From positions 1 to 64,000 of the forward strand of contig JALSQX010000083.1 in the NCBI GenBank assembly GCA_026985075.1: a stretch of 64,000 nt of DNA. The letters run 5' to 3'. Under the pieces are notes generated by a model, which saw only the letters and a list, made by a program, of their open reading frames with translations, did no database searches and was not told the DNA's origin. Source of the stretch: Blastocatellia bacterium (GTDB lineage: Bacteria; Acidobacteriota; Blastocatellia; HR10; J050). Both the position numbers and the translations under genes were made by a program. Shown piece after piece: positions 1 to 64,000 of this stretch. Numbering within the stretch: the stretch's first letter is position 1; the number at the start of each line of letters is the position of its first letter.

Positions 1-158
1 AGCCGGCGGGCTACAAGGTCTTGTTCGATCTGCTCAAACAGTTGCCCCGCCACACCCCCATTGCCGAAGTCGCCTATGACTTTGATCCCCGCCGCCAGGG
101 CCACAGCAAACTCTCGCCCCGCATCGTCGGCCTCTTCCTCCGCTCCCTCTTCTGGTGA
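1..158 (+). CDS. Polyprenyl-phosphate glycosyltransferase, C-terminal fragment (GT2 family)
   Basis: Only the last 51 codons are in the window; the gene begins upstream, and the reading frame starts at base 3 and stops with TGA at 156-158. The visible part reads GYKVLFDLLKQLP, then EVAYDF, then RRQGHSKLS, which is the conserved C-terminal signature of dolichol/polyprenol-phosphate mannosyltransferases of GT family 2 (usual form: GYKVL..., EVPY.F..R..G.SKL). These enzymes load a sugar from a nucleotide sugar onto a lipid carrier at the inner membrane face. The two following membrane proteins are GT-C-like, so the lipid-linked sugar could be their donor; that link is inference. The assignment rests on a short piece. 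Confidence 0.7.
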   Translation, partial: PAGYKVLFDLLKQLPRHTPIAEVAYDFDPRRQGHSKLSPRIVGLFLRSLFW

Positions 159-1079
159 GTGAAGGAGTAGCATCGACTCTATGGAGCTCTGGTTCCGGCC
201 CAATACCCCGCCCCCCTGTCCCCTCATGCGACGGGGATGTCACGGTGCGAAGCGGTATATGGCAAAGGAATCTGCGAGAAATTTTGCTCAGGATCGGCCA
301 CCTGGCATTGAGTTGGCCGCACTCTCCAATGGGAGTCGAACGTGTCGACTCAGAAGGGAAAACGGGGAGAATGGGAGAATGGAGCGATGAATCAATTCGA
401 GATTTGGAAACGACCCTCCACTCCCCCATCTTTCCACTGGACCACCCTCTCACTCGCGCTGCGAGTGTCCACCGCACCAACGGATGATCTGGTGGGCGTC
501 GACATCACGAGACGCCCCCACTCCATCCCATCCCTTGAACTCTGGTCCTCGAATCTCAGAGTTTCATCGCCTCACCCATCCTCCCGTTCATTCCCCTATT
601 CCCTCACCGCATTGAGAGCTCGCGAAGGTGGCGTCGTCCGACGCGCGTCCTCTGATGTTCTGAGCAACTTCGTCACAGGACCACGCCGACTTCACCAATC
701 GACGCTCAGTGGGGCTGTATGGCGACAGGGCATTCCTCAACTCTCAATCGATCTCGGCCGGGAGGCTATGGAGAAGGGCTCCACCCCCTTTGTCTTGTCC
801 GGCCTCTCTTCGCGACTCCCGGCCGAGATCAGGCTGTGACCCCATCGTTCCGCTCCCGGGAACGTCATCGACCATTGGATCGCATGTATTTTTCTCGCGT
901 CCCATTCCTCTATACAAACGTGGAGGCACAATCTGCTCACGTTTTACCAATCCATGGAGAAACAGGTGGTCCATCCCAATGGAAGGGAGCGAATGCCGCT
1001 TGTCAGGCCCGATGGGCGACATTAGAATCCAAGATGTGCCCATCATCCTGAAGCGAAGGGCTACCGATCAGGGAGGCCT
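159..1079. other. Long intergenic stretch, no gene recognised
   Basis: About 920 bases lie between the glycosyltransferase end and the next credible start. Several open frames exist on both strands, but their translations are rich in Pro, Ser and Arg, have no Shine-Dalgarno sequence and resemble nothing I recognise. A short direct repeat (gggagaatgggagaatgg) lies near 366-383. I see no tRNA or other RNA fold. Confidence 0.5.
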
Positions 1080-2645
1080 ATGGAATCGATGTCGGTGAGT
1101 AAACCGAATGCTTGGATCGCCAGCGTGAAGGCCTGGGGGCTGAGTCGATCTCGTCTGGAGTGGGTGCTCCATGGGATGCTCGCGCTCGCCTTTTCCGGGT
1201 TGCTGTTAGCTTACATCCAGTTTGCCGGCCCTAATTTACCGGGTCTGGACGGCTTTTATCATATCAAGATGGCCTATTTGATTCGCGAACAGGGCATCCC
1301 GGTGAAGTTCCCTTGGTTGAAGTTCACCATCCTGGATGAAGCGGGATATACCGATCACCATTTGCTGCTGCACCTCTTTCAAGTCCCCTTCACATATCTG
1401 AGTGACGATCTCCGATTGGCGGCGAAAGTGGCCCCCGTCGTCCTGGCGGCCATTACGTTCACCGCCTTTTATCTCATCATCTGGCGATATGGCATCCGGT
1501 ATCCATTTTTCTGGCTGATGCTCCTCTTTGCCTCCTCGAGTCCGTTCTTATACCGCATGAATATGGCTCGAGGTCAAAGCTTCAGTCTCGCCTTACAGCT
1601 CATCGCCTTCCACTTCGTCATGGAGCGGAAGGCACTGGCGCTGGCGATCCTGGCCGCAGTTTTCGTCTGGGCCTATAATGGATTTCCCATCCTCATCCCA
1701 CTGGTCTTGTTCGGCGTGGTGGCCCATTATCTGGCTGAACGTCGGATCGAATATAAGCTGGTCATCGGCGTCGGCGTGGGCATCGTCATCGGCCTTGTCC
1801 TTCATCCCTATTTCCCTCGCGATGTGCTGTTCATTTGGAACCATATCGTTCCCAAGCTCTTCGCCACCAAGTATGCGACGTCGGTAGGGCGGGAATGGTA
1901 TCCGTACAACTCCTGGATCTTTTTCACGCTGTCCTTAGTCGCCCATCTCGCTTATTTGGGTGCCTTGCTCATCACCAATCGAGAGGAATTGAAGCAGGAC
2001 AAGCCGCGTCTGTTTTGGCTCCTGATGTCGACGATGTATTTCGTGCTCCTATTGAAGTCGCGTCGCTTCGTCGAATATTTCCCACCGGCGGCCATCATGT
2101 TTCTGGCGTTCTCCGTCCGCCCCTGGCTGCAGCGGATGGATCTCACTCAACTTTTGCGTACCGAGCGACGGATCATCGGCGCGATTGTCGTCAGTCTCCT
2201 CGTCATACTCGCCATGCAGAGGACGATTCACGACGTCCGGGAAGACATCCGCAACCGTCCGCCGGTGGATATGTGGAAAGGCGGCGCTGAGTGGTTGGCT
2301 CGACACACGCCGCCCGGGTCGACCGTCTTTCACACCGACTGGGACGATTTCCCGATGCTCTTTTACTACAACACGCACAACACGTACCTGGTGGGGCTCG
2401 ATCCCGATTTCATGCGATTGAAGGACGAAAAACTCTTTCGCCGCTGGGAAGCGATCACCCGAGGGAAGGTCGCGCATCCCGAGGATACCATTCTCCATAC
2501 GTTCGGCTGTCAATACGTTATCACGGACAATAAACACCGTCGTTTCATCTCCATTGCCAATCGCAGTCCGCGCATGAAGAAAGTTTATTCGGATCGATAT
2601 ACAACCGTCTATCGCGTCCTGGAGAAATCGCGCTCCACGTCCTAA
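1080..2645 (+). CDS. Polytopic membrane protein, GT-C/STT3-like glycosyltransferase
   Basis: A 521-residue protein with about ten hydrophobic segments. After the first membrane helix comes a loop with LDGFYHIKMAYLIREQG and then TDHHLLLHLFQVPF. Acidic and histidine-rich first loops of this sort are typical of GT-C glycosyltransferases such as STT3/AglB and PMT families. The C-terminal soluble part (from about residue 395) includes WLARHTPPGSTVFHTDWDDF and ends in a small domain with YVITDNKHRR. GT-C enzymes transfer sugars from polyprenyl-phosphate carriers on the outer face of the inner membrane. The ATG at 1080 follows GGGAGG. The next gene starts five bases after its stop, so the two are probably co-transcribed. 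The substrate is unknown, and a sugar-free role cannot be excluded. Confidence 0.6.
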   Translation: MESMSVSKPNAWIASVKAWGLSRSRLEWVLHGMLALAFSGLLLAYIQFAGPNLPGLDGFYHIKMAYLIREQGIPVKFPWLKFTILDEAGYTDHHLLLHLFQVPFTYLSDDLRLAAKVAPVVLAAITFTAFYLIIWRYGIRYPFFWLMLLFASSSPFLYRMNMARGQSFSLALQLIAFHFVMERKALALAILAAVFVWAYNGFPILIPLVLFGVVAHYLAERRIEYKLVIGVGVGIVIGLVLHPYFPRDVLFIWNHIVPKLFATKYATSVGREWYPYNSWIFFTLSLVAHLAYLGALLITNREELKQDKPRLFWLLMSTMYFVLLLKSRRFVEYFPPAAIMFLAFSVRPWLQRMDLTQLLRTERRIIGAIVVSLLVILAMQRTIHDVREDIRNRPPVDMWKGGAEWLARHTPPGSTVFHTDWDDFPMLFYYNTHNTYLVGLDPDFMRLKDEKLFRRWEAITRGKVAHPEDTILHTFGCQYVITDNKHRRFISIANRSPRMKKVYSDRYTTVYRVLEKSRSTS

Positions 2646-2649
2646 CAGA

Positions 2650-4629
2650 GTGACACCTGATGAGCACGCGCGACAGATGAGACCGGACGATTTTCATCGC
2701 CCTCTGACCTGGGTTGTGAAAAATGGCGCTTTCTGGATGGCCATCGGGCTCGGGCTTCTCATCTTCTGCGGCTGGACCCTCTATTATCGATCGCGCGGCG
2801 ATTATAATTTGCTCGACCATCTTTCTGAGGCTCGCGTTCACCTGAAACGGGGGGAGAACGAGATCCCCTTCACTCGCTGGATCCGCCAACAATGGTTTCC
2901 CGCCGCTCATCGTCCCCGATGGAATCGCGTCGGGCGAACGACGGCGACATTGGCGGGGCTGACTCGAGAGGTCATCTGGGCTCATCCGGTGAGGCATGCC
3001 GCCCTAGTCATCGAGTATCCCCATGTCCCCTGGTCCGATGAACTCGTGCTCCAGTATGGATTGACCGACTGGGCCGTCCGATTGAAGCGCGGAGCTGATG
3101 TCATCGTCCACGTGGAACTGGAGGATGGTCCGACGCTCACGCTCGTGCAACCGAATCGACCGGGATGGAACGAGAAAGTCATCCCGACCGAATCCCTTCG
3201 TGGACGCTCAGGGCGATTACGGTTGGTCATCACGACGGAGAGAGACACTCGCCGTCACTTTTGCTTCAACGGGTTCACGCGAAAGCGGCGCGCCGCCTGG
3301 GTGAGGGAATCGCTGGCCAACCTCCGTCGGCCGGGAAGCGCGATAGAAAAATTCGGCGCCGCCGGCACGGTCGTCGCCATTTTCCTGCTCTTGTTGATCC
3401 CGGCGTACCTCTTTTTCTCGCGACATCGTCGTCTGGGCGTGACCGAGAAGGCGAGCTGGACGCTCATCGCATTATGGATGGCGGCGTTCATGACCTCTGC
3501 GCTGATAGCGGGTCATCGGTTGTTCATGCACTCCCCTGCTCCTCATCACATTTACCAAGCCGAGGCTTTTCTGCAGGGACGCCTCTCCCTGCCCGTGGAA
3601 CCGCCCAATCGCACCGAGTGGGTGGAGCGGCGAGGAAAGATGTATGTGGCCATGCTCCCCACGCCGGCCTGGCTCGTCGCTCCAGCAGTCGCGCTCACCG
3701 GGTTGACGACCAGCGATGTGTTGTTCGGCGTGGTATTGGCTGCTGGCAACGTCGTTTTGTTCTACATTCTCCTGCAGGCGCTGGCTATCCGTCGTCTCTG
3801 CCTGTTGAATGCGAGAGAGCGATATTGGCTGGTGGCGCTGTTCGCCGTGGGAACGATTCACCTGGCTTGTTCGAAAGTCGGCGGAGCATGGTTCAACTCC
3901 CATCTTGCCGCGGTGATGATGGGTTTGCTCTTTGTGCTCTCGATCGTCGTCCGCTGGCACCCAGCGTGGAGTGGCTTGTTTCTCATACTCGGTGCGCTCG
4001 CTCGCTTGCCCATCATCTTTTATTTCCCCCTCCTGGCCATAGGACTGCTCGAGCCTCAAGAAGATGGTCATCCCTTAGTGGATGATCCGACGACGTTGAA
4101 ACGGTGGCTGAAGCAGGTGGCGTTGCCCATTGCTTCACTCGGTGGCCTCATGATGCTCATGAATCTCATTCGATTTGGAGACCCCTTCTGGTTTCCTCCA
4201 GAGCCATCCCACGCTGCGGAGGTGAGGGAATATGGGTGGTTTCATCTTCACTACTTGGTGAGGAATGGTCGCCTCGCCTTCCTGCAGCCGCCGGAGTTCG
4301 TCGCCGCTTTTCCCTTTGTGAGATTCCACCTCCAAGGGATGTCCATCTTCTTCACCACGCCAGCCTGGCTGGGCGTCTTCCGGTTGCGACGCGACATGCC
4401 CTATAAAGGACTCTGGGTGCTGACGACGGCGCTGGTGATCATCTCTACCCTCGCTTACGTGGGAACCGGCGGACGTCAATTCGGCTATCGGTATAGTTTG
4501 GACTACACGCCGTTATTGCTCCTCCTCCTGGCTCAGGGACGAACGCGATTGGGCGGCGTCATGAAAGCGCTCATCGTCCTCTCCATTCTCATCAATCTGG
4601 CCGGCGCCATGTGGTTCACGCCGTGGTGA
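2650..4629 (+). CDS. Polytopic membrane protein, possible GT-C fold glycosyltransferase
   Basis: A 659-residue membrane protein. It has one helix near residues 25-45, a soluble beta-rich segment of roughly 160 residues (about 60-220), and then ten or so membrane helices to the C-terminus. I recognise no family signature. The size, the helix pattern and the position directly behind a GT-C-like gene and a polyprenyl-phosphate sugar transferase suggest a related role in glycan assembly or export; this is inference. The frame opens with GTG at 2650, four bases after the previous stop. An ATG at 2677 is the alternative start. Translational coupling with the preceding gene is likely. Confidence 0.55.
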   Translation: MTPDEHARQMRPDDFHRPLTWVVKNGAFWMAIGLGLLIFCGWTLYYRSRGDYNLLDHLSEARVHLKRGENEIPFTRWIRQQWFPAAHRPRWNRVGRTTATLAGLTREVIWAHPVRHAALVIEYPHVPWSDELVLQYGLTDWAVRLKRGADVIVHVELEDGPTLTLVQPNRPGWNEKVIPTESLRGRSGRLRLVITTERDTRRHFCFNGFTRKRRAAWVRESLANLRRPGSAIEKFGAAGTVVAIFLLLLIPAYLFFSRHRRLGVTEKASWTLIALWMAAFMTSALIAGHRLFMHSPAPHHIYQAEAFLQGRLSLPVEPPNRTEWVERRGKMYVAMLPTPAWLVAPAVALTGLTTSDVLFGVVLAAGNVVLFYILLQALAIRRLCLLNARERYWLVALFAVGTIHLACSKVGGAWFNSHLAAVMMGLLFVLSIVVRWHPAWSGLFLILGALARLPIIFYFPLLAIGLLEPQEDGHPLVDDPTTLKRWLKQVALPIASLGGLMMLMNLIRFGDPFWFPPEPSHAAEVREYGWFHLHYLVRNGRLAFLQPPEFVAAFPFVRFHLQGMSIFFTTPAWLGVFRLRRDMPYKGLWVLTTALVIISTLAYVGTGGRQFGYRYSLDYTPLLLLLLAQGRTRLGGVMKALIVLSILINLAGAMWFTPW

Positions 4630-5519
4630 CGTTGGTGGGGTAACGGCTGCCGCGATAATAGGGGAACGCCAAGCGTCTCGAACAGGGAATCTCACCGACA
4701 GTCTTGAGCCTCCTCTCCATGCTCCTCAGCGGCGATGGGAGACCGCTCGGGCCATCGGTCCTGCCCAGCCCGAACAGGTCCTCCCATCGTTCGTAAGGCG
4801 GTATGGGAGGGTCTACTACGGAGGTGTAATGGGCATGAGGAGGACGTCCACTGCCCATCACCGCAGTGTGGTGGTCGGTTCATCGCCTCGAACGTGATCG
4901 CCGCTGAGGATGTCGTCATCGGTACTCCCGGATCTCTTCATTCTGACTCATACACTATTTTCGTGAGCCTCATGGCTCTCGCATCCATGCTTCTTCCACC
5001 CCAATCCCCTTGACGCTGCGCCGAGCTATCAGAACTCCTGAGCCGAGCGGCACGGAAGCGCTCACCGCCGTCGAGCTGGCGTGACACTCCGGTCGATGTT
5101 GCGGGCGAAGACGCGATGTGCTTCCATCAGGTCGGCTCAACATGCCCATCATTCAACACCTCCTATTAAAAATGACCCCTCCACATAGAGTAGAGGCGCG
5201 CGCGGGCCAAAAAATACATAAAATTTGCTCTCGATTCATTTCGACGGAAGGCGGACTCATCCGAAGAGACCCCCGAACGGGGGGCACCAAACGGCCGAAG
5301 CTCACCCCATGAAGCATATTGTCCATCGAGTCGCGATGAAGCGACTTCCCCTCGACGTCCGGTGGAGTACAAAAGAACTGGCGGCGATGCTGAGGCCCCG
5401 CCTCCGATGCCAACGGCGCGCCCCCGATGGCGATTCAGGTTCTCATCAACTCTCGATGCGTCTCGCTGCGGAATCTGCCTTGTCACAACTCTATCCAAGT
5501 CTGTAAAATCGGGCGCGGT
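4630..5519. other. Long intergenic stretch with one short GC hairpin
   Basis: About 890 bases hold no credible gene; the open frames here lack ribosome-binding sites and look random. The only structure noticed is a CCCCC-GAAC-GGGGG hairpin at 5270-5283. It has no T-run, so it is a poor rho-independent terminator. Confidence 0.45.
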
Positions 5520-5960
5520 ATGTATCGTCCACGCTTTTGCCAGGAATGTGGAACGTCCATCGAACGGGAGCGATGGCGGCCGTGGCACGGTCTGGGATTC
5601 TGTGAGCGCTGTGCGCCGGTATTGTACGCTCATTGGTGGAGACGAACATTACTGCTCATCATCTTGGGCATCACGATTGGCTTCGCTCTCGGCAGTTGGG
5701 CAGCCGTTCGGCGACCGGTGCCCGCCCCTCCGCTGCAGATCGAATCCCAACCGGCTCCGTCCTCAAAGGAGATAAAACCGAAATCGCGCCCGCTGCCGGC
5801 GCGCCCCGCGCCTTTGGCCGCCTCGCTCACGCCGGCGGATCTGGATCGCGACCCGGGAGCGAAATCGGCGAGCATCTGTGGCGCGCCCACCAAAGACGGC
5901 ACGCCCTGCCAGCGTCGGGTCAAAGGTGGCGGGCGCTGCTGGCAGCATCGGCAACGGTGA
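5520..5960 (+). CDS. Small membrane protein with N-terminal zinc ribbon and C-terminal Cys/His motif
   Basis: A 146-residue protein that I cannot assign to a named gene. It starts MYRPRFCQECGTS and has a second Cys pair (CERC), giving a CxxC...CxxC zinc ribbon in the first 35 residues. A single membrane helix follows (about 43-62), then a Pro-rich linker. The C-terminus is CGAPTKDGTPCQRRV, then GGRCWQHRQR. This C...G..C...G.C..H pattern occurs as a short, probably zinc-binding module at the ends of many unrelated bacterial proteins. The ATG at 5520 was chosen because the zinc ribbon begins right after it; the longer frame from 5427 adds 31 residues of unlike composition. The two metal sites would lie on opposite sides of the membrane. 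Function unknown. Confidence 0.6.
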   Translation: MYRPRFCQECGTSIERERWRPWHGLGFCERCAPVLYAHWWRRTLLLIILGITIGFALGSWAAVRRPVPAPPLQIESQPAPSSKEIKPKSRPLPARPAPLAASLTPADLDRDPGAKSASICGAPTKDGTPCQRRVKGGGRCWQHRQR

Positions 5961-6132
5961 ACCGGATTATCGGGCGTGGTGCTCGGGTGACGGTCTGTGA
6001 GGAGTTCTCTGTATGGGCCTGGCCGATGCTGTTGATGGTTCAACCATGTTGCGCGAAAAAAAACCGACGCTTACAATTCATCGCTCACAAGAGCATGGCC
6101 AATCGCATCGAGAACGCTGAACAGGAGGAATC

Positions 6133-7587
6133 ATGTCGAAGCGCCATCACCGCCTCGCTTTGCTTCTACTTCTTCTGCTCATCTGTTCATCGGGAGTTCA
6201 CTCTCAGTCGAACGCCGATGATGCGGCAGCGCGCCTCATTGGCGAAATTCTCACTCATGGGGAAGCCTTCCAGAATCTGCGCTATCTCGTCGACGAGATC
6301 GGCGCGCGGTTGACCGGCACTCCGGCGTGCGCCCGGGCCGAAGCCTGGACGGCGGAGAAGTTCAAGGCATATGGACTCAGCAATGTCCATCGCGAGGAGT
6401 ACACGTTATTTGCCGGTTGGCGGCGCGGTCGGGCGTACGCCGAGGTCGTCGAGCCGGTATCCCGGACATTGTCCATCGCCTCATTCACCTGGGTCCCTTC
6501 GACGCCGGAGGGAGGACTCACGACGCGCGTGGTGGACATTCACCGGGGCACAAAAGAAGATGTTGCGCGAGCCACGTCTCGCCTTCGTGGCGCGATCGCT
6601 TTGACCATCGCCGAAGGCGAGACACTGGAAGATCTCCTGGAGAGTTTCTACCGTATTCCGGCGCTGGTCCGCGAGTTGACCACTGCGGGAACGCGAGCGC
6701 TCGTCGTGGCCTCTCAGAAGCCATATAAGCTACTGGACACGGCGCCCGTCTTCTGGAATGAAGTGAGTCCGATACCGGTCGTCTCCATGGCCAAGGAAGA
6801 TGCTCTCTTCCTTCGTCGATTGATCGAGCATCACGGTGCGGTGCGCCTGCGCTTACAGGTCGAGAATCGCCTGACGGGGCCGGTGAAAGCGACCAATGTG
6901 GTGGCCGAGATTCCCGGGCGAGAGCGTCCCGAAGAGGTCGTCCTCGTTGGCGCACATCTGGATTCCAATGATCTCGGCCCGTGCGCTACGGATAATGGCA
7001 CGGGAGTGACCGCCGTCATGGAGGCGGCGCGCGCACTGGTCAAACTCGGCCTCCGACCGCGACGCACGATTCGATTCGTCCTGTTCACCGGGGAGGAGCA
7101 AGGCATCCTGGGATCGAAGGCCTATGTGGACGCGCACGCCGATGAACTGGATCATATCGTGGCCAACCTCATCATGGACATCGGCGCTGGCCGCGCCCAG
7201 GGATTCTACTCGATGGGACGGCCCGAGTTGGAAGCGGCCATCCGACGGGTGACGGCGCCGCTCATCCCGCACGGCGTGAGGCACATCTCGACCGAGGCTT
7301 TCGCCGGCACGGACAATCTCTTCTTCCTCCTCCAGGGCGTGCCCAATCTGGTCATGATGCAGGACCCGCTCGATTATTTCACCATCCATCACTCGACGCC
7401 GGACACGCTGGACAAAGTGAACCCGGGCGATCTGCTCTTCAATGCGGCAGTGCTGGCGGTGACGGCCTATAACATCGCCGAGCAGCCGGAGCGCTTCGGT
7501 CGTCGCCTCTCGCCCGAAGAAGTGAAGAAGCTCGCCGCCGACTCTGGTCTGGCGCGACAACTGAGAGCTGTGGGCATCTGGAAATGA
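6133..7587 (+). CDS. Secreted M28-family zinc aminopeptidase/carboxypeptidase
   Basis: A 484-residue exported di-zinc peptidase of the carboxypeptidase Q / aminopeptidase Y type. Residues 1-24 form a signal peptide (basic start, poly-Leu core, cut near VHS-QS). The catalytic M28 domain shows its metal ligands in order: His in GAHLDS (about 274), Asp in TDNGTG (about 286), the catalytic Glu and ligand Glu in TGEEQG (about 319-320), Asp in IMDIGAG (about 348) and the last His in IHHSTPD (about 418). A PA-like insert probably lies between residues 110 and 250. AGGAGG stands just upstream of the ATG. The enzyme probably trims peptides in the periplasm or outside the cell. The next gene is another peptidase, on the opposite strand. 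Confidence 0.88.
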   Translation: MSKRHHRLALLLLLLLICSSGVHSQSNADDAAARLIGEILTHGEAFQNLRYLVDEIGARLTGTPACARAEAWTAEKFKAYGLSNVHREEYTLFAGWRRGRAYAEVVEPVSRTLSIASFTWVPSTPEGGLTTRVVDIHRGTKEDVARATSRLRGAIALTIAEGETLEDLLESFYRIPALVRELTTAGTRALVVASQKPYKLLDTAPVFWNEVSPIPVVSMAKEDALFLRRLIEHHGAVRLRLQVENRLTGPVKATNVVAEIPGRERPEEVVLVGAHLDSNDLGPCATDNGTGVTAVMEAARALVKLGLRPRRTIRFVLFTGEEQGILGSKAYVDAHADELDHIVANLIMDIGAGRAQGFYSMGRPELEAAIRRVTAPLIPHGVRHISTEAFAGTDNLFFLLQGVPNLVMMQDPLDYFTIHHSTPDTLDKVNPGDLLFNAAVLAVTAYNIAEQPERFGRRLSPEEVKKLAADSGLARQLRAVGIWK

Positions 7588-7603
7588 GTACTGGCGGAGG
7601 CGT

Positions 7604-9535
7604 CTACACGTTCTCGATCTTCACTGGCTCGACCGCATCGGCGAGGGGGAAATCGAGGATCTTGGAGTAGAAGTATAACTCGGCGTCCAGCGAGCGCTTG
7701 ATATTCTCGGCGCGACGAAACCCGTGCTGTTCACCCTCGAACGGCACATAAGCCACCGGCACCCCTTTCCGGCGCAGCGCCTGGACCATCCGTTCGGCTT
7801 GATTCGGCGGGACGACCCGATCCTCAAGCCCCTGGAAGAGGATGACCGGACAAGACAGTCGCTCGGTGAAATGAATGGGCGAGCGGGCGCGATAGACGTC
7901 GCGGCGCTCCGGATAGGGGCCAACCAGTCGATCCAGATAATGCGCTTCAAACTTATGCGTCTCTTTGGCCAGCGCTTCCAGATCGCTCACGCCATAGTAA
8001 CTGGCGCCGACCCGAAAGAGATCGTGGAAGGTGAGCGCACAGAGCGTCGTGTAGCCGCCGGCGCTGCCACCTCGAATGCCCAATCGCTCAGCATCGACCC
8101 ATCCGCGCCCGACCAGATAGCGCGCACCATTCAAACAGTCATCGACATCGACGAGGCCCCATCGACCATGGAGCCGTTCACGATAGGCCCGACCATAACC
8201 GGTACTGCCGCCATAATTGACGTCGAGGACGGCCAGTCCTCGGCTGGTCCAGTACTGGATTTCCAAGTTGAACGCCGTGGAAGCGGCACTGGTCGGTCCG
8301 CCGTGGGTTCTGACGAGCAATGGTGGACGCTCTCCCGGTGGCCCCACATAGTCGCGATTTCGCGGAGGGTAGAAGAATCCATAGGCCGTCAAGCCCCGCT
8401 CGGTAGGGAAAGCGATCGGCTGGGGGATTGAAATGTAGTCTGGATCAATATCAACTCCAGTTGAACGCCGCAATATTTCCAGTCGTCCCGTCTCCACGTC
8501 GAGTTGAACGATGGCGGCAGGTTGGGAGGGTGAGCTGGCCGCGAATACGGCTCGCCCTGGCCCCGCCCGAAGGCTCCAGATGTCCGTGTACGGCGTCCGG
8601 ACGGGCTCCAGTTCACGGGTCACCGTGTCCAAGATGGCCAGTCGCCAGAGACCGCGCTCAGTGTAGGCGCAGAGGATCTGCCGGTCCGAGATGAAGCCGT
8701 AAGTGGACATGCCGAATACCCATTGTGGACGACCAAACTCGGCCTCCATCTCACACATCGGTTCCACCCGCCCATCGCGCCAGCGATACAGATTCCACCA
8801 GCCGGTGCGATCGGAAACGAAATACAATATTCCGTCCGGCGACCATTCCGGTTGGAAAATCGATTCGCTGGCGCCACCGGCGATACACTGACGGATGCCG
8901 AGCATGCCGTCGGCTCTCACCTCGCCGACCCACAACTCGGTCCCATCCCAGGGCATATTGGGATGATTCCAGGCCAGCCACGCCAACCGGCGGCCATCCG
9001 GACTGAGGCGCGGCGAGGAGTAAAAATCATGACCGGAGGCGAGAATCCGCGTCCCCTCATTCCCATCCAGATCGATGCTCACCAAGGCGTTCACCGGCTC
9101 GCGATCGCTCTGAGTGTGATCTTCGCGCACGCCGATCATTCGATGGCGTCGACGATCGATGACGCCATCGGCATACCGCATGCCGAGATCCGAGGTGAGC
9201 GGTCGCGGTCGGGCGCGACCATCCTGACGATAGAGCTGCTGATCGGCGAAGTTGGAAAAAACGATCATTCCATCGGCGACGGCGAAGGCGCCACCACCAT
9301 ACTCGTGGACCCGCGTGCGCGCGTTCATGTCGGGCGGCGTCACGTCGGTCGCCTTTCCATCCGGCGTTCGACGCACGATGACGCTCCGTCCACCCTCGGC
9401 GGGACGCACTTCGACCCAATAAATGTCGTCGCCATCCGAGAGGATTTGCTCCAGTCCGATCGTCTCAGAGACGATGAGATCCGTGGTGATGGGCGATGCC
9501 CACGAGCCGTAAGGGGCCACGCGAGGTTGTCTCAT
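7604..9535 (-). CDS. S9-family serine peptidase (acylaminoacyl/dipeptidyl peptidase type)
   Basis: A 643-residue prolyl-oligopeptidase-family enzyme with an N-terminal beta-propeller (to about residue 370) and a C-terminal alpha/beta-hydrolase domain. The catalytic triad can be read as Ser in RGGSAGGY (about 490), Asp in GLEDRVVPP (about 571) and His in GEQHGF (about 601). No signal peptide is visible, so it probably acts on short peptides in the cytoplasm. The ATG at 9535 is preceded by GGGAGGG at ideal spacing; a GTG three codons upstream is the alternative. It sits about 20 bases behind the AlaX gene on the same strand, so the two are likely co-transcribed. It converges with the M28 peptidase gene. 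Confidence 0.88.
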
Positions 9536-9556
9536 AGCGGTCACCCTCCCGAGTGA

Positions 9557-10279
9557 TCAGGGTTCTTCATCCAGCTCGATGTAGATGCGTTTATTGATTC
9601 GTCCCTTGCTGCGATAATCGGCGATGCGCACGCGACCCACCTCGCGAGTATTAGCCACGTGCGTGCCGCCATCGGCCTGAAGATCAAGCCCCACGATGTC
9701 CACGACGCGGACCTCAGTGATATCTTCGGGCAGCAAGTTGACCTTAGTGCGAATGAGATCGGGGATCTGAAAGGCCTCGGCGCGAGGCAATATCTTCACG
9801 CGCACCTGGCGGCCTCGCTCGATCTCGGCGTTGACGTTCCGTTCGATCTCGTCGATCAATTCCCGCCGTAAACCCTCGAATTCGAAATCGAGACGACCGC
9901 GAAGCGGCTCCATATGACTCCCGGTCACCAGTGCGCGGTAATCGCGCCAGACGACGCCACAGACGACGTGGAGCGCCGTGTGTGTGCGCATCAATTGATA
10001 CCGGCGCAGCCAATCCAATTGTCCGGTGACCGTGGTTCCCACCGTCGGCGGTGGACCCTCGACCCAATGCCACACCTGCTGGCCTCGCCGTTTCACTCTG
10101 GTGACCGGCAGCGTGTGATCGTCGACGACCAGTTGACCGACATCGTGAGGCTGCCCGCCGCCACCGGGATAAAAAGCCGTTCGATCCAGGCAGACGGCCC
10201 GTTCTGCTTCATCGACATCGGTCACCCGGGCGTTGAATGTCTTCACGTAACTGTCGGTGAGAAAGAGGAGTTCGGTCAT
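9557..10279 (-). CDS. alaX: Alanyl-tRNA editing protein, AlaX type
   Basis: A 240-residue stand-alone editing domain that hydrolyses Ser-tRNA(Ala) or Gly-tRNA(Ala) in trans. It has the N-terminal beta-barrel with FYPGGGGQPHD (about residues 36-46) and the zinc site HTALH (HxxxH, about 98-102). The second ligand pair falls in LQADGGTHVANT (about 200). In canonical AlaX/AlaRS this motif reads CGGTH; here the Cys is Asp, while the His is kept. The C-terminus ends with YRSKGRINKRIYIEL. The ATG at 10279 follows GGAGA. The length fits AlaX-M. No other tRNA-charging gene is adjacent. Confidence 0.88.
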   Translation of the reverse strand: MTELLFLTDSYVKTFNARVTDVDEAERAVCLDRTAFYPGGGGQPHDVGQLVVDDHTLPVTRVKRRGQQVWHWVEGPPPTVGTTVTGQLDWLRRYQLMRTHTALHVVCGVVWRDYRALVTGSHMEPLRGRLDFEFEGLRRELIDEIERNVNAEIERGRQVRVKILPRAEAFQIPDLIRTKVNLLPEDITEVRVVDIVGLDLQADGGTHVANTREVGRVRIADYRSKGRINKRIYIELDEEP

Positions 10280-10467
10280 TGCTCTGTCTCCTTTCTACAC
10301 CGTTGAGGATACCAGGTTCATCCCCCCAACGTCGATTGCGACATTCATGTGATGGTTAACTTGAAAACAGAGAGCCCGTTCTGGTAGATTTTAGGCTTGT
10401 CCGGAGCGAGTCTCGGTGAACAGGATGAGCATATACTCGCACCCCTGTCTCTGGAGGTGTGAGATTG

Positions 10468-10767
10468 ATGGGAGAATGGGGTATGGGAGAGCATGTCATT
10501 AAGATGTACAGTACGCCGTGGTGTCCAGATTGTCATCGAGCCAAGCAATTCCTCCAAGAGCATGGTATCGCCTACGAAGAAATCAATATCGATGAGCATC
10601 CTGAGGCGGCGGCCTTGGTCATCGAACAAAACGGAGGCAAACGCCGCGTGCCCACATTCTTGATTGGAGGGCGATACTACGGTAATCCGCCACTCGGTGA
10701 GCTGGCCAAGCTCCTGGGTATCCTAGAGAGCGAGGACGGCCACGGCCGAACCTCTCCCGGAGCCTGA
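10468..10767 (+). CDS. Glutaredoxin-like thiol redox protein
   Basis: A protein of about 99 residues with a thioredoxin fold and the redox motif TPWCPDC near its N-terminus. It also has the cis-Pro motif RVPTFLI (about residue 59) and a C-terminal glutaredoxin-like helix. This matches the Grx/NrdH-like mycoredoxin group. ATG 10468 was chosen because GGAGGT lies nine bases upstream; a GTG at 10459 sits too close to that site, and an ATG at 10483 is another option. Thioredoxin reductase follows 51 bases downstream on the same strand, so this protein is probably reduced by, or works alongside, that enzyme. Confidence 0.85.
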   Translation: MGEWGMGEHVIKMYSTPWCPDCHRAKQFLQEHGIAYEEINIDEHPEAAALVIEQNGGKRRVPTFLIGGRYYGNPPLGELAKLLGILESEDGHGRTSPGA

Positions 10768-10818
10768 TCGGAGCGCATCGGTTCCGGATTCAAAGGCGAA
10801 AAAACGAAGGAGAGCACC

Positions 10819-11865
10819 ATGATCGGAGAAGGAACGTACACCGAGAGCGAGACGCCGGATTTGTCGGCCTTCGAAGGCATCGACTTCTCTCAGGCGGAGC
10901 ACCGCCCGGTCGTCATCATCGGGACGGGCCCGGCGGGCCTGACGGCAGCTCTGTATACGGCCCGCGCCAACCTGAATCCGCTGGTGTGGAAAGGGCCAGA
11001 GCCCGGTGGACAGCTCGTCACCACCACCGAGGTGGAAAATTATCCGGGATTCCCCGATGGGATTCTCGGCCCCGAATTGATGCAGCTTTTCGAAAAACAA
11101 GCGGCGCGATTCGGCGCCGATTTGCGATTCGGCACGGTGACCGCTGTCGATTTCTCCAAGCGGCCGTTCCGCCTGCTGGTCGACGGGAAAATCCCCATCC
11201 TCGCCGACGCCGTGATCATCGCCACCGGCGCATCGGCCAAGTACCTCGGGCTGGAAAACGAACAACGACTCATCGGCCGCGGCGTTTCGGCCTGCGCCAC
11301 CTGTGATGGGGCATTCTTCAAAGACGTGGAAGTGGCCGTGGTGGGCGGAGGCGATACGGCCATGGAGGAGGCGCTCTTTCTGACGCGGTTCGCCACTCGC
11401 GTCCACGTCATCCACCGTCGCGATCAACTTCGCGCCTCAAAGATCATGCAACAGCGCGCCTTCGCCAATGATAAGATTCAGTTCATCTGGAATACGGTGG
11501 TCGATGATGTGCTGGGCGATAACGAGGTCGAAGGTGTTCTCCTCAGGAATGTCAAAACGGGAGAGAAGACGACGCTGCCGGTGAAGGGATTGTTCATCGC
11601 CATCGGCCACAAACCCAACACCGACATTTTCCGCGGATGGCTGGACATGGACGAGCGCGGGTACATTATCACCCGTCCCGACTCGACCTACACGAGCGTC
11701 CCCGGCGTGTTCGCCTGCGGCGATGCTCAGGATCATGTCTATCGGCAAGCGGTCACCGCCGCCGGGACTGGCTGCATGGCGGCCATCGATGCCGAGCGCT
11801 GGTTAGCCGAACGAGCCGATGCTCAACTCCTGGAACAAGAGTCGATCGCCGTCAAACAACGGTGA
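10819..11865 (+). CDS. trxB: Thioredoxin-disulfide reductase
   Basis: A 348-residue FAD/NADPH enzyme that passes electrons from NADPH to thioredoxin-like proteins. The FAD-binding [15 protein letters not shown] (about residue 35) is followed by [17 protein letters not shown] and the redox-active CATCDGAFF (about 158-161). The NADPH-binding [15 protein letters not shown] comes next, and the C-terminal FAD motif is [10 protein letters not shown]. The N-terminus is about 30 residues longer than in the E. coli enzyme, with an acidic lead-in. GGAGAG precedes the ATG. It forms an operon with the upstream glutaredoxin-like gene. Confidence 0.93.
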
Positions 11866-11964
11866 ATCGAGGCATATCGAAGAGGCGACGAGCATGGCGC
11901 TCGTCACCATCTCACGCGCGGCTTTTTCCCTGGATGAAGGGTCTTTCCCCATCGAAGACAGAGC

Positions 11965-11991
11965 GTGGCGCAAGCTGCCAGCTTGCGCTAC
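11965..11991. repeat. Intergenic palindromic repeat, copy 1
   Basis: GCGCAAGCT-GCC-AGCTTGCGC (11968-11988) is a perfect 9-bp inverted repeat with a three-base loop, flanked by GTG and TAC. The flanks also pair (GTGG.../...CTAC). It looks like a small REP-like element rather than a terminator, because no T-run follows. Confidence 0.65.
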
Positions 11992-12061
11992 ATCCCCCGA
12001 GGTCCCAATTCATCCGTTCAGTGTGGTCCGTGGAGTCATGGATGACTCCTGTGACAATAAG

Positions 12062-12088
12062 GTGGCGCAAACTGGTAGCTTGCGTTAC
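12062..12088. repeat. Intergenic palindromic repeat, copy 2
   Basis: GTGGCGCAAACTGGTAGCTT with trailing GCGTTAC is a second, slightly decayed copy of the palindrome at 11965. Same length, same flanks (GTGG...TTAC), three or four substitutions, and stem pairing mostly kept. The two copies lie in the same orientation. Confidence 0.6.
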
Positions 12089-12199
12089 TTCACATTTTTC
12101 GTGGCGTGCTCGGGCACATGGCCGATTCCTTCGAAAATACGAGAATCAATGCTGAATGTGCACGCCGCCCGTTTCCAAACCGAGGAGGTGCCCTGAGCC

Positions 12200-12652
12200 A
12201 TGATCACAGTGCCCAAACTCACATTGGACGACGTCAAAGTCATCCTGGAAGGAGCGGAGAGAAGAGCCCGAGAGATTGGCGTGGATATGGACATCGCCGT
12301 CGTCGATGATGGCGGCCACCTGTTGGGATTCTACCGCATGGACAATGCCAAGATCACCAGCATTGACATCGCCATCAATAAGGCGTTCACCGCCGCCGGA
12401 ACGCGCAAGCCAACGCATGAGTACGCCGAGGTAGGGAAGCCGGGGGGGCCGGCGTTTGGCATTCATGTGAGCAATCAAGGACGGTTCATGATCTTCGGCG
12501 GCGGGGTGCCGATCTTCATCGATGGGCGCATCGTGGGAGCTGTAGGGTGCAGTTCCGGCTCGCCAGAGCAAGATCGTGAGGTCGCTCAGGCCGGTATCGA
12601 TGCGCTCATGGAGAAACTGGGACGCTCGCCGGGCGAGGAGAAGAACGAGTGA
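12200..12652 (+). CDS. GlcG/HbpS family protein (heme-binding-like)
   Basis: A 150-residue single-domain protein of the GlcG/HbpS family (formerly DUF336). Family marks seen are DIAVVDDGGHLLGF (about 33-46), the long helix with INKAFTAAGTRKPT, and the Gly-rich FGGGVPIFIDGRIVGAVG near residue 105. Members bind heme or corrinoid-like ligands, or accompany glycolate oxidation and other oxidoreductases; here no partner gene is adjacent, so the role is open. Start ATG 12200 lies behind GGAGGTG. No signal peptide is present, so it is cytoplasmic. Confidence 0.85.
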   Translation: MITVPKLTLDDVKVILEGAERRAREIGVDMDIAVVDDGGHLLGFYRMDNAKITSIDIAINKAFTAAGTRKPTHEYAEVGKPGGPAFGIHVSNQGRFMIFGGGVPIFIDGRIVGAVGCSSGSPEQDREVAQAGIDALMEKLGRSPGEEKNE

Positions 12653-12710
12653 CGCCATGGCGCACGAGCGCGCTCCGGCGTCGATGGATCTCCGACCACA
12701 CCCACTGCTC

Positions 12711-13874
12711 TCATCCCTCCCGCAGCGCCGCCGCCGGCGACTGCCGAGCCGCCTGGCGCGCCGGGAATATGCCCCCAAACAGCCCCATCAGAGCAGCAAA
12801 GCTCATCCCCCAAAGCAGGAGTTCCGGCGTGATGCGAAAGGCGAACGCGATCTCGCTGAACGTTTGCCAATTGGCCGTCCCGGTCGTGATCCCGTGAATG
12901 GGCAGCACGAGCACACACCCGATGAGACCGCCGATCAGTGCCAGGAGCAGTGACTCGGTCAAAAAGGAGAGTAGAATGCTCCCCCGTTTGAATCCCAGGA
13001 CGCGCAATGTGGCAATCTCCCTCGTCCGATAGGTCACCGCCGCATACATGGTATTCATGGCGGCAAAGCAGGCACCAATGCCCATGACGATGGCGATGAA
13101 CATGCCCAGGAGCTTGATGGGACCGGCGGCCTTAGTTTGTTCCTCATAGTACTCGACTTCGGGTTGGGCCAGCAGATTATAGCGACGATCATTCTCGATG
13201 CGATTGATGATCTCTTTGACCGCCGCTTCATCAGTGGCTCGAAGGAGGACCGATGAGAAGGATTCCCGATGATAATCGCTGGCCAGTTGATTGACGTCGG
13301 TCCAGATCTCGGAATCGAACGCCGTATTGCCGGCATCAAAGATGCCCACCACCTTCCACTCCCCTTTGCCGAATCGCAACCGATCACCCAAGCTGGTGTG
13401 CTCGAATCGCTCCGAGATGCGACGACTGACGATCACTTCGCGCAGTCCGGGTTGAAACAGCCGTCCCTCAACAATGTGGAGTTGCGGTCGCAGCGCCAGT
13501 CCAACCGGCGATACGCCTCGAATGGTGACGTTCGACCCCTTCTGTTCACCCCGCTTGGGCAGATTGATGACCACGACGATCTCTCCCGAAGCGATGGGCG
13601 CCCCATCGGCATTCATTTGCACGCCGGGCAGAAACCTCATCGCCTGAAAGGCCTCGCGCGAGATGAAACTGCTCAACTCGGAATCCGATCCCCGACGGCG
13701 CACGAGGACATTGAGCGGATCGCCGGTGGTGACCAGCGCCATCTCCAATCCCGTGGCCAGTGCCATGACGCCGACGAAAACGGCGACCACCAAGGCGATG
13801 CTGAGCACCGTCATGGCTGTGCTCACCCGTCGCACGAACAAGCTGCGAAAATTGTATTTCAATGGAATGGCCAT
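12711..13874 (-). CDS. ABC transporter permease, FtsX/MacB type
   Basis: A 387-residue permease with one N-terminal helix (about 20-42), a long periplasmic MacB-like domain (to about 255) and three C-terminal helices with the FtsX signature (YRTREIATLRVLGFKRGSILLSFLTE). The chosen ATG 13874 has GGAGG six bases upstream; a longer frame from 13904 lacks such a site. It is the last gene of the minus-strand ABC locus and is more divergent than the two permeases before it. The complex probably exports a lipid, peptide or small molecule or acts on envelope proteins, using the ATPase at 16306-17016. Confidence 0.88.
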   Translation of the reverse strand: MAIPLKYNFRSLFVRRVSTAMTVLSIALVVAVFVGVMALATGLEMALVTTGDPLNVLVRRRGSDSELSSFISREAFQAMRFLPGVQMNADGAPIASGEIVVVINLPKRGEQKGSNVTIRGVSPVGLALRPQLHIVEGRLFQPGLREVIVSRRISERFEHTSLGDRLRFGKGEWKVVGIFDAGNTAFDSEIWTDVNQLASDYHRESFSSVLLRATDEAAVKEIINRIENDRRYNLLAQPEVEYYEEQTKAAGPIKLLGMFIAIVMGIGACFAAMNTMYAAVTYRTREIATLRVLGFKRGSILLSFLTESLLLALIGGLIGCVLVLPIHGITTGTANWQTFSEIAFAFRITPELLLWGMSFAALMGLFGGIFPARQAARQSPAAALREG

Positions 13875-13923
13875 CGTGATCCTCCAAGCATGATCAATGA
13901 GCACAGTGAAGCGATGGGCGTGC

Positions 13924-15090
13924 CTAACCGAGGTGACGTAAACCGTCAGCCACGGTCAGGCGAGCCGCTCGCGAAGCCGGAATCACCGTGCTCAGCAATC
14001 CCACCAAGGCCGAGGCCAGCAATCCCAGCCCAATGACCTCCCCCGTCACTTCGAATCGTTGAAAGATATTGAGTGTCAGCCGGCCAATATCCACCAGCGC
14101 GAAATGCGTGAATATGAGGCGGGCCACCAGCGAGCCGATGAGTCCTCCGGTCAACGTCATGAGCAGGCCCTCGGCGATCAACAAGGCGAGCACTTCCCGG
14201 CGACGGAAACCCAGCGATTTCATGATGGCGATCTCGCGCGTTCGCTCGCGCACGGACATGGCCATCGTATTCATCGTCACCAACAGGAGGGTGAAGAGGA
14301 TCACACCGCTGAGGGTGGCCACCAATGTTTTGAGATTCCCCAGCATGGTGAAGAATTCGGCCTGGAAAGCTCGCTCCGTCTCCGTCTTGGTGGGGGCATC
14401 GGTATTTCGGAATAAGGCATCGATCGCCTGACTCACCCGGGATACGGATGAGATGGAGTCGACCCGCAACCAGTACATGGCGGTGAATGCCGGCCAGCCC
14501 ATGGTCTCTTTCAACGCCTGCTCAAAATATTCATGGTGGAAGAAAATGCTGGACTCGTCGTTCACGCTGCCAGTGAAAATACCGCGAATGGTCAGCTCCA
14601 AATCGACGGGGAAGACCGTGCCCCGAAGGGTGATGCGATCGCCCAGGGTCCAGCCGTGCTCCTCGGCTTTCCGTCGACCCACGATGACGGCCGTGCGCTC
14701 TCGAATGAAGGCTCGCCGCTGCTCCGGTGGCAGACGGATTTCGGTGTAGATGTCGAACAGGACGCGCGGATCACAGGCGAACTGGGCAAAATCGGTATGC
14801 GCTTCATCGATGTAAATTCCACCGAACCAGGTGAACGGCGTCACAGCGACCACCCCGGGGATCTGTTCGATGCGCGCGCGATGCCTGAGCGGCAGCATGT
14901 TGGTGGGCGACACGGCGTGCCGCGTCACCAGGCGCAACGGATTAGACTCTTCCAGGTTCCGGTCGATTTCGTGAACCAACGTCAACAAGGTCGAAAGAAC
15001 GAAGATGGCCAGCGACACGCTGAGCACGGTGAGGACTGTGCGGCGTTTATTGCGCATCCCATTTTTCCAGATGAAACCCGGATAGCTCAT
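13924..15090 (-). CDS. ABC transporter permease, FtsX/MacB type (tandem paralogue 1)
   Basis: A 388-residue permease. It begins with MSYPGFIWKN, has one helix near residues 18-40, a large periplasmic domain with [15 protein letters not shown], and three C-terminal helices with [19 protein letters not shown]. It is clearly a duplicate of the next gene upstream (15161-16309): same start motif, same IDRNLEE(S/T)NPLRL segment and the same [13 protein letters not shown] motif, at about 60-70 percent identity by eye. The two copies probably form a heterodimeric membrane unit with the ATPase. Confidence 0.9.
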   Translation of the reverse strand: MSYPGFIWKNGMRNKRRTVLTVLSVSLAIFVLSTLLTLVHEIDRNLEESNPLRLVTRHAVSPTNMLPLRHRARIEQIPGVVAVTPFTWFGGIYIDEAHTDFAQFACDPRVLFDIYTEIRLPPEQRRAFIRERTAVIVGRRKAEEHGWTLGDRITLRGTVFPVDLELTIRGIFTGSVNDESSIFFHHEYFEQALKETMGWPAFTAMYWLRVDSISSVSRVSQAIDALFRNTDAPTKTETERAFQAEFFTMLGNLKTLVATLSGVILFTLLLVTMNTMAMSVRERTREIAIMKSLGFRRREVLALLIAEGLLMTLTGGLIGSLVARLIFTHFALVDIGRLTLNIFQRFEVTGEVIGLGLLASALVGLLSTVIPASRAARLTVADGLRHLG

Positions 15091-15160
15091 GCCGCTCTGA
15101 CCACGGCGCCCCTCGCGGCCGGAACGCGCTCTTCAACGGAGCCGCCCAAGAGGTCGGCCT

Positions 15161-16309
15161 TCAGCCCACATGTCGTAATCCCTCGGCGACCGTCAGACGA
15201 GCCGCGTGATAGGCGGGTATGACGGTGCTCAACAGACCGACCAGAGCGGCCACCAGCCCGCCGAGGCTGATGATCCTCCAGGACACCTCTAACTGCTGGA
15301 AGAAGCCCTGTGAGAAAGCCGCCAGGTCGATCGACGTCCAGATCAGGCGCGCGCCCAGGCAGCCGATGAGTCCCCCGGTCAAGGTGATGGCCATCCCCTC
15401 GGAGATGAGCAATCCTACTACCTGTCGGCGGCGAAAGCCGAGCGATTTCAACACGGCAATCTCGCGAATGCGCTCGCGGACGGACATGGCCATCGTGTTG
15501 GCTGTGACGAGCAGGATGGTGAAGATGATGACGCTGCTGATGGCGGCCACCAGCCCTTTGAGATTGCCTAACATGGACACAAAACCCATATTGAAGGCGC
15601 GCTCGGTCTCCGTCCGGGTGGGCGCATCGCTATTGCGAAACTGGGCATCGATGGCCTCGATGACCCGCGGCACGGAGTCCGCCGCATCGACGCGAATCCA
15701 GAAGGTGCCCACCGTCCCTTGCCACCACCCGGGGAATTCGTCCAGATACTCGCGATGGAAATAGATGGCCGCTTCCTGATTGGGCGTTCCGGCGAAGATG
15801 CCGCGTAACGTCAATTCCAGATCTACTGGATAGATGGCGCCCTTGAGCGTGATCTTGTCGCCGAGCTTCCAGCCGTGTTTCTCGGCCTTGCGGCGACCGA
15901 CGATCACGCCGGTGCGGTCTTTGATGAAGGCTTCCTTCTGCTCGGGAGGGAGCGCGATCTCCGGATAGACATCGAATAAGGTTTTGGCGTCACAGGCGAA
16001 CTGCATGAAATCAGTATGCGCCTCATCGATGTAAATGCCTCCGAACCACGTCAGCGGTGTTACGGCGACCACTCCGGGGATGCTCTCGATCCGAGCCCGA
16101 TAGCGCACGGGCAGAGGATTGGTGAGGGATACGGCGTGCCGAGTGATCAATCGCAAAGGGTTGGTCTCCTCCAGGTTGCGATCGATCTCCTTGACGAAGG
16201 TGACCAACGTGGAGAGAACGAATAGCGCCAAGGCTACGCTCAGCATGGTCAGGATGGCGCGGCGCTTATTGCGCGTCCCGTTTCTCCAGACGAAACCCGA
16301 ATAACTCAT
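15161..16309 (-). CDS. ABC transporter permease, FtsX/MacB type (tandem paralogue 2)
   Basis: A 382-residue permease, paralogous to the downstream gene at 13924-15090. It starts [11 protein letters not shown], has the periplasmic motif [13 protein letters not shown], and the C-terminal FtsX block [19 protein letters not shown]. Its ATG overlaps the stop of the ATPase gene by four bases (ATGA at 16306-16309), so translation of ATPase and permease is coupled. Confidence 0.9.
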
Positions 16310-17016
16310 GCGCGCTCCTCCACCGTGTAGGTGACGCCCGGCGGGAGAAGGACGCCTTTCTCCAGATGCCGCTCATGCTTGGCATAGTGGGCCGCCCGAG
16401 GATCATGAGTGACCAGAATGATCGTCTTATGAAGCTGCTCGTTCAACTGCTGGAGCAAGGTGAGAATCTCCTCGGCCGAGCGCGCATCCAGGTTCCCCGT
16501 CGGCTCATCAGCCAGAATGATCGTCGGATCGGTGACGATGGCGCGGGCGATGGCCACCCGCTGCTCCTGACCGCCCGACAATTGTCGCGGATAATGATCG
16601 ACGCGATCGGCCAATCCGACCAGCTTCAGCGCCGTCAATACATGCTCGCGTCGTTCCTGGCCGGAGAGGCCGGTGAGCAGGAGGGGAAGTTCAACATTCT
16701 CGAAAGCGGTGAGGACGGGGATTAAATTGAACGTTTGAAAGACGAATCCGACATGATGATTGCGCCATTCGGCCAGCTCATCCTCGTTCATCCGCTGAAC
16801 TTCAATCCCCCCAACGCGAACCACGCCCGACGTGGGTTTATCCAGACCCGCGATGATATTGAGCAACGTTGTCTTGCCCGAACCCGAGGGCCCCATTAAA
16901 GCCAGAAAGTCGCCCTCGGGGATGTCCAGATTGATATCCTTCAATGCCACCACTTCGACGCTATCGCGTCGAAAGATGCGACTCAGATTCCTGATCTCCA
17001 CTAACGGCTGTGTCAT
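16306..17016 (-). CDS. ABC transporter ATP-binding protein (LolD/MacB-like)
   Basis: A 236-residue ATPase. It shows Walker [10 protein letters not shown] (about 41-49), the Q-loop in [10 protein letters not shown], the signature LSGGQ (about 144), Walker [13 protein letters not shown] and the H-loop His in LVTHDP. The sequence type is that of LolD/MacB ATPases, which power mechanotransmission or efflux through FtsX-type permeases. It lies between the fusion-protein gene (24 bases upstream) and the permeases, completing a tripartite-like export system. No outer-membrane TolC-type gene is visible nearby. Confidence 0.93.
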
Positions 17017-17039
17017 CTCACCCCTCCCCTATGCGATGT

Positions 17040-18413
17040 TCAATCATCTCCTTCCCTGACCGTGACGCGGTCTCCATCTCGCAGCGCCTCCTGTCCACCG
17101 ATGATCACCCGCTCGCCGCCTCGCAATCCATCGAGGATTTCCACATACCCGGCTTCCTCCTTTCCAACGGTGACCGGCTGCATGACGGCCTTCCCATCCT
17201 GCACCAGGAAAACGACCGGCCGCCCGTTGCGCGTGACCACCGCCGCCCGAGGCACCATCACCGTCGCCCCTTGAGACGGCGCTTCCACGCCTTTTTCGTA
17301 GAACGTCACTTTGGCGCCCATATCGGGCCGCAGAAACGCATCCGGATCGAGCACCTTCACTTTGACTTCGATGGTCGCTTTCTGCCGATCGGCTACCGAG
17401 GCGATGTACTCGACAACACCCCGATAGTGACGATCCGGATAGGCATCGGGGGTGATCACCACCGGTTGATCGAGCTGCACTTTGGCAATGTCCGCCTCGG
17501 TGATATCCAGCTCCACCTGGAGATCGCTGAGGTCGGCGATGGTGACCAGGGCCTGTTTGGCGCCTCGGTCGGAAGTGAACCCCGTCGTCACCATTTCGCC
17601 CACATCGACATAGCGGTCCAGGACAGTCCCCGTGATGGGCGCGCGGATGATCGTATTGTCGAGCTGGGCCTGAGCGAAGGCCAGCGCCGCTTCCGCCTGA
17701 TGCACCTGAGCGCGAGCCAGCTCGATGGCTTCCTGCCGAGGGCCAATGCGGGCCAGTTCGTAATCTTTCTTGGCCGCTTCATACGCGTTCAGGGCCATCT
17801 CGTAGCGCGCCCGGGCATCGTCGAGCGCCTGCTGTTGAAGCACGCCCTCCCGGACCAGGCGCTCCGTGCGACCGAGGGCGATCTCCGCATTCCTGAGGTC
17901 GGCTCGGGCACGGTCCATCTGCGCTTTGGCGCGCTCAATCTCCTGAGGCCGCGAGCCGGCCTCCAACTCGGCCAGCCGGGCGCGCGCCGCTTCCAGGTTG
18001 GCTCGAGCCTGATGGACCTGAGCGCGAAGTTCGCGATCGTCCAGGCGAGCGATGATCTGACCGCGCCGGACAACATCGCCCTCATCGACGAACAGAGCGA
18101 CGACGCGGCCCGTGATCTTGGAGCCCACCTCCACCTGATTCCGGGCGATGACATATCCGCTGGCCGACAACACCGGCGCCGGTCCGCCAGCTCCGCGCCG
18201 CGATGCCAGGGCCACGCGAACCGCCCGAGCCCCCAATCCCAACCGCGTCTTCAGGTCCAACTGGCTCACCCCCAGCGCGATCACGGCGAAAATCGCCACT
18301 ACCCCCGCAATGACCGCCCAGCGCGGAAGACGCCACTGGCGCTCGGCCACCCGCTGGCGGTCGATCCGCAGGACCTGCAGGTCTTCCTTCAATTGCCGCT
18401 GTGACTGATCCAT
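17040..18413 (-). CDS. Periplasmic adaptor (HlyD/MacA-type membrane fusion protein)
   Basis: A 457-residue adaptor. It has a cytoplasmic N-terminus, one helix near residues 30-50, a lipoyl half-motif (VGSKITGRVVALFVDEGDVV), a very long Ala/Arg/Glu-rich coiled-coil hairpin (about 115-245), the second lipoyl half with TIIRAPITGTVLDRYV, a beta-barrel and a C-terminal membrane-proximal domain. Such proteins bridge an inner-membrane ABC transporter to an outer-membrane channel. It is the first gene of the five-gene ABC operon. The ATG has only a weak upstream GTGGA. Confidence 0.9.
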   Translation of the reverse strand: MDQSQRQLKEDLQVLRIDRQRVAERQWRLPRWAVIAGVVAIFAVIALGVSQLDLKTRLGLGARAVRVALASRRGAGGPAPVLSASGYVIARNQVEVGSKITGRVVALFVDEGDVVRRGQIIARLDDRELRAQVHQARANLEAARARLAELEAGSRPQEIERAKAQMDRARADLRNAEIALGRTERLVREGVLQQQALDDARARYEMALNAYEAAKKDYELARIGPRQEAIELARAQVHQAEAALAFAQAQLDNTIIRAPITGTVLDRYVDVGEMVTTGFTSDRGAKQALVTIADLSDLQVELDITEADIAKVQLDQPVVITPDAYPDRHYRGVVEYIASVADRQKATIEVKVKVLDPDAFLRPDMGAKVTFYEKGVEAPSQGATVMVPRAAVVTRNGRPVVFLVQDGKAVMQPVTVGKEEAGYVEILDGLRGGERVIIGGQEALRDGDRVTVREGDD

Positions 18414-18649
18414 TTTTCCACACTTATGATACGTGCTTCCAGCACGACTGACAATAAAAAAACCGTCAGCCGTCGCAGAGCCGAGCGAGCCGTCGAATTT
18501 CCGGGTGGAGAGGCTCTCTCGACCACGCGAAGGAGCAGTCCGCCGGAGCGATCATCGTCGCCTCGACGCTACTCTGCCCTCGTCGACGCGACCGATCAAT
18601 GGAGGGCGCCGAGCACCATCGCTCGAGGGAAGCGCGATTGCTGTGCCAT

Positions 18650-19100
18650 GAAATGTCATGTCTATCAAGCTTTACTCATCGACGCCCGCGATCGACTCTA
18701 CCACGTCTATTCGGATGGACGGAAGGTACGCGCCGATGATACGAACGGGCGACTCCTGAACCAGATGGTCGTCTCCCTCGACGACCGCATGTCTCCGTCA
18801 CCCGCCGATTCGGTGGAGCGAAGCATTCTGGGAGCATTCGTGTGGCCCGATCGCCTCGCCCTGTCTCTCGGCACGACGTATCGTGCCGCCGATGGCGCTC
18901 TTGTTCGCACCGAATGTTATACACGGCTCATAGATCCTCTCACCGGTTCACAAACGATCCTCACCCCCGCACCAGGAGCCTATCCGGCAGTGACGATGGG
19001 ACTGGACGGATATGCCTATGCGGTGATCCATTCCCCTGATCCTCACATGGGGACGGCATCATTCATCATCGCCCGGGAAGAGATTCTGACAAGGCGATAG
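18650..19100 (+). pseudogene. C-terminal remnant of a secreted beta-propeller protein
   Basis: The reading frame from about 18650 to the TAG... stop at 19100 resembles the C-terminal 145 residues of the propeller protein at 21929-23035. Matching blocks are YQALLIDARDRLYHVYSDG against FQALLIDDRDRIHHIYLDG, VERSILGAFVWPD against IERSIVGAFAWRD, and IIAREEIL at the end against VIHKEELV. The frame stays open upstream to 18426, but that part is Ser/Arg-rich and unrelated, and no signal peptide or propeller N-terminus remains. I read this as a truncated third copy of the island's propeller gene. A short expressed protein from ATG 18650 cannot be excluded, although no good ribosome-binding site precedes it. 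Confidence 0.65.
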
Positions 19101-19557
19101 CGCCCGAGAGCGAATCCGGCGGCGAGAGCGGCTCAAGAGGTCAGGCGCGCGTCAGCCTCCCTCCGGCTCGGGAAATACGTCCTCGTCACATTGGACAGCG
19201 AGGACGAGGAGCGCCAGCGCCCGGCCAAGGATGTCATTACGCAAGCTGTATGCCCAGGCGATCTCCGCAGGCTATCGAGAGGTGACGGCGCTCCTTCCAT
19301 CCCCCGCCACGAAGATGGCTTGTTCTCCAATTGAAACACCTCTCCACCCGATGTATATTTTTAACGATCTCGCCGCGCAGCAGACGAATCGGTCGCGCGC
19401 CGGGCAGAGAGATTCCATGACTCGGCGAGGGAGATGGTGACATCGCCGTGTTCAAAAGCACATTTCACGGGCTTTGCAGAGAACCTGTCGAACGGGCGTT
19501 GGAAAATGGTAATGGTGCATACACGTGAACCACCCCTCGAGCCGGAAGGGAGGAGTC
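19101..19557. other. Intergenic stretch of about 460 bases without a clear gene
   Basis: Between the propeller remnant and the HTH gene I find no supported gene. One plus-strand frame (about 19137-19337, ending in TGA) reads like protein in places (KYVLVTLDSEDEERQRP) but has no ATG or ribosome-binding site, so it may be debris of a lost gene. Confidence 0.4.
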
Positions 19558-19776
19558 ATGCGCCAGCACCGTCTGTTTTTTTGTCCACAGTGTCATCGGC
19601 AGACCGTCTGGCTCAACGTCCAGCAGGCCTGCCGACTCATCGAGGTGGATCGCCGCACGCTCTATCGCTACATGGAGCAGGGCAAGATCGCCTATCGCCA
19701 GAGGCCGAGTGGACGCGGGCGCTTCGTCTGTCACGATTGCTTGCTCAAACTGCCTGAAGAAGATGTTGGTCAATGA
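19558..19776 (+). CDS. Small DNA-binding protein: helix-turn-helix within a zinc ribbon
   Basis: A 72-residue protein. It begins with FFCPQCHRQT (CxxC), follows with an excisionase/MerR-like helix-turn-helix (VQQACRLIEVDRRTLYRYMEQGKI), and closes with a second pair, FVCHDC. The four Cys could bind one zinc and tie the two ends of the HTH together. ATG 19558 follows AGGAG at good spacing; an upstream ATG at 19525 would add eleven unconvincing residues. It lies directly before the duplicated Cys-rich/propeller cassette, so it may regulate it; that is inference from position. Confidence 0.72.
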   Translation: MRQHRLFFCPQCHRQTVWLNVQQACRLIEVDRRTLYRYMEQGKIAYRQRPSGRGRFVCHDCLLKLPEEDVGQ

Positions 19777-19927
19777 CGTCGCTCATCCTCTCCATTTCAT
19801 GAGTCGATACGGGCCGCAGGCCATGCGCGATTCACGTTATGAGTCAGGATGAGACAGGAGGAGTCAGCATGTGGTTGATGAGCCTCTCCAGTTCCGGTAA
19901 GATAGAGATGAGGAGGGCTTAAGGTTC

Positions 19928-20272
19928 ATGGTGGCGAAAGGAATGAACCGGTCCCGATTTTTGTTGATTGGGAGCCTCTTGATCTGGATGATGAATCCCC
20001 GAGATCTATCAGGGGGCACCGCATCGAATTCCTCTATGATATATTGCCCTAACACTGGGATCCAGTGTTACAGATTCACGTGCGTCGATTCTAGCGGTCA
20101 AGAGATCACCTGCAGAGATTATACGGTTGTCCCTCGAACAGGAGTGCAGGCCATTTTTGCCGGGACTGAAGAGCTTTCATGCCAAACTCCGCATTGTTCG
20201 GTTAGGAATTACTTTGTGTTACTCTGCCTTGATGATCAGCCCGAGCCTGATCCTGGGGATGGACCCAAGTAG
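19928..20272 (+). CDS. Small secreted Cys-rich protein, cassette copy A
   Basis: A 114-residue protein of no family I recognise. Residues 1-32 look like a signal peptide (basic MVAKGMNRSR, hydrophobic FLLIGSLLIWMM, cut around GGTASN). The mature part of about 80 residues carries seven Cys, in YCPNTGIQCYRFTC, ITC, SCQTPHC and LLC, and ends in an acidic, Pro-rich tail. Disulfide bonding in the periplasm or outside is likely. The start region GAGGAGGGCTTAAGGTTCAT resembles that of copy B at 21535 (GAGGAGGACGTAAGGTCCAT), which supports ATG 19928. A propeller gene follows after 32 bases. The stretch is less GC-rich than its surroundings. Confidence 0.65.
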   Translation: MVAKGMNRSRFLLIGSLLIWMMNPRDLSGGTASNSSMIYCPNTGIQCYRFTCVDSSGQEITCRDYTVVPRTGVQAIFAGTEELSCQTPHCSVRNYFVLLCLDDQPEPDPGDGPK

Positions 20273-20304
20273 ACCATACCAGAAATAATCGTGAGGAGGA
20301 ATCT

Positions 20305-21510
20305 ATGTCCCGAAGCGTGTTCTTATTGGTCACAATGATACTCCTGGGGCTCTCGTCAGGAGGAGTAGGTCAGGCCAGGGAGCGAGAAAGAGACAAACCC
20401 CGTGCCAAGGTCAAGATCATCTCCCATGTTGATCTCTCTGTAGCGTCAGCAGAGTCGGGACCCTCTTCACAGGTCCATCGGAGGAATGAATCGCCCTTCA
20501 CACTCGGTCGTCCGGCCGTCGCTGTAGACGGGGCTGGATACATCTATGCGTACGTCTCTCTGTCTGACGGAGCGACATATTCTCATCATCAACTCATCAA
20601 ATATGATGCTACTGGGAAGATCATAGCCACCTTTCGGCTCCCCGAATATGTGAAGCGAGGTGTTGCTGGCCTCAATTCGCTCACTCTGTATCGAGAGAAG
20701 CTCTATGCTCCCGCGGCCTGGCACAATGAATGGGGAGAAGTTCAAGGCGGTGTCCTCATCTTTTCCGATCAAGGTGATGTCGAACGCCTCATCGAGCTTC
20801 CACTCCATTTTACGCCCGATCGAGTGCTTGTGGCGCCCTCAGGGATCATGTATATTGTGGGCACCGGGCCACAGATGCGTAATGGCCAACTCACATACGT
20901 GGGCTCCCCGATGGTCCTGAAGCTCGACTCCCGCGGGCGGCTTCTCAAGGCATTCTCGCCTCTCCCGGCTGAGACGCCCGATGAGACGCTCGATCTATTG
21001 AGCCGCTCGCTGCAGAACGAGCTCCTGCTCGACGACCAGGGTCACCTGCTTCATGTTCTGCCCGACGCTCGAATCAGAGTGTTCAGTGCGGATGGAGAAT
21101 GGCTCGACACGCTATCGCCATCCCTGAGGGCGTTCGACGTTCTGTCGGCAGCATTCTGGTATGATGGATATCTCGTGCTGGCCACCGACCGTCTGGTCGA
21201 GCAGCGGGCCTCTCTGTACTTCATCGACAGGAAGGGGGAGGTCGTCACCCGCGTAGAGACCACCGGTCAATCCTTGCCCGTGGTAGCGGGACATGATGGC
21301 TTTTATTACGGCGTAGCTCGTCTAGCATCTAGTGGACTGGAGGACCGGATTCGCTTTCGCATCATCAAGCTGGATCTGAGCGCTGAGATTCCCTCTCGTC
21401 GCTCGAGCCGAGTCCGATTGACCATTGGCCGTGAATCGCCTCTGGCCTCGATGGTCATTTCACGCCCAGTCGAATTTGGACATCCCTCAGAAACCGCTCA
21501 CGGAGTATAA
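20305..21510 (+). CDS. Secreted six-bladed beta-propeller-like protein, cassette copy A
   Basis: A 401-residue exported protein with signal peptide MSRSVFLLVTMILLGLSSGG, cut near VGQA. The mature part consists of repeating beta-sheet units of the NHL/TolB-like kind: VAVDGAGYIYAYVS, HHQLIKYDATGKIIATFRLP, GGVLIFSDQGDVERLIELP, LDDQGHLLHVLPD, VFSADGEWLDTLSP. No catalytic motif is visible, so a binding or scaffold role is likely. GAGGAGG precedes the ATG. It lies between the two Cys-rich protein genes (25 bases before copy B) and shares overall plan and length with the propeller at 21929-23035. Confidence 0.75.
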   Translation: MSRSVFLLVTMILLGLSSGGVGQARERERDKPRAKVKIISHVDLSVASAESGPSSQVHRRNESPFTLGRPAVAVDGAGYIYAYVSLSDGATYSHHQLIKYDATGKIIATFRLPEYVKRGVAGLNSLTLYREKLYAPAAWHNEWGEVQGGVLIFSDQGDVERLIELPLHFTPDRVLVAPSGIMYIVGTGPQMRNGQLTYVGSPMVLKLDSRGRLLKAFSPLPAETPDETLDLLSRSLQNELLLDDQGHLLHVLPDARIRVFSADGEWLDTLSPSLRAFDVLSAAFWYDGYLVLATDRLVEQRASLYFIDRKGEVVTRVETTGQSLPVVAGHDGFYYGVARLASSGLEDRIRFRIIKLDLSAEIPSRRSSRVRLTIGRESPLASMVISRPVEFGHPSETAHGV

Positions 21511-21534
21511 ATCTATGAGGAGGACGTAAGGTCC

Positions 21535-21903
21535 ATGGATGTGAAAAAATGGTTCATCATCATGACTATCCTCTCACCATGGTTGTTGACGGCTCACTCG
21601 GGATTACCGGCGAAGGTTCCTTCGGCTGAAAATATCGACACTATAACCTCGGAAATTTACACCAGAACTCCACTCACTACCGAGTGTTGGACGGAGGTAG
21701 TTTGGGGTACTCGCGTCTGCGATGCAATTTGTGATCTGACGCCCGTAACGTGGGAGTGTCCGTATGCTACGTGCCAAAGGAGTTTCGTCAACACCTACTG
21801 TGTTCTTGAGATCGAGGTCTGTCAGAAATGGTTCTTCAGCGGTTGCGATCCGGCCTGTGCCACATTGATCGGGCATAATGAAATATGCTTCCCGCCGCTC
21901 TAA
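21535..21903 (+). CDS. Small secreted Cys-rich protein, cassette copy B
   Basis: A 122-residue protein. The signal peptide spans about residues 1-24 (MDVKKW, then FIIMTILSPWLLTAHS). The mature part holds ten Cys: TEC, RVCDAIC, WEC, ATC, TYC, EVC, SGCDPAC and EIC. The Cys spacing differs from copy A, so the proteins share position, size and export rather than close sequence. Start at ATG 21535 behind AGGAGGACGTAAGGTCC. The propeller gene begins 25 bases after its stop. No known family recognised; candidates include a structural surface protein or a secreted ligand of the propeller. Confidence 0.65.
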   Translation: MDVKKWFIIMTILSPWLLTAHSGLPAKVPSAENIDTITSEIYTRTPLTTECWTEVVWGTRVCDAICDLTPVTWECPYATCQRSFVNTYCVLEIEVCQKWFFSGCDPACATLIGHNEICFPPL

Positions 21904-21928
21904 TCGGCGTGATGTGGAGGAAGGTTTC

Positions 21929-23035
21929 ATGAACCGATGTCCCATCTCATGCCATGGCCTTATCCTTCTGGTCGCGAGTGCAATGCTCGCCACCGGCCTC
22001 TCCATTGAAGGAGCGCCGCGTCACGAACGAGAAGGTCGCATCAAGAGCCTCTCTTATCGACTGATCGAGAAGATCCGCCTGGAGGGAGACCCGGAGATCG
22101 TCCGACTGGCCGTGGATGCCGAAGGAAATTTTTACGTCATTGGAGGAGAAGGTTCTGTGGTGAAGAAGTATGCTCCTTCAGGTCGCCACCTTCTGACCAT
22201 CGATTTGACCGAGGTCCTCAAAACATCTCGCATCAGCGTCTACGATATGTTCATTCATCCTCGCGGAGCGCTCTATCTGCTTGTGGTGTGGATTGCGCCC
22301 GATGGGAGTCGCCCATTCGGCGGCGTGCTCATTCTCGATGGGCAAGGGCGGGTGCGACGACTCATCGAGCTGGCGCTGATTTTGAGAATCACCGGAAGAC
22401 ACTCCCTGGTCGTCGATTCGACCGGCGCATTCTATATCCTGGCCCTCCTTCAGCGAACGCACGATCCTGACTCGCCGCTGGTGACCGAGAACGTCATCCA
22501 CAAGTTCGCCCCCTCCGGCGAATGGCTTCGCTCGTTCTCTCCGCTGACCGAGCGGTTCACTCGCCAACGCTGTCTGGATACCAGGGAGTTTCAGGCGCTG
22601 CTCATCGACGACCGGGATCGGATTCATCACATTTATCTGGACGGAACGGAGATCCGCAGTTTCACCCCCGACGGCCACCTGTTGAGCCTCTATCGCATTT
22701 CCTATCCACTGAGGCCGCGCCCGATAGAAGAATCCGAGAGACCCGTTCCCCGCATCGAGCGGAGCATCGTCGGAGCATTCGCGTGGAGAGACGTTCTCAT
22801 CCTCTCCGCCATCGAGACGCCGTTGACGGCGACCGGCGAGGCTATCAGCTTCCCGGAGGGATATGCGCTGATGATCGATCCGTTGAAAAAATCGATGCGG
22901 ATCGTCGGCCGGGGAAATGTCCTCCTGCCGGGAATGATGCTGGGTCGCGATGGCCACTGCTACGCATTCTCTCACCATCACGAGAACGGGCAGGCCTGGT
23001 TTGTCATCCATAAAGAAGAACTCGTCCGGCAATGA
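21929..23035 (+). CDS. Secreted six-bladed beta-propeller-like protein, cassette copy B
   Basis: A 368-residue exported protein. ATG 21929 was chosen because GTGGAGGAAGG lies just upstream and a signal peptide follows at once (MNRCPISCHGLILLVASAM, cut after about 30 residues); the longer frame from 21878 overlaps the preceding gene. Repeats of the NHL/TolB-like type are visible: RLAVDAEGNFYVIGGEG, VKKYAPSGRHLLTIDL, LILDGQGRVRRLIEL, LVVDSTGAFYILALL, LIDDRDRIHHIYLDG. The C-terminal half matches the remnant at 18650-19100. No enzyme motif seen. Confidence 0.75.
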   Translation: MNRCPISCHGLILLVASAMLATGLSIEGAPRHEREGRIKSLSYRLIEKIRLEGDPEIVRLAVDAEGNFYVIGGEGSVVKKYAPSGRHLLTIDLTEVLKTSRISVYDMFIHPRGALYLLVVWIAPDGSRPFGGVLILDGQGRVRRLIELALILRITGRHSLVVDSTGAFYILALLQRTHDPDSPLVTENVIHKFAPSGEWLRSFSPLTERFTRQRCLDTREFQALLIDDRDRIHHIYLDGTEIRSFTPDGHLLSLYRISYPLRPRPIEESERPVPRIERSIVGAFAWRDVLILSAIETPLTATGEAISFPEGYALMIDPLKKSMRIVGRGNVLLPGMMLGRDGHCYAFSHHHENGQAWFVIHKEELVRQ

Positions 23036-23233
23036 GGTGCGCGTGGGTCACAGTCGAAGAACCGCCCTCTGCACGCAGTCATTGAACTGTCCGTCGAGAG
23101 GAGCCTCTTCATGACGGCGTTCCTCAAGCGATCCTGGTCAGCGCCCATCCCGCCGCTCTCGCAGAGCTGACGGATTCCGCGTCCGATCCCATGCTTGCCC
23201 TCCATCGAACCAGTTGATACACTTACCTCATCT

Positions 23234-24469
23234 ATGGACGCTAACAAATCAACCTCATCGATGATTGTTCGGCGCGGTTTCGGCCTCAAGGAAGAGATCA
23301 AAGCCCCGATGGCCGCCGATTATCACAGCGAATTGGTGGACTGGATGAAGACGACCGGCCATCAACTCACGGTGGGGAGTTTGACGTTCCGATTGGCTCG
23401 GGAGTTTGGCTTTTGCTATGGCGTCGATTTCGCCCTCGATTTGGCCTATGAGACGCGGCACAAATTCCCCCACAAGCGCATCTTTCTCATCAGCGAAATC
23501 ATTCACAATCCTCGCGTCAATCGCCGCTTGCAAGAACTCGGCATTCGATTCCTGAAAGATTCGCGACAACGGGAAACCAACTTCGACGAGGTCACTGCTG
23601 ACGATGTTGTCATTGTGCCCGCATTCGGCGCGCCGGTGACCGACATGGAAGCGCTCCGCCGGAAGGGGTGCATCGTGGTGGACACCACCTGTGGTTCAGT
23701 CGTGGCCGTCTGGAAGCGGGTTGAACGCTATGCCTGCGACGGTTATACGGCCATCATTCACGGCAAGTACAACCATGAGGAGACGCGGGCCACCAGCTCG
23801 CAGGCGTTGAAATATCCGGGCGGCAAGTATCTCATCGTGCTGGATAAAACAGAAGCGGCCATGGTCTGCGATTACATCGTGCAGGGCGGGGATAAGCATG
23901 CGTTCCTGACCCACTTTGCCCGAGCGGCTTCACCCGGCTTCGACCCCGATCGTGACCTGGAGCGCGTGGGACTGGCTAATCAAACGACCATGTTGAGCAG
24001 CGAGTCGCTGGAGATCGCCGGGATGTTCCGCCAGGCCATGATCCGGCGCTATGGCGCGGAGCGATTGGAGGAGCATTTTCGCTCCTTCGACACGATTTGT
24101 ACGGCGACGCAAAACCGACAGGACGCCGTATTGCAGCTCGTTCAGGAGAACATCGATGTGATCCTCGTCATCGGCGGATATAATAGCAGCAACACCAATC
24201 ACCTCTGTGAGATCGCTTCACGATACAAACCGACGTATCACATCAACGAGGCCGGTTGCATCCTCTCGGATCGCCACATCCGACATAAACCGGTCGACGG
24301 GCGCGCCGAAGTAACGACCGAAGGATGGTTGCCTGAAGGGCCGGTGATCATTGGTCTGACGGCGGGCGCCTCGACGCCCGATCGCGTCATTGGTGAAGTC
24401 ATCGCCCGCGTCGCCGCCTGCCGTGGCGAATCTCTTCCCGAACTCTCTCGTTTGGTGCCCCATTCGTGA
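23234..24469 (+). CDS. ispH: 4-hydroxy-3-methylbut-2-enyl diphosphate reductase, long form
   Basis: A 411-residue iron-sulfur enzyme of the last MEP-pathway step, which makes IPP and DMAPP. The three [4Fe-4S] ligands are Cys in EFGFCYGVD (about 70), Cys in VDTTCGSV (about 156) and Cys in TICTATQNRQD (about 292). Substrate residues include His in SEIIHNP and the Ser-Asn block GGYNSSNTNHL. It is about 100 residues longer than E. coli IspH and matches the cyanobacterial/plant layout, which begins MDxK...RRGFG.KEE; this supports ATG 23234. An ATG at 23195 is possible. No Shine-Dalgarno is evident. Confidence 0.9.
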   Translation: MDANKSTSSMIVRRGFGLKEEIKAPMAADYHSELVDWMKTTGHQLTVGSLTFRLAREFGFCYGVDFALDLAYETRHKFPHKRIFLISEIIHNPRVNRRLQELGIRFLKDSRQRETNFDEVTADDVVIVPAFGAPVTDMEALRRKGCIVVDTTCGSVVAVWKRVERYACDGYTAIIHGKYNHEETRATSSQALKYPGGKYLIVLDKTEAAMVCDYIVQGGDKHAFLTHFARAASPGFDPDRDLERVGLANQTTMLSSESLEIAGMFRQAMIRRYGAERLEEHFRSFDTICTATQNRQDAVLQLVQENIDVILVIGGYNSSNTNHLCEIASRYKPTYHINEAGCILSDRHIRHKPVDGRAEVTTEGWLPEGPVIIGLTAGASTPDRVIGEVIARVAACRGESLPELSRLVPHS

Positions 24470-24574
24470 ATGAGGCGAGCGCCGGTGATGGGGGAACGCC
24501 GTGAGGCACCATGCATCGCGAACGGCGAACGATGAACACCGCACCACCATGACACCGAGCACGACTCCATCACC

Positions 24575-26218
24575 ATGAGCGAGACCCACTTCGCTATCAC
24601 CGTCTTCATCGTCCTCCTTCTCATCGCATCAGGCGTGGCGATGATCACCAAGCGCGTGCGCGTGCCCTACACACTCGCTCTGGTCATCGTGGGCTTGATC
24701 ATCAGCCCCATGCACTTCTTACCGACGGTTCACATCTCACCGGAACTCATTTTGCTCATTTTTCTTCCCGCGCTGTTGTTTGAGGCTGCCTGGAACTTGA
24801 AATGGGATCATTTGCGAGAGAATCTCCTTCCCATTCTCACGCTCGCTGTGGTCGGAGTGGCTCTGTCGGTGGGCATCGTCGGCGCCATCCTCCACTATGC
24901 CATCGCCCTGCCATGGTCATCGGCACTCCTGTTCGGCGCCATGATCTCGGCTACTGATCCCATCTCTGTGCTCGCCCTGTTCAAGAAACTGGGATTATCC
25001 AAGCGCCTGAGCACGATTGTCGAAGGCGAGAGTCTGTTCAACGACGGCACGGCGGTGGTCATCTTCAAATTGATTCTCGGCGTCGTCGCCGGCACGGCCG
25101 GAGCGAGCATGTGGGGAGGAGTTCTTCTCCATTCCCTGCGCCAGTTCATCGTCGTCGTGTTTGGCGGCCTCGCCGTGGGCGCCACCGTTGGCCTTCTGGC
25201 GTCCACATTGACATCGTATTTCGACGATCACCTGTTGGAGATCACGCTGACGACCATCGCCGCTTATGGATCTTTTCTCATCGCTGAGGAAGTGCTCCAC
25301 GTCTCACCGGTGATCGCCGTTCTGATGGCCGGATTGATCATTGGGAACTTCGGGCGAGAGAGAGGGATGTCGCCGACGACGCAAATCGCCGTCAACTCCT
25401 TCTGGGAGTATGCGGCGTTTGTCGTCAACTCGCTCGTCTTCTTGCTCATCGGCCTGGAGGTACAACTCCCCATGCTGACGGAGAGCGCCTCTTCCATCGC
25501 GTGGGCCGTGTTGGCCATGCTCCTGGCCCGAGCCATTGCCGTTTATGGGTTGATCCCGCTCAGTCAACGAGCGACCGCGCCCATGCCTTTCCCGTGGCAG
25601 CACGTCCTGTTCTGGGGTGGGCTTCGTGGCTCGCTCTCCATCGCCTTGGTATTGAGCTTGCCCACCACGCTATCGGGGCGCTCGGATTTGGTGGCCATGG
25701 TCTTTGGAGCTGTCATTTTCAGCCTCCTGGTTCAGGGATTGACCCTCTCGCCGCTCCTCCGGCGACTCGGACTCACTGGTGTCGAGACAGAACTTCGAGC
25801 GCATGAACTCCTGCACGGAAAACTCCTGGCTGAGATGGCCGCCCTGGCTCATTTGGATTCGCTGCGCCACCGAGGGATGATCACCGACGCTATCTATCAG
25901 GCGCTCCGACGGTCGCTCTCAGAGCAACAACAACGGCTCAGTCACCAACTCGCTCAACTGGGAGCGGCTGACCGGATCATCGAGCGCGAGCAACAGCGCC
26001 GCCTGCAGCGGTATCTCATCGACGTCAAAAAGGCGCGCCTGGCCGAACTCCTTCGCGAAGGCGTCCTCTCGGAGGCGAGCTATCACGAACTGCACGCCCA
26101 ATTGGATGAAGAGGCGGCCGCTTTGCAGAGCGAGCAGCCCTTTTCAGAACTCGAGTCGCCCCGATCGGCTCGACGCGAATCGGCGGGGACTTCCTCTCAT
26201 GAACACCAGAGCGAATGA
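24575..26218 (+). CDS. Na+/H+ antiporter, CPA1 family
   Basis: A 547-residue antiporter with about twelve membrane helices in the first 410 residues. CPA1 marks seen are FLPALLFEAAWNL, the ion-binding helix FGAMISATDPISVLALF (Asp of the ND/TD motif), EGESLFNDGTAVV, and ALRGSLSIAL-like GLRGSLSIALVLSLP. A charged cytoplasmic tail of about 130 residues follows, rich in Glu, Gln and Leu and probably coiled-coil, which may regulate activity. It exchanges Na+ or K+ for protons across the inner membrane. The following glycosyltransferase gene overlaps its 3' end by 20 bases. Confidence 0.9.
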   Translation: MSETHFAITVFIVLLLIASGVAMITKRVRVPYTLALVIVGLIISPMHFLPTVHISPELILLIFLPALLFEAAWNLKWDHLRENLLPILTLAVVGVALSVGIVGAILHYAIALPWSSALLFGAMISATDPISVLALFKKLGLSKRLSTIVEGESLFNDGTAVVIFKLILGVVAGTAGASMWGGVLLHSLRQFIVVVFGGLAVGATVGLLASTLTSYFDDHLLEITLTTIAAYGSFLIAEEVLHVSPVIAVLMAGLIIGNFGRERGMSPTTQIAVNSFWEYAAFVVNSLVFLLIGLEVQLPMLTESASSIAWAVLAMLLARAIAVYGLIPLSQRATAPMPFPWQHVLFWGGLRGSLSIALVLSLPTTLSGRSDLVAMVFGAVIFSLLVQGLTLSPLLRRLGLTGVETELRAHELLHGKLLAEMAALAHLDSLRHRGMITDAIYQALRRSLSEQQQRLSHQLAQLGAADRIIEREQQRRLQRYLIDVKKARLAELLREGVLSEASYHELHAQLDEEAAALQSEQPFSELESPRSARRESAGTSSHEHQSE

Positions 26219-27842
26219 AAAGATGGCCATCGCCGCGCTCCTGGCGGCGAGCGCCGTTTTCTTCTTCTATCGGCTCGGTTCATTCGCCCTGATTGGCCCC
26301 GATGAACCGCGTTACGCCCAGGTGGCGCGCGAGATGCTTCAGCGGAGGGATCTCATCACGCCGACCATCGGCGGTCACCTGTGGGCAGAAAAGCCCGTGC
26401 TCTCGTATTGGCTGATGATGCTCAGCATGTCACTCGTGGGCGTGAACGAATGGGGAGCTCGTCTCCCTTCCGCTTTCCTGGCCATGCTGACGGCCCTAGC
26501 TGTGTATGCCACGGGACGACGACTCATCTCCCGACGATTCGGGTTTCTCAGCGCGCTGGTTTTGATCACGAGCGTCATGTTCGCCGGCTTCGCGCACGCT
26601 GCCAGTACGGATATGCCCCTCAGCGCGACGATGGCATGGGGAATGTGCAGCTTCTTGCTCTTCGAACGAGAGCCGCCCGCTCGCGCCTCGGGGTGGATGC
26701 TGCTCGCCTCCGCTTGTTTCGCCCTGGCCGTGCTGGCCAAAGGATTGGTCGGCATCGTTCTTCCCGCGGGCATCATCGGAACGTATGGACTCCTCACCGG
26801 TCAATGGAGGCGAATCCGGGATGCGCAGTTATTTCCCGGAGTCGTTGTTTTCCTCGCCATCGCCTCGAGTTGGTACGGTCCGGTCATCGCCAAGCATGGA
26901 CGGACGTTCATCGATGAATTTTTCATCAGTCATCACTTTCAGCGGTTCATCACACCGAAGTTTCACCATCCCGGACCGCCATACTATTTTCTCCCCGTCA
27001 TCCTCCTCGGCCTCTTCCCCTGGACGGCTTTTCTCGTCTCGGCGATGGCGCGATCGCGCTGGTCGGATCTCAGGAAAGGCGATTTTCGCGATCGACTGCG
27101 CTGGTTCTCCATCATCTGGATTCTCGTGCCACTCGTCTTCTTCTCGCTCTCTCAATCGAAGCTCCCCGGTTACATCCTGCCGGTTCTGCCCGCAGGGGCT
27201 TTCCTGGTTGGGGACGAGCTGGACAGGTTGTTCGCCACCGGTATGGACCGCCGGTGGACCATACTCCTTTATGCGACCTCGGCGCTGGTGATCGCCGTGG
27301 GCGCAAGTGGCGTTCTTTATGCCCGAAGAGCACTCTCGGTGAGCGATGGCGGAGGAATCATGATCCTGGGAGTGGCGATGGTAACGGGCATCGCTCTCCT
27401 CTATTTTGGCTGGAAGCAACAGTTTCGATGGGCGATAGCGGTGATCGTTCTGGGATCAGCCGTCGCGCTGGTCATCGTCATGCGCTCTTATCTCCCCGTG
27501 ATCGAGAGCAAAGAATCGCTTCGCTCACTGGCTCAGATCGCGCTCCGCGAGATGAAGCCGGGCGAGCGCATCATTGGATATTACGCGTTCCATCACTCGC
27601 TCACGTTTTATACCAATGCGCGCTCGTTTTACGATGAAAAAGGAAACGTCATTGTGGCGCGTTCGCCCGAAGAATTGCAGGACTGGGTGAGACGAGAGGG
27701 ATCGGTATTGTGTGTGACCAGAGACGATATCTTCGAGGATCTCGTCAAGGATGTTCGCTTCCGCATCCAGCCACTCGGGCGGCAGCGCCGAATGGTGCTC
27801 ATGAGAATAAGATTGGCTCTCGAGGAGGAAAAGCGCCGGTGA
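26199..27842 (+). CDS. ArnT/PMT-like glycosyltransferase (GT39/GT83 type)
   Basis: A 547-residue membrane enzyme of GT-C fold. It has the diagnostic first loop IGPDEPRYAQVAREML (Asp-Glu pair, about residues 32-47), GGHLWAEKPVLSYWL, about eleven helices, FSLSQSKLPGYILPVLP (typical of ArnT/PMT-like proteins) and a small C-terminal soluble domain. Relatives move a sugar such as aminoarabinose from undecaprenyl phosphate to lipid A or other acceptors in the periplasm. ATG 26199 lies inside the end of the antiporter gene (20-base overlap); the upstream in-frame ATG 26106 would add residues of a different character. Acceptor unknown. Confidence 0.85.
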   Translation: MNTRANEKMAIAALLAASAVFFFYRLGSFALIGPDEPRYAQVAREMLQRRDLITPTIGGHLWAEKPVLSYWLMMLSMSLVGVNEWGARLPSAFLAMLTALAVYATGRRLISRRFGFLSALVLITSVMFAGFAHAASTDMPLSATMAWGMCSFLLFEREPPARASGWMLLASACFALAVLAKGLVGIVLPAGIIGTYGLLTGQWRRIRDAQLFPGVVVFLAIASSWYGPVIAKHGRTFIDEFFISHHFQRFITPKFHHPGPPYYFLPVILLGLFPWTAFLVSAMARSRWSDLRKGDFRDRLRWFSIIWILVPLVFFSLSQSKLPGYILPVLPAGAFLVGDELDRLFATGMDRRWTILLYATSALVIAVGASGVLYARRALSVSDGGGIMILGVAMVTGIALLYFGWKQQFRWAIAVIVLGSAVALVIVMRSYLPVIESKESLRSLAQIALREMKPGERIIGYYAFHHSLTFYTNARSFYDEKGNVIVARSPEELQDWVRREGSVLCVTRDDIFEDLVKDVRFRIQPLGRQRRMVLMRIRLALEEEKRR

Positions 27843-28048
27843 TGAGGGCGTCGCCGAGCCATCCCGTTCATGTAGACTTCGAGTGTACATATCGCTCCTT
27901 CCCCGTGGATGAGGGAGCCTCCTGGAGCCCATGTCCCGGGCTCTTTCATCCCCCGTTGTGGCTCCCAATTTTTGACGGCCCAGCCTCGCAAAGGACTCTA
28001 GACAAAGACCAATCGGGAGACTATTATTTGTGCCTTTAACCAGCGCAC

Positions 28049-28477
28049 ATGAGAATGACAGAGGCAGTTCATGGCGAGAGCGATGTGGCGCTGACCCGCC
28101 GGCGATTGATGCGGAACACTTATCTGGTGTTGGCCGCTACGCTGGTCGGGTCGCTGGTCCTGCGCGACGCGCGCGTGATTTTCGGCGTGACTCTGGGCGG
28201 CGCGCTGGGATTGATCAATCTCCATTGGCTCTCGGCCAGCCTCAACGCCCTGCTCTCTGACGCTGCCCGATCGGGCCAGGCGCCCCCTTGGGCCGCTTCA
28301 AAATTCATCCTGCGGTATCTGGTCATGGGCTCGGCCATCGGATTGGCGCTCTGGAGCGGCCGGATCGATCTCCTGGCATTGGTGGTCGGGTTTTGCGCCT
28401 TCGTTGGTGCGGCGACGATCGAAGCGGGGTATCAAATTTACCTGTTACTCGCTCATCGGGAGGATGCAACCAAATGA
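28049..28477 (+). CDS. atpI: ATP synthase protein I-like (AtpI/UncI)
   Basis: A 142-residue membrane protein with four predicted helices (about 24-44, 45-65, 88-106, 110-132). Size and pattern are those of AtpI, which helps assemble the c-ring and is commonly encoded first in F-ATPase operons. The stop codon overlaps the atpB start (ATGA at 28474-28477), so the assignment is strengthened by context. Sequence conservation of AtpI is low in general. Confidence 0.8.
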   Translation: MRMTEAVHGESDVALTRRRLMRNTYLVLAATLVGSLVLRDARVIFGVTLGGALGLINLHWLSASLNALLSDAARSGQAPPWAASKFILRYLVMGSAIGLALWSGRIDLLALVVGFCAFVGAATIEAGYQIYLLLAHREDATK

Positions 28478-29352
28478 TGTGGCCTCTTATGAACATCATC
28501 TCTCTCATGGCCGAAGAAGCCTCGGAAGGCAGCCAGGCGGCCGAGCATCACGTGCCCATCATCGTCGAATGGGTCAATCATCTGTTCGGTCCCGCCGTGT
28601 ATCGCGTTCAAGAAGCGATCATGCCCACGGTCTATGGGTGGTTCGGCGCCGAGTGGCACGGCCATCCGGAAATGCCCATTCCCACGCACATGGTCATGTT
28701 TTTCATCGCCGTGATCATCTCGACGGTGGTGCTTCGCTGGATGATTGGGGAACTCTCTGTCGAAAATCCCTCTGATCGGCAACAATTCTTTGAAGTGATC
28801 TTCGAGGGCGTTCGCAACTTGATGCGCGAGAACATCGGACCTCACTACATGCGCTATTTTCCCGTGATCGGCCTGTTCACCGTGCTCATCGGGGTCAGCA
28901 ATTTGATGGGGATGATCCCTTTCCTGCGCGCTCCTACGGCCAATTACAATATCCCCTTCGCGCTGGCCGTTCTGTCGTTTCTTTATTACAACTATGTGGG
29001 AATCAAAGAGAATGGCCTGTTGGGACATCTCCGGCATTTTGCCGGTCCGGTGCTCTTTGTCGCCGTCATATTCTTCCCCATCGAGATCGTGAGCAATCTG
29101 GCCCGCATTCTCTCCCTCTCCATGCGTTTGTTCTGGAATATCTTCGGCGATGATATCTCCGTCGAGGCGTTCGCCCAGATCATGCAATACGGATTCCCCA
29201 TGATCCTCCTGCCGCTCCGGGCCATCGTGGCAGTGATGCAGACGTTCATTTTCATGTACTTATCGATCATCTACATCAGCGAAGTGACGCACCATGAAGA
29301 GAAGCACGAAGTGAGCATAACCACGGAACAACCCGCACCGGCGGCGGCTTGA
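28474..29352 (+). CDS. atpB: F0F1 ATP synthase subunit a
   Basis: A 292-residue subunit a of the proton channel. The essential Arg is in the helix EIVSNLARILSLSMRLFWNIFGDD (about residue 210), and the last helices contain ILLPLRAIVAVMQTFIFMYLSIIYIS, typical of the family. An N-terminal extension with VEWVNHLFG and IPTHMVMFF precedes the first core helix. ATG 28474 follows GGGAGG at 10 bases; the longer frame from 28288 overlaps atpI and is not credible. Subunits b and delta do not follow. Confidence 0.92.
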   Translation: MMWPLMNIISLMAEEASEGSQAAEHHVPIIVEWVNHLFGPAVYRVQEAIMPTVYGWFGAEWHGHPEMPIPTHMVMFFIAVIISTVVLRWMIGELSVENPSDRQQFFEVIFEGVRNLMRENIGPHYMRYFPVIGLFTVLIGVSNLMGMIPFLRAPTANYNIPFALAVLSFLYYNYVGIKENGLLGHLRHFAGPVLFVAVIFFPIEIVSNLARILSLSMRLFWNIFGDDISVEAFAQIMQYGFPMILLPLRAIVAVMQTFIFMYLSIIYISEVTHHEEKHEVSITTEQPAPAAA

Positions 29353-29664
29353 GGCCGGAGAGCTGGAGTTCAGAGCAGAGGGCGAGGATCATTGCTGGCA
29401 CGGTCCTCGGCCTTCTGCCCTGGGCTTTGAGGCTCAGGGGTCTCACAGGAGCGGTGACGCGACAGCGATCAATGATTCATAACCGGAGAGATTCGGCGTC
29501 GTATGGAGCTTCCGCCCCCACAGCGGCGAGCGGAAGTATACCTGGCGTCGGAGGCATCATATGGCCATCGACGGACCGACGCTCGATGAGCCCCATCTCA
29601 TTGAGAATCGCTTCCTCGCCAGCCGCGTGCCTGTGGCCATCTCATGGAAAGGGAGACACAAACC
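29353..29664. other. Gap between atpB and atpE, no gene found
   Basis: About 310 bases separate subunit a from subunit c. In many operons the two genes are close together. I find no credible frame here, no atpF, and no obvious RNA structure. Confidence 0.5.
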
Positions 29665-29985
29665 ATGCATCATCTGGTGAAGAAGCTTCTCATGACTTGT
29701 TTTTCTTTCCTGACCTTGTCAGTGCCGGTCTTCGCGCAAGGCGAGCAGGCGGCAGGACCGGGTGACGATGCCTATCGCTACATCGCCATTGGGTTCGGCA
29801 TGGGCATCGCCGCCGGATTAGCGGCTCTCGGCGATGGACGAGCCATTAGTGCGGCCTGCGAAGGGATTGCGCGGAATCCGAGCGCCGGCGCGCGCGTCCA
29901 GACGGCGATGCTCATTGGCGTGGTGTTCATTGAAACGCTGATCATTTTCACCTTCGCCATGATCTGGATGCAGCTTGGCGCGTAA
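29665..29985 (+). CDS. atpE: F0F1 ATP synthase subunit c, with N-terminal signal-like extension
   Basis: A 106-residue c-subunit. The core hairpin has helix 1 with IGFGMGIAAGLAALGDGRA, the polar loop EGIARNP, and helix 2 with the ion-carrying Glu in GVVFIETLIIF (about residue 91). Residues 1-24 (MHHLVKKLLMTCFSFLTLSVP, then VFA) look like a cleavable signal peptide, which most c-subunits lack. ATG 29665 follows GGGAG at about 10 bases. At the helix-1 position that is often Gln in ion-coordinating c-subunits, this protein has Asp (LGDGRA) by eye alignment; coupling-ion type is therefore uncertain. Confidence 0.9.
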   Translation: MHHLVKKLLMTCFSFLTLSVPVFAQGEQAAGPGDDAYRYIAIGFGMGIAAGLAALGDGRAISAACEGIARNPSAGARVQTAMLIGVVFIETLIIFTFAMIWMQLGA

Positions 29986-29996
29986 CGGTCTCCGTC

Positions 29997-30024
29997 GGGG
30001 GAGAGGGGATCATCCCTCTCCCCC
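29997..30024. terminator. Strong GC hairpin after atpE
   Basis: GGGGGAGAGGG and CCCTCTCCCCC form an 11-bp perfect stem around a six-base loop, beginning 12 bases past the atpE stop. No T-run follows, so it may stop transcription weakly or protect the 3' end of the F0 mRNA. Confidence 0.5.
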
Positions 30025-30173
30025 CATCTCCCCGGGCGAGAGGTGCTCGAGTCCGAGAACCCGCGCCGCCGCTTTGGTCGCCGCGCTGACGAAACCACTT
30101 TCTGCTCGATGGCGGACATCGCTCGAGATTGATCTGCTCACGTTCCTCCGATCGCTCCGGCTGAGGGTGCACC

Positions 30174-31400
30174 ATGTGGAAGACGGTGAAACGCGAGTCA
30201 CCCTCCGAACGTGATCTTCGACGACGTCTCCACCCCACCGTGCTCGCCACCGGATGGGCGAGCTTTTTCAATGATGTGAGCAGCGAGATGATCTATCCTC
30301 TGCTCCCGGTCTTCCTCACCAGCGTTCTGGGAGTGAGCTTCGCCTTCGTCGGCCTCATCGAAGGGATCGCCGAAAGCACGACCAGTCTGGTGCGGCTCTT
30401 CTCCGGTTGGCTCTCTGACCGTCTGAGAAAGCGCAAGCTCCTGGTGTTGATGGGATACCTGCTCGCCTCTATGGCCCGGCCATCGATTGCCGTCACGACC
30501 ACCGGCTGGCAGGTGCTGGGCCTGCGGTTCGTGGATCGATTAGGGAAAGGCTTGCGCAGCGCTCCCCGCGATGCCTTGGTCGCCGATGTCACGACGGCGG
30601 CTCGGCGAGGGTTAGCGTTCGGCTATCAGCGTGCCATGGATCATGCCGGGGCCATCGTGGGACCGCTGGTGAGTTCGGCGCTCCTGGCGGCGTTCGCGCT
30701 GGGATACCGACCGCTCTTCGCCCTGGCCGCCATTCCCGCGGCGCTCTGCGTCGTGACGGTATGGAGATTCATCCAGGACCCGGTTCAACCCTCGGCGACG
30801 CCCATGGCGAGCCGCCCACAGGTTGCGCTCATCTCCTCCTGGCGGCAGACGGATCGCCGATTGAGAGGGCTCCTCTTCGCCGTAGGAGTATTCGCGCTGG
30901 GCAATTCCAGCGACGCCTTCCTGATCCTCCGAGCCCAACACCTGGGCGTGAGCGTCAGTCTCATCCCCATCATTTGGGTCGTCCTCCACGTCAGCAAGTC
31001 GCTGTTGTCCATCCCCGGCGGACTTCTTTCGGATCGCATGGGCCGACGGCCGACGATCACCGTCGGATGGGCGGTGTACGCGCTGGTGTACCTGGGCTTC
31101 GCCCTGGCCTCGACAAGCTGGCAGGCGTGGGCCCTGTTTGCCACCTACGGGCTCTACTTCGCCTTGACCGAAGGCGTTGAAAAAGCGTTCGTCGCCGATC
31201 TGGCGCCGCCCGACCAGCGTGGAGTGGCGTTCGGCCTTTACAACTTCGTCGTCGGACTGGCCGTCTTGCCGGCGAGCGTGATCTTTGGCGGCGTCTGGGA
31301 ATGGGCCGGTTATCGCGCCGCTTTCCTATTGGGCGCGGGCCTGGCGCTGATCGCCTCGGCATGGCTTCTATGGGGAACCCGATCCCCGTCGTCTCCCTGA
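30174..31400 (+). CDS. Major facilitator superfamily transporter
   Basis: A 408-residue transporter with twelve predicted helices. The N-terminal part reads GWASFFNDVSSEMIYPLLPVFL, and the loop between helices 2 and 3 carries the MFS signature GWLSDRLRKRKLL (G-x3-D-R-x-R/K type), mirrored in the second half by GGLLSDRMGRRPTI. Helix 4-5 contains DRLGKGLRSAPRDALVAD. Members with this pattern are uncharacterised efflux-like permeases. Substrate cannot be read from the sequence. No functional link with the F0 genes upstream is apparent. Confidence 0.85.
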   Translation: MWKTVKRESPSERDLRRRLHPTVLATGWASFFNDVSSEMIYPLLPVFLTSVLGVSFAFVGLIEGIAESTTSLVRLFSGWLSDRLRKRKLLVLMGYLLASMARPSIAVTTTGWQVLGLRFVDRLGKGLRSAPRDALVADVTTAARRGLAFGYQRAMDHAGAIVGPLVSSALLAAFALGYRPLFALAAIPAALCVVTVWRFIQDPVQPSATPMASRPQVALISSWRQTDRRLRGLLFAVGVFALGNSSDAFLILRAQHLGVSVSLIPIIWVVLHVSKSLLSIPGGLLSDRMGRRPTITVGWAVYALVYLGFALASTSWQAWALFATYGLYFALTEGVEKAFVADLAPPDQRGVAFGLYNFVVGLAVLPASVIFGGVWEWAGYRAAFLLGAGLALIASAWLLWGTRSPSSP

Positions 31401-31437
31401 GCCGAGGAACGGCTCGGGGACGATCGCGGTGGACGCA

Positions 31438-31469
31438 TTGGCGCCAAAAGAGGAACGCTCGGTTATAAT
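31438..31469 (+). promoter_or_regulatory. Possible sigma70 promoter upstream of tadA
   Basis: A perfect TATAAT stands at 31464-31469, with TTGGCG at 31438-31443. The spacer is 20 bases, longer than ideal. It could drive tadA and the serine tRNA that overlaps it. The preceding GCCGAGGAACGGCTCGG (about 31401-31417) is a short hairpin after the MFS gene. Confidence 0.4.
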
Positions 31470-31601
31470 TAGTCTTCCCCTCCTCGGAAGGGGGTGAAGA
31501 GCGAGGCAAGCTGTGGACTGCTCACATGGTGACCATGAGGGGAACGCGGTGCACTCCATCGATACGAACGCCTGAAGGCTCGACGCAACGACGGAAAGGC
31601 C

Positions 31602-32090
31602 ATGACGCCACTGGATGAAGTCTGGATGCGGTTCGCTCTGGATGAAGCCGAAGAGGCTCGGAGACGGGATGAAGTCCCCATCGGAGCCGTCGTCGTCATC
31701 AACGAGCGCATCGTCGGACGAGGACATAATCGCGTGATCGCCGATCACGATCCGACGGCACACGCCGAAATTGTGGCCTTGCGCGATGCGGCACGCACCA
31801 CGCGGAACTATCGGCTCATCGACGCCACCATTTACGTCACGATCGAACCGTGCGCCATGTGCGCTGGCGCATTGGTCAATGCGCGAGTGAAGCGATTGGT
31901 TTATGGGGCCAAAGATGACAAGGCGGGAGGCGTGGAGTCGGTGTTCCGCATCTGTACGGATGACCGGCTGAACCACAGATTAGAGGTTCGCAGCGGGGTG
32001 CTTGAGGAGGAATGCCGGGAGATGATACAATCCTTCTTTCGAGAGAAACGCAAGGAGAAAGAAAGGCATAAGGAAGGCGTGGAGGGCTAG
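31602..32090 (+). CDS. tadA: tRNA-specific adenosine deaminase
   Basis: A 162-residue zinc deaminase that converts A34 to inosine in tRNA-Arg(ACG). The active site is complete: HAEIVAL (zinc His and catalytic Glu, about 62-64) and PCAMC (two zinc Cys, about 85-88). The C-terminal helix EEECREMIQSFFREKR is typical of TadA. The charged tail ends in EGVEG, encoded by bases that also form the acceptor strand of the following tRNA-Ser: the stop codon TAG is at 32088-32090, while the tRNA begins at 32081. Confidence 0.93.
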   Translation: MTPLDEVWMRFALDEAEEARRRDEVPIGAVVVINERIVGRGHNRVIADHDPTAHAEIVALRDAARTTRNYRLIDATIYVTIEPCAMCAGALVNARVKRLVYGAKDDKAGGVESVFRICTDDRLNHRLEVRSGVLEEECREMIQSFFREKRKEKERHKEGVEG

Positions 32091-32168
32091 TCTAATTGGT
32101 AAGGCACCGGATTCGAAATCCGGCGGGCGGCAACGCCCTTGGGGGTTCGAGTCCCCCGCCCTCCGCCA
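32081..32168 (+). tRNA. tRNA-Ser (anticodon CGA)
   Basis: The acceptor stem GGAGGGC/GCCCTCC closes perfectly, with discriminator G and encoded CCA (32166-32168). The anticodon stem CCGGA/TCCGG encloses TTCGAAA, giving CGA (reads UCG). A long variable arm (GGGCG-GCAA-CGCCC) marks a class II tRNA, as expected for Ser. The T-arm GGGGG-TTCGAGT-CCCCC is canonical. The first ten bases overlap the tadA coding end. Confidence 0.93.
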
Positions 32169-32216
32169 ACCTTATTTTTTCATTCGGAGTTATTCGGAGG
32201 AGAAGAAACGTTCGCT

Positions 32217-32310
32217 GGAGGGATGACCGAGTGGACGAAGGTGCGCGCTTGGAAAGCGCGTGTAGGGGCACAAACCTCTACCGTGGGTTCGAATCCCACT
32301 CCCTCCGCCA
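32217..32310 (+). tRNA. tRNA-Ser (anticodon GGA)
   Basis: The acceptor stem GGAGGGA/TCCCTCC is perfect, followed by G and an encoded CCA (32308-32310). The anticodon loop TTGGAAA on a CGCGC/GCGCG stem gives GGA (reads UCC/UCU). It has a long variable arm and a T-arm GTGGG-TTCGAAT-CCCAC. It lies 48 bases after the first serine tRNA and is probably co-transcribed. Confidence 0.95.
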
Positions 32311-32460
32311 GATTCTCTCGATGGGCCGCTGAAGCGGCAGAAATGATCGATACCTCGACGGTGAAGAGGGAGGAACGGAAGCGAGCCCGAGCGAGGCTCT
32401 CTGCTTTCTTCTCGCTCCCCTGTCGAGCGCGACGCTCTCATCGGCGAGCGATGTTTTCAT

Positions 32461-32565
<105 letters not shown>

Positions 32566-32577
32566 GCCAGTGACACA

Positions 32578-34314
32578 ATGCCCTATCAAGTCATTGCCAG
32601 GAAGTGGCGACCACAAACGTTCGAAGACGTCGTCGGACAGGAGGCCATCACCCGCACGCTGCAAAACGCCATCGCCGATGAGCGATTGCATCACGCGTAC
32701 ATCTTCGCCGGTCCTCGTGGGGTCGGCAAGACGACCACGGCGCGCATCTTCGCCCGCGCGCTCAATTGTGCCCAAGGCCCGACGATCAAACCGTGTGGAG
32801 CGTGTGCGGCGTGCCAGGAAATCGCCGAGGGCCGCTCGATCGACGTACTGGAAATCGACGCCGCGACGCACACGCAGGTGGATAACGTTCGCGAAGTGAT
32901 CATCAACACCATCGGCATGACGCCGGCGCGCGATCGCTATAAGATCTTCATCATCGACGAAGTGCATCAACTCTCCTCTCACGCCTTCAATGCGCTGCTC
33001 AAAACGCTGGAGGAGCCGCCCCCGCACGTATTGTTCATCATGGCCACGACCGAGCGGCATAAAGTGCCGGAGACGATCCTCTCGCGCTGCCAGATTTTCG
33101 ATTTCCGACTGATCCCGGAGCAACAAATTTTCGCTCGGCTCCGACATATTGCTGAGGAAGAAGGGATCACGATCACCGAAGCCGCACTTCACAAGATCGC
33201 CCGCGCTGGTGAAGGGAGCATGCGCGATGCCCAATCGGTGTTCGATCAGGTCATCAGTTTCGCCGGCCGCCAGATCACCGATGAGGATGTCGTCACTGCC
33301 CTGGGCCTGGTGGGCACGGACGTGCTCGTGGAGGTCACCGAGGCGATCGCCGACGGCGATAGCCGCCGGATTCTCCATCTGATCGGCGGGCTGGTCGACC
33401 GCGGATACGATCTCCGGTATTTCTGCCGCGAATTGATGACGCACTTCCGCAATCTGCTCATCCTCAAGTCGGTGGGCTATGATGGCGAGTTGCTCTCATT
33501 GAGCAGCGCCGAACTGGAGCGCATTCGAGAATTACCTCAACGATTTTCCGAAGGAGAACTCATTCGCGCTTTTCACTTGCTCACCGAGATGGAACACGAT
33601 CTCCGCTATGCCAGCGATCCGCGCTTTCACCTGGAAATCGGCTTGATCAAGCTGGCACAAGCGGAAAAGTTGCGTCCCCTCGCGGAGTTGATCGATCGAC
33701 TGGAAGCGCTCGAAAAGCGTCTGCGCCAGGAAAACACGGCGCCGGTCGCCGAAGCCGTTGCCCCACCCGCGGCTCATCCGGGCACGGAGAACGCGTCTCC
33801 GCGCCCGACGTCGGTGACCCCACCAAGCGCAGCGCCAGTGAGGGATTCATCGCCAGAGAAAGCCTCTGCGAACTCTTCGGAACGAGCGGCGACGGGCGTC
33901 GCCTTGGCGCCAATTGCCGATGATCGGACGATCGTGGAGCAGATGAAAGCGGCGCTCGACGAACGAGGGAAGATGCTTCTGTCGACCGCCCTGGATCAAG
34001 CCCAATCGATCGAACTCGTCGATGATACGCTCCGGATCGCGTTCGCCGAAGATGCGCGCGTGTTCAAGGAGACGCTCACCGGGCGATCCAACCTGCAACT
34101 GCTGCAACACATCGCTCGCCAGATATCCGGTCGTGAAATTCGGCTCCACATCCTGACCGAGAGAGGAGCCGCGCCGGCCGTGAACCAGGAAGATCCTCGT
34201 CCCGATCGCCTGCGCGCTGAGGCCGAGCGAGATCCCACTGTTCGAGCCTTGCTCAAGACATTTCGGGGTGAGTTGACCGAGGTGGTTCGGAAGAAAACAC
34301 CCGAAGATGGCTGA
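32578..34314 (+). CDS. dnaX: DNA polymerase III subunit gamma/tau
   Basis: A 578-residue clamp-loader ATPase. It starts MPYQVIARKWRP and shows FEDVVGQEAI, Walker A GPRGVGKTTTARIFA (about 45-52), the zinc module (CAQG..., CGACAAC), Walker B with DEVHQLS (about 126) and the sensor SRCQIFDFR. Domain III ends near residue 370; a Pro/Ala-rich linker (about 380-450) and a C-terminal tau-like region follow. The ATG at 32578 was chosen because the conserved N-terminus begins there; the upstream ATG would overlap the SRP RNA. It begins the conserved dnaX-ybaB-recR series. Confidence 0.95.
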   Translation: MPYQVIARKWRPQTFEDVVGQEAITRTLQNAIADERLHHAYIFAGPRGVGKTTTARIFARALNCAQGPTIKPCGACAACQEIAEGRSIDVLEIDAATHTQVDNVREVIINTIGMTPARDRYKIFIIDEVHQLSSHAFNALLKTLEEPPPHVLFIMATTERHKVPETILSRCQIFDFRLIPEQQIFARLRHIAEEEGITITEAALHKIARAGEGSMRDAQSVFDQVISFAGRQITDEDVVTALGLVGTDVLVEVTEAIADGDSRRILHLIGGLVDRGYDLRYFCRELMTHFRNLLILKSVGYDGELLSLSSAELERIRELPQRFSEGELIRAFHLLTEMEHDLRYASDPRFHLEIGLIKLAQAEKLRPLAELIDRLEALEKRLRQENTAPVAEAVAPPAAHPGTENASPRPTSVTPPSAAPVRDSSPEKASANSSERAATGVALAPIADDRTIVEQMKAALDERGKMLLSTALDQAQSIELVDDTLRIAFAEDARVFKETLTGRSNLQLLQHIARQISGREIRLHILTERGAAPAVNQEDPRPDRLRAEAERDPTVRALLKTFRGELTEVVRKKTPEDG

Positions 34315-34469
34315 GTCGTCATGCCGAGGAAAAGCACTCGGGGAAATCCACCAGAGAGGCCGGCGCTCTGGCGCGAAGAGAAGGCCAACAGCGATACTCG
34401 TACCAGGCACGATCCGAGAATGAGGCAGAAGAGGATCACCGAGACCCTCTCGCCGAGGAGGACGACACG

Positions 34470-34781
34470 ATGAAGTTTCCAGGGAACATGGACATTCAAA
34501 AGATGCTCGAACAAGCTCAACGCATGCAGGAAGAGCTCCGGCGCACGCTCAAGGAAATGCGCGTCGAGGCTTCGGCGGGCGGCGGCATGGTGAAGGTGAT
34601 CATGTCAGGCGATAAGCAGATCGTCTCGCTCACCATTGAGCCCGAGGCCAGCGAAGACATCGAGATGCTGCAAGACCTGATCATCGCCGCCGTCAATGAA
34701 TGTGGCCGAAAAGTCGATGAGGCCATCCAGCAACAGGCGCTGAAGAATTTGAATCTTCCCGGCTTGGGAGGCCTCGCCTAG
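34470..34781 (+). CDS. ybaB: YbaB/EbfC family nucleoid-associated protein
   Basis: A 103-residue DNA-binding protein. The N-terminal helix MLEQAQRMQEELRRTL, the sheet segment VEASAGGGMVKVIMSGDKQI and the C-terminal LNLPGLGGLA are diagnostic. Homodimers bind DNA as tweezers and influence nucleoid structure or recombination. It is placed between dnaX and recR, the common bacterial arrangement, here with gaps of about 155 and 253 bases instead of tight packing. Confidence 0.93.
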   Translation: MKFPGNMDIQKMLEQAQRMQEELRRTLKEMRVEASAGGGMVKVIMSGDKQIVSLTIEPEASEDIEMLQDLIIAAVNECGRKVDEAIQQQALKNLNLPGLGGLA

Positions 34782-35034
34782 GGATGAGCCGATGAGACCG
34801 CTGGTCCGCGATTGGTCATTCGGAGTTCGGGGTGAGAGCAGAGTCGGCCCTGCCCTCACCGGGGAAGGTTCATGCTCCCCGCTCCCGGAGATGAGCGCAC
34901 GAAGAAGAGGAGCCTCTGCCAGCGGAACATCTCGGTTTCACGGCGGGCCGAAGAATGCCCCGGCTCAGTGCGTGGAATGGTCATTGAGATCCCGTCTCCG
35001 GTTGGGGGTACCCGGTCCCGGACAGTGATGTGCC

Positions 35035-35634
35035 ATGCTCGATTATGCCGAACCCATCAGCCGATTAATCGATGAACTCCGCCGACTTCCCGGCATCGGT
35101 CACAAGTCGGCTCAGCGAATCGCTTTTCATCTGTTGCGGATCCCCCCTGAGGAGGCCCGACGCCTCACCTCGGCCATCGAGGAGGTGAAGGAGAAGATCA
35201 CGCTGTGCTCCATTTGCAACAACTTCACCGACCGCGATCCCTGCCGATTCTGCACCAATCCGGCGCGCGACCGCTCGGTCATTTGTGTGGTAGAAGAACC
35301 GACCAACCTGGTGACCATTGAGAAGACGCGCGAGTATCGAGGGCTCTATCACGTCCTGCATGGAGCGCTCTCGCCCATTCGCGGTATCGGCCCCGAAGAA
35401 CTGAAAATCAAAAATCTCCTCGAACGATTGCGCGATGGTCACGTCAAAGAGATCATTCTGGCCACCAATCCCAACACGGAAGGAGAGGCGACGGCGAGCT
35501 ACCTGGCGCGATTACTCAAGCCGCTGGGCGTGACCGTCACCCGCATTGCCATGGGGCTGCCGGTGGGAAGCGATTTAGAGTTCGCCGACGAAGTGACCAT
35601 GCACAAGGCGCTTGCCAACCGACGCCAAATCTGA
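35035..35634 (+). CDS. recR: Recombination mediator protein RecR
   Basis: A 199-residue protein of the RecFOR pathway. It has the helix-hairpin-helix [17 protein letters not shown] (about 19-35), the four-Cys zinc finger CSICNN...CRFC (about 57-72), the Toprim domain ([32 protein letters not shown]) and the C-terminal Walker-B-like motif with [19 protein letters not shown]. The length and all motifs are normal. Confidence 0.95.
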
Positions 35635-35664
35635 CTAAGCTATGAGGAGTGAGAGAAACGAGTC

Positions 35665-35949
35665 ATGGTGATGGACGCCCCAAACGTGACATCGACCGAA
35701 ACCGATCAACCGACCATTCGCCCACTGAACGGGTATCAAACCAGTTGTGACGCCAAGAACGAAAAAGGCAAGCCGTGCTGGGGATTCCTCAAAATATGGT
35801 ATGGAGCGCCCGATGAACTCACCCACCGGATTCCCCGGGATCACGTCATCTATCGTTGTCAGAAGTGCGGACAACTCTACCACGGTCCACCCCACCGACA
35901 TGTGTCGCGAAGCTGGCGGAAGATGGAGATGACCGCGCCCGAGCGCTGA
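35665..35949 (+). CDS. Small protein with Cys-pair metal site, unknown function
   Basis: A 94-residue protein. One Cys pair is in TSCDAKNEKGKPCWGF and another in YRCQKCGQLY; together they could bind a zinc ion. The part between holds a conserved-looking Trp/Tyr/Pro patch. I recognise no family. Two start codons lie close together (35665 and 35671). It is followed after two bases by a membrane protein gene, so the pair is probably an operon placed after recR. Confidence 0.6.
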   Translation: MVMDAPNVTSTETDQPTIRPLNGYQTSCDAKNEKGKPCWGFLKIWYGAPDELTHRIPRDHVIYRCQKCGQLYHGPPHRHVSRSWRKMEMTAPER

Positions 35950-35951
35950 AG

Positions 35952-37307
35952 ATGAGCGATGAATCCGAGGTCCTCGCCGAACGGACATCATTCCTGGCGT
36001 CCTCGCCGGGCCTCGCTCGACCGGAGACCGGTTTCGGATATCAGACAATGATGAGGAGCTTCGCCCAACGAATCCTTATGCCCTCCATCAGACGATGGGC
36101 TGGAGGAATGCTCTTCCTGGCGCTGGCCACGGGGGCCGGACTGTGGGGCCACACGAGCAATGCCGCCGGACAGCGCCAGATCGTGGAGATTCGCCCCATT
36201 TCGCCAGCGGTACGATGGCTCTCTTCGCGTCTGGATGGCTGGCGGCTCGCCGGACCGGTCGTCACCATGACGCCCGTGGAATTCCAGCGAGAACAGCCGG
36301 CGCGCGCCGCACTGATCAGTGAATACGGTCTGCGCGACGTGACCTCCGGTCTCTATGAGGGAGAAGAAGGAGAGCGCATTCGGGTCGAAGTTTTTCGCAT
36401 GGTCAACTACGTGGCCGCCTATGGGGCCTACTCGCTGGAGCGTCGTCCGGAGGCCGAGCGCGTCGCCGTGGGTACCGAAGGGGCCCTGGAACCGCATGGT
36501 CTGGGGTTCTTCAAGGGGCAATACTACATTCGACTCACTGGCGAACAGGGGGCAGTGCCCCGGGCAGCGCTGCTCGATCTGGCCCAGCGGCTGGCCCATC
36601 GATTCACCGTCCGGTACTCGGAAATCCCGGTGCTCATCGATCATCTTCCCGCCGAGGGCATGGTCCCGGGAACGGAGCGATTTATCGCCGGTCCCCGGGG
36701 ATTGGCCCATATTGGCGGTCCCGAAGACCCCAACGACATCTTCTTGCTCTCCAGTCTGGCCGTGGAAGCCGTCTTGGCGGAATATCGATTGAATGAGAAC
36801 GTCGCCACATTGATGATCGTCGAATATCACACGCCGCAACTGGCCGCCGCGGCTTACCGGCAGGTGCGCGCCTACTTCCGCGCTCTCCCCGAGTCCGAGC
36901 GTGCCCGCCGCATTCTCAAGCGCGAGGGGAACTTCATCATCGAAGCGGTCAACGTCCAGCACCGAACGGCGATGCAGCACCTCGTCGACCAGATCACCTA
37001 CGCTCCCTCGGTTCACTGGCTGGGCAAGAATCCTTTTGAGTATCTTCGATCGATCGAGCCGGGACGGCCGGTCCTCACCATAGACTGGCTGTTGACGACA
37101 TTCGGCTTGATCGGCCTCTCGCTTTTGCTGGCATTCATCATTGGCGTGGTGCTGGGTGTGCTCATTTTTCTCTGGCGGCGTCGCCGGTTCCGGTACTTCC
37201 CCGGGTTCACCGATGCCGGTGGAATGCTCCGACTCAACCTGGATAATCTCGTTTTACCGCCACCGGAGAAAGAGTGGCCCAAGCGTCTGCCCAAAAATGA
37301 AGGGTAG
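35952..37307 (+). CDS. Membrane-anchored protein, DUF6599-like
   Basis: A 451-residue protein if ATG 35952 is used, which lies two bases after the previous stop; ATGs at 36048 and 36078 are alternatives and would place a signal-like helix (GGMLFLALATGAGLW) nearer the start. Two similar alpha/beta halves follow: one with LDGWRLAGPVVTMTP, EVFRMVNYVAAYGAYSLE and YYIRLTGE, the other with FLLSSLAVEAVLAEYRL, MIVEYHTPQLAAAAYRQ and FIIEAVNVQ. One C-terminal membrane helix (about 385-412) and a basic tail end the protein. The layout resembles DUF6599 proteins common in Acidobacteriota; this is from memory. Function unknown. Confidence 0.65.
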   Translation: MSDESEVLAERTSFLASSPGLARPETGFGYQTMMRSFAQRILMPSIRRWAGGMLFLALATGAGLWGHTSNAAGQRQIVEIRPISPAVRWLSSRLDGWRLAGPVVTMTPVEFQREQPARAALISEYGLRDVTSGLYEGEEGERIRVEVFRMVNYVAAYGAYSLERRPEAERVAVGTEGALEPHGLGFFKGQYYIRLTGEQGAVPRAALLDLAQRLAHRFTVRYSEIPVLIDHLPAEGMVPGTERFIAGPRGLAHIGGPEDPNDIFLLSSLAVEAVLAEYRLNENVATLMIVEYHTPQLAAAAYRQVRAYFRALPESERARRILKREGNFIIEAVNVQHRTAMQHLVDQITYAPSVHWLGKNPFEYLRSIEPGRPVLTIDWLLTTFGLIGLSLLLAFIIGVVLGVLIFLWRRRRFRYFPGFTDAGGMLRLNLDNLVLPPPEKEWPKRLPKNEG

Positions 37308-37346
37308 AGTCGGAGTGAGCGGGCGACATTCGAGAAAAGGAGGTGT

Positions 37347-38870
37347 GTGGTGGTCGCCCATATCGGAGAACTTCTCGCCTCTCGAACCGAGCAGTGGCCC
37401 GATAAAATCTTTCTCATCGCCGAGCGCGAGGGACGGACATTCACCTATAGAGAGTTTCATCGTCGCGTCCATCAAACGGCGCATTTTCTCCACCGTCTCG
37501 GCGTCGGCAAAGGAGATATCGTCAGCCTCTGGATGCCCAACTGCACGGAGTTCGTCCTGTTCTATTTCGCTTGCTGGACGCTGGGAGCCATCGCTGGTCC
37601 CATTAATGCTCATCTCAAGGGGCCCGAAGTTCAGTACATCTTGAACCACTCCGAGGCGCGATTTCTGGTGACGCGAGCTGCTCATTGGCCGACGGCGGAG
37701 AGCATTCGTCGGGAGGTGAAGGTCGAGCGCGTGATCCTCACCGATGCCCGGATCGAGGGGACGATCGATTACCGCTCGGAGGTGGAACGGCTCTCCCCGG
37801 ACGGTCCCTCTACGACGATCAATCCGGATGACGAGGCGATCATCATTTACACATCGGGAACGACCGGTCGTCCCAAAGGCGTGCTCCTCACGCATCGGAA
37901 TCTGATCGTCAATGCTCGCCAAATCGCTGACTGGCTGCACTTCACTCCCGAGGATCGATTCCTCTGTATCATGCCGTTGTTTCACATGAATGCGGTGGCC
38001 GTGACCACGCTCACGCCGCTCTCGGTTGGCGCCAGCATGGTGTTGTCGCCGAAATTCAGCGTTCGCCGCCACTGGTCGATCATCTCCGAATATGGCGTGA
38101 CCACGTTTGGATCGGTGGCCACGATGCTCTCTATGCTGCTGAATGCCTATCCGGAAGGTATTCCCGAAGGGCTGGACACGAGTCGACTGAAATTCGCGCT
38201 CTGCGGTTCGGCTCCCGTCCCCGTGCCGGTGATGGAGCAATTCGAAGAGCGGTTTAACTGCCCGGTCATCGAAGGATATGGACTTTCGGAATGCACCTGT
38301 CGCGCCACATTCAATCCCCCTGACGAGCGCCGCCGACTCGGCTCGGTGGGATTGCCCATCGGCAACGAGATGAAAATCTTCGACGATGAGGACCGAGAAC
38401 TCCCTCCCGGTGAGATTGGCGAGATCGTCCTCCGCGGCGAGAACGTCATGAAGGGCTATTTCAAGAATCCAGAAGCGACCAGACGGGCGTTTCGCCACGG
38501 TTGGTTTCACACCGGCGATCTCGGCTACCGGGACGAGGACGGCTTCTTCTACGTGGTCGATCGCAAATCGGACATGATCATCCGCGGAGGCGAGAATATC
38601 TATCCGCGAGAGATCGACGAGGTGCTCTATCGACATCCGGCGGTGCGAGAAGCGGCGACCGTGGGGGTGCCCGATGAACTCTATGGGGAGGCGGTCAAAG
38701 CGTTCGTCGTCCTCAAGGAGGGCGCCGAGTGCCATCCGGAGGAGCTCATCGCCTTTTGCCGCGAGCGACTGGCCGATTATAAATGCCCCACTCTCATCGA
38801 ATTCATCGACGAGATTCCCAAAGGCCCCACCGGCAAGCTTCTCAAACGCGAACTCCTGAATCGATCATGA
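37347..38870 (+). CDS. Acyl-CoA synthetase / AMP-dependent ligase
   Basis: A 507-residue adenylate-forming enzyme. It shows the AMP-binding motif IIYTSGTTGRPKGV (about 168-181), EGYGLSECT (A5 motif), GWFHTGDLGYRDEDG (A7) and DRKSDMIIRGGENIYPREIDE (A8), and the catalytic Lys near PKGPTGKLLKREL (A10). It probably activates a fatty or aromatic acid to its CoA thioester. AAGGAGG lies at 37337-37343; the start is one of two adjacent GTG codons (37347 or 37350). Substrate class cannot be read with certainty. Confidence 0.9.
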   Translation: MVVAHIGELLASRTEQWPDKIFLIAEREGRTFTYREFHRRVHQTAHFLHRLGVGKGDIVSLWMPNCTEFVLFYFACWTLGAIAGPINAHLKGPEVQYILNHSEARFLVTRAAHWPTAESIRREVKVERVILTDARIEGTIDYRSEVERLSPDGPSTTINPDDEAIIIYTSGTTGRPKGVLLTHRNLIVNARQIADWLHFTPEDRFLCIMPLFHMNAVAVTTLTPLSVGASMVLSPKFSVRRHWSIISEYGVTTFGSVATMLSMLLNAYPEGIPEGLDTSRLKFALCGSAPVPVPVMEQFEERFNCPVIEGYGLSECTCRATFNPPDERRRLGSVGLPIGNEMKIFDDEDRELPPGEIGEIVLRGENVMKGYFKNPEATRRAFRHGWFHTGDLGYRDEDGFFYVVDRKSDMIIRGGENIYPREIDEVLYRHPAVREAATVGVPDELYGEAVKAFVVLKEGAECHPEELIAFCRERLADYKCPTLIEFIDEIPKGPTGKLLKRELLNRS

Positions 38871-39128
38871 GGCACAGCCCTCTCGGGGTTCTTCTCTCAG
38901 GAGCCAACGAGAGCGCCGGGATGCTCGACGTCGCGTCCCGCTCAGAATGGGTGCACTCGAGACGAGGGACCTTCGGAACGCGCGCTGGTCGACGTCCAAG
39001 CGAATCTGCTCGAGCGAGTGGCCAGCGGTGGATGACCAGAGGAACCCTCGGAACGCGTACGGCGCGACCTCGAAGAGTTGCCAAATAGAGCAAAAGCCTC
39101 TAGTATTGCCACGGGAGGAAACAGTGAC

Positions 39129-39692
39129 GTGAAGTGGGTGCTGTGTTTGCTCATTTGCCTGATCGGTCTCGCCTCGCCCGCCGTGGGGCAAGATCCTCGG
39201 AAGCCCCCACCCAATCCGGACACCCCCCGCTCGGGAACGCCCGGTGGCTTTGGATTCGGAAAGAAGACTGTGGAAGAACGCCTCCCCAATCCCTACCTCT
39301 TCCGCGCCGCCTTGACCGTTGTCGCCCAGGCCATTCCACACGTCATCAAAGAACAGGGTCTCACGTTGGATGAAGAGCAGAGTCGGCCCCGCGAAGGTCT
39401 GTTCGTCACCAAACCCCATGTGTTTGCCCGTGGCAGCGCCGTCAGCCGAGCCGAACTTCAACACGTTGCCGAGCTTCCGGCGGCCGAAGCCCGCGCCTGG
39501 ATCAGCGGCCGCTATCGGTTAGAGATTCGCATCAGCCCCGTCGATGCCACCGGCACCCACGTGACGGTGGTCGCGCTCATCGAAGGACTGGCGCAAAACG
39601 TCCTCTCCAATAGCTGGATCAAGTGCTCGTCCAAGGGCGTGCTGGAGAATCAATTCCTGCGCGCCCTGCGCGATTATATCGAACTCCAATGA
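39129..39692 (+). CDS. Secreted protein of unknown function
   Basis: A 187-residue protein. With GTG 39129 as start (GGAGGAAA eight bases upstream) the N-terminus is a clear signal peptide, VKWVLCLLICLIGLASPAVG, cut before QDPRKPPP. A Pro-rich linker is followed by a compact alpha/beta domain of about 130 residues with TVEERLPNPYLFRAAL and a beta-rich part (LEIRISPVDATGTHVTVVALIEG). No known family is recognised. The upstream ATG frame from 39078 would bury the signal peptide. Confidence 0.65.
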   Translation: MKWVLCLLICLIGLASPAVGQDPRKPPPNPDTPRSGTPGGFGFGKKTVEERLPNPYLFRAALTVVAQAIPHVIKEQGLTLDEEQSRPREGLFVTKPHVFARGSAVSRAELQHVAELPAAEARAWISGRYRLEIRISPVDATGTHVTVVALIEGLAQNVLSNSWIKCSSKGVLENQFLRALRDYIELQ

Positions 39693-39826
39693 CTGGAACG
39701 CGACATCCCTGCGGTCCTCAATTCATCGTTCGCCAGTAGTGATGCGTCAGCCCTGATCGGTGGCGAATTCCGCGGTGGGGCGAAGTCGAGCCTCGCCGCC
39801 ACCACGGAGAGAACACACCGCCACTC

Positions 39827-42800
39827 TCAGGGAACGCGCCGACTGACGCGCACATTGTCGATGTACCATCCTTCGGCGTCATTCCGACGTTCGTTGATAG
39901 TGTCAAAATAGAACTGGATCTGAATCGATCGACCGGCGAATTCCGAGATATCGATGGCCTCGTGCTGGAAGAACTCGCCGCCGCGAAAGCCCACCGTATT
40001 GTCAGAGACGATGGCTTTTTGCTTGATCTCGCCACTGGCGACATCGATGATCCGAATGTAGCCGTTATCGGTGAGACTGGAGAACAGGCTCCCGCGGAAG
40101 AAGTGGTCGAATTCCAGAATGATGGCACTGCTGGAGGGAATCGACGGCAGGTCGATCACGGGCGAGGTGAGCGCGCCGAAATTGCGCGCGCCGGTATCGT
40201 AATTGCCCGTATCCTCGCGACCATAATACCAGGCTCTGCCACGCCGATTCGACAGATGCCAGAGCGCCGGGCCTCCCTGACCATCCTCTCCTTCCACCGT
40301 CCATCCATTCTCGTCCGCGTTCATGTCGTCAAAGAAGATCGTCTCTCGTCCCGGCGGCAGGGGATTCCACGGCGTGTCGAACGCCTGCAAGACGACGGTA
40401 TCATCGCCACTGTCGGTGCGCGCCGAAACGCCCATGCCGCGAGCAGCGAAGACCGTCCAGATGGCCGCCTGATGAGCCCCACCGTAGGTCGCCAGGTCGG
40501 CAATCAGGAGAGCATCGCGCCCATCCAGCATGGAGGGTTGTGATGGGGTGAATTTCAGCGCGTCGGTGATCAGTTGCTCGAACGTCTGCTTGCCCACCGC
40601 GCTCCGCAAATCCCATAACGTCGAAGCCCAGATCTCGCCATCGAAATGCACTTCTGGAATGAACGTGTGATCCAGGGCGATGCCTCCCTCGATGCCGAAT
40701 CGGGTGAGCGGCCCCAGCCGATTGCCGAAATCGCCGTAGGCGAGAGGACTGGAGGCGTAGTTGACCGTCCGAATGCCCACCACCGGATCTCCGGTACTAT
40801 ACTCGCCAGTCACCGGGTCGTTGGTGATACTGACCGAATAGATATCGCTCCAGCCCTCGCCCATAGCGGCACTTTGCCGACCGAATAAGGCGGCAGCATC
40901 GAAGCGATTGCCGACCAGACGCGTGGTCAGACCATGGATGTATTCATGATAAATCACGTCAGCATCGAAGGCGGAATCGACCTGACGGAAAGGCGGGGCC
41001 GTGAAGAAAAGGTAACCCGTGAACGCGGATCGACCGTCTTCAGGGGCTCCGAAGAACGCATTGTTGAAGCCGCTATGCTGAGGGGCCGCCAGGACGGGAT
41101 CACCGTCGAGACCTCCGCGCCCGAAATTATCCAGTTGGAAGTTCCCCGCCGCCTCGTCGAAGCCCAATCGATACAGATAATCGTGCATGAAATTGAGATG
41201 GTAGAACAGGTTGGTGATGGCGGCATCGAGTTCCACGGTGGGAAACTTCTCGGCCAAGCCGATGTGGAGCCCGCTCAATGGAGCCTGAGCGCTGAAATCG
41301 ACCGGACGGAGATCAAAAGCGCCGCCGCCGGGAGTGATGCCGACCAGGCCATCGGTCATTTCCACCCCGTTGTAAGCGATTTCGATCACTCCATCGGCCG
41401 AGAGTCGGAGCTGGACCGTGTTGGAGTCCGTCAAGCCAAATTGAGAAACGCGATGCCAGGTGATGACGACGCGGTCGCTCTCTCGCTTGACGAAGAGGCC
41501 ACCCCCTTCGGGGACGTCGCTCAAATCCAGATCATCCCACAGGACGGCTATGCGGGGCACGCCGAGGATCATGTCGGCCCACGACTCGCTGGCATCTCGG
41601 CTTCCTCCATTGAACGTCACATTGCCGTTGGCGTTGATGAAGATGGTGTTGAACGAGGAACCGAAGAACGGAAAAGAAAAGTCCAACGAGAGAATGGCCG
41701 ATCCATCGTCTTTATCCGGCCGTATTCGGGAGGTGAAGTCCCTCCCCAAATCAGCATCGAAGTCCACCGGGAGCAGGCTCACATCATATCCCCCCACCCC
41801 ATTGGGCGTGAACCGCAGCGTGCGCCCATCCAGGTCGAAGAGGTTCGGTCCATCGGTGTTGTAGATGTTCTGGAAGGGAAAGAGGAAATGCTGCTCGGCA
41901 TTCCGAGCCAGGGGCAAAGTGATCACGTTATTGCCCTGGGTTCCCACGTTGGGAAGTGGCCAAACCCATGTGCTGGGCGAAGCGACAGCATCTCCATTGA
42001 ACGATTTCAGAACCTGTGACCCCAGATCGGGATTGACCGCGAACACCAGTCCCCTGGGATCGCTGAACTTGTAGAGATTGTGGCGAAACAGTATCTCGCC
42101 CGTTTGAGCATCCACCAGGACGTCATACCAGGCCAGCCGATCCATCAAGTGGAGGCGCACCTTCCAGGCCAGCCGCGCTCGATCGCGCGCCGGGAAAATG
42201 ACCAACTTGGCTTCCACATCATCGGTGAACGGCCCGCGCTCGAAAAGAGTCGCTCGCTCAATACCAGTGGCCGGGCGCTTCATAACCGGCGTGAACGCCA
42301 CATCGGGAGCAATCTCTGCCGCGGCGAGCTGCACGGCCCGGCTGACGTCCAGATCCGGCCGTAACGGCGCCACCAGGCCGGGGAAATACCTCCCGCTCAC
42401 CGAGAGAATTCGTCCCTCTCGATCGACATTGACTTTGATGTGCCCTTGAAAGACATCCAATCCCCGATAAAACTGCTTGAACACCAGATGAGTGACACCA
42501 TTGTGCGCCGTGCGCTCGCGTTTGGCCACCACCAGATCGCCGATTTCCTCATCCGTCAACCGGAAGAGTGCTTTGTTCGACGCCAGGAACTCCCGCGCGA
42601 TGCGAACCGGATCACCCGACCGGGGCGGCGTCAAGCGCTGCGCCAAACTGAACAGATGCCGAGGAACGCCGGTCACCTGATCGAAACGAACTTCCAGCCC
42701 TGGAATCCGGCGCCTCAGGCGCTCGATGGCGTCCAACTGTCGTTTCGTCGGTCCTCGACGCCGGGCAACGTCCTGTCGCCGCCGGATATCATCATCGGCC

Positions 42801-42952
42801 AGGACTAACTCCCGACCACGCCGAAGAAATTGTTCAACGTGAAGCGCCTCCGCTCTCTTGGTTTGAGAGATCACCGGCGCAAATAACGGGGTGAATAAAG
42901 TTATGGTCAATAGCAGTCCAAGGAAAAAGCGAGAAGTGAATGTAAATGGCAT
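39827..42952 (-). CDS. Secreted M36 (fungalysin-like) metallopeptidase with NIDO and MAM-like domains
   Basis: A 1041-residue exported zinc peptidase. ATG 42952 follows GGAGGAGG, and residues 1-32 form a signal peptide (MPFTFTSRFFLGLLLTITLF...). Next come an FTP-type propeptide (FKQFYRGLDVFQGHIKVNVDREG), then a nidogen-like segment (about 380-540: FSFPFFGSSFNTIFINANGN, AVLWDDLDLSDV), then the M36 catalytic domain with the zinc motif HEYIHG (about 667) and Glu in GEGWSDIYSV (about 697). The C-terminal 200 residues form a jelly-roll domain like the MAM part of InhA peptidases (ending AEGWYIDNVRVSR). The NIDO segment between propeptide and catalytic domain is an uncommon arrangement. Confidence 0.88.
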   Translation of the reverse strand: MPFTFTSRFFLGLLLTITLFTPLFAPVISQTKRAEALHVEQFLRRGRELVLADDDIRRRQDVARRRGPTKRQLDAIERLRRRIPGLEVRFDQVTGVPRHLFSLAQRLTPPRSGDPVRIAREFLASNKALFRLTDEEIGDLVVAKRERTAHNGVTHLVFKQFYRGLDVFQGHIKVNVDREGRILSVSGRYFPGLVAPLRPDLDVSRAVQLAAAEIAPDVAFTPVMKRPATGIERATLFERGPFTDDVEAKLVIFPARDRARLAWKVRLHLMDRLAWYDVLVDAQTGEILFRHNLYKFSDPRGLVFAVNPDLGSQVLKSFNGDAVASPSTWVWPLPNVGTQGNNVITLPLARNAEQHFLFPFQNIYNTDGPNLFDLDGRTLRFTPNGVGGYDVSLLPVDFDADLGRDFTSRIRPDKDDGSAILSLDFSFPFFGSSFNTIFINANGNVTFNGGSRDASESWADMILGVPRIAVLWDDLDLSDVPEGGGLFVKRESDRVVITWHRVSQFGLTDSNTVQLRLSADGVIEIAYNGVEMTDGLVGITPGGGAFDLRPVDFSAQAPLSGLHIGLAEKFPTVELDAAITNLFYHLNFMHDYLYRLGFDEAAGNFQLDNFGRGGLDGDPVLAAPQHSGFNNAFFGAPEDGRSAFTGYLFFTAPPFRQVDSAFDADVIYHEYIHGLTTRLVGNRFDAAALFGRQSAAMGEGWSDIYSVSITNDPVTGEYSTGDPVVGIRTVNYASSPLAYGDFGNRLGPLTRFGIEGGIALDHTFIPEVHFDGEIWASTLWDLRSAVGKQTFEQLITDALKFTPSQPSMLDGRDALLIADLATYGGAHQAAIWTVFAARGMGVSARTDSGDDTVVLQAFDTPWNPLPPGRETIFFDDMNADENGWTVEGEDGQGGPALWHLSNRRGRAWYYGREDTGNYDTGARNFGALTSPVIDLPSIPSSSAIILEFDHFFRGSLFSSLTDNGYIRIIDVASGEIKQKAIVSDNTVGFRGGEFFQHEAIDISEFAGRSIQIQFYFDTINERRNDAEGWYIDNVRVSRRVP

Positions 42953-43223
42953 AGTCCTCCTCCAAGAATGTGATGTCGTCATGATCGATCGCTGGTGGTC
43001 CGCCGTCTGCCATTGAGAGTCGCCATCCGTGCCAACAGGAGATCTCTGACCGACGATGAACGACGAACCACGCACACCGGAGGCCTGATTACAGCATCAA
43101 GCCTGATTCCAGCGCAAGCTGATTTCGTCCAATTACGGCTATTTCCATCGAGCACGACTCACCGAGCTCTCGATGGGGGCGATGAGCGACCGCAGTGCAC
43201 ATCGCCCCCGAGTCGAGAGTCTT

Positions 43224-46200
43224 TCACAATCCCGAACTGAGGTTCAGGAAGATCTGGCCAATGCCATCCGTATCATCATCCCATACAATCGCTATGCGCC
43301 CATCGCGGGCCACGGCCACGTCCGGATTGAAAGAGAATCCAAGCGTACCAGAGGCATTGACGGGTTTGGAGAAGGTTTGTCCGCCATCGATCGAGCGGCT
43401 GAAGAAGATCTCGTAGTTGTTCGCCGAGGTATCGGTCCACACCAGAAAGATGCGCGTCTCGGAGGGGTCATCCCCTTCTCCCTGGATCGCCATAGCCGCA
43501 AGGCCCGTCACAAGTGCCCCCAGACGATCGGTTCGGGAGACGTTCACCGGATCGGTGAACGTCTCCCCCCCATCCTGAGAGAAGCTGAAGTACACATCCT
43601 GCCCGCCTCTGTCGAAATCGAGCTGCGTCCAGGCGACGTACAGGTTCCCCATCCCATCGACGCCGAGAACAGCCCCCAGCGCCTGGATGAACGCGTTCTC
43701 GAACTGCGTGAGATTCACCGCTGGAGAGAATGTCTCTCCTCCATCGGTGGAGCGGCTGAGAAAGATGTTCTCAGAGAAGCCACTGAAATCAAGCTGTGTC
43801 CAGAGGAGATTGATGTTGCCTTCGTCATCGACGGCGATAGAAGGGGAAAACGCCCGGATAGTGGAGTCGGGCACTTGAGACACGTTCACCGCCTCGGAGA
43901 AGCTCTGCCCCCCATCGGTCGAGCGACGGAAATATACATCCTCGATGAAAGAACCAGAGCTGAGATCCAACTGCGTCCACGAAGCATAGATATTCCCTTC
44001 TCCATCAATGGCTAGCGCGGGAGCAGAAGCTGAGACACGATTGCTCATCGTCTCAGACACGTTCACCGCCTCGGAGAAACTCCGTCCCCCATCAGTCGAG
44101 CGGCTCAAGAACACGTCTTGAAATCCGGAACTGGGCTGGCGCTGGGTCCACATCACATTGATCGTTCCGCGGTCATCCACTTTGATCGTCGGGTCGGACG
44201 CCACGAGCGCTGGATCAGAGAGCCTGACGGGGCTGGCGAACCGGCCCGTGACGCTCTCTCGTTGCGAATAGACGATGATCGTATGGCTCGAACTACGATC
44301 CAACTCTTCCCAAACGACGTGGAGAGTGCCCGCCGAGTCGACGGCCACAGAGGGATTCGTCGCGCCCGCCGAACTCTCCGAGACCAGGCGCGGCGGTTGT
44401 TGAAGGCCTTCACCGGAGTAGATGACCAGTCGCAAATTGGTCGTATGCTCGATGTCTCCAGCCCGGCCCGTGATGGTGATGAGGTAGGTCCCCGGTTCAA
44501 CGTTGGCCGCTGTATCTACGGTGAGAACGACGTCACTGCCGGGAACAATGCTCTCGGACGAGAAGCTGTAAAACAGGCCAGGGACTTTCGGAGAGGCGGT
44601 CAAATGCACCGGTTCAGCGAATCCCTCTTGAGCCGAGCTCCCGATGACGAAAAATGTCGATTGGCCAGCGACGATATTGCGCAACAGCGTCTTACTGGAG
44701 AGAGTGAAGTCGGGCGAAGGATCACCATCGGTGATGGGTACGACCCGGACGAATACATTGGGATCGCCCTCTCGATCATCGCCCCAGCTCAAGACGAAAT
44801 GCGAAGCGCCGGCGGCCATCTGGTTGTAATCGCCGTGGTATCCGAATCGCAAATCCAGTGGCGTGGGCACGAGCATCCAGTTGCCACTGGTGACGCGCCG
44901 GCTGGGCACAAACGATTCTCCACCATCGGTCGACGTGGTCATGTAAACATCGATGAGGGAGTTGTTCTCCAGATCATTCCGACGATCATACCACATGACG
45001 GCTACCGTTCCGTCAGGCGCGACGGCCACCGAGGGCATCCACTGGTCGGTCTCCGTGGCATCATCATTGATGCGCCGAGGACGAGACCACCGCCGGCCCC
45101 CATCAGTGGACTTCACCAGAAAAATATCTGACGCATCCCGACCTTGACCTCGCATGTTGAACACGATGTAGATCGTCCCGCGATGAGGACCATCGCTCGT
45201 ATCCACGGCCATGCTGGGAAAGTGCCAGACGGAGAAGAATCCACCGTTGAGGGGAGGCACCACGAAGTTACCCAAGCCGGCCGCAATGGCCGGGCGCCGG
45301 AACGTGACGCCGCCGTCGGTCGAACTCGATACGCGAATGACCCGCCCTTCCTGCCAGGCGACGTGGACTTCTCCGTCCGGGCCCACGGCGATGAATGATC
45401 CCTGAGGGAAGGTGCCGGAGCGCGAGAGTGAGATGGGATCGGACCAGGTTTCTCCTCGGTCAGTGGAACGGACAAAGAGAATGGCTTGATCGCCCATTCC
45501 AAAACGGGTCCAACTCACATACACGTTGCCGCGATAAGGACTGTCGGTCGTATCCACCGCCAACCACTCTTTGTCCTGAAACGACCCGAGGCCGCTCGCT
45601 CCCAGACTGGCGTCCACCAGCGGCGACCAGGTCGCGCCGCCATCGTCGGAGCGAGTCACGCCCACCGTGGAGATGCCCAATTGATTGATGGCCAGCGTGG
45701 CGTAGTAAAACTCGCCATCCGGGCCGGCGGCGACGACGGGATCGCCCAACGTTTGACCGCCCGGATAAGCGGGAATGTGGGTCTCCCTCCACTCACGTCC
45801 TCCGTCGGTGGAAAAACTGAGCGCCGAGATACCTCCCACCCTGCTCCCATCGTTGTAACCGACCACAATGGTTGATCCGAACACCGCGCTACAGGTTTCA
45901 TTCTGGACGCGGTCACCGATATCCTGAAGCGGGTCATTCACCTTGATATCCCCGGTGGATGGCGAGGCTTGAGCTCCACGGGTTGCTGCCCCCCAGGTTG
46001 GGCTGCCGGGTCCCGCTCCCGGCACCAAACTCGGCAGCAAGCCGTACTTCTTCAACAAATAATTTTGGGCGGCACCGGACAGGGCCTCAAATTGAGGTGA
46101 TGTTAATAACCAGGCATCCCCCGAGTTGCGATAACCCGGCTGAAGACGAGGAGTGAACAGAAATGGTGGCCGTTCGCGTGAACGACGCCACTTGTCGAAC

Positions 46201-46346
46201 GAGGCCGGGCGACCGGGTAGCGCGGACCCGACGCCTCCCTGGCGACCAGAACCGGCATGCCCGCTCTCCGGCCGCACAGTAACCATGCTTACGTGCGTTA
46301 ACAGGGTGAAACTGGCGAACAAAACAAGAACGTTCTTGACCAGCAT
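43224..46346 (-). CDS. Giant secreted Asp-box (BNR/sialidase-like) propeller protein
   Basis: A 1040-residue exported protein. ATG 46346 follows GAGGAGGG; a TTG two codons upstream is less likely. A signal peptide (MLVKNVLVLFASFTLLTHVS) is followed by a first set of Asp-box repeats (STDGGREW, SDDGGATW, STDRGETW, STDGGVTF, STDGGRRW, STDGGESF), then an Ig-like spacer near residues 560-660 (GTYLITITGRAGD), and a second propeller of about seven more Asp boxes (STDGGRSF, STDGGQSF, SQDGGETF). No sialidase catalytic triad is obvious, so a binding or structural role is as likely as glycan hydrolysis. It is co-oriented with the M36 gene and lies 271 bases upstream of it. Confidence 0.85.
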   Translation of the reverse strand: MLVKNVLVLFASFTLLTHVSMVTVRPESGHAGSGRQGGVGSALPGRPASFDKWRRSRERPPFLFTPRLQPGYRNSGDAWLLTSPQFEALSGAAQNYLLKKYGLLPSLVPGAGPGSPTWGAATRGAQASPSTGDIKVNDPLQDIGDRVQNETCSAVFGSTIVVGYNDGSRVGGISALSFSTDGGREWRETHIPAYPGGQTLGDPVVAAGPDGEFYYATLAINQLGISTVGVTRSDDGGATWSPLVDASLGASGLGSFQDKEWLAVDTTDSPYRGNVYVSWTRFGMGDQAILFVRSTDRGETWSDPISLSRSGTFPQGSFIAVGPDGEVHVAWQEGRVIRVSSSTDGGVTFRRPAIAAGLGNFVVPPLNGGFFSVWHFPSMAVDTSDGPHRGTIYIVFNMRGQGRDASDIFLVKSTDGGRRWSRPRRINDDATETDQWMPSVAVAPDGTVAVMWYDRRNDLENNSLIDVYMTTSTDGGESFVPSRRVTSGNWMLVPTPLDLRFGYHGDYNQMAAGASHFVLSWGDDREGDPNVFVRVVPITDGDPSPDFTLSSKTLLRNIVAGQSTFFVIGSSAQEGFAEPVHLTASPKVPGLFYSFSSESIVPGSDVVLTVDTAANVEPGTYLITITGRAGDIEHTTNLRLVIYSGEGLQQPPRLVSESSAGATNPSVAVDSAGTLHVVWEELDRSSSHTIIVYSQRESVTGRFASPVRLSDPALVASDPTIKVDDRGTINVMWTQRQPSSGFQDVFLSRSTDGGRSFSEAVNVSETMSNRVSASAPALAIDGEGNIYASWTQLDLSSGSFIEDVYFRRSTDGGQSFSEAVNVSQVPDSTIRAFSPSIAVDDEGNINLLWTQLDFSGFSENIFLSRSTDGGETFSPAVNLTQFENAFIQALGAVLGVDGMGNLYVAWTQLDFDRGGQDVYFSFSQDGGETFTDPVNVSRTDRLGALVTGLAAMAIQGEGDDPSETRIFLVWTDTSANNYEIFFSRSIDGGQTFSKPVNASGTLGFSFNPDVAVARDGRIAIVWDDDTDGIGQIFLNLSSGL

Positions 46347-46530
46347 AGGCAACCCTCCTCACATATTTGTGTATACTCACATAGACCTCAGCCAACCCGC
46401 TACACTGAGGCCTTTTTACTCCTATACCAAATCGAAAAAAATTGCAACCATTTTTTTATCGACGGTGTCATCCTGCGAGCGGGGAGAAATGGTTTGGGTT
46501 GAGCGGGGATGTGTGAAATAATTGTTGAGT

Positions 46531-47817
46531 ATGGATGAGGAGCTTCATCTGTTTGAGCACCGGAGGGGTCCATCGACATCGGCGCCCGAGCCGCCGCTCG
46601 CTGATCGTCTGCGTCCTCGCACATTGGACGAATTCGTCGGTCAGGATCACCTGGTTGGTCCCGATAAGCCGCTCCGACGCATGATCGAAGCGGATCGATT
46701 GACTTCGCTCATTCTTTGGGGACCGCCCGGCAGCGGGAAGACGACGCTGGCGCGCATCATCGCTCATCATACGAATGCGCACTTCGTCGCCTTTTCGGCC
46801 GTCCTCGCTTCGATCAAAGAGATTCGATCGGTCATGGTGGCGGCCAGAAAACTCCGGCAACGCGCGCATCGCCGGACTGTCCTGTTCATCGACGAAGTCC
46901 ATCACCTGAACAAAGCGCAACAGGACGCCTTCCTCCCCTTCGTCGAACGCGGCGATGTCATCTTCATCGGCGCGACGACGGAGAACCCCTCTTTCGAGGT
47001 CATTTCGGCTCTGCTCTCGCGGTCGAAGGTCTTCGTCCTCCAACCGCTCTCGGTTGAGGACATCATCGCCATCCTGAAGCGCGCCTTGACCGACGCCGAG
47101 CGAGGGCTTGGCCGGGAGAAGATCTGCATAGATGAACCGGCATTAAAAACCATCGCCATCTATGCTTCGGGCGATGCGCGCGTGGCGTTGAATACGCTCG
47201 AACTGGCCGTGACCTGTGGCCGGAAGCAACCCGATGGAACGAACCGGGTAGATGAAGCCGCATTGAAAGAGGCGCTGCAACGCTCCATTCTGCTCTACGA
47301 TAAGAGCGGCGAGGAACACTATAACTTGATCTCGGCCTTCATCAAATCCATCCGCCATTCCGACGCCGATGCGGCCGTCTACTGGCTGGCCAGGATGATC
47401 GAAGCGGGCGAAGATCCCATCTTCATCGCCCGGCGTCTGGTCATTCATGCTTCCGAGGATATCGGGCTGGCCGATCCTCAAGCCTTAGTACAGGCGGTGG
47501 CGGCATTTCACGCCGTGCAAGCGGTGGGGTTGCCCGAAGCTCGCCTGGCCTTGACGCAGGCGACGATTTATCTGGCCCGCGCGCCGAAGTCTAACGTTGT
47601 GTTGAGAGCTTACCGGGCCGCCCAGAAAGATGCTCTGGAAAGCCTCCGCGAACCCGTTCCCCTGCACTTGCGGAACGCTCCCACCGAACTGATGAAAAGA
47701 CTCGGCTATGGCCGAGGCTATAAATACGCTCATGATTATGAGCCGGGTGATCCCGAGGGTGAGATGGACTGCCTGCCAGAATCTCTCAAAGGCAAGACAT
47801 ATGTGAATGATGATTGA
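46531..47817 (+). CDS. rarA: Replication-associated recombination protein A (MgsA/RarA AAA+ ATPase)
   Basis: A 428-residue AAA+ ATPase acting at stalled forks. It has [20 protein letters not shown], Walker [15 protein letters not shown] (about 63-71), Walker [16 protein letters not shown] (about 117), sensor [10 protein letters not shown], and the C-terminal tetramer domain ([29 protein letters not shown]). ATG 46531 was preferred over the TTG codons at 46522/46525. The length matches the family. Confidence 0.93.
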
Positions 47818-47910
47818 TGAATCGAATGACGAAACACGAATGACGACCTCGCGCTCAGGATGGCGACCGATTGACAAATCCTCTTCCTTGCCCCAATACT
47901 TGAGTCCCCG

Positions 47911-48897
47911 ATGAACACGGCCCGTTGGCAAACGGTGCTCATCAATCCTCGACGGCAGACGCTCCGCTCGGGCTGGCGAGTCGTCGTCTTTTTCCTCCTC
48001 GCCCTATCGCTGTCTTTTCTGTTCTTTCTGCTCATGGGCAGCGCCCTATTCCTGCTGGGGAAGCTGGACATCACGTCGGGAGACATGACCGGCCCAGGGA
48101 AATTGTTGGGTGGTTACGTCCTCCTCATCACTGCGATTCTCGCTGCCACGGCGGTCTGCCTTCGGTTTTTGGATAGGCGTCCTTTCTGGTCCATCGGCTA
48201 TTATTTTCACAGCCGATGGTGGCGCGATTATCTCGTGGGAATGGGGATAGCAGCGGCTATGATCGCCATCATCACCGGCATCGAATGGATGGGGGGAATG
48301 GTCTCTCTTCGATGGTCCGATGCTCCAGGCGATGAAATCGTTTCTGGTCTCCTCATGGGCTTGGCGTTTTTCAATATAGCCGCTGCCTTCGAGGAACTCA
48401 CCTTCCGCGGGTATCCGTTGCAAACGCTCCTTCGCGACCTCCATCCCGTCTGGCCGGTGCTCATCACCTCTACGCTATTCGGCTTCGTTCATGCTGGCAA
48501 TCCCCATGCCTCTCCCTTGGCCCTCATCAACACGATGCTGGCGGGCGTCTGGCTGGCCGTCGCCTACTTGAAGACGCGAAGCTTGTGGCTTCCGACCAGT
48601 CTACATTGGTCGTGGAACTGGACGATGAACTCCGTCTTTGGCCTCACGGTGAGCGGACTCCAGGGGGTGACCTCATCGCCGCTCCTGGAATCAACGCAGA
48701 CTGGCCCCTCCTGGCTCACTGGAGGATCTTATGGTCCCGAGGGGGGAGTCCTCGCGACGATCGTTCTCATCGCCGGAATTCTCGTCATCTGGCGCGTCCG
48801 TTGGCTCGCGCCCTCGCCGGAGATGATGGAACTCCTGAGCGGGAAAAAGGACGAAGATTCGGAATTCCAGAGTCAATCACCGGCCGACGGCGAATGA
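47911..48897 (+). CDS. CPBP-family intramembrane metalloprotease (CAAX-protease-like)
   Basis: A 328-residue membrane protein with about eight helices. The Abi/CPBP motifs are complete: EELTFRGYPLQTLL (motif 1, EExxxR, about 159-164), FGFVHAGNP (motif 2, FxxxH) and HWSWNWTMN (motif 3). These are the glutamate-type intramembrane proteases or their relatives, which process prenylated or other membrane substrates, or act in bacteriocin immunity. Start at ATG 47911; no strong ribosome-binding site. No obvious partner beside it. Confidence 0.88.
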   Translation: MNTARWQTVLINPRRQTLRSGWRVVVFFLLALSLSFLFFLLMGSALFLLGKLDITSGDMTGPGKLLGGYVLLITAILAATAVCLRFLDRRPFWSIGYYFHSRWWRDYLVGMGIAAAMIAIITGIEWMGGMVSLRWSDAPGDEIVSGLLMGLAFFNIAAAFEELTFRGYPLQTLLRDLHPVWPVLITSTLFGFVHAGNPHASPLALINTMLAGVWLAVAYLKTRSLWLPTSLHWSWNWTMNSVFGLTVSGLQGVTSSPLLESTQTGPSWLTGGSYGPEGGVLATIVLIAGILVIWRVRWLAPSPEMMELLSGKKDEDSEFQSQSPADGE

Positions 48898-48938
48898 ACT
48901 CCAGCGAACGTCACGGCACTCATCGTCGTGGATCGATT

Positions 48939-49679
48939 TCACCGGCGATCTGGTGGAGGTTGTTGCGTCCCTTCGTAACCGATGACCGGTAATGGCGCGT
49001 ATGGATCGAGGGGATCAATGTCGATCTCCACGGCGTGAATGAGTCCTCTCCCTTTCACCGAGAGCCATACGTCTTCATGCATGACCATCTGGCCGCCTCG
49101 GATCTGAGGAGTCGCGAGGGTGACCATGAGATTCTCTTCCTCCGGAACTTCGAAGTCCACTCGCGCCCCCGGACGTTCGACGACTTCCCCCGTGGTCATA
49201 TTCGATCCCACCAATGGAGCTCGACTCTTATCAGCCGAGAGCGTCCCGTGATTGATGAAGGCGAATACACTGAATCCCGTGAACCGGATGGGAGCAGAGA
49301 CGTAGGTCCTCTTTTCCTCTCTGGCGTATCTCCGCAATTCGTCCTCCAGACTGCGGATCTCCTTCCACGCTCCCCGGTCCCCATCGTCGACCTCGTTTTC
49401 TTTCGCCGACCAGTTCTGGGCGACCCAGGTGCTCGGGCGAGTCTCATATTGGTCATCCCCTTCTCTCTGAACATGAACGTTGACGACGCCAGCCGGGATG
49501 ATTCGGCTCGCCTCCGAACCCCTCCTGAGCGCGCCGTCACCGGTCGAAAAAAGGCGCCTCTCGGTGAGTTTCGCGCCGCCGACGATGGCCACGATGATAT
49601 ATCCGGTGCCGGGATGCGTCCCCCAGTGGGGCAAGATATACCCACCGCTCAATCTGATGGTCACTGTCATATTGGGCAT
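48939..49679 (-). CDS. Unknown protein, last gene of the sigma/CHAT operon
   Basis: A 246-residue protein that I cannot assign. It starts MPNMTVTIRLSGGYI at ATG 49679 behind GGGAGGG. It appears mostly beta-stranded with a charged central helix (about 105-130: WKEIRSLEDELRRYAREEKR), and has no signal peptide or membrane helix. The second half reads FTGFSVFAFINHG and ARVDFEVPEEENLMVTLATP, a possible beta-sandwich. It follows the CHAT-protease gene by 137 bases in the same direction, so it could be its substrate, regulator or effector; this is inferred from position only. Confidence 0.6.
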   Translation of the reverse strand: MPNMTVTIRLSGGYILPHWGTHPGTGYIIVAIVGGAKLTERRLFSTGDGALRRGSEASRIIPAGVVNVHVQREGDDQYETRPSTWVAQNWSAKENEVDDGDRGAWKEIRSLEDELRRYAREEKRTYVSAPIRFTGFSVFAFINHGTLSADKSRAPLVGSNMTTGEVVERPGARVDFEVPEEENLMVTLATPQIRGGQMVMHEDVWLSVKGRGLIHAVEIDIDPLDPYAPLPVIGYEGTQQPPPDRR

Positions 49680-49816
49680 TGGTCGTTCCCTCCCAATAGA
49701 GCGTGTCGCACTTTGGCCTCAGTGCGAGGTTCCCGGCGCGAGATCCGAAGCCGATGAGAGCCATATCCGATCGACAGCGAATGCCAACGATGAAACAGGG
49801 ACGAAGATGGAGAGTG

Positions 49817-52800
49817 TCATCGACCACTTCCTATGACGAGAAACGCCGACCAGTAATATGGATGCCGTGTAGTCTGAGGACCCGATAGAAGTGTGAGTTG
49901 CGCTTCCCGCAAGGCAGCGACCGCCTGCACGCCAGCCCGCCAACGTCGATGAAACTCGGTCATGAGTGTCACCGTGGTCCCGGAATCGGGAATCGCCCAC
50001 AAACTCACCACCAAACTGGGTACGCCCGCTCGAATGAACGGACGGGCCACACCAATGAGGCCCTCGCCCGCCAGAAATCCACCGAGCCCTGACTGACAAG
50101 CCGATAAGACGATCAGCGATGTCCGATGGAGATGCAGATCATAGAGTTCGAAAACATGGAACAAGCCATCTCGCTCTCTCATCCCCGGTACCCACGTCTT
50201 CCTCTTTCGCGGTTCATCATCGCTTATTCTGGATATCCGCGGTGATCTGTGATTCGCGCGGGCCGACTCGCGATCTCCGATTCTCGACGATGGATCGGGA
50301 GCGAGCACGATGGCCGAGAACATGGGCTCTCTCTCGCGCAAGAGGAAGTGCGTCGCCAGGTGGACCACATCATATCGCCCCATGAGCTCTCGAACGCGCT
50401 GCTCGTCGGCTCGATGCCCAGATAAACGCACGGACACCGGATAATACCGGGCGATCTCATCAATTTCGCGCCTGGCGAAAGGAAGCGAGGGCCACTCCCA
50501 GCGACCATCGACGCGCGGATCACCCACGGCGAGCAGCTTCGATCGAGAAGGAGGCTTGCTCCTGCTCAACTCCTCGCAGTGAAGAAAGATGCTGGCACTC
50601 GGACAGATCATCAGGCGATAGTCTTGGATCAGATATCGACCCGTATCGGGACAGATGAGCGCCGCGAAGGGAAGATAATGCAAGACACCGTCAGGAATGA
50701 TACAAAGCGCCTGCTCGGGGTTCAATCGCATGGCCAGAGGCTCGATCAAAATGGTATAGAGTTCGGATGCCTGCGCGCGGATTCGCTCCATGGGAGCGAG
50801 ACTTTTGATGGCCATCACGAATTGCTCCACTTTCCTCCGCAGCACATTGGCGGGAACCGAGACGTCTACGCTGACCAGCGGCAACTGACGATTGATGAGC
50901 CATAGGATCACCTTCTTCCGAGTCACAGCGTACTGAAGCAAAGCGACATCGTCCGGCAGAGCGGCGATGATCTCTTCATAACGCCGAGGCCGAGTCGATC
51001 CCAGGATGCGAATCTCAGGTTGTTCTCGCCCACCGAGCAATCGGATCTCGGTCGACACGAGATCGAGAAACGATCTGGCCTTGGCCCGCTCAGCGTACTC
51101 GAATGCGGCCTCCACCTGGCCGAGGTGGTCGTAGAGCAACAAGACGAGTTCGTCATATACGTCCCGTCCTCGAGCCAAGAAGAAGCTTCGCTCTCGCTCG
51201 CGGTCGAGCCAAGCGCGATTTTGTTCAAGGAGTTGAACGCCGCGTTCGTATTCGCGGCGCGCCCGTTCGTACTGATGAAGAGCCTGGTGCGTCCGAGCGC
51301 TCTCCAAGACAAAATCCAGCAGATACTCTCGCCTTCCCTCGAGCGGCTCTCCGTATCGATCCAAGATCTGTGCCGCTTTCTCCGGCTCGCCCGACAGTCG
51401 GTAGAGTCGCGCCAGGCACATCGACGTGAACATATCAGCGTCGCGGCGCTCATCATCGTCTAGAATGGACTCGTTCATCTCCTGCGCTCGCTCGATGTAC
51501 TGACGCGCCCGTTCGTATTCTCCCAGGCGAAGATACACGTCGGCGGTACTGGTCAACGTATTGGAAAAGTAATAAGGATGCGGATGAGAAGCGCGCTCCT
51601 TGCGAAGCAGGACCTCATTCTGGTACTTAGCGGCCAAGAAGGCATCATCGAGTTCCAGGTAAGCGACGGCGATGTTTTGATAAATGGCGTCGAGAAGGAG
51701 TGGTCTGGTCTCACTATACCCGGCCGCAAGCGCCTGAGAGAATGTTTCAATCGCCTGGCGATATTGTCCCAGAGAGATTTGATCGATCCCGACAGAATTG
51801 AGGAGATCGGCCACTTCCCCATAGACCCGGGATTGTCGCTCCCGCTCCAGCGCTCGACCGAGAGCATCCAGGCTGGCCGAATAAAAGCCCACATAGGCAT
51901 ACGCCTTGCCCAGAAGAGAAAGGGCGAGAATTTCATGTTCGACGTGCTGGCGCCCCCTCAACCGTGGCCACAATTGACTGAGGAGTTCGATGCACCCCAT
52001 GTAATCAGTCTGCACATAAAGCGCCATGCCGTAAAACAGCTCGGCGCGCTCGGCATAAAGAGGATCGCCGAGTCGGCCGAGCACGAGAGCGGCGTGGCGA
52101 AGCGTTCGAGCAGCCTCATCATAGGCTCCCTGTGAGAGGAGGTCTCGTCCCCGTTGAAAAGCCTGATGAGCCGTGAGATGAACCTTCCACCGGGAACGGG
52201 GCAGGGCTTGATAGAACCGAATCGCCTCGGCAATCGCCCGGTCATGTTTCAGCGTCGCCATCAGGTCGCCGATATACCGGGAGAGATCCAACATCTCCTG
52301 GGCTGCCCCATCTTCGCCCCGCTCGCGCTGACTCAAATAAGCGGGGATGGTTTCGTATATCGCCAAGAGTGTGATCACATCGGCGTTTTCACTGACCAGT
52401 TGCTCGGCTTTTGCCCGATCTCGCTGGCGATAAGCCAAGAGGAACTCATCTCGAATGCGTTTCTGGCGCTCGGCTCGATCGAGTCGTACCGCGCTTTCGA
52501 GATCTTCAATGTATCGGCTGGCCTCTTCTCGCCATTGAGATATTTTTTCTACTCGGAGATAGCGCTCCCAATCCTTTCGAGCTGTCTCCAAGAGCATCAT
52601 CTTTTGCTCGCAGAGCGCACGATTGAACAGCGCCTCAACGAATTGGCCATCCAGCTCCAGAGCCCGCTCAAAATGTCGAAGGGCCTCAGCGTACCGCTCT
52701 CGTTCGAGGAAGAGGACACCAAGATCATTGTGAACCTCTGCCTGATGGGGATCGATGTCCAGCAGCTTTTTCAATTCCCTCTCGGCGCGGTCGAACTCTC

Positions 52801-53122
52801 GGTTGATCAAATAAAATCGGGCCAGCGCCTGTCGAGCGCGTCTACTATGGCTGGTGATCACTCGCTCGGCAAAGAGTGCCCCCGCATGAGCGGCGAGTGG
52901 CTCGTTGACCTGTTCTCGATCTTTTCCTCCCCGTAGTGGTCGATAGGGAGCATATGGGAATCGGCCGGAAAGCCTCGCCTCCAGAGAGCGCCGTTGGGCA
53001 TAGGCCCTTCGCAATGCTCTCATCCCCCGGTCAATCGAAGAAAGACGGAGCACCATCACAGCCAACACCCCCATCGAGAGACTGATCACCAGCAGAGCGG
53101 CTCCCTTCCACGAAATGGTCAT
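49817..53122 (-). CDS. Membrane-anchored TPR-CHAT protease
   Basis: About 1101 residues. A short cytoplasmic N-terminus and one membrane helix (GAALLVISLSMGVLAVMVL, about 7-26) are followed by the juxtamembrane motif GMRALRRAYA...FPYAPY, then a long array of tetratricopeptide repeats (about 70-690), and a C-terminal CHAT domain (caspase HetF-associated with TPRs). The Cys protease dyad is visible: His in VVHLATHFLLRE (about 922) and Cys in LSACQSGLGG (about 1009), with GEGLIGVARPFI and SLWAIPDSGT after it. ATG 53122 was chosen for its AAGGAAGGGG; ATG 53155 and GTG 53200 are alternatives. The TPR and CHAT domains would lie outside the inner membrane if the helix orients N-in; orientation is not certain. 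Confidence 0.88.
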   Translation of the reverse strand: MTISWKGAALLVISLSMGVLAVMVLRLSSIDRGMRALRRAYAQRRSLEARLSGRFPYAPYRPLRGGKDREQVNEPLAAHAGALFAERVITSHSRRARQALARFYLINREFDRAERELKKLLDIDPHQAEVHNDLGVLFLERERYAEALRHFERALELDGQFVEALFNRALCEQKMMLLETARKDWERYLRVEKISQWREEASRYIEDLESAVRLDRAERQKRIRDEFLLAYRQRDRAKAEQLVSENADVITLLAIYETIPAYLSQRERGEDGAAQEMLDLSRYIGDLMATLKHDRAIAEAIRFYQALPRSRWKVHLTAHQAFQRGRDLLSQGAYDEAARTLRHAALVLGRLGDPLYAERAELFYGMALYVQTDYMGCIELLSQLWPRLRGRQHVEHEILALSLLGKAYAYVGFYSASLDALGRALERERQSRVYGEVADLLNSVGIDQISLGQYRQAIETFSQALAAGYSETRPLLLDAIYQNIAVAYLELDDAFLAAKYQNEVLLRKERASHPHPYYFSNTLTSTADVYLRLGEYERARQYIERAQEMNESILDDDERRDADMFTSMCLARLYRLSGEPEKAAQILDRYGEPLEGRREYLLDFVLESARTHQALHQYERARREYERGVQLLEQNRAWLDRERERSFFLARGRDVYDELVLLLYDHLGQVEAAFEYAERAKARSFLDLVSTEIRLLGGREQPEIRILGSTRPRRYEEIIAALPDDVALLQYAVTRKKVILWLINRQLPLVSVDVSVPANVLRRKVEQFVMAIKSLAPMERIRAQASELYTILIEPLAMRLNPEQALCIIPDGVLHYLPFAALICPDTGRYLIQDYRLMICPSASIFLHCEELSRSKPPSRSKLLAVGDPRVDGRWEWPSLPFARREIDEIARYYPVSVRLSGHRADEQRVRELMGRYDVVHLATHFLLREREPMFSAIVLAPDPSSRIGDRESARANHRSPRISRISDDEPRKRKTWVPGMRERDGLFHVFELYDLHLHRTSLIVLSACQSGLGGFLAGEGLIGVARPFIRAGVPSLVVSLWAIPDSGTTVTLMTEFHRRWRAGVQAVAALREAQLTLLSGPQTTRHPYYWSAFLVIGSGR

Positions 53123-53272
53123 TCCCCTTCCTTTTTTCTCGTCTCCCTTCCTCATCGTCCGCCGCACCTTGTCTGTCGGTGATTGTGGAGGAATGGACAC
53201 GCGACTCGGCCAACTTTGTTCACCTTTGAGAGAGACCGCCAGGTGCTCCCGATAAAGTGTCTCGGCCTGCGA

Positions 53273-54250
53273 TCACGAACCGCGCTCAGAGGCAGGGTGC
53301 TCATCGCCAATGAGCCGGAGATAATGCCGAACCTCGCTCGCCCAGGGAGATGTCGCATCCTGCTCCAGATATTTCATCCAGTCGGCGCGCGCCTCGGAAA
53401 ATCGGCCCATCTTCTGATAGCACAGAGCTCGATCGAATAATGCTTCCAGCAACGTCGGTTCCAGTTCTAACGCTCGACTGAAATGCTGGATGGCTCGCTC
53501 GAACGCCAGGGGTGATGATTCGCTCTGAGCTTTCTGCAAGTAGGCGACGCCGATATCGCTCTCCAGGTGTGCATTGTCGGGATCCTTCTGAAGGGCACTT
53601 TTGAAGTGCCTCAACGCTGCTTCATAATCGTGCTTCAGGAGATAAAACCGTCCCATGGCGTGGTGAGCTTCTGGCGTTTCCTTTCTGGCCAAAGCCTTCA
53701 TGAACGTACCCTGAGCGAGTGTCAACGCTGCTTGATCAAGTTCGTCCGGTTCCTGACCCCGATGGACGATGTATGGCGCATACGGAAAACCTCCGGTGAG
53801 TCGGGCTTCGAGTGGCCGCTGCTTGGCATATGCCCGTTTCAGCGCCCTCATTCCCTCATCGAGGTTTGGTCCGCGCGCAAACCACATCCAAACCAGAGTA
53901 GAGAGGACCAGAAGGGCAATAATCGACGCGGCAGATCGCCAGGTGATGAATGTCCCCGCTCGTCTTGAAGGTGATGCAACCGGACGACGAGACGCTCCTG
54001 TTGCGAAAAGAGCTTTTGCTCGACCGGCGATATGATCTAGATCCAGTTGCTTCAGATAGACCTCATCATCGACTTCCGTCTCCGGATAAAGCACCCTGAT
54101 ATAGGTGGCAAGAAGTCGTCGACACGTTGAGCAATCCAGCAGATGTCCCTCAACATCCCCCCGCGCTTCCTTCGAAAGATGTCCCTCGAGGTAGGCGATC
54201 AACTGCTGCGGGTCAACGCAGGCGATTTCTTTCCGTCCCTGGTCTTTCAT
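53273..54250 (-). CDS. Zinc-finger anti-sigma factor fused to a membrane helix and TPRs
   Basis: A 325-residue protein. The N-terminal ZAS-type zinc finger reads VEGHLLDCSTCRRLL (H-x3-C-x2-C, about 33-40), the hallmark of anti-sigma factors that hold ECF sigma factors. One membrane helix (SIIALLVLSTLVWMWFA, about 107-123) leads to the same juxtamembrane motif as in the CHAT protein (GMRALKRAYA...FPYAPY), and then four TPRs (about 180-300). ATG 54250 follows GGGAG at eight bases. It lies between the sigma gene and the CHAT gene, a typical place for the cognate anti-sigma factor. The TPR part would act as the sensor or partner side. Confidence 0.85.
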   Translation of the reverse strand: MKDQGRKEIACVDPQQLIAYLEGHLSKEARGDVEGHLLDCSTCRRLLATYIRVLYPETEVDDEVYLKQLDLDHIAGRAKALFATGASRRPVASPSRRAGTFITWRSAASIIALLVLSTLVWMWFARGPNLDEGMRALKRAYAKQRPLEARLTGGFPYAPYIVHRGQEPDELDQAALTLAQGTFMKALARKETPEAHHAMGRFYLLKHDYEAALRHFKSALQKDPDNAHLESDIGVAYLQKAQSESSPLAFERAIQHFSRALELEPTLLEALFDRALCYQKMGRFSEARADWMKYLEQDATSPWASEVRHYLRLIGDEHPASERGS

Positions 54251-54391
54251 AAGAAGATCTCCCATCACCACAGATTATCACCCACGTATCGCCACGCCAT
54301 CCCAGTGCCCGCGATTCGTAGTTCATCAATCGATCCGTGAACCACCACCGCCCTCCCCATATATACAGACGTATTTTTGACGAAAAACAAT

Positions 54392-55132
54392 TCACTGACC
54401 GGAGAATTTTTCACCGGATTGGGCATCAGCGCCCGGTTTCATATGCTCCTTCAATTTGCGCTTGAGGCGAATTAACACCGAACGCACCCCATTGGGCGTC
54501 AATCCAATACCCGGCTGAGCGGCGATTTCTTCGGCCGTCAGTCCATCGAATACGTAAAGGACGAAGATCAAAATATCGCGTCGCTTGTGCTCCCCCTCGA
54601 GAATGCATTGTAATTGAGCAATCATATCTCTTACGGTCATCCCCTCATTGAGTCGGTTTTCGAGGTCGGAAGAACTCAATGTGGCAGAACAAGAATCCAT
54701 CTCATCGAGGGAATCCTTTAAACGATATTCGATCTCTGTCCAAGAAATCAACTCTGGAGGACGCCTTCCCGCCGAACGCCGGCGTAAATAATCTAACACA
54801 ACGGTTGTCGTCAGCCTCGCCAGGTAGGCGAAGATCGATTTCTCATGCTCTCCCCTGAACCTTTTAAGAGCCTGACGATCGTTATCCAGAAGCCGAACAT
54901 AGACTTGCTGAATGAGATCATTGATCACATCTGGAGGGATGAGCCCATCAGAAGACATCAGCTGATCACTGTTGGATCGAAGGACCCGAATGACGCTGAT
55001 GGCAATATGCTGATTGAACCGGTTGACGAATTCCTCCCAGGCCGCTTCATTCCGGGAGTCTCGGGCACACACCTGCACCAACTGGATATTAGAGAGTTCT
55101 TTGATATTCACGCTCGGGCTCTCTCGGCTCAT
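54392..55132 (-). CDS. ECF-type RNA polymerase sigma factor
   Basis: A 246-residue sigma70-family factor. Region 2 covers about residues 22-125, with DLIQQVYVRLLDNDR and SIFAYLARLTTTVVLDYLRRR, and region 4 lies near the C-terminus, with FDGLTAEEIAAQPGIGLTPNGVRSVLIRLKRKL (recognition helix). A linker of about 50 acidic residues lies between. It begins the operon with the anti-sigma/TPR and TPR-CHAT genes. GGGAGGTG stands 18 bases before the ATG at 55132, so a slightly later start is possible. It probably directs transcription of its own operon and others. Confidence 0.87.
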   Translation of the reverse strand: MSRESPSVNIKELSNIQLVQVCARDSRNEAAWEEFVNRFNQHIAISVIRVLRSNSDQLMSSDGLIPPDVINDLIQQVYVRLLDNDRQALKRFRGEHEKSIFAYLARLTTTVVLDYLRRRSAGRRPPELISWTEIEYRLKDSLDEMDSCSATLSSSDLENRLNEGMTVRDMIAQLQCILEGEHKRRDILIFVLYVFDGLTAEEIAAQPGIGLTPNGVRSVLIRLKRKLKEHMKPGADAQSGEKFSGQ

Positions 55133-55604
55133 TGGTGAAGTGAAAAGTCACCTCCCCCATCCAACAAGTGAGATATTCCTAAGCAGCGTACAATGCTCTC
55201 TATGGTGCGTCTCACTATGACCGACCACGTTCAGTCATTGAAAGCACAGCCCTCCACACACCCTCATTTCGCCTCCGGAGAAAGATACTCGCTCTCCATG
55301 CCGGAACAAGTTTAACATAACCATTCGGATGAACCAAGAACGAGTTCACTCTCGCGGTGATAGAGGTGTGTGCGTATACGGCCCCCTCCCAGCAACATTG
55401 GACGCACAGCATCGGTAATCATTTCACCTCCTGTGGCAAAACATTTCTGACCCGATTTTAGGGACTCGAGAGTAAGAGCCTCAATACCTCGCGATCAGTA
55501 ATAGCATCATCTTGGAACACCGTCAGTCGTCATTGACTTGAGCCGGGGAAAGGTTTAGAATTGACCGAGGTTGATAGAGTGAAGAAAGAGAGGACGAACT
55601 GATT
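55133..55604. other. Divergent intergenic region between the sigma gene and tatA
   Basis: About 470 bases separate the two divergent genes. A good tatA promoter is annotated at 55533-55561. The sigma-operon promoter must lie in the left part, but I could not recognise an ECF-type motif with confidence. No gene or RNA seen. Confidence 0.45.
55533..55561 (+). promoter_or_regulatory. Sigma70-type promoter for tatA
   Basis: TTGACT (55533-55538), a 17-base spacer, and TAGAAT (55556-55561) match the housekeeping promoter consensus well (5/6 and 5/6). Transcription would begin near 55568, leaving a leader of about 37 bases before the tatA ATG. Confidence 0.65.
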
Positions 55605-55823
55605 ATGTTTGGTCAATTGGGTTTCCCCGAATTAATTGTGATTCTCGTGATCCTGCTTCTCTTGTTCGGCGCGCGACGATTACCGGAACTCGCTCAAAGT
55701 CTCGGGCAAAGCATTCGGTCTTTCAAAAAAGGAATGGCAGAGGCTCAACTCGAGGACCGAGGCGAAAAATCGACTCCGACAGAACCGGCCTCCATCGCCG
55801 AGAAAGCCGAAGCTGACCGGTAA
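55605..55823 (+). CDS. tatA: Sec-independent protein translocase TatA/TatE family
   Basis: A 72-residue protein with the TatA plan: a short periplasmic N-terminus MFGQLGFPE, one membrane helix (LIVILVILLLLFG), the FGARRLPELAQSLGQSIRSFKKG hinge and amphipathic helix, and a charged tail. The FG at the helix end and the Gly-Lys-rich amphipathic helix are diagnostic. The protein forms the pore for folded proteins with twin-Arg signals. GAGAGGA precedes the ATG. No tatB or tatC gene is nearby. Confidence 0.93.
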   Translation: MFGQLGFPELIVILVILLLLFGARRLPELAQSLGQSIRSFKKGMAEAQLEDRGEKSTPTEPASIAEKAEADR

Positions 55824-55892
55824 TCACGCACCGCGTGGCCTCCTGTGAGGACTCCGCTTTTGTCTCTCCCAATACTGCCCCCCAGTGGCCGG

Positions 55893-57005
55893 TTAAATTC
55901 TCATCGGCATGACGACATACCGGTAATCATATTCATCGCTCCCAGGACGAATTAATGCCGGCCCTTGGCTATCTTTGAACTCCAGTCGCGCATCCCCTGA
56001 CGGAGCTACAGCAAAGTAATCCAACAAGTATTGACTGTTGAACCCGATCTCGAATTCTTCGCCCTCATAGCTGGCGAGCACATCTTCTCTGGCTTCTTCA
56101 TCTTCGTCGGCTCGTTGACAACTCAGCTCAATCCGTCCCGGACTCACCATCAACCGCACGGCACGACTCCGCTCATCGCTGACCAATGAGACTCGTCTCA
56201 ATGCCGCGGCGAAGGCTTCGCCGCTCAATTGAACAATCCGATGATTGTCCTTGGGGAGTACCATCTCATAGTTTGGGAACTGCCCGGCAAGGAGACGAGA
56301 TACCAGCTGACGGTGACCGACGCGGAAATAAATGTGGTTCTCATCAGTGTCGAGTTCCACCGATTCGTCGGACTCGGAGAGCAATCGCGCGCACTCAGCC
56401 AAGGCTTTCTTCGGGATTAACACTTTCAACCCTTCGAACCCTTCCGGCAATTCCATCTTCGTTTCGATGAACGTCAGCCGGTGCCCATCGGTGGCGACCA
56501 GTCTCAGTCGACCATCATCGAAGACTTCCAGTTGAACGCCGGACAGCGCATACCGCGATTCCTCTTGAGTCGTGGCAAAAATGGTCCGTTCGATGGCCGT
56601 CTTGAGAATCTCTGAAGGAATAGCGAGTCGCGCCCCTTTAAAGAGAGGCACCTCGGGGAAGTTCTCTCGCGAAAGGCCAGCGATTTTGAACCGCGATCGC
56701 TCACATTCTAAACTCACTCGATGATTCTCTTCGCCCTTGAGATGGATTTCCGCCTCCGGCAGGTTCCGCACAATCTCAAACAGTTTCCTGGCTTGAACAG
56801 TGAGGCTGCCTTCCTGCAAGACTTCGGCCGGGCACTCGGTCCGCAGGCTCACATCGAGGTCCGTTCCACATAGCACGATGCCCTTCTCGGTCGATTCGAT
56901 GAGAATATGAGAGAGGATAGGGATCGTGTGGCGCTTCTCGACGACTGTTTGAACGAGGCCGAGTTCTTTTTGAAAGTCCGCTTTGTTCAGTTTCAGTTCC
57001 AGCAT
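55893..57005 (-). CDS. dnaN: DNA polymerase III beta subunit (sliding clamp)
   Basis: A 370-residue three-domain clamp that holds the replicase on DNA. Conserved stretches are KRHTIPILSHILI (about 25-37), ALSGVQLEV..LRLVATDGHRLTF (about 150-175) and the C-terminal end RPGSDEYDYRYVVMPMRI, which matches the canonical ...YVVMP(M/L)R(L/I/V). Length is normal. It lies downstream of dnaA on the same strand with an origin-like spacer of 263 bases, whereas in many genomes the gap is shorter. Confidence 0.97.
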   Translation of the reverse strand: MLELKLNKADFQKELGLVQTVVEKRHTIPILSHILIESTEKGIVLCGTDLDVSLRTECPAEVLQEGSLTVQARKLFEIVRNLPEAEIHLKGEENHRVSLECERSRFKIAGLSRENFPEVPLFKGARLAIPSEILKTAIERTIFATTQEESRYALSGVQLEVFDDGRLRLVATDGHRLTFIETKMELPEGFEGLKVLIPKKALAECARLLSESDESVELDTDENHIYFRVGHRQLVSRLLAGQFPNYEMVLPKDNHRIVQLSGEAFAAALRRVSLVSDERSRAVRLMVSPGRIELSCQRADEDEEAREDVLASYEGEEFEIGFNSQYLLDYFAVAPSGDARLEFKDSQGPALIRPGSDEYDYRYVVMPMRI

Positions 57006-57022
57006 GGTTTTTCTTTCTCCTT

Positions 57023-57076
57023 TTTACGAGTACTAGTAAAAAATTTCAATATAATAAGGTAGTAATAGTAGTAGAG
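57023..57076. other. Candidate DNA-unwinding element with TAG trinucleotide run (DnaA-trio)
   Basis: An AT-rich stretch (57023-57059) runs into TAG-TAA-TAG-TAG-TAG (57060-57074), then AG-CC, then a DnaA box at 57079. Runs of TAG-like trinucleotides beside a DnaA box match the DnaA-trio that guides DnaA onto single strands in other bacteria. Assignment is by pattern. Confidence 0.65.
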
Positions 57077-57078
57077 CC

Positions 57079-57254
57079 TGTGGAAAAGTGGATGAATTTT
57101 GTAACAAGCGTTTTTTCAATGAGAAACAAGCCGATACCCTGTGGAAAATGTTGTGGATCAAATGTGGAAAACTCGAAAATCTGTGGAAAACTTTTTCCTC
57201 TGGAAGCCATGAAATTTTTTCCACAAGTCATCCACAGGGGGGGTCTGTGGAAAA
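57079..57254. promoter_or_regulatory. oriC: oriC: cluster of DnaA boxes between dnaN and dnaA
   Basis: TGTGGAAAA (reverse of TTTTCCACA) occurs at 57079-57087, 57140-57148, 57163-57171, 57182-57190 and 57246-57254. Related boxes are TGTGGATCA at 57152-57160, TTTTCCACA at 57217-57225 and TCATCCACA at 57228-57236. Eight boxes in 176 bases, most in one direction, beside an AT-rich unwinding element, mark this as the chromosomal origin. The box differs from the E. coli consensus TTATCCACA at the third base. Confidence 0.88.
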
Positions 57255-57268
57255 GTTCACTAACCATT

Positions 57269-58651
57269 TTAAAATCTAGCAATTAGGTTGTTGATAATTC
57301 TGTGGAAATCTTCCCGCTTCTCATATAACTCGTTGATTTTGTTATAGCTATGCAATACAGTCGTATGGTGTTTGCCACCGAATTCCCTGCCGATCTCAGG
57401 TAAGCTCGCTTTTGTCAGTCTCTTACAGAGATACATGGCGACCTGGCGAGGCACAGCAATACTGCGCGAATTGTTCTTCGATTTCAGGTCCGAGACTCGC
57501 AGCCCGTAATAATCGGCCACCACTTTCTGGATCAGCTCGATAGTGATGTGTTTATCATCCTCTTCAATGATTCCCCTGAGGGTTTCTCGGGCTAGGCTGA
57601 GGTTGATCGGGGAGCCGGTCAGCGATGAGTAAGCGACCAGCCGGACCAGTGCTCCTTCTAGCTCGCGGATGTTCGATTTTATCTTACTGGCGATGAAAAG
57701 AGCCACGCTATCTGGTAGATCAATCTTTTCTTGCTCAGCTTTGCGCTTGAGAATGGCGACCTTGGTCTCCAAATCGGGAGGTTGAATATCTGCGATCAAT
57801 CCCCATTCAAATCGCGAGTGGAGCCTTTCTTCCAACGTTGGTATATCCTTGGGAGGGCAATCGCTAGTGATGACGATCTGTTTTTGAGCGTCATAAAGAG
57901 CGTTGAACGTGTGGAAGAATTCCTCTTGTGTGCGTTCCTTGCCGGCGAGGAACTGAATATCGTCCATTAACAGGACGTCGATGTTGCGGTGTTTCTCTCG
58001 AAAACTCAGCGTCTTGTCATACCGGATGGAATTGATCAACTCGTTCATGAATCGTTCGGAAGAAATATAGCATAACCTCAAGTGCCTGTTTCGTGAACGG
58101 ATAGCATGTCCAATGGCGTGCATGAGATGTGTCTTTCCCAGTCCAACTCCCCCATAAATATAGAGTGGATTGTAAGCCTTAGATGGGGACTCAGCGACCG
58201 CCATTGCTGCAGCATGGGCAAATTGATTTGAGGAACCCACCACGAACGTATCGAACGTGTACTTGGGATTCAATGGGAGTTCGACCGGCTCAATATCGAC
58301 GAATCGCGCCGCTGGTGGAGCGAACTCGTCGTCGAGGAGAAACCCAGATTGGTCCTTGTCTTGTTCCTGGACCGAGATGGAGGGAGAACTCGGGGAGGAC
58401 GTCTCATCCTGCCCTTTGATGAGGAACTTGAAGGTGAACTGGACGAGGTTTAGCTCTTGGAGTGCCTCTCGGATGACGTCCATATAGTTATCCACGACCC
58501 AATCGCGAAACATTTCATTGGCCACCTCGACAACGATGTAGTTCTCTTTGATTTCCTTAAACTCCATGGGCAGAAACCAAGCACTGAAGCTCTGGTGGTT
58601 GATCCTCTTTTCTATCGCCGATAAGATCGACTCCCAGGTTGCTACAGCCAT
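57269..58651 (-). CDS. dnaA: Chromosomal replication initiator protein DnaA
   Basis: A 460-residue AAA+ initiator. Domain I starts [21 protein letters not shown]; domain III begins at [21 protein letters not shown] and has Walker [16 protein letters not shown] (about 166-174), Walker [14 protein letters not shown] and the initiator motif region; domain IV has the DnaA-box-reading helix-turn-helix [21 protein letters not shown]. All parts are normal in length. DnaA boxes lie on both sides of the gene, suggesting autoregulation. Confidence 0.97.
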
Positions 58652-58701
58652 ACGCCTACTCCCTCGTCGAAAACTCAGTTCTAGATCCGCTCTGTAAGAT
58701 C

Positions 58702-58722
58702 AAAAATAGAGCCATCGGCTCT
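58702..58722 (-). terminator. Hairpin with T-run just upstream of dnaA
   Basis: On the minus strand AGAGCC-GAT-GGCTCT is followed by ATTTTTG, the form of a short rho-independent terminator. It ends about 50 bases before the dnaA ATG, so it could stop read-through from the upstream parAB/bactofilin operon or act as an attenuator in the dnaA leader. Confidence 0.45.
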
Positions 58723-58759
58723 TGCTCATGAGATGTTGAAAATCAACGATTAACCCACT

Positions 58760-58779
58760 TTTTCCACAACTTTTCCACA
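58760..58779. promoter_or_regulatory. Two DnaA boxes upstream of dnaA
   Basis: TTTTCCACA at 58760-58768 and again at 58771-58779, two bases apart. They have the same core as the boxes downstream of dnaA but the opposite orientation to most of them. They may form the second half of a bipartite origin or a DnaA autoregulation site. Confidence 0.75.
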
Positions 58780-59066
58780 GATCACCATGGTTCTCGCTCA
58801 AAAGCCACTTTAAAAACATAACTGTAATTTAAACAACAACTTATCCTGTTGAAAACCCATCCTAGATTACCACAAGATGGAGTTTTTGGCAAGGAAAATC
58901 CACAGGTCGCCGAAGGTGTTGAACACAGGGAGCCTGTCTATCCAACCATATGCCTGGGCACCGGCCTGAAAGGATATGAACTCTAGGATGAAGAGGGGAA
59001 TCCCAGCTCGGCTCAACGGCCGACGCTCGGGAGGGCAAGGGATGAGAGCGTGAAAGAAGAGAGAGG

Positions 59067-59312
59067 TTATTCTGCCTTTTCAGAGGGCTTATATGCTTCC
59101 AAAATACGCCGACCCTCCTCGCTTCGAGGATCAATGGTTCTCAAATGCTTTTTCCCTTTCATTTCCCAAATCGCCGTGATGACCCCCTCTTTCTCCACTG
59201 CATGATAGGTGATGTCGTCTTCTCCTGGCTCGTTTTGAGAGGAGGGGCCAGAGGGCCCGGTCTCACTGGTTTCCAGCTCGTTTTCTTGCTGGTGCTTTTC
59301 ATCTATGACCAT
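59067..59312 (-). CDS. Small acidic protein, unknown function
   Basis: An 81-residue protein. The first 35 residues are Glu/Ser/Gly-rich and probably disordered; the second half has a compact beta-like core (DITYHAVEKEGVITAIWEMKG) and a C-terminal helix (SEEGRRILEAYK). GAGGAGGAAACACTT directly before the ATG strongly supports it. It lies 15 bases after the bactofilin gene, as the last gene of the parAB-bactofilin group. No family recognised. Confidence 0.6.
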   Translation of the reverse strand: MVIDEKHQQENELETSETGPSGPSSQNEPGEDDITYHAVEKEGVITAIWEMKGKKHLRTIDPRSEEGRRILEAYKPSEKAE

Positions 59313-59327
59313 AAGTGTTTCCTCCTC

Positions 59328-59759
59328 TTACAAGGTTTGGACTCTCTCAGCTTCATGTTGATCGCTGCGAGTTTCGTTCTTTCTGTGACCCTTACTTTCC
59401 GTCACTGACTGAGTTGTACTTATTGTGCCTTCCCATGTCGCTCCTTCATCCACTTTGAGGATGGGTGTACGAATATCTCCATAAACGCGGCTCGTATTCA
59501 GCAGGTGGGCCTTTTGTTTAGCAACGATGTTTCCGTGGAGGGTACCGCTCAAGATGAGGATACCGACCTCGACATCGCCTTCAATGATTCCGTTCTCACC
59601 GACGACGAGTTCACCGTCGGATATGATGCGACCTTTGAGTTTCCCATGGAAATGGAGGATCTCGGAGAACTTCAGGTCTCCGATGATCTCCGTGCCGTTA
59701 TCGAGGAATCCCTTCACTTCCAGTGGTTTTGATCGGCGTAGTCTCATCGGCACCGTCAC
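59328..59759 (-). CDS. Bactofilin (polymer-forming cytoskeletal protein)
   Basis: A 143-residue protein with the bactofilin beta-helix core (about 15-110): DNGTEIIGDLKFSEILHFHGKLKGRIISDGELVVGENGIIEGDVEVGIL in repeated short strands, followed by VYGDIRTPILKVDEGATWEG. Flanking ends are short and basic or charged. Bactofilins polymerise without nucleotides into membrane-bound filaments. The GTG start at 59759 overlaps the parB stop (59756-59758), which indicates translational coupling; ATG 59747 is the alternative. Confidence 0.88.
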   Translation of the reverse strand: MTVPMRLRRSKPLEVKGFLDNGTEIIGDLKFSEILHFHGKLKGRIISDGELVVGENGIIEGDVEVGILILSGTLHGNIVAKQKAHLLNTSRVYGDIRTPILKVDEGATWEGTISTTQSVTESKGHRKNETRSDQHEAERVQTL

Positions 59760-60616
59760 GTTCCTCTCTGCATGATCAGATCGTAAATTCGATTGAAATC
59801 GGCATCCGAGTAGAATTCAATTTCCAGTTTTGCGCCACGAGGGATGGGGACAACTCGAACGCGCGTATTGAGCTTCTTGTTGAGCTTATCCACGGCGGCT
59901 TTTAAGTTAGCATCGAACGTGATTGGATGGGGCGAAGTTTGTGGGCGTTTCTCGGTCGTCGTCCGGTTGAGCTTCTGGACAGCTCGCTCGGTTTCGCGCA
60001 CCGAGAGGCCCTTCTTGACGACTTGGCGCGCCAGTTGGCGCTGCAATTTGACCGAGTTGAGACCGAGGATGGCCCTGGCGTGACCCATGGAGAGTTTTTC
60101 CTCTTCCACCAGCTTCTGAATATCCTCGGGCAGTTTGAGGAGCCGGAGATAATTGGTGACCGAGGTCCGATCTCGCCCGACGCGTCGGGCGACTTCTTCC
60201 TGGGTGAGACCGAGTTCATCGATGAGCCTTTGAAAAGCGAAGGCCTCCTCGATAGGATTGAGATCCTCTCGTTGGATATTTTCGATGAGCGAGAGTTCCA
60301 GGACCTTATCGTCGGGGATGTCGTGAACGACTGCGGGAATCTTGGTGAGGCCGGCCATCTGAGCAGCGCGCCAGCGGCGTTCGCCTGAGATCAGCTGATA
60401 GCGGAAGCCGTTGCGTCGCACGAGCAGTGGCTGAACGATCCCGTTTTGTCGAATTGATTGGGCCAATTCGGCCAACTTCTCTGGATTGAAGCGAGTACGG
60501 GGCTGGTACTGATTGGGATCAATGAGGTCAATATCGATCTCCACGAGCTGCCCTTCGCGAGTCCGCGTCTCGCCGAGCAATGCGCTAAGCCCCTTGCCGA
60601 GCGCTCTTCTTGTCAT
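59756..60616 (-). CDS. parB: Chromosome partitioning protein ParB
   Basis: A 286-residue CTPase-clamp DNA-binding protein. It begins MTRRALGKGLSALLGE, has the CTP-binding motifs with LIDPNQYQPRTRF and SGERRWRAAQMAGL (GERRxR, about 78-83), then IENIQREDLNPIEEA, the parS-reading helix-turn-helix (TQEEVARRVGRDRTSVTNYLRLL), and a short C-terminal dimer domain. ATG 60616 was chosen because the conserved N-terminus begins there; the frame upstream to 60748 lies inside parA. The start overlaps the parA end by 32 bases. Confidence 0.94.
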   Translation of the reverse strand: MTRRALGKGLSALLGETRTREGQLVEIDIDLIDPNQYQPRTRFNPEKLAELAQSIRQNGIVQPLLVRRNGFRYQLISGERRWRAAQMAGLTKIPAVVHDIPDDKVLELSLIENIQREDLNPIEEAFAFQRLIDELGLTQEEVARRVGRDRTSVTNYLRLLKLPEDIQKLVEEEKLSMGHARAILGLNSVKLQRQLARQVVKKGLSVRETERAVQKLNRTTTEKRPQTSPHPITFDANLKAAVDKLNKKLNTRVRVVPIPRGAKLEIEFYSDADFNRIYDLIMQRGT

Positions 60617-61373
60617 GGTTGGATAGCACCTCCCTTGCCAGATTTCGATAACTCTCAGCACCTCGCGATCGTTGGTCGTAAAGGATGATGGGCTTTCCAT
60701 AGCTCGGAGCTTCTGCCAGTCGAACGTTACGGGGAATGATGGTTTCAAACACTTGTGAGCCGAGGAAATCTCTCAGATCACCCACCACTTGACTGGAGAG
60801 GTTCGTGCGCTCGTCGTGCATGGTGAGCAGGAACCCTTCGATCGACAACTTGGGGTTGAGATTATGTCGTATGCGGACCAACGTATCCCACAATTCTGAC
60901 ACCCCCTCGAGAGCGAAATACTCGCACTGGATGGGAATGAGGACGGAGTCGGCAGCCGTCAGAGCATTCAGCGTGAGGAGCCCGAGCGAAGGCGGGCAGT
61001 CGATGATGATGAAGTCGTAGTCATCCCTGATGGGATCGAGCACGCGCTTGAGCATATACTCCCGCTGGTCGAGAGTGACCATCTCAACTTCGGCACCAGC
61101 CAGGTTTCGCTCGGCCGGGCAGATCTTCAGGTTGGCGAGTTCGGTCGATTGGATGACGGATTGAATCGGTTCATCGAGGATGAGGACGTGATACATACTC
61201 TTGATCAGGGTATGGCGCTTGATGCCCAGACCAGATGTCGCATTGGCTTGTGGATCGAGGTCGATCAACAGAACGCGAGCCCCCGACTCAGCCAACGTGG
61301 CGGCCAAATTGATCGCCGTGGTCGTCTTCCCTACCCCGCCTTTCTGGTTGGCAATGGTTATGATTCGTCCCAT
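60585..61373 (-). CDS. parA: Chromosome partitioning ATPase ParA/Soj
   Basis: A 262-residue Walker-type ATPase. It shows the deviant Walker A KGGVGKTTTAINLA (about 10-18), DLDPQANATSGLG, Walker B DYDFIIIDCPPSLGLLT, and GVSELWDTLVRIR with RTNLSSQVVGDLR later. It makes the nucleoid gradient that moves ParB-parS complexes. No N-terminal DNA-binding extension is present, as is usual for chromosomal ParA. The gene starts about 100 bases below the rsmG end, with the parS sites between. Confidence 0.95.
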   Translation of the reverse strand: MGRIITIANQKGGVGKTTTAINLAATLAESGARVLLIDLDPQANATSGLGIKRHTLIKSMYHVLILDEPIQSVIQSTELANLKICPAERNLAGAEVEMVTLDQREYMLKRVLDPIRDDYDFIIIDCPPSLGLLTLNALTAADSVLIPIQCEYFALEGVSELWDTLVRIRHNLNPKLSIEGFLLTMHDERTNLSSQVVGDLRDFLGSQVFETIIPRNVRLAEAPSYGKPIILYDQRSRGAESYRNLAREVLSNHDKKSARQGA

Positions 61374-61468
61374 ATCAGGACTCCTCTGTCCCCAACAATA
61401 TCATAAATTGGACGAAATTGAAAGAAAAAATTGAGACTCCGACCGTATTCCGGACGTCGTCCGGCGTT

Positions 61469-61484
61469 GTTTCACGTGAAACCG
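61469..61484. other. parS centromere-like site 1
   Basis: TGTTTCACGTGAAACC matches the near-universal bacterial parS palindrome TGTTTCACGTGAAACA at 15 of 16 positions. It covers the rsmG stop codon (rsmG ends at 61472). Confidence 0.92.
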
Positions 61485-62179
61485 GTCGGGTTTCGATCCG
61501 CGGTGGGCGATGAGGGATCGTTCCACGTGAAACCGGTCGACCACAAGGAGAGGAGCACTCGGCGTTGGGAGAGGGGGAGTTCGTGTTGGGTCAGACGCCA
61601 TCGATCGGGCAGCATAAGCCGACACTGTTTGGCGATCTCATGACCGGCGAAGATGAGAATTTGCTTGGCCATTGAGCCGAACTGAAGAAGTTCGGGCAAT
61701 TGCTCCTGGAATCGATCGAGAGCTCGGCAGAGGATGAGGTCGAAGTCCCGCGCCCGATAATCCTGAAACTGACCATGGAAGACCGAGAGGTTCTTCATCT
61801 GCAACTGTTGTGCAGCCAGCCGCAGGAAGACCACCTTGCGCATTTGACGCTCCACCAATACCACTCGCAGCGCCGGGGCGTAAATGGCGATGGGGAAGCC
61901 CGGGAAGCCAGCCCCAGAGCCCACATCGATCACCGATCGGATCCGCGGTCGGAAGTGCCGGATGGCATAAAGGGATTCTAGATAGTGAAACCGCGCCGCC
62001 TGGACGGGATCGATCAAAGAGGTCAAATTCATCTTTCGATTCCACTCCCGCAGCAGCTCATAGTGAGCGGCGAATCCGGAGAGGACGCGTTCGTCAAGAC
62101 GTAGTCCGAAGACCGGCTGGAGTTCTTTGAGCGCGCGGACGAATGCCGCCCGTTCAGCGTTGTGAGTCTGATCCTTCAC
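61472..62179 (-). CDS. rsmG: 16S rRNA (guanine527-N7)-methyltransferase RsmG
   Basis: A 235-residue SAM-dependent methyltransferase that modifies G527 of 16S rRNA. The SAM-binding motif [20 protein letters not shown] (about 80-99) is diagnostic, preceded by [12 protein letters not shown] and followed by [15 protein letters not shown]. The C-terminal 20 residues (TGFTWN...NPTGFT) are encoded by DNA that contains both parS sites, so this tail is probably imposed by the centromere sequence. Its start overlaps the end of mnmG (62154-62179) by 26 bases. Confidence 0.92.
61519..61534. other. parS centromere-like site 2
   Basis: CGTTCCACGTGAAACC keeps the CACGTG core and the right arm of parS with three changes from the consensus. 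It lies inside rsmG, 34 bases from site 1, in the codons for GFTWN. Confidence 0.8.
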
Positions 62180-64000
62180 GGCGCGTTCGCAGTCGAATGT
62201 GAAGGTGGAGCAGTGAGATGGCCGCGGGCGTCACGCCGGGAATGCGACGGGCTTGACCTAACGTCCGGGGGCGAATGCGCGTGAACTTTTCGATCATCTC
62301 CCGCGAGAGTCCGTCGATAACGTGATAGTCGAGATCCTCGGGGATGACTTGCGCTTCGGCTCTGTCCAATTTCTCGGCCAATTGTCGCTGAGCGTTGGCG
62401 TACCCTTCGTATTTCAAATCGTTGACGACCACATCGAGTTCTCCGGGGCGGAGTCGTTGAGCGAGAGGCTCGGGGAGAAATGGGAGGATATGTTGAGGTT
62501 GAACCTCGGGGCGCCGGAGGAGCTTGGCCATCGACGTCGGTTGCTCGATGATGATCCCCGTCTCGGCCGAGAACCGCTCGATTCCCTGAGTCTGTCGGGA
62601 GATTCTCGTTTCGGCGAAGAATGCTCTCAATTCGTTGAGCCTCCTCTCCTTGGCCGCGAACGCGCGATACCGATCGTCTTGAACTAGTCCAACGTCTCTC
62701 CCAATCGGTGTGAGTCTCATATCCGCATTGTCAGAACGCAGGAGCAGTCGCAGTTCGGCCCGCGATGTGAACATACGATAAGGTTCATCGACACCCCTGG
62801 TCACCAGGTCGTCGATCAAAATACCGATGTACGCTTGGCTTCGCTTGAGAACTAAGGGTTCCCGGCCGTACGCCCTCAACGCGGCGTTAATTCCCGCCAT
62901 CAATCCTTGAGCAGCGGCCTCTTCGTAACCGGTCGTTCCATTAATTTGTCCGGCGTGAAACAGCCCTTCAATCCGTTTCGTCTCCAGCCAAGGATGCAGC
63001 TCGGTGGGATCGACGAAGTCGTACTCGATGGCATAGGCGGGTCGAATGAATTTGACGCGCTCCAGACCGGAGATGGCGCGGACCATCTTCAATTGAACGT
63101 CAACGGGCAAACTTGACGAGAGGCCATTGGGGTAGATCTCATTGGTGTAATACCCCTCTGGTTCGAGGAAGATCTGATGGCGGTCCTTGTCGGGAAACTT
63201 CACGACCTTATCCTCGATGGAGGGACAGTAGCGAGGTCCAATTCCAACGATCTGTCCGCTGTAAAGTGGTGATTTATCGAGATTTCTCCTGATAACGTCG
63301 TGAACGGCTTGGTTCGTATAGACGATGTAGCAGTCGACCTGGGGCTGCGAGATTTTCTCGGTGAGAAAAGAGAAAGGAACCGGCGGATCGTCTCCCGGCT
63401 GACGTTCGGCCACCGAGAAGTCGATCGTTCGGCCATCCAGTCGAGGCGGCGTACCCGTCTTCAACCGGCCGACGCGAAAGCCAATACCTCGAATCGCCTC
63501 GGCGAGGCGAAGGGACGCTCGCTCGCCACAGCGCCCGGCCCTGAACGTCGTCCGACCGATGTGAATGAGGCCATTCAGGAATGTCCCCGTCGTCATGACG
63601 ACGGCTCGGGCGCCCAGACGACGTCCATCGGCAAGTTCGACTCCATAAATCTTTCTTTCTCTGATAATTAAGTCGGAAACCTCGCCTTCCACGAGGTGAA
63701 GGTTGGGAACTTGCCTGAGCCTCCGTTGCACCTCCGCACGATAGACATTACGGTCAGCTTGAGCCCGAGGAGATTGAACGGCCGGTCCGCGACGACGGTT
63801 CAGCAGGCGAAAATGGATGCCGATACGGTCAATCACTTCGCCCATGAGACCTCCGAGAGCATCAATCTCACGAACCAGATGGCCCTTGGCGATCCCACCA
63901 ATGGCGGGATTGCAGGACATCTGGGCGATGAGGTCGATTCGGATGGTCACCAGAGCCGTCCGGCATCCCATGCGCGCCGCGGCCCAAGCCGCCTCGCAGC
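62154..64000 (-). CDS. mnmG: tRNA uridine-5-carboxymethylaminomethyl modification enzyme MnmG (5' end outside window)
   Basis: At least 615 residues are visible; the first 20 or so (with the GxGxxG FAD motif) lie beyond the right edge. Present are [14 protein letters not shown] at the edge, [65 protein letters not shown] and the C-terminal GINAALRA...[22 protein letters not shown], all typical of MnmG/GidA. With MnmE it installs the cmnm5 group on U34 of several tRNAs, using FAD, NADH and folate. Its 3' end overlaps rsmG, as in many origin regions (gidA-gidB). Confidence 0.95.

Follow-up and report, generated by a model that had tools for sequence, protein, structure and literature searches.

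Two tandem pairs of genes for a small cysteine-rich exported protein and an exported propeller in a Blastocatellia genome, candidates for a cognate recognition module

The window (the whole 64 kb stretch of DNA analysed here) carries two tandem gene pairs, each encoding a small exported cysteine-rich protein followed by an exported propeller (Table 1). All four open reading frames lie where a first-pass annotation, made from the sequence alone, had placed them, and their start codons and ribosome-binding sites fit. The same annotation gave the gaps as 32, 25 and 25 bases; the first (P0001–P0002) and last (P0003–P0004) are 32 and 25, and the middle one (P0002–P0003) is 24, a difference of one base. 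The ribosome-binding regions, which it described as similar, are indeed alike: a near-repeat of the 24-base segment spanning the ribosome-binding site and start of small gene 1 precedes small gene 2. A longer reading of propeller 2, starting at 21878, was rejected, as it would overlap small gene 2 and a better ribosome-binding site (ggaggaagg) precedes 21929. A third, truncated propeller, absent from that annotation, lies upstream of the pairs.

Table 1. Features of the paired-gene locus. Positions are those of the window.
Feature	Position	Strand	Description
Third-propeller remnant, C-terminal half	18627..19097	+	39-40% identity to P0004
Pair 1 upstream region	19790..19927	+	about 110 bp copied before pair 2 in the sister species
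RBS/start segment, small gene 1	19908..19931	+	24 bases: atgaggagggcttaaggttcatgg
Small protein 1 (P0001)	19928..20272	+	114 aa, 7 Cys, Sec-type signal by inspection
Propeller 1 (P0002)	20305..21510	+	401 aa, exported; mature part without Cys
RBS/start segment, small gene 2	21515..21538	+	24 bases: atgaggaggacgtaaggtccatgg
Small protein 2 (P0003)	21535..21903	+	122 aa, exported, 10 Cys
Propeller 2 (P0004)	21929..23035	+	368 aa, exported

Inspection by eye finds Sec-signal-like N-termini on all four proteins and no anchor, sorting signal or lipobox in any of them. None is covered by a Pfam or NCBIfam family; the small proteins match neither a PADLOC anti-phage defence model nor a PDB sequence family, and P0002 has no match on plasmids. 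The two propellers are paralogues (32% identity over 203 aa, E 5e-13). The small proteins had been described as sharing export and a high cysteine count rather than sequence, and this holds, alignment and profile comparison both detecting no relationship between P0001 and P0003. Both are acidic (net charge −4 to −9), and their genes have GC3 values of 0.54 and 0.58, against 0.70 (sd 0.05) for genes of the genome. Small exported proteins with many cysteines escape gene finders easily, and most were missed by the codon-based caller used here; a mechanical rule (60–220 aa, a hydrophobic N-terminus, at least six Cys after it, and a ribosome-binding site) matches six ORFs in 794 kb of the same genome (about one per 132 kb, some of them spurious) and exactly two in the window, both in the cassettes.

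Directly upstream of the cassettes, at 19558–19776 (+), is a gene for a 72-aa HTH_17/zinc-ribbon-like DNA-binding protein (Pfam E 4.4e-9); it could be a regulator, and its region is conserved in the sister species. Divergent from the cassettes, at 13924–18413 (−), are genes for two MacB-type permeases, an ABC ATPase and an HlyD-type adaptor, a possible exporter with no demonstrated link to them.

The propeller alignment has too little conservation in any one stretch to seed a search for related loci; such a search with P0004 matched only the sister species G001 (RFHM01000204, Acidobacteria bacterium isolate J050). Compared with it, the four genes have dN/dS values of 0.19, 0.24, 0.28 and 0.28 (0.19 for small gene 1 and 0.28 for small gene 2), which indicates that all four are real, constrained genes under purifying selection; every cysteine of P0001 and P0003 is retained, and the P0002 copy stops after 362 aa. 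Part of the pair 1 upstream region is duplicated before pair 2 in G001, whereas in the window upstream sharing between the pairs is confined to the 24-base segment. In G001 an N-terminal piece of the third propeller also precedes small gene 1; since the window keeps a C-terminal remnant, the loss of this copy seems to have taken two different routes.

An AlphaFold2 model of P0004, computed from P0004 and three related sequences from the window and G001, is of moderate quality (pLDDT 72.6, pTM 0.74), and the order of its strands is consistent with six blades of four strands each, closed by strands from both ends. NHL domains rank first in a Foldseek search with this model (TRIM2 and Brat, E about 1e-9), and a propeller profile searched against PDB sequences finds the NHL domain of Thin (E 1.7e-4). 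The window propellers do not reach the cut-off of the Pfam NHL repeat, and a relative (L016) scores 17 bits against a cut-off of 20. At this moderate level of confidence, propeller 2 fits a six-bladed NHL-type propeller, like Brat, TRIM2, Thin and the PknD sensor in fold and in weak sequence similarity; the window propellers differ from these in being exported and in having no RNA-binding or kinase context. The model of P0003 (pLDDT 41.8) is too poor for use.

The structure of methylamine dehydrogenase also joins a small chain with many disulfides to a propeller, and this shared general architecture raises the thought of a two-subunit redox enzyme, with a cysteine-rich light chain seated on a propeller heavy chain. 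We consider this very improbable. No mau genes were seen nearby, the small proteins have no significant sequence match among PDB chains, and the propeller profile matches NHL domains, not methylamine dehydrogenase. Two cofactor tryptophans mark that family, and mature P0001 has no tryptophan, which precludes a TTQ or CTQ cofactor in small protein 1. Membership is thus largely refuted; the likeness would be one of working principle at most, with no match of sequence or fold.

A layout of this kind is familiar from the Bacteroidota, where NVEALA peptides adjoin TolB-like or DUF5128 six-bladed propellers, and the first-pass annotation had drawn that comparison. The layout stands, a small exported gene adjoining that of an exported propeller in both cases; kinship of the proteins does not, P0002 and P0004 giving no match to TolB_like (PF15869) or DUF5128 (PF17170) at E values up to 10 and the small proteins belonging to no family. 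The present pairs differ further in that the small proteins are cysteine-rich and both genes are exchanged together. The comparison and the gene order would suit a propeller that processes a small exported precursor peptide, as would a cluster in G008 that combines a redoxin–DUF5128 propeller, a 94-aa peptide with 10 Cys and ABC-2 permeases. Such a maturation role, which the annotation had suggested alongside binding and display, is nonetheless improbable: no modifying enzyme, such as a radical SAM enzyme or a protease, was noticed beside the pairs, the small proteins carry a Sec signal and not a RiPP leader, and the propellers have no recognisable enzyme family.

The G008 cluster (L062 8257–13530, at 58.2–63.5 kb of G008:C11) lies next to a type A cassette (see below) and encodes ABC-2/DUF3526 permeases and an AhpC-TSA/DUF5128 propeller protein; its peptide has a weak Syntroph_Cxxx match. 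This locus is closer to the NVEALA/TolB system than the window pairs are.

Relatives were searched for adjoining small cysteine-rich genes, as the annotation had proposed, by gathering related propellers by homology alone and then inspecting their neighbours. The order was sampled with ten genomes, the class with 162 and the phylum with 396; all are drafts, with at least one metagenomic assembly among them. An exported cysteine-rich neighbour is present at 10 of 13 related propeller loci (subfamilies A, C and D in five species, G001 duplicates left out) and at none of 17 other propeller loci of the same order, a difference for which the Fisher p of about 1e-5 is a guide only, as the species are related and the 13 loci are not fully independent because three of the five species share one genus. 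NHL control loci have no adjoining small gene.

The propellers fall into four subfamilies, A to D. Type A comprises the window pairs and one locus each in G004, G008 and G009, where a Trp-rich small protein with 12 Cys is encoded 29–68 bp upstream of the propeller. At the type C loci (G000:C36, G008:C16 and G009:C3) the small gene overlaps or touches the propeller start, and the small proteins of two of the three have the motif C..DQWC..P in common; among the 162 genomes, type C small genes occur beside type C propellers only. Type D (G004, G006, G008 and G009) has its small gene, where intact, 3 bp upstream. For type B the exported cysteine-rich protein follows the propeller instead of preceding it. 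Another family of the class (G010) has a gene for 188 aa with 15 Cys and then one for a 342-aa exported propeller, and across the phylum sample no convincing A- or D-type propeller was found outside the order, two matches being weak (E 2–4e-7).

Exported cysteine-rich proteins follow type B propellers at L063 3258–4532 and L068 6909–7295; one such follower has 424 aa, 18 Cys and weak MopE-like metal-binding and EF-hand matches. The type C contig G000:C36 holds an array (L066 1029–6800) of a propeller, a small protein with 12 Cys, a second propeller and an exported protein with 16 Cys, together with an orphan propeller fragment that repeats 226 bp at 99% identity.

The two window pairs have different relatives. 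Outside the genus, P0002 is closest to type D propellers (26.9% over 323 aa, E 1.7e-22; 28% over 280 aa, E 1.7e-17), and P0001 appears, by a modest margin, to resemble the small partner of these propellers, which belong to another family of the order: a type D small-protein profile gives it 12.4 bits, against 11.3 for the best of 2000 Cys-fixed shuffles, and the alignment is colinear over F.C..S.G....C.D..VVP. A profile of P0001 with the type D proteins finds small genes in exactly the six propeller-carrying genomes of the order, beside the propeller, and in none of the other four; as P0001 is in its own profile, only the co-occurrence of small gene and propeller among type D loci counts here as an independent observation. 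Pair 1 is thus probably an old pair, both members of which are conserved in a second family of the order. P0003 has a homologue in the sister species and none outside the genus among the 162 genomes of the class. The relatives of propeller 2 carry a different cysteine-rich small gene in the same position, and profile comparison detects no similarity between P0003 and these A3 small proteins.

The sister species G008 and G009 each carry a type A and a type C cassette, which are unlinked and neither of which sits at a contig end. Flanking genes of the two species mostly have 84–97% protein identity and dS of 0.16–0.38. At the type A cassette, dS is 0.62 for the propeller (67% aa identity) and 2.6 for the small gene (44%), with 0.16–0.47 for the genes around it; at the type C cassette it is 1.13 for the propeller (67%), and the small gene is saturated (63%). 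DNA identity in sliding windows falls to 41–78% over the type C pair, against mostly 85–97% in the flanks; it is lower still in the spacer before the pair and recovers at the propeller end, and the edges of divergence are sharp at the pair. The type A pair has 44–81%, and the rise downstream is more gradual. Type D shows no divergence in excess of its flanks. In the congeners G005 and G007 the type A site is empty, the same flanking genes having no cassette between them. In these comparisons the pair behaves as one exchangeable unit. Between G000 and G001 the relation is reversed, the cassettes (dS 0.17–0.22) being less diverged than their flanks (0.32–0.48); this may reflect exchange and proves nothing, and hypervariability is thus demonstrated for G008 and G009 only.

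The annotation had held that propeller homologues without a small exported neighbour would make the pairing incidental. One full-length close propeller, at G000:C49, does lack a typical small partner, and at two type D loci the propeller is intact and the small gene is interrupted by an in-frame nonsense codon (TGA in G008, TAG in G006), so that the propeller may act alone. Recoding of these stops was rejected, as the codon is TGA in one species and TAG in the other and neither is at a Cys position. The pairing is therefore not obligatory, and these loci are what speaks for mere incidental neighbourhood. That reading is refuted within the order, and we regard it as scarcely credible, by the 10 of 13 loci against 0 of 17, the conservation of pair 1 across families and divergence as a block, all of which indicate that the pairing is not incidental. 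That the two genes of each pair form a unit is strongly supported by these sequence comparisons, since the pairing recurs in several subfamilies, pair 1 crosses families and the pair diverges as a block.

We propose that a two-gene cassette encoding cognate exported partners is present here twice in full and a third time as a remnant. Its products, a disulfide-rich small protein and an NHL-type propeller with six blades, would be translated together, would leave the cytoplasm through the Sec system and would fold oxidatively beyond it; as both are exported, that is also where they would meet. There the small acidic protein would dock on its own propeller, which would present, carry or neutralise it. 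At fixed sites in the genome, gain, loss and replacement of alleles would affect both genes of a pair together, and the pair would serve specific recognition on the cell surface or within the periplasm, either of kin or competitors or in escape from predators or phages. Adjacency, co-inheritance and joint replacement are as expected of cognate partners, and whole-pair replacement at fixed sites suits recognition better than a housekeeping role; the disulfides, the physical docking and the recognition role are the parts that we infer. For a cognate exported pair serving recognition in the envelope or outside the cell, we judge the chances to be about even.

The strongest rival to a bound recognition pair is a secreted effector–immunity system, in which the small disulfide-rich protein would harm close competitors, at their surface or in their periplasm, and the exported propeller would protect the producer. 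It would account for the replacement of the unit in sister species and its presence or absence at a fixed site, for the tandem copies and orphan propeller fragments, and for propellers retained where the small gene is broken, as with orphan immunity genes; unit replacement and retention of the partner after loss of the effector are found in relatives, not in the window. There is also a precedent for a propeller-like periplasmic immunity protein in Tsi1, the partial beta-propeller that protects against Tse1 (PMC3391265). Tse1 and Tsi1 resemble the present pairs in that an effector gene lies beside that of the immunity protein; the pairs described here have no known effector domain, no type VI secretion link was seen, the propeller is a full six-bladed one and both proteins have export signals. 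Against this reading, no toxin family or defence model was matched (Pfam, NCBIfam, PADLOC), the small proteins are acidic, unlike typical membrane-active peptides, and the pairs are not consistently accompanied by dedicated delivery machinery. On balance we find it rather unlikely. Bacterial cis-defensins, one of which is reported from Acidobacteria, are likewise small secreted cysteine-rich peptides (PMC11561630); no propeller is mentioned there, and the present proteins are acidic with 7–12 Cys.

Propellers are common docking platforms. A third possibility is surface decoration or ligand binding, with the propeller as scaffold and the small protein as a variable adhesive or antigenic cap under pressure from phages or predators. 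Exported pairs that vary and yet remain under purifying selection would fit; the absence of any visible anchor, sorting signal or lipobox does not, and we think this unlikely.

Genes for self-recognition or competition often diverge far more than their neighbours. Going further than the cognate-pair reading, and only tentatively, we suggest that these are previously undescribed polymorphic cassettes of Acidobacteria, each pairing a hypervariable disulfide-rich protein with its cognate NHL propeller as lock and key, that serve kin recognition or interbacterial competition and are reshuffled among fixed positions on the chromosome. A recognition or competition module would provide the Acidobacteria, common bacteria that are difficult to culture, with a weapon or identity system specific to the lineage. 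As the cognate partner would adjoin, binding, specificity and toxicity would be testable with a single two-gene construct, and the fixed sites, which occur filled, diverged or empty, form a natural experiment.

Several other exported proteins were noted in these genomes. A repeat-like one of 560–580 aa, with no Pfam match, recurs near the propellers of this family in several of the genomes (L042, L057, L015 and L062). An exported protein with 9 Cys stands alone at L211 6978–7388 (G006:C105), with no propeller alongside, and one with 14 Cys and a Cys-Gly/Ser-rich repeat run lies close to a contig end at L099 13319–13855 (G000:C28). A hydrophobic 129-aa protein with 8 Cys and a bacteriocin-like look (L015 9588–9977, G009:C47) adjoins ABC transporter genes. 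At the start of G000:C44 (L114 1–516), an ORF cut by the contig end has a propeller-like first part and a tail with 10 Cys, possibly a natural fusion of a propeller with its cysteine-rich partner.
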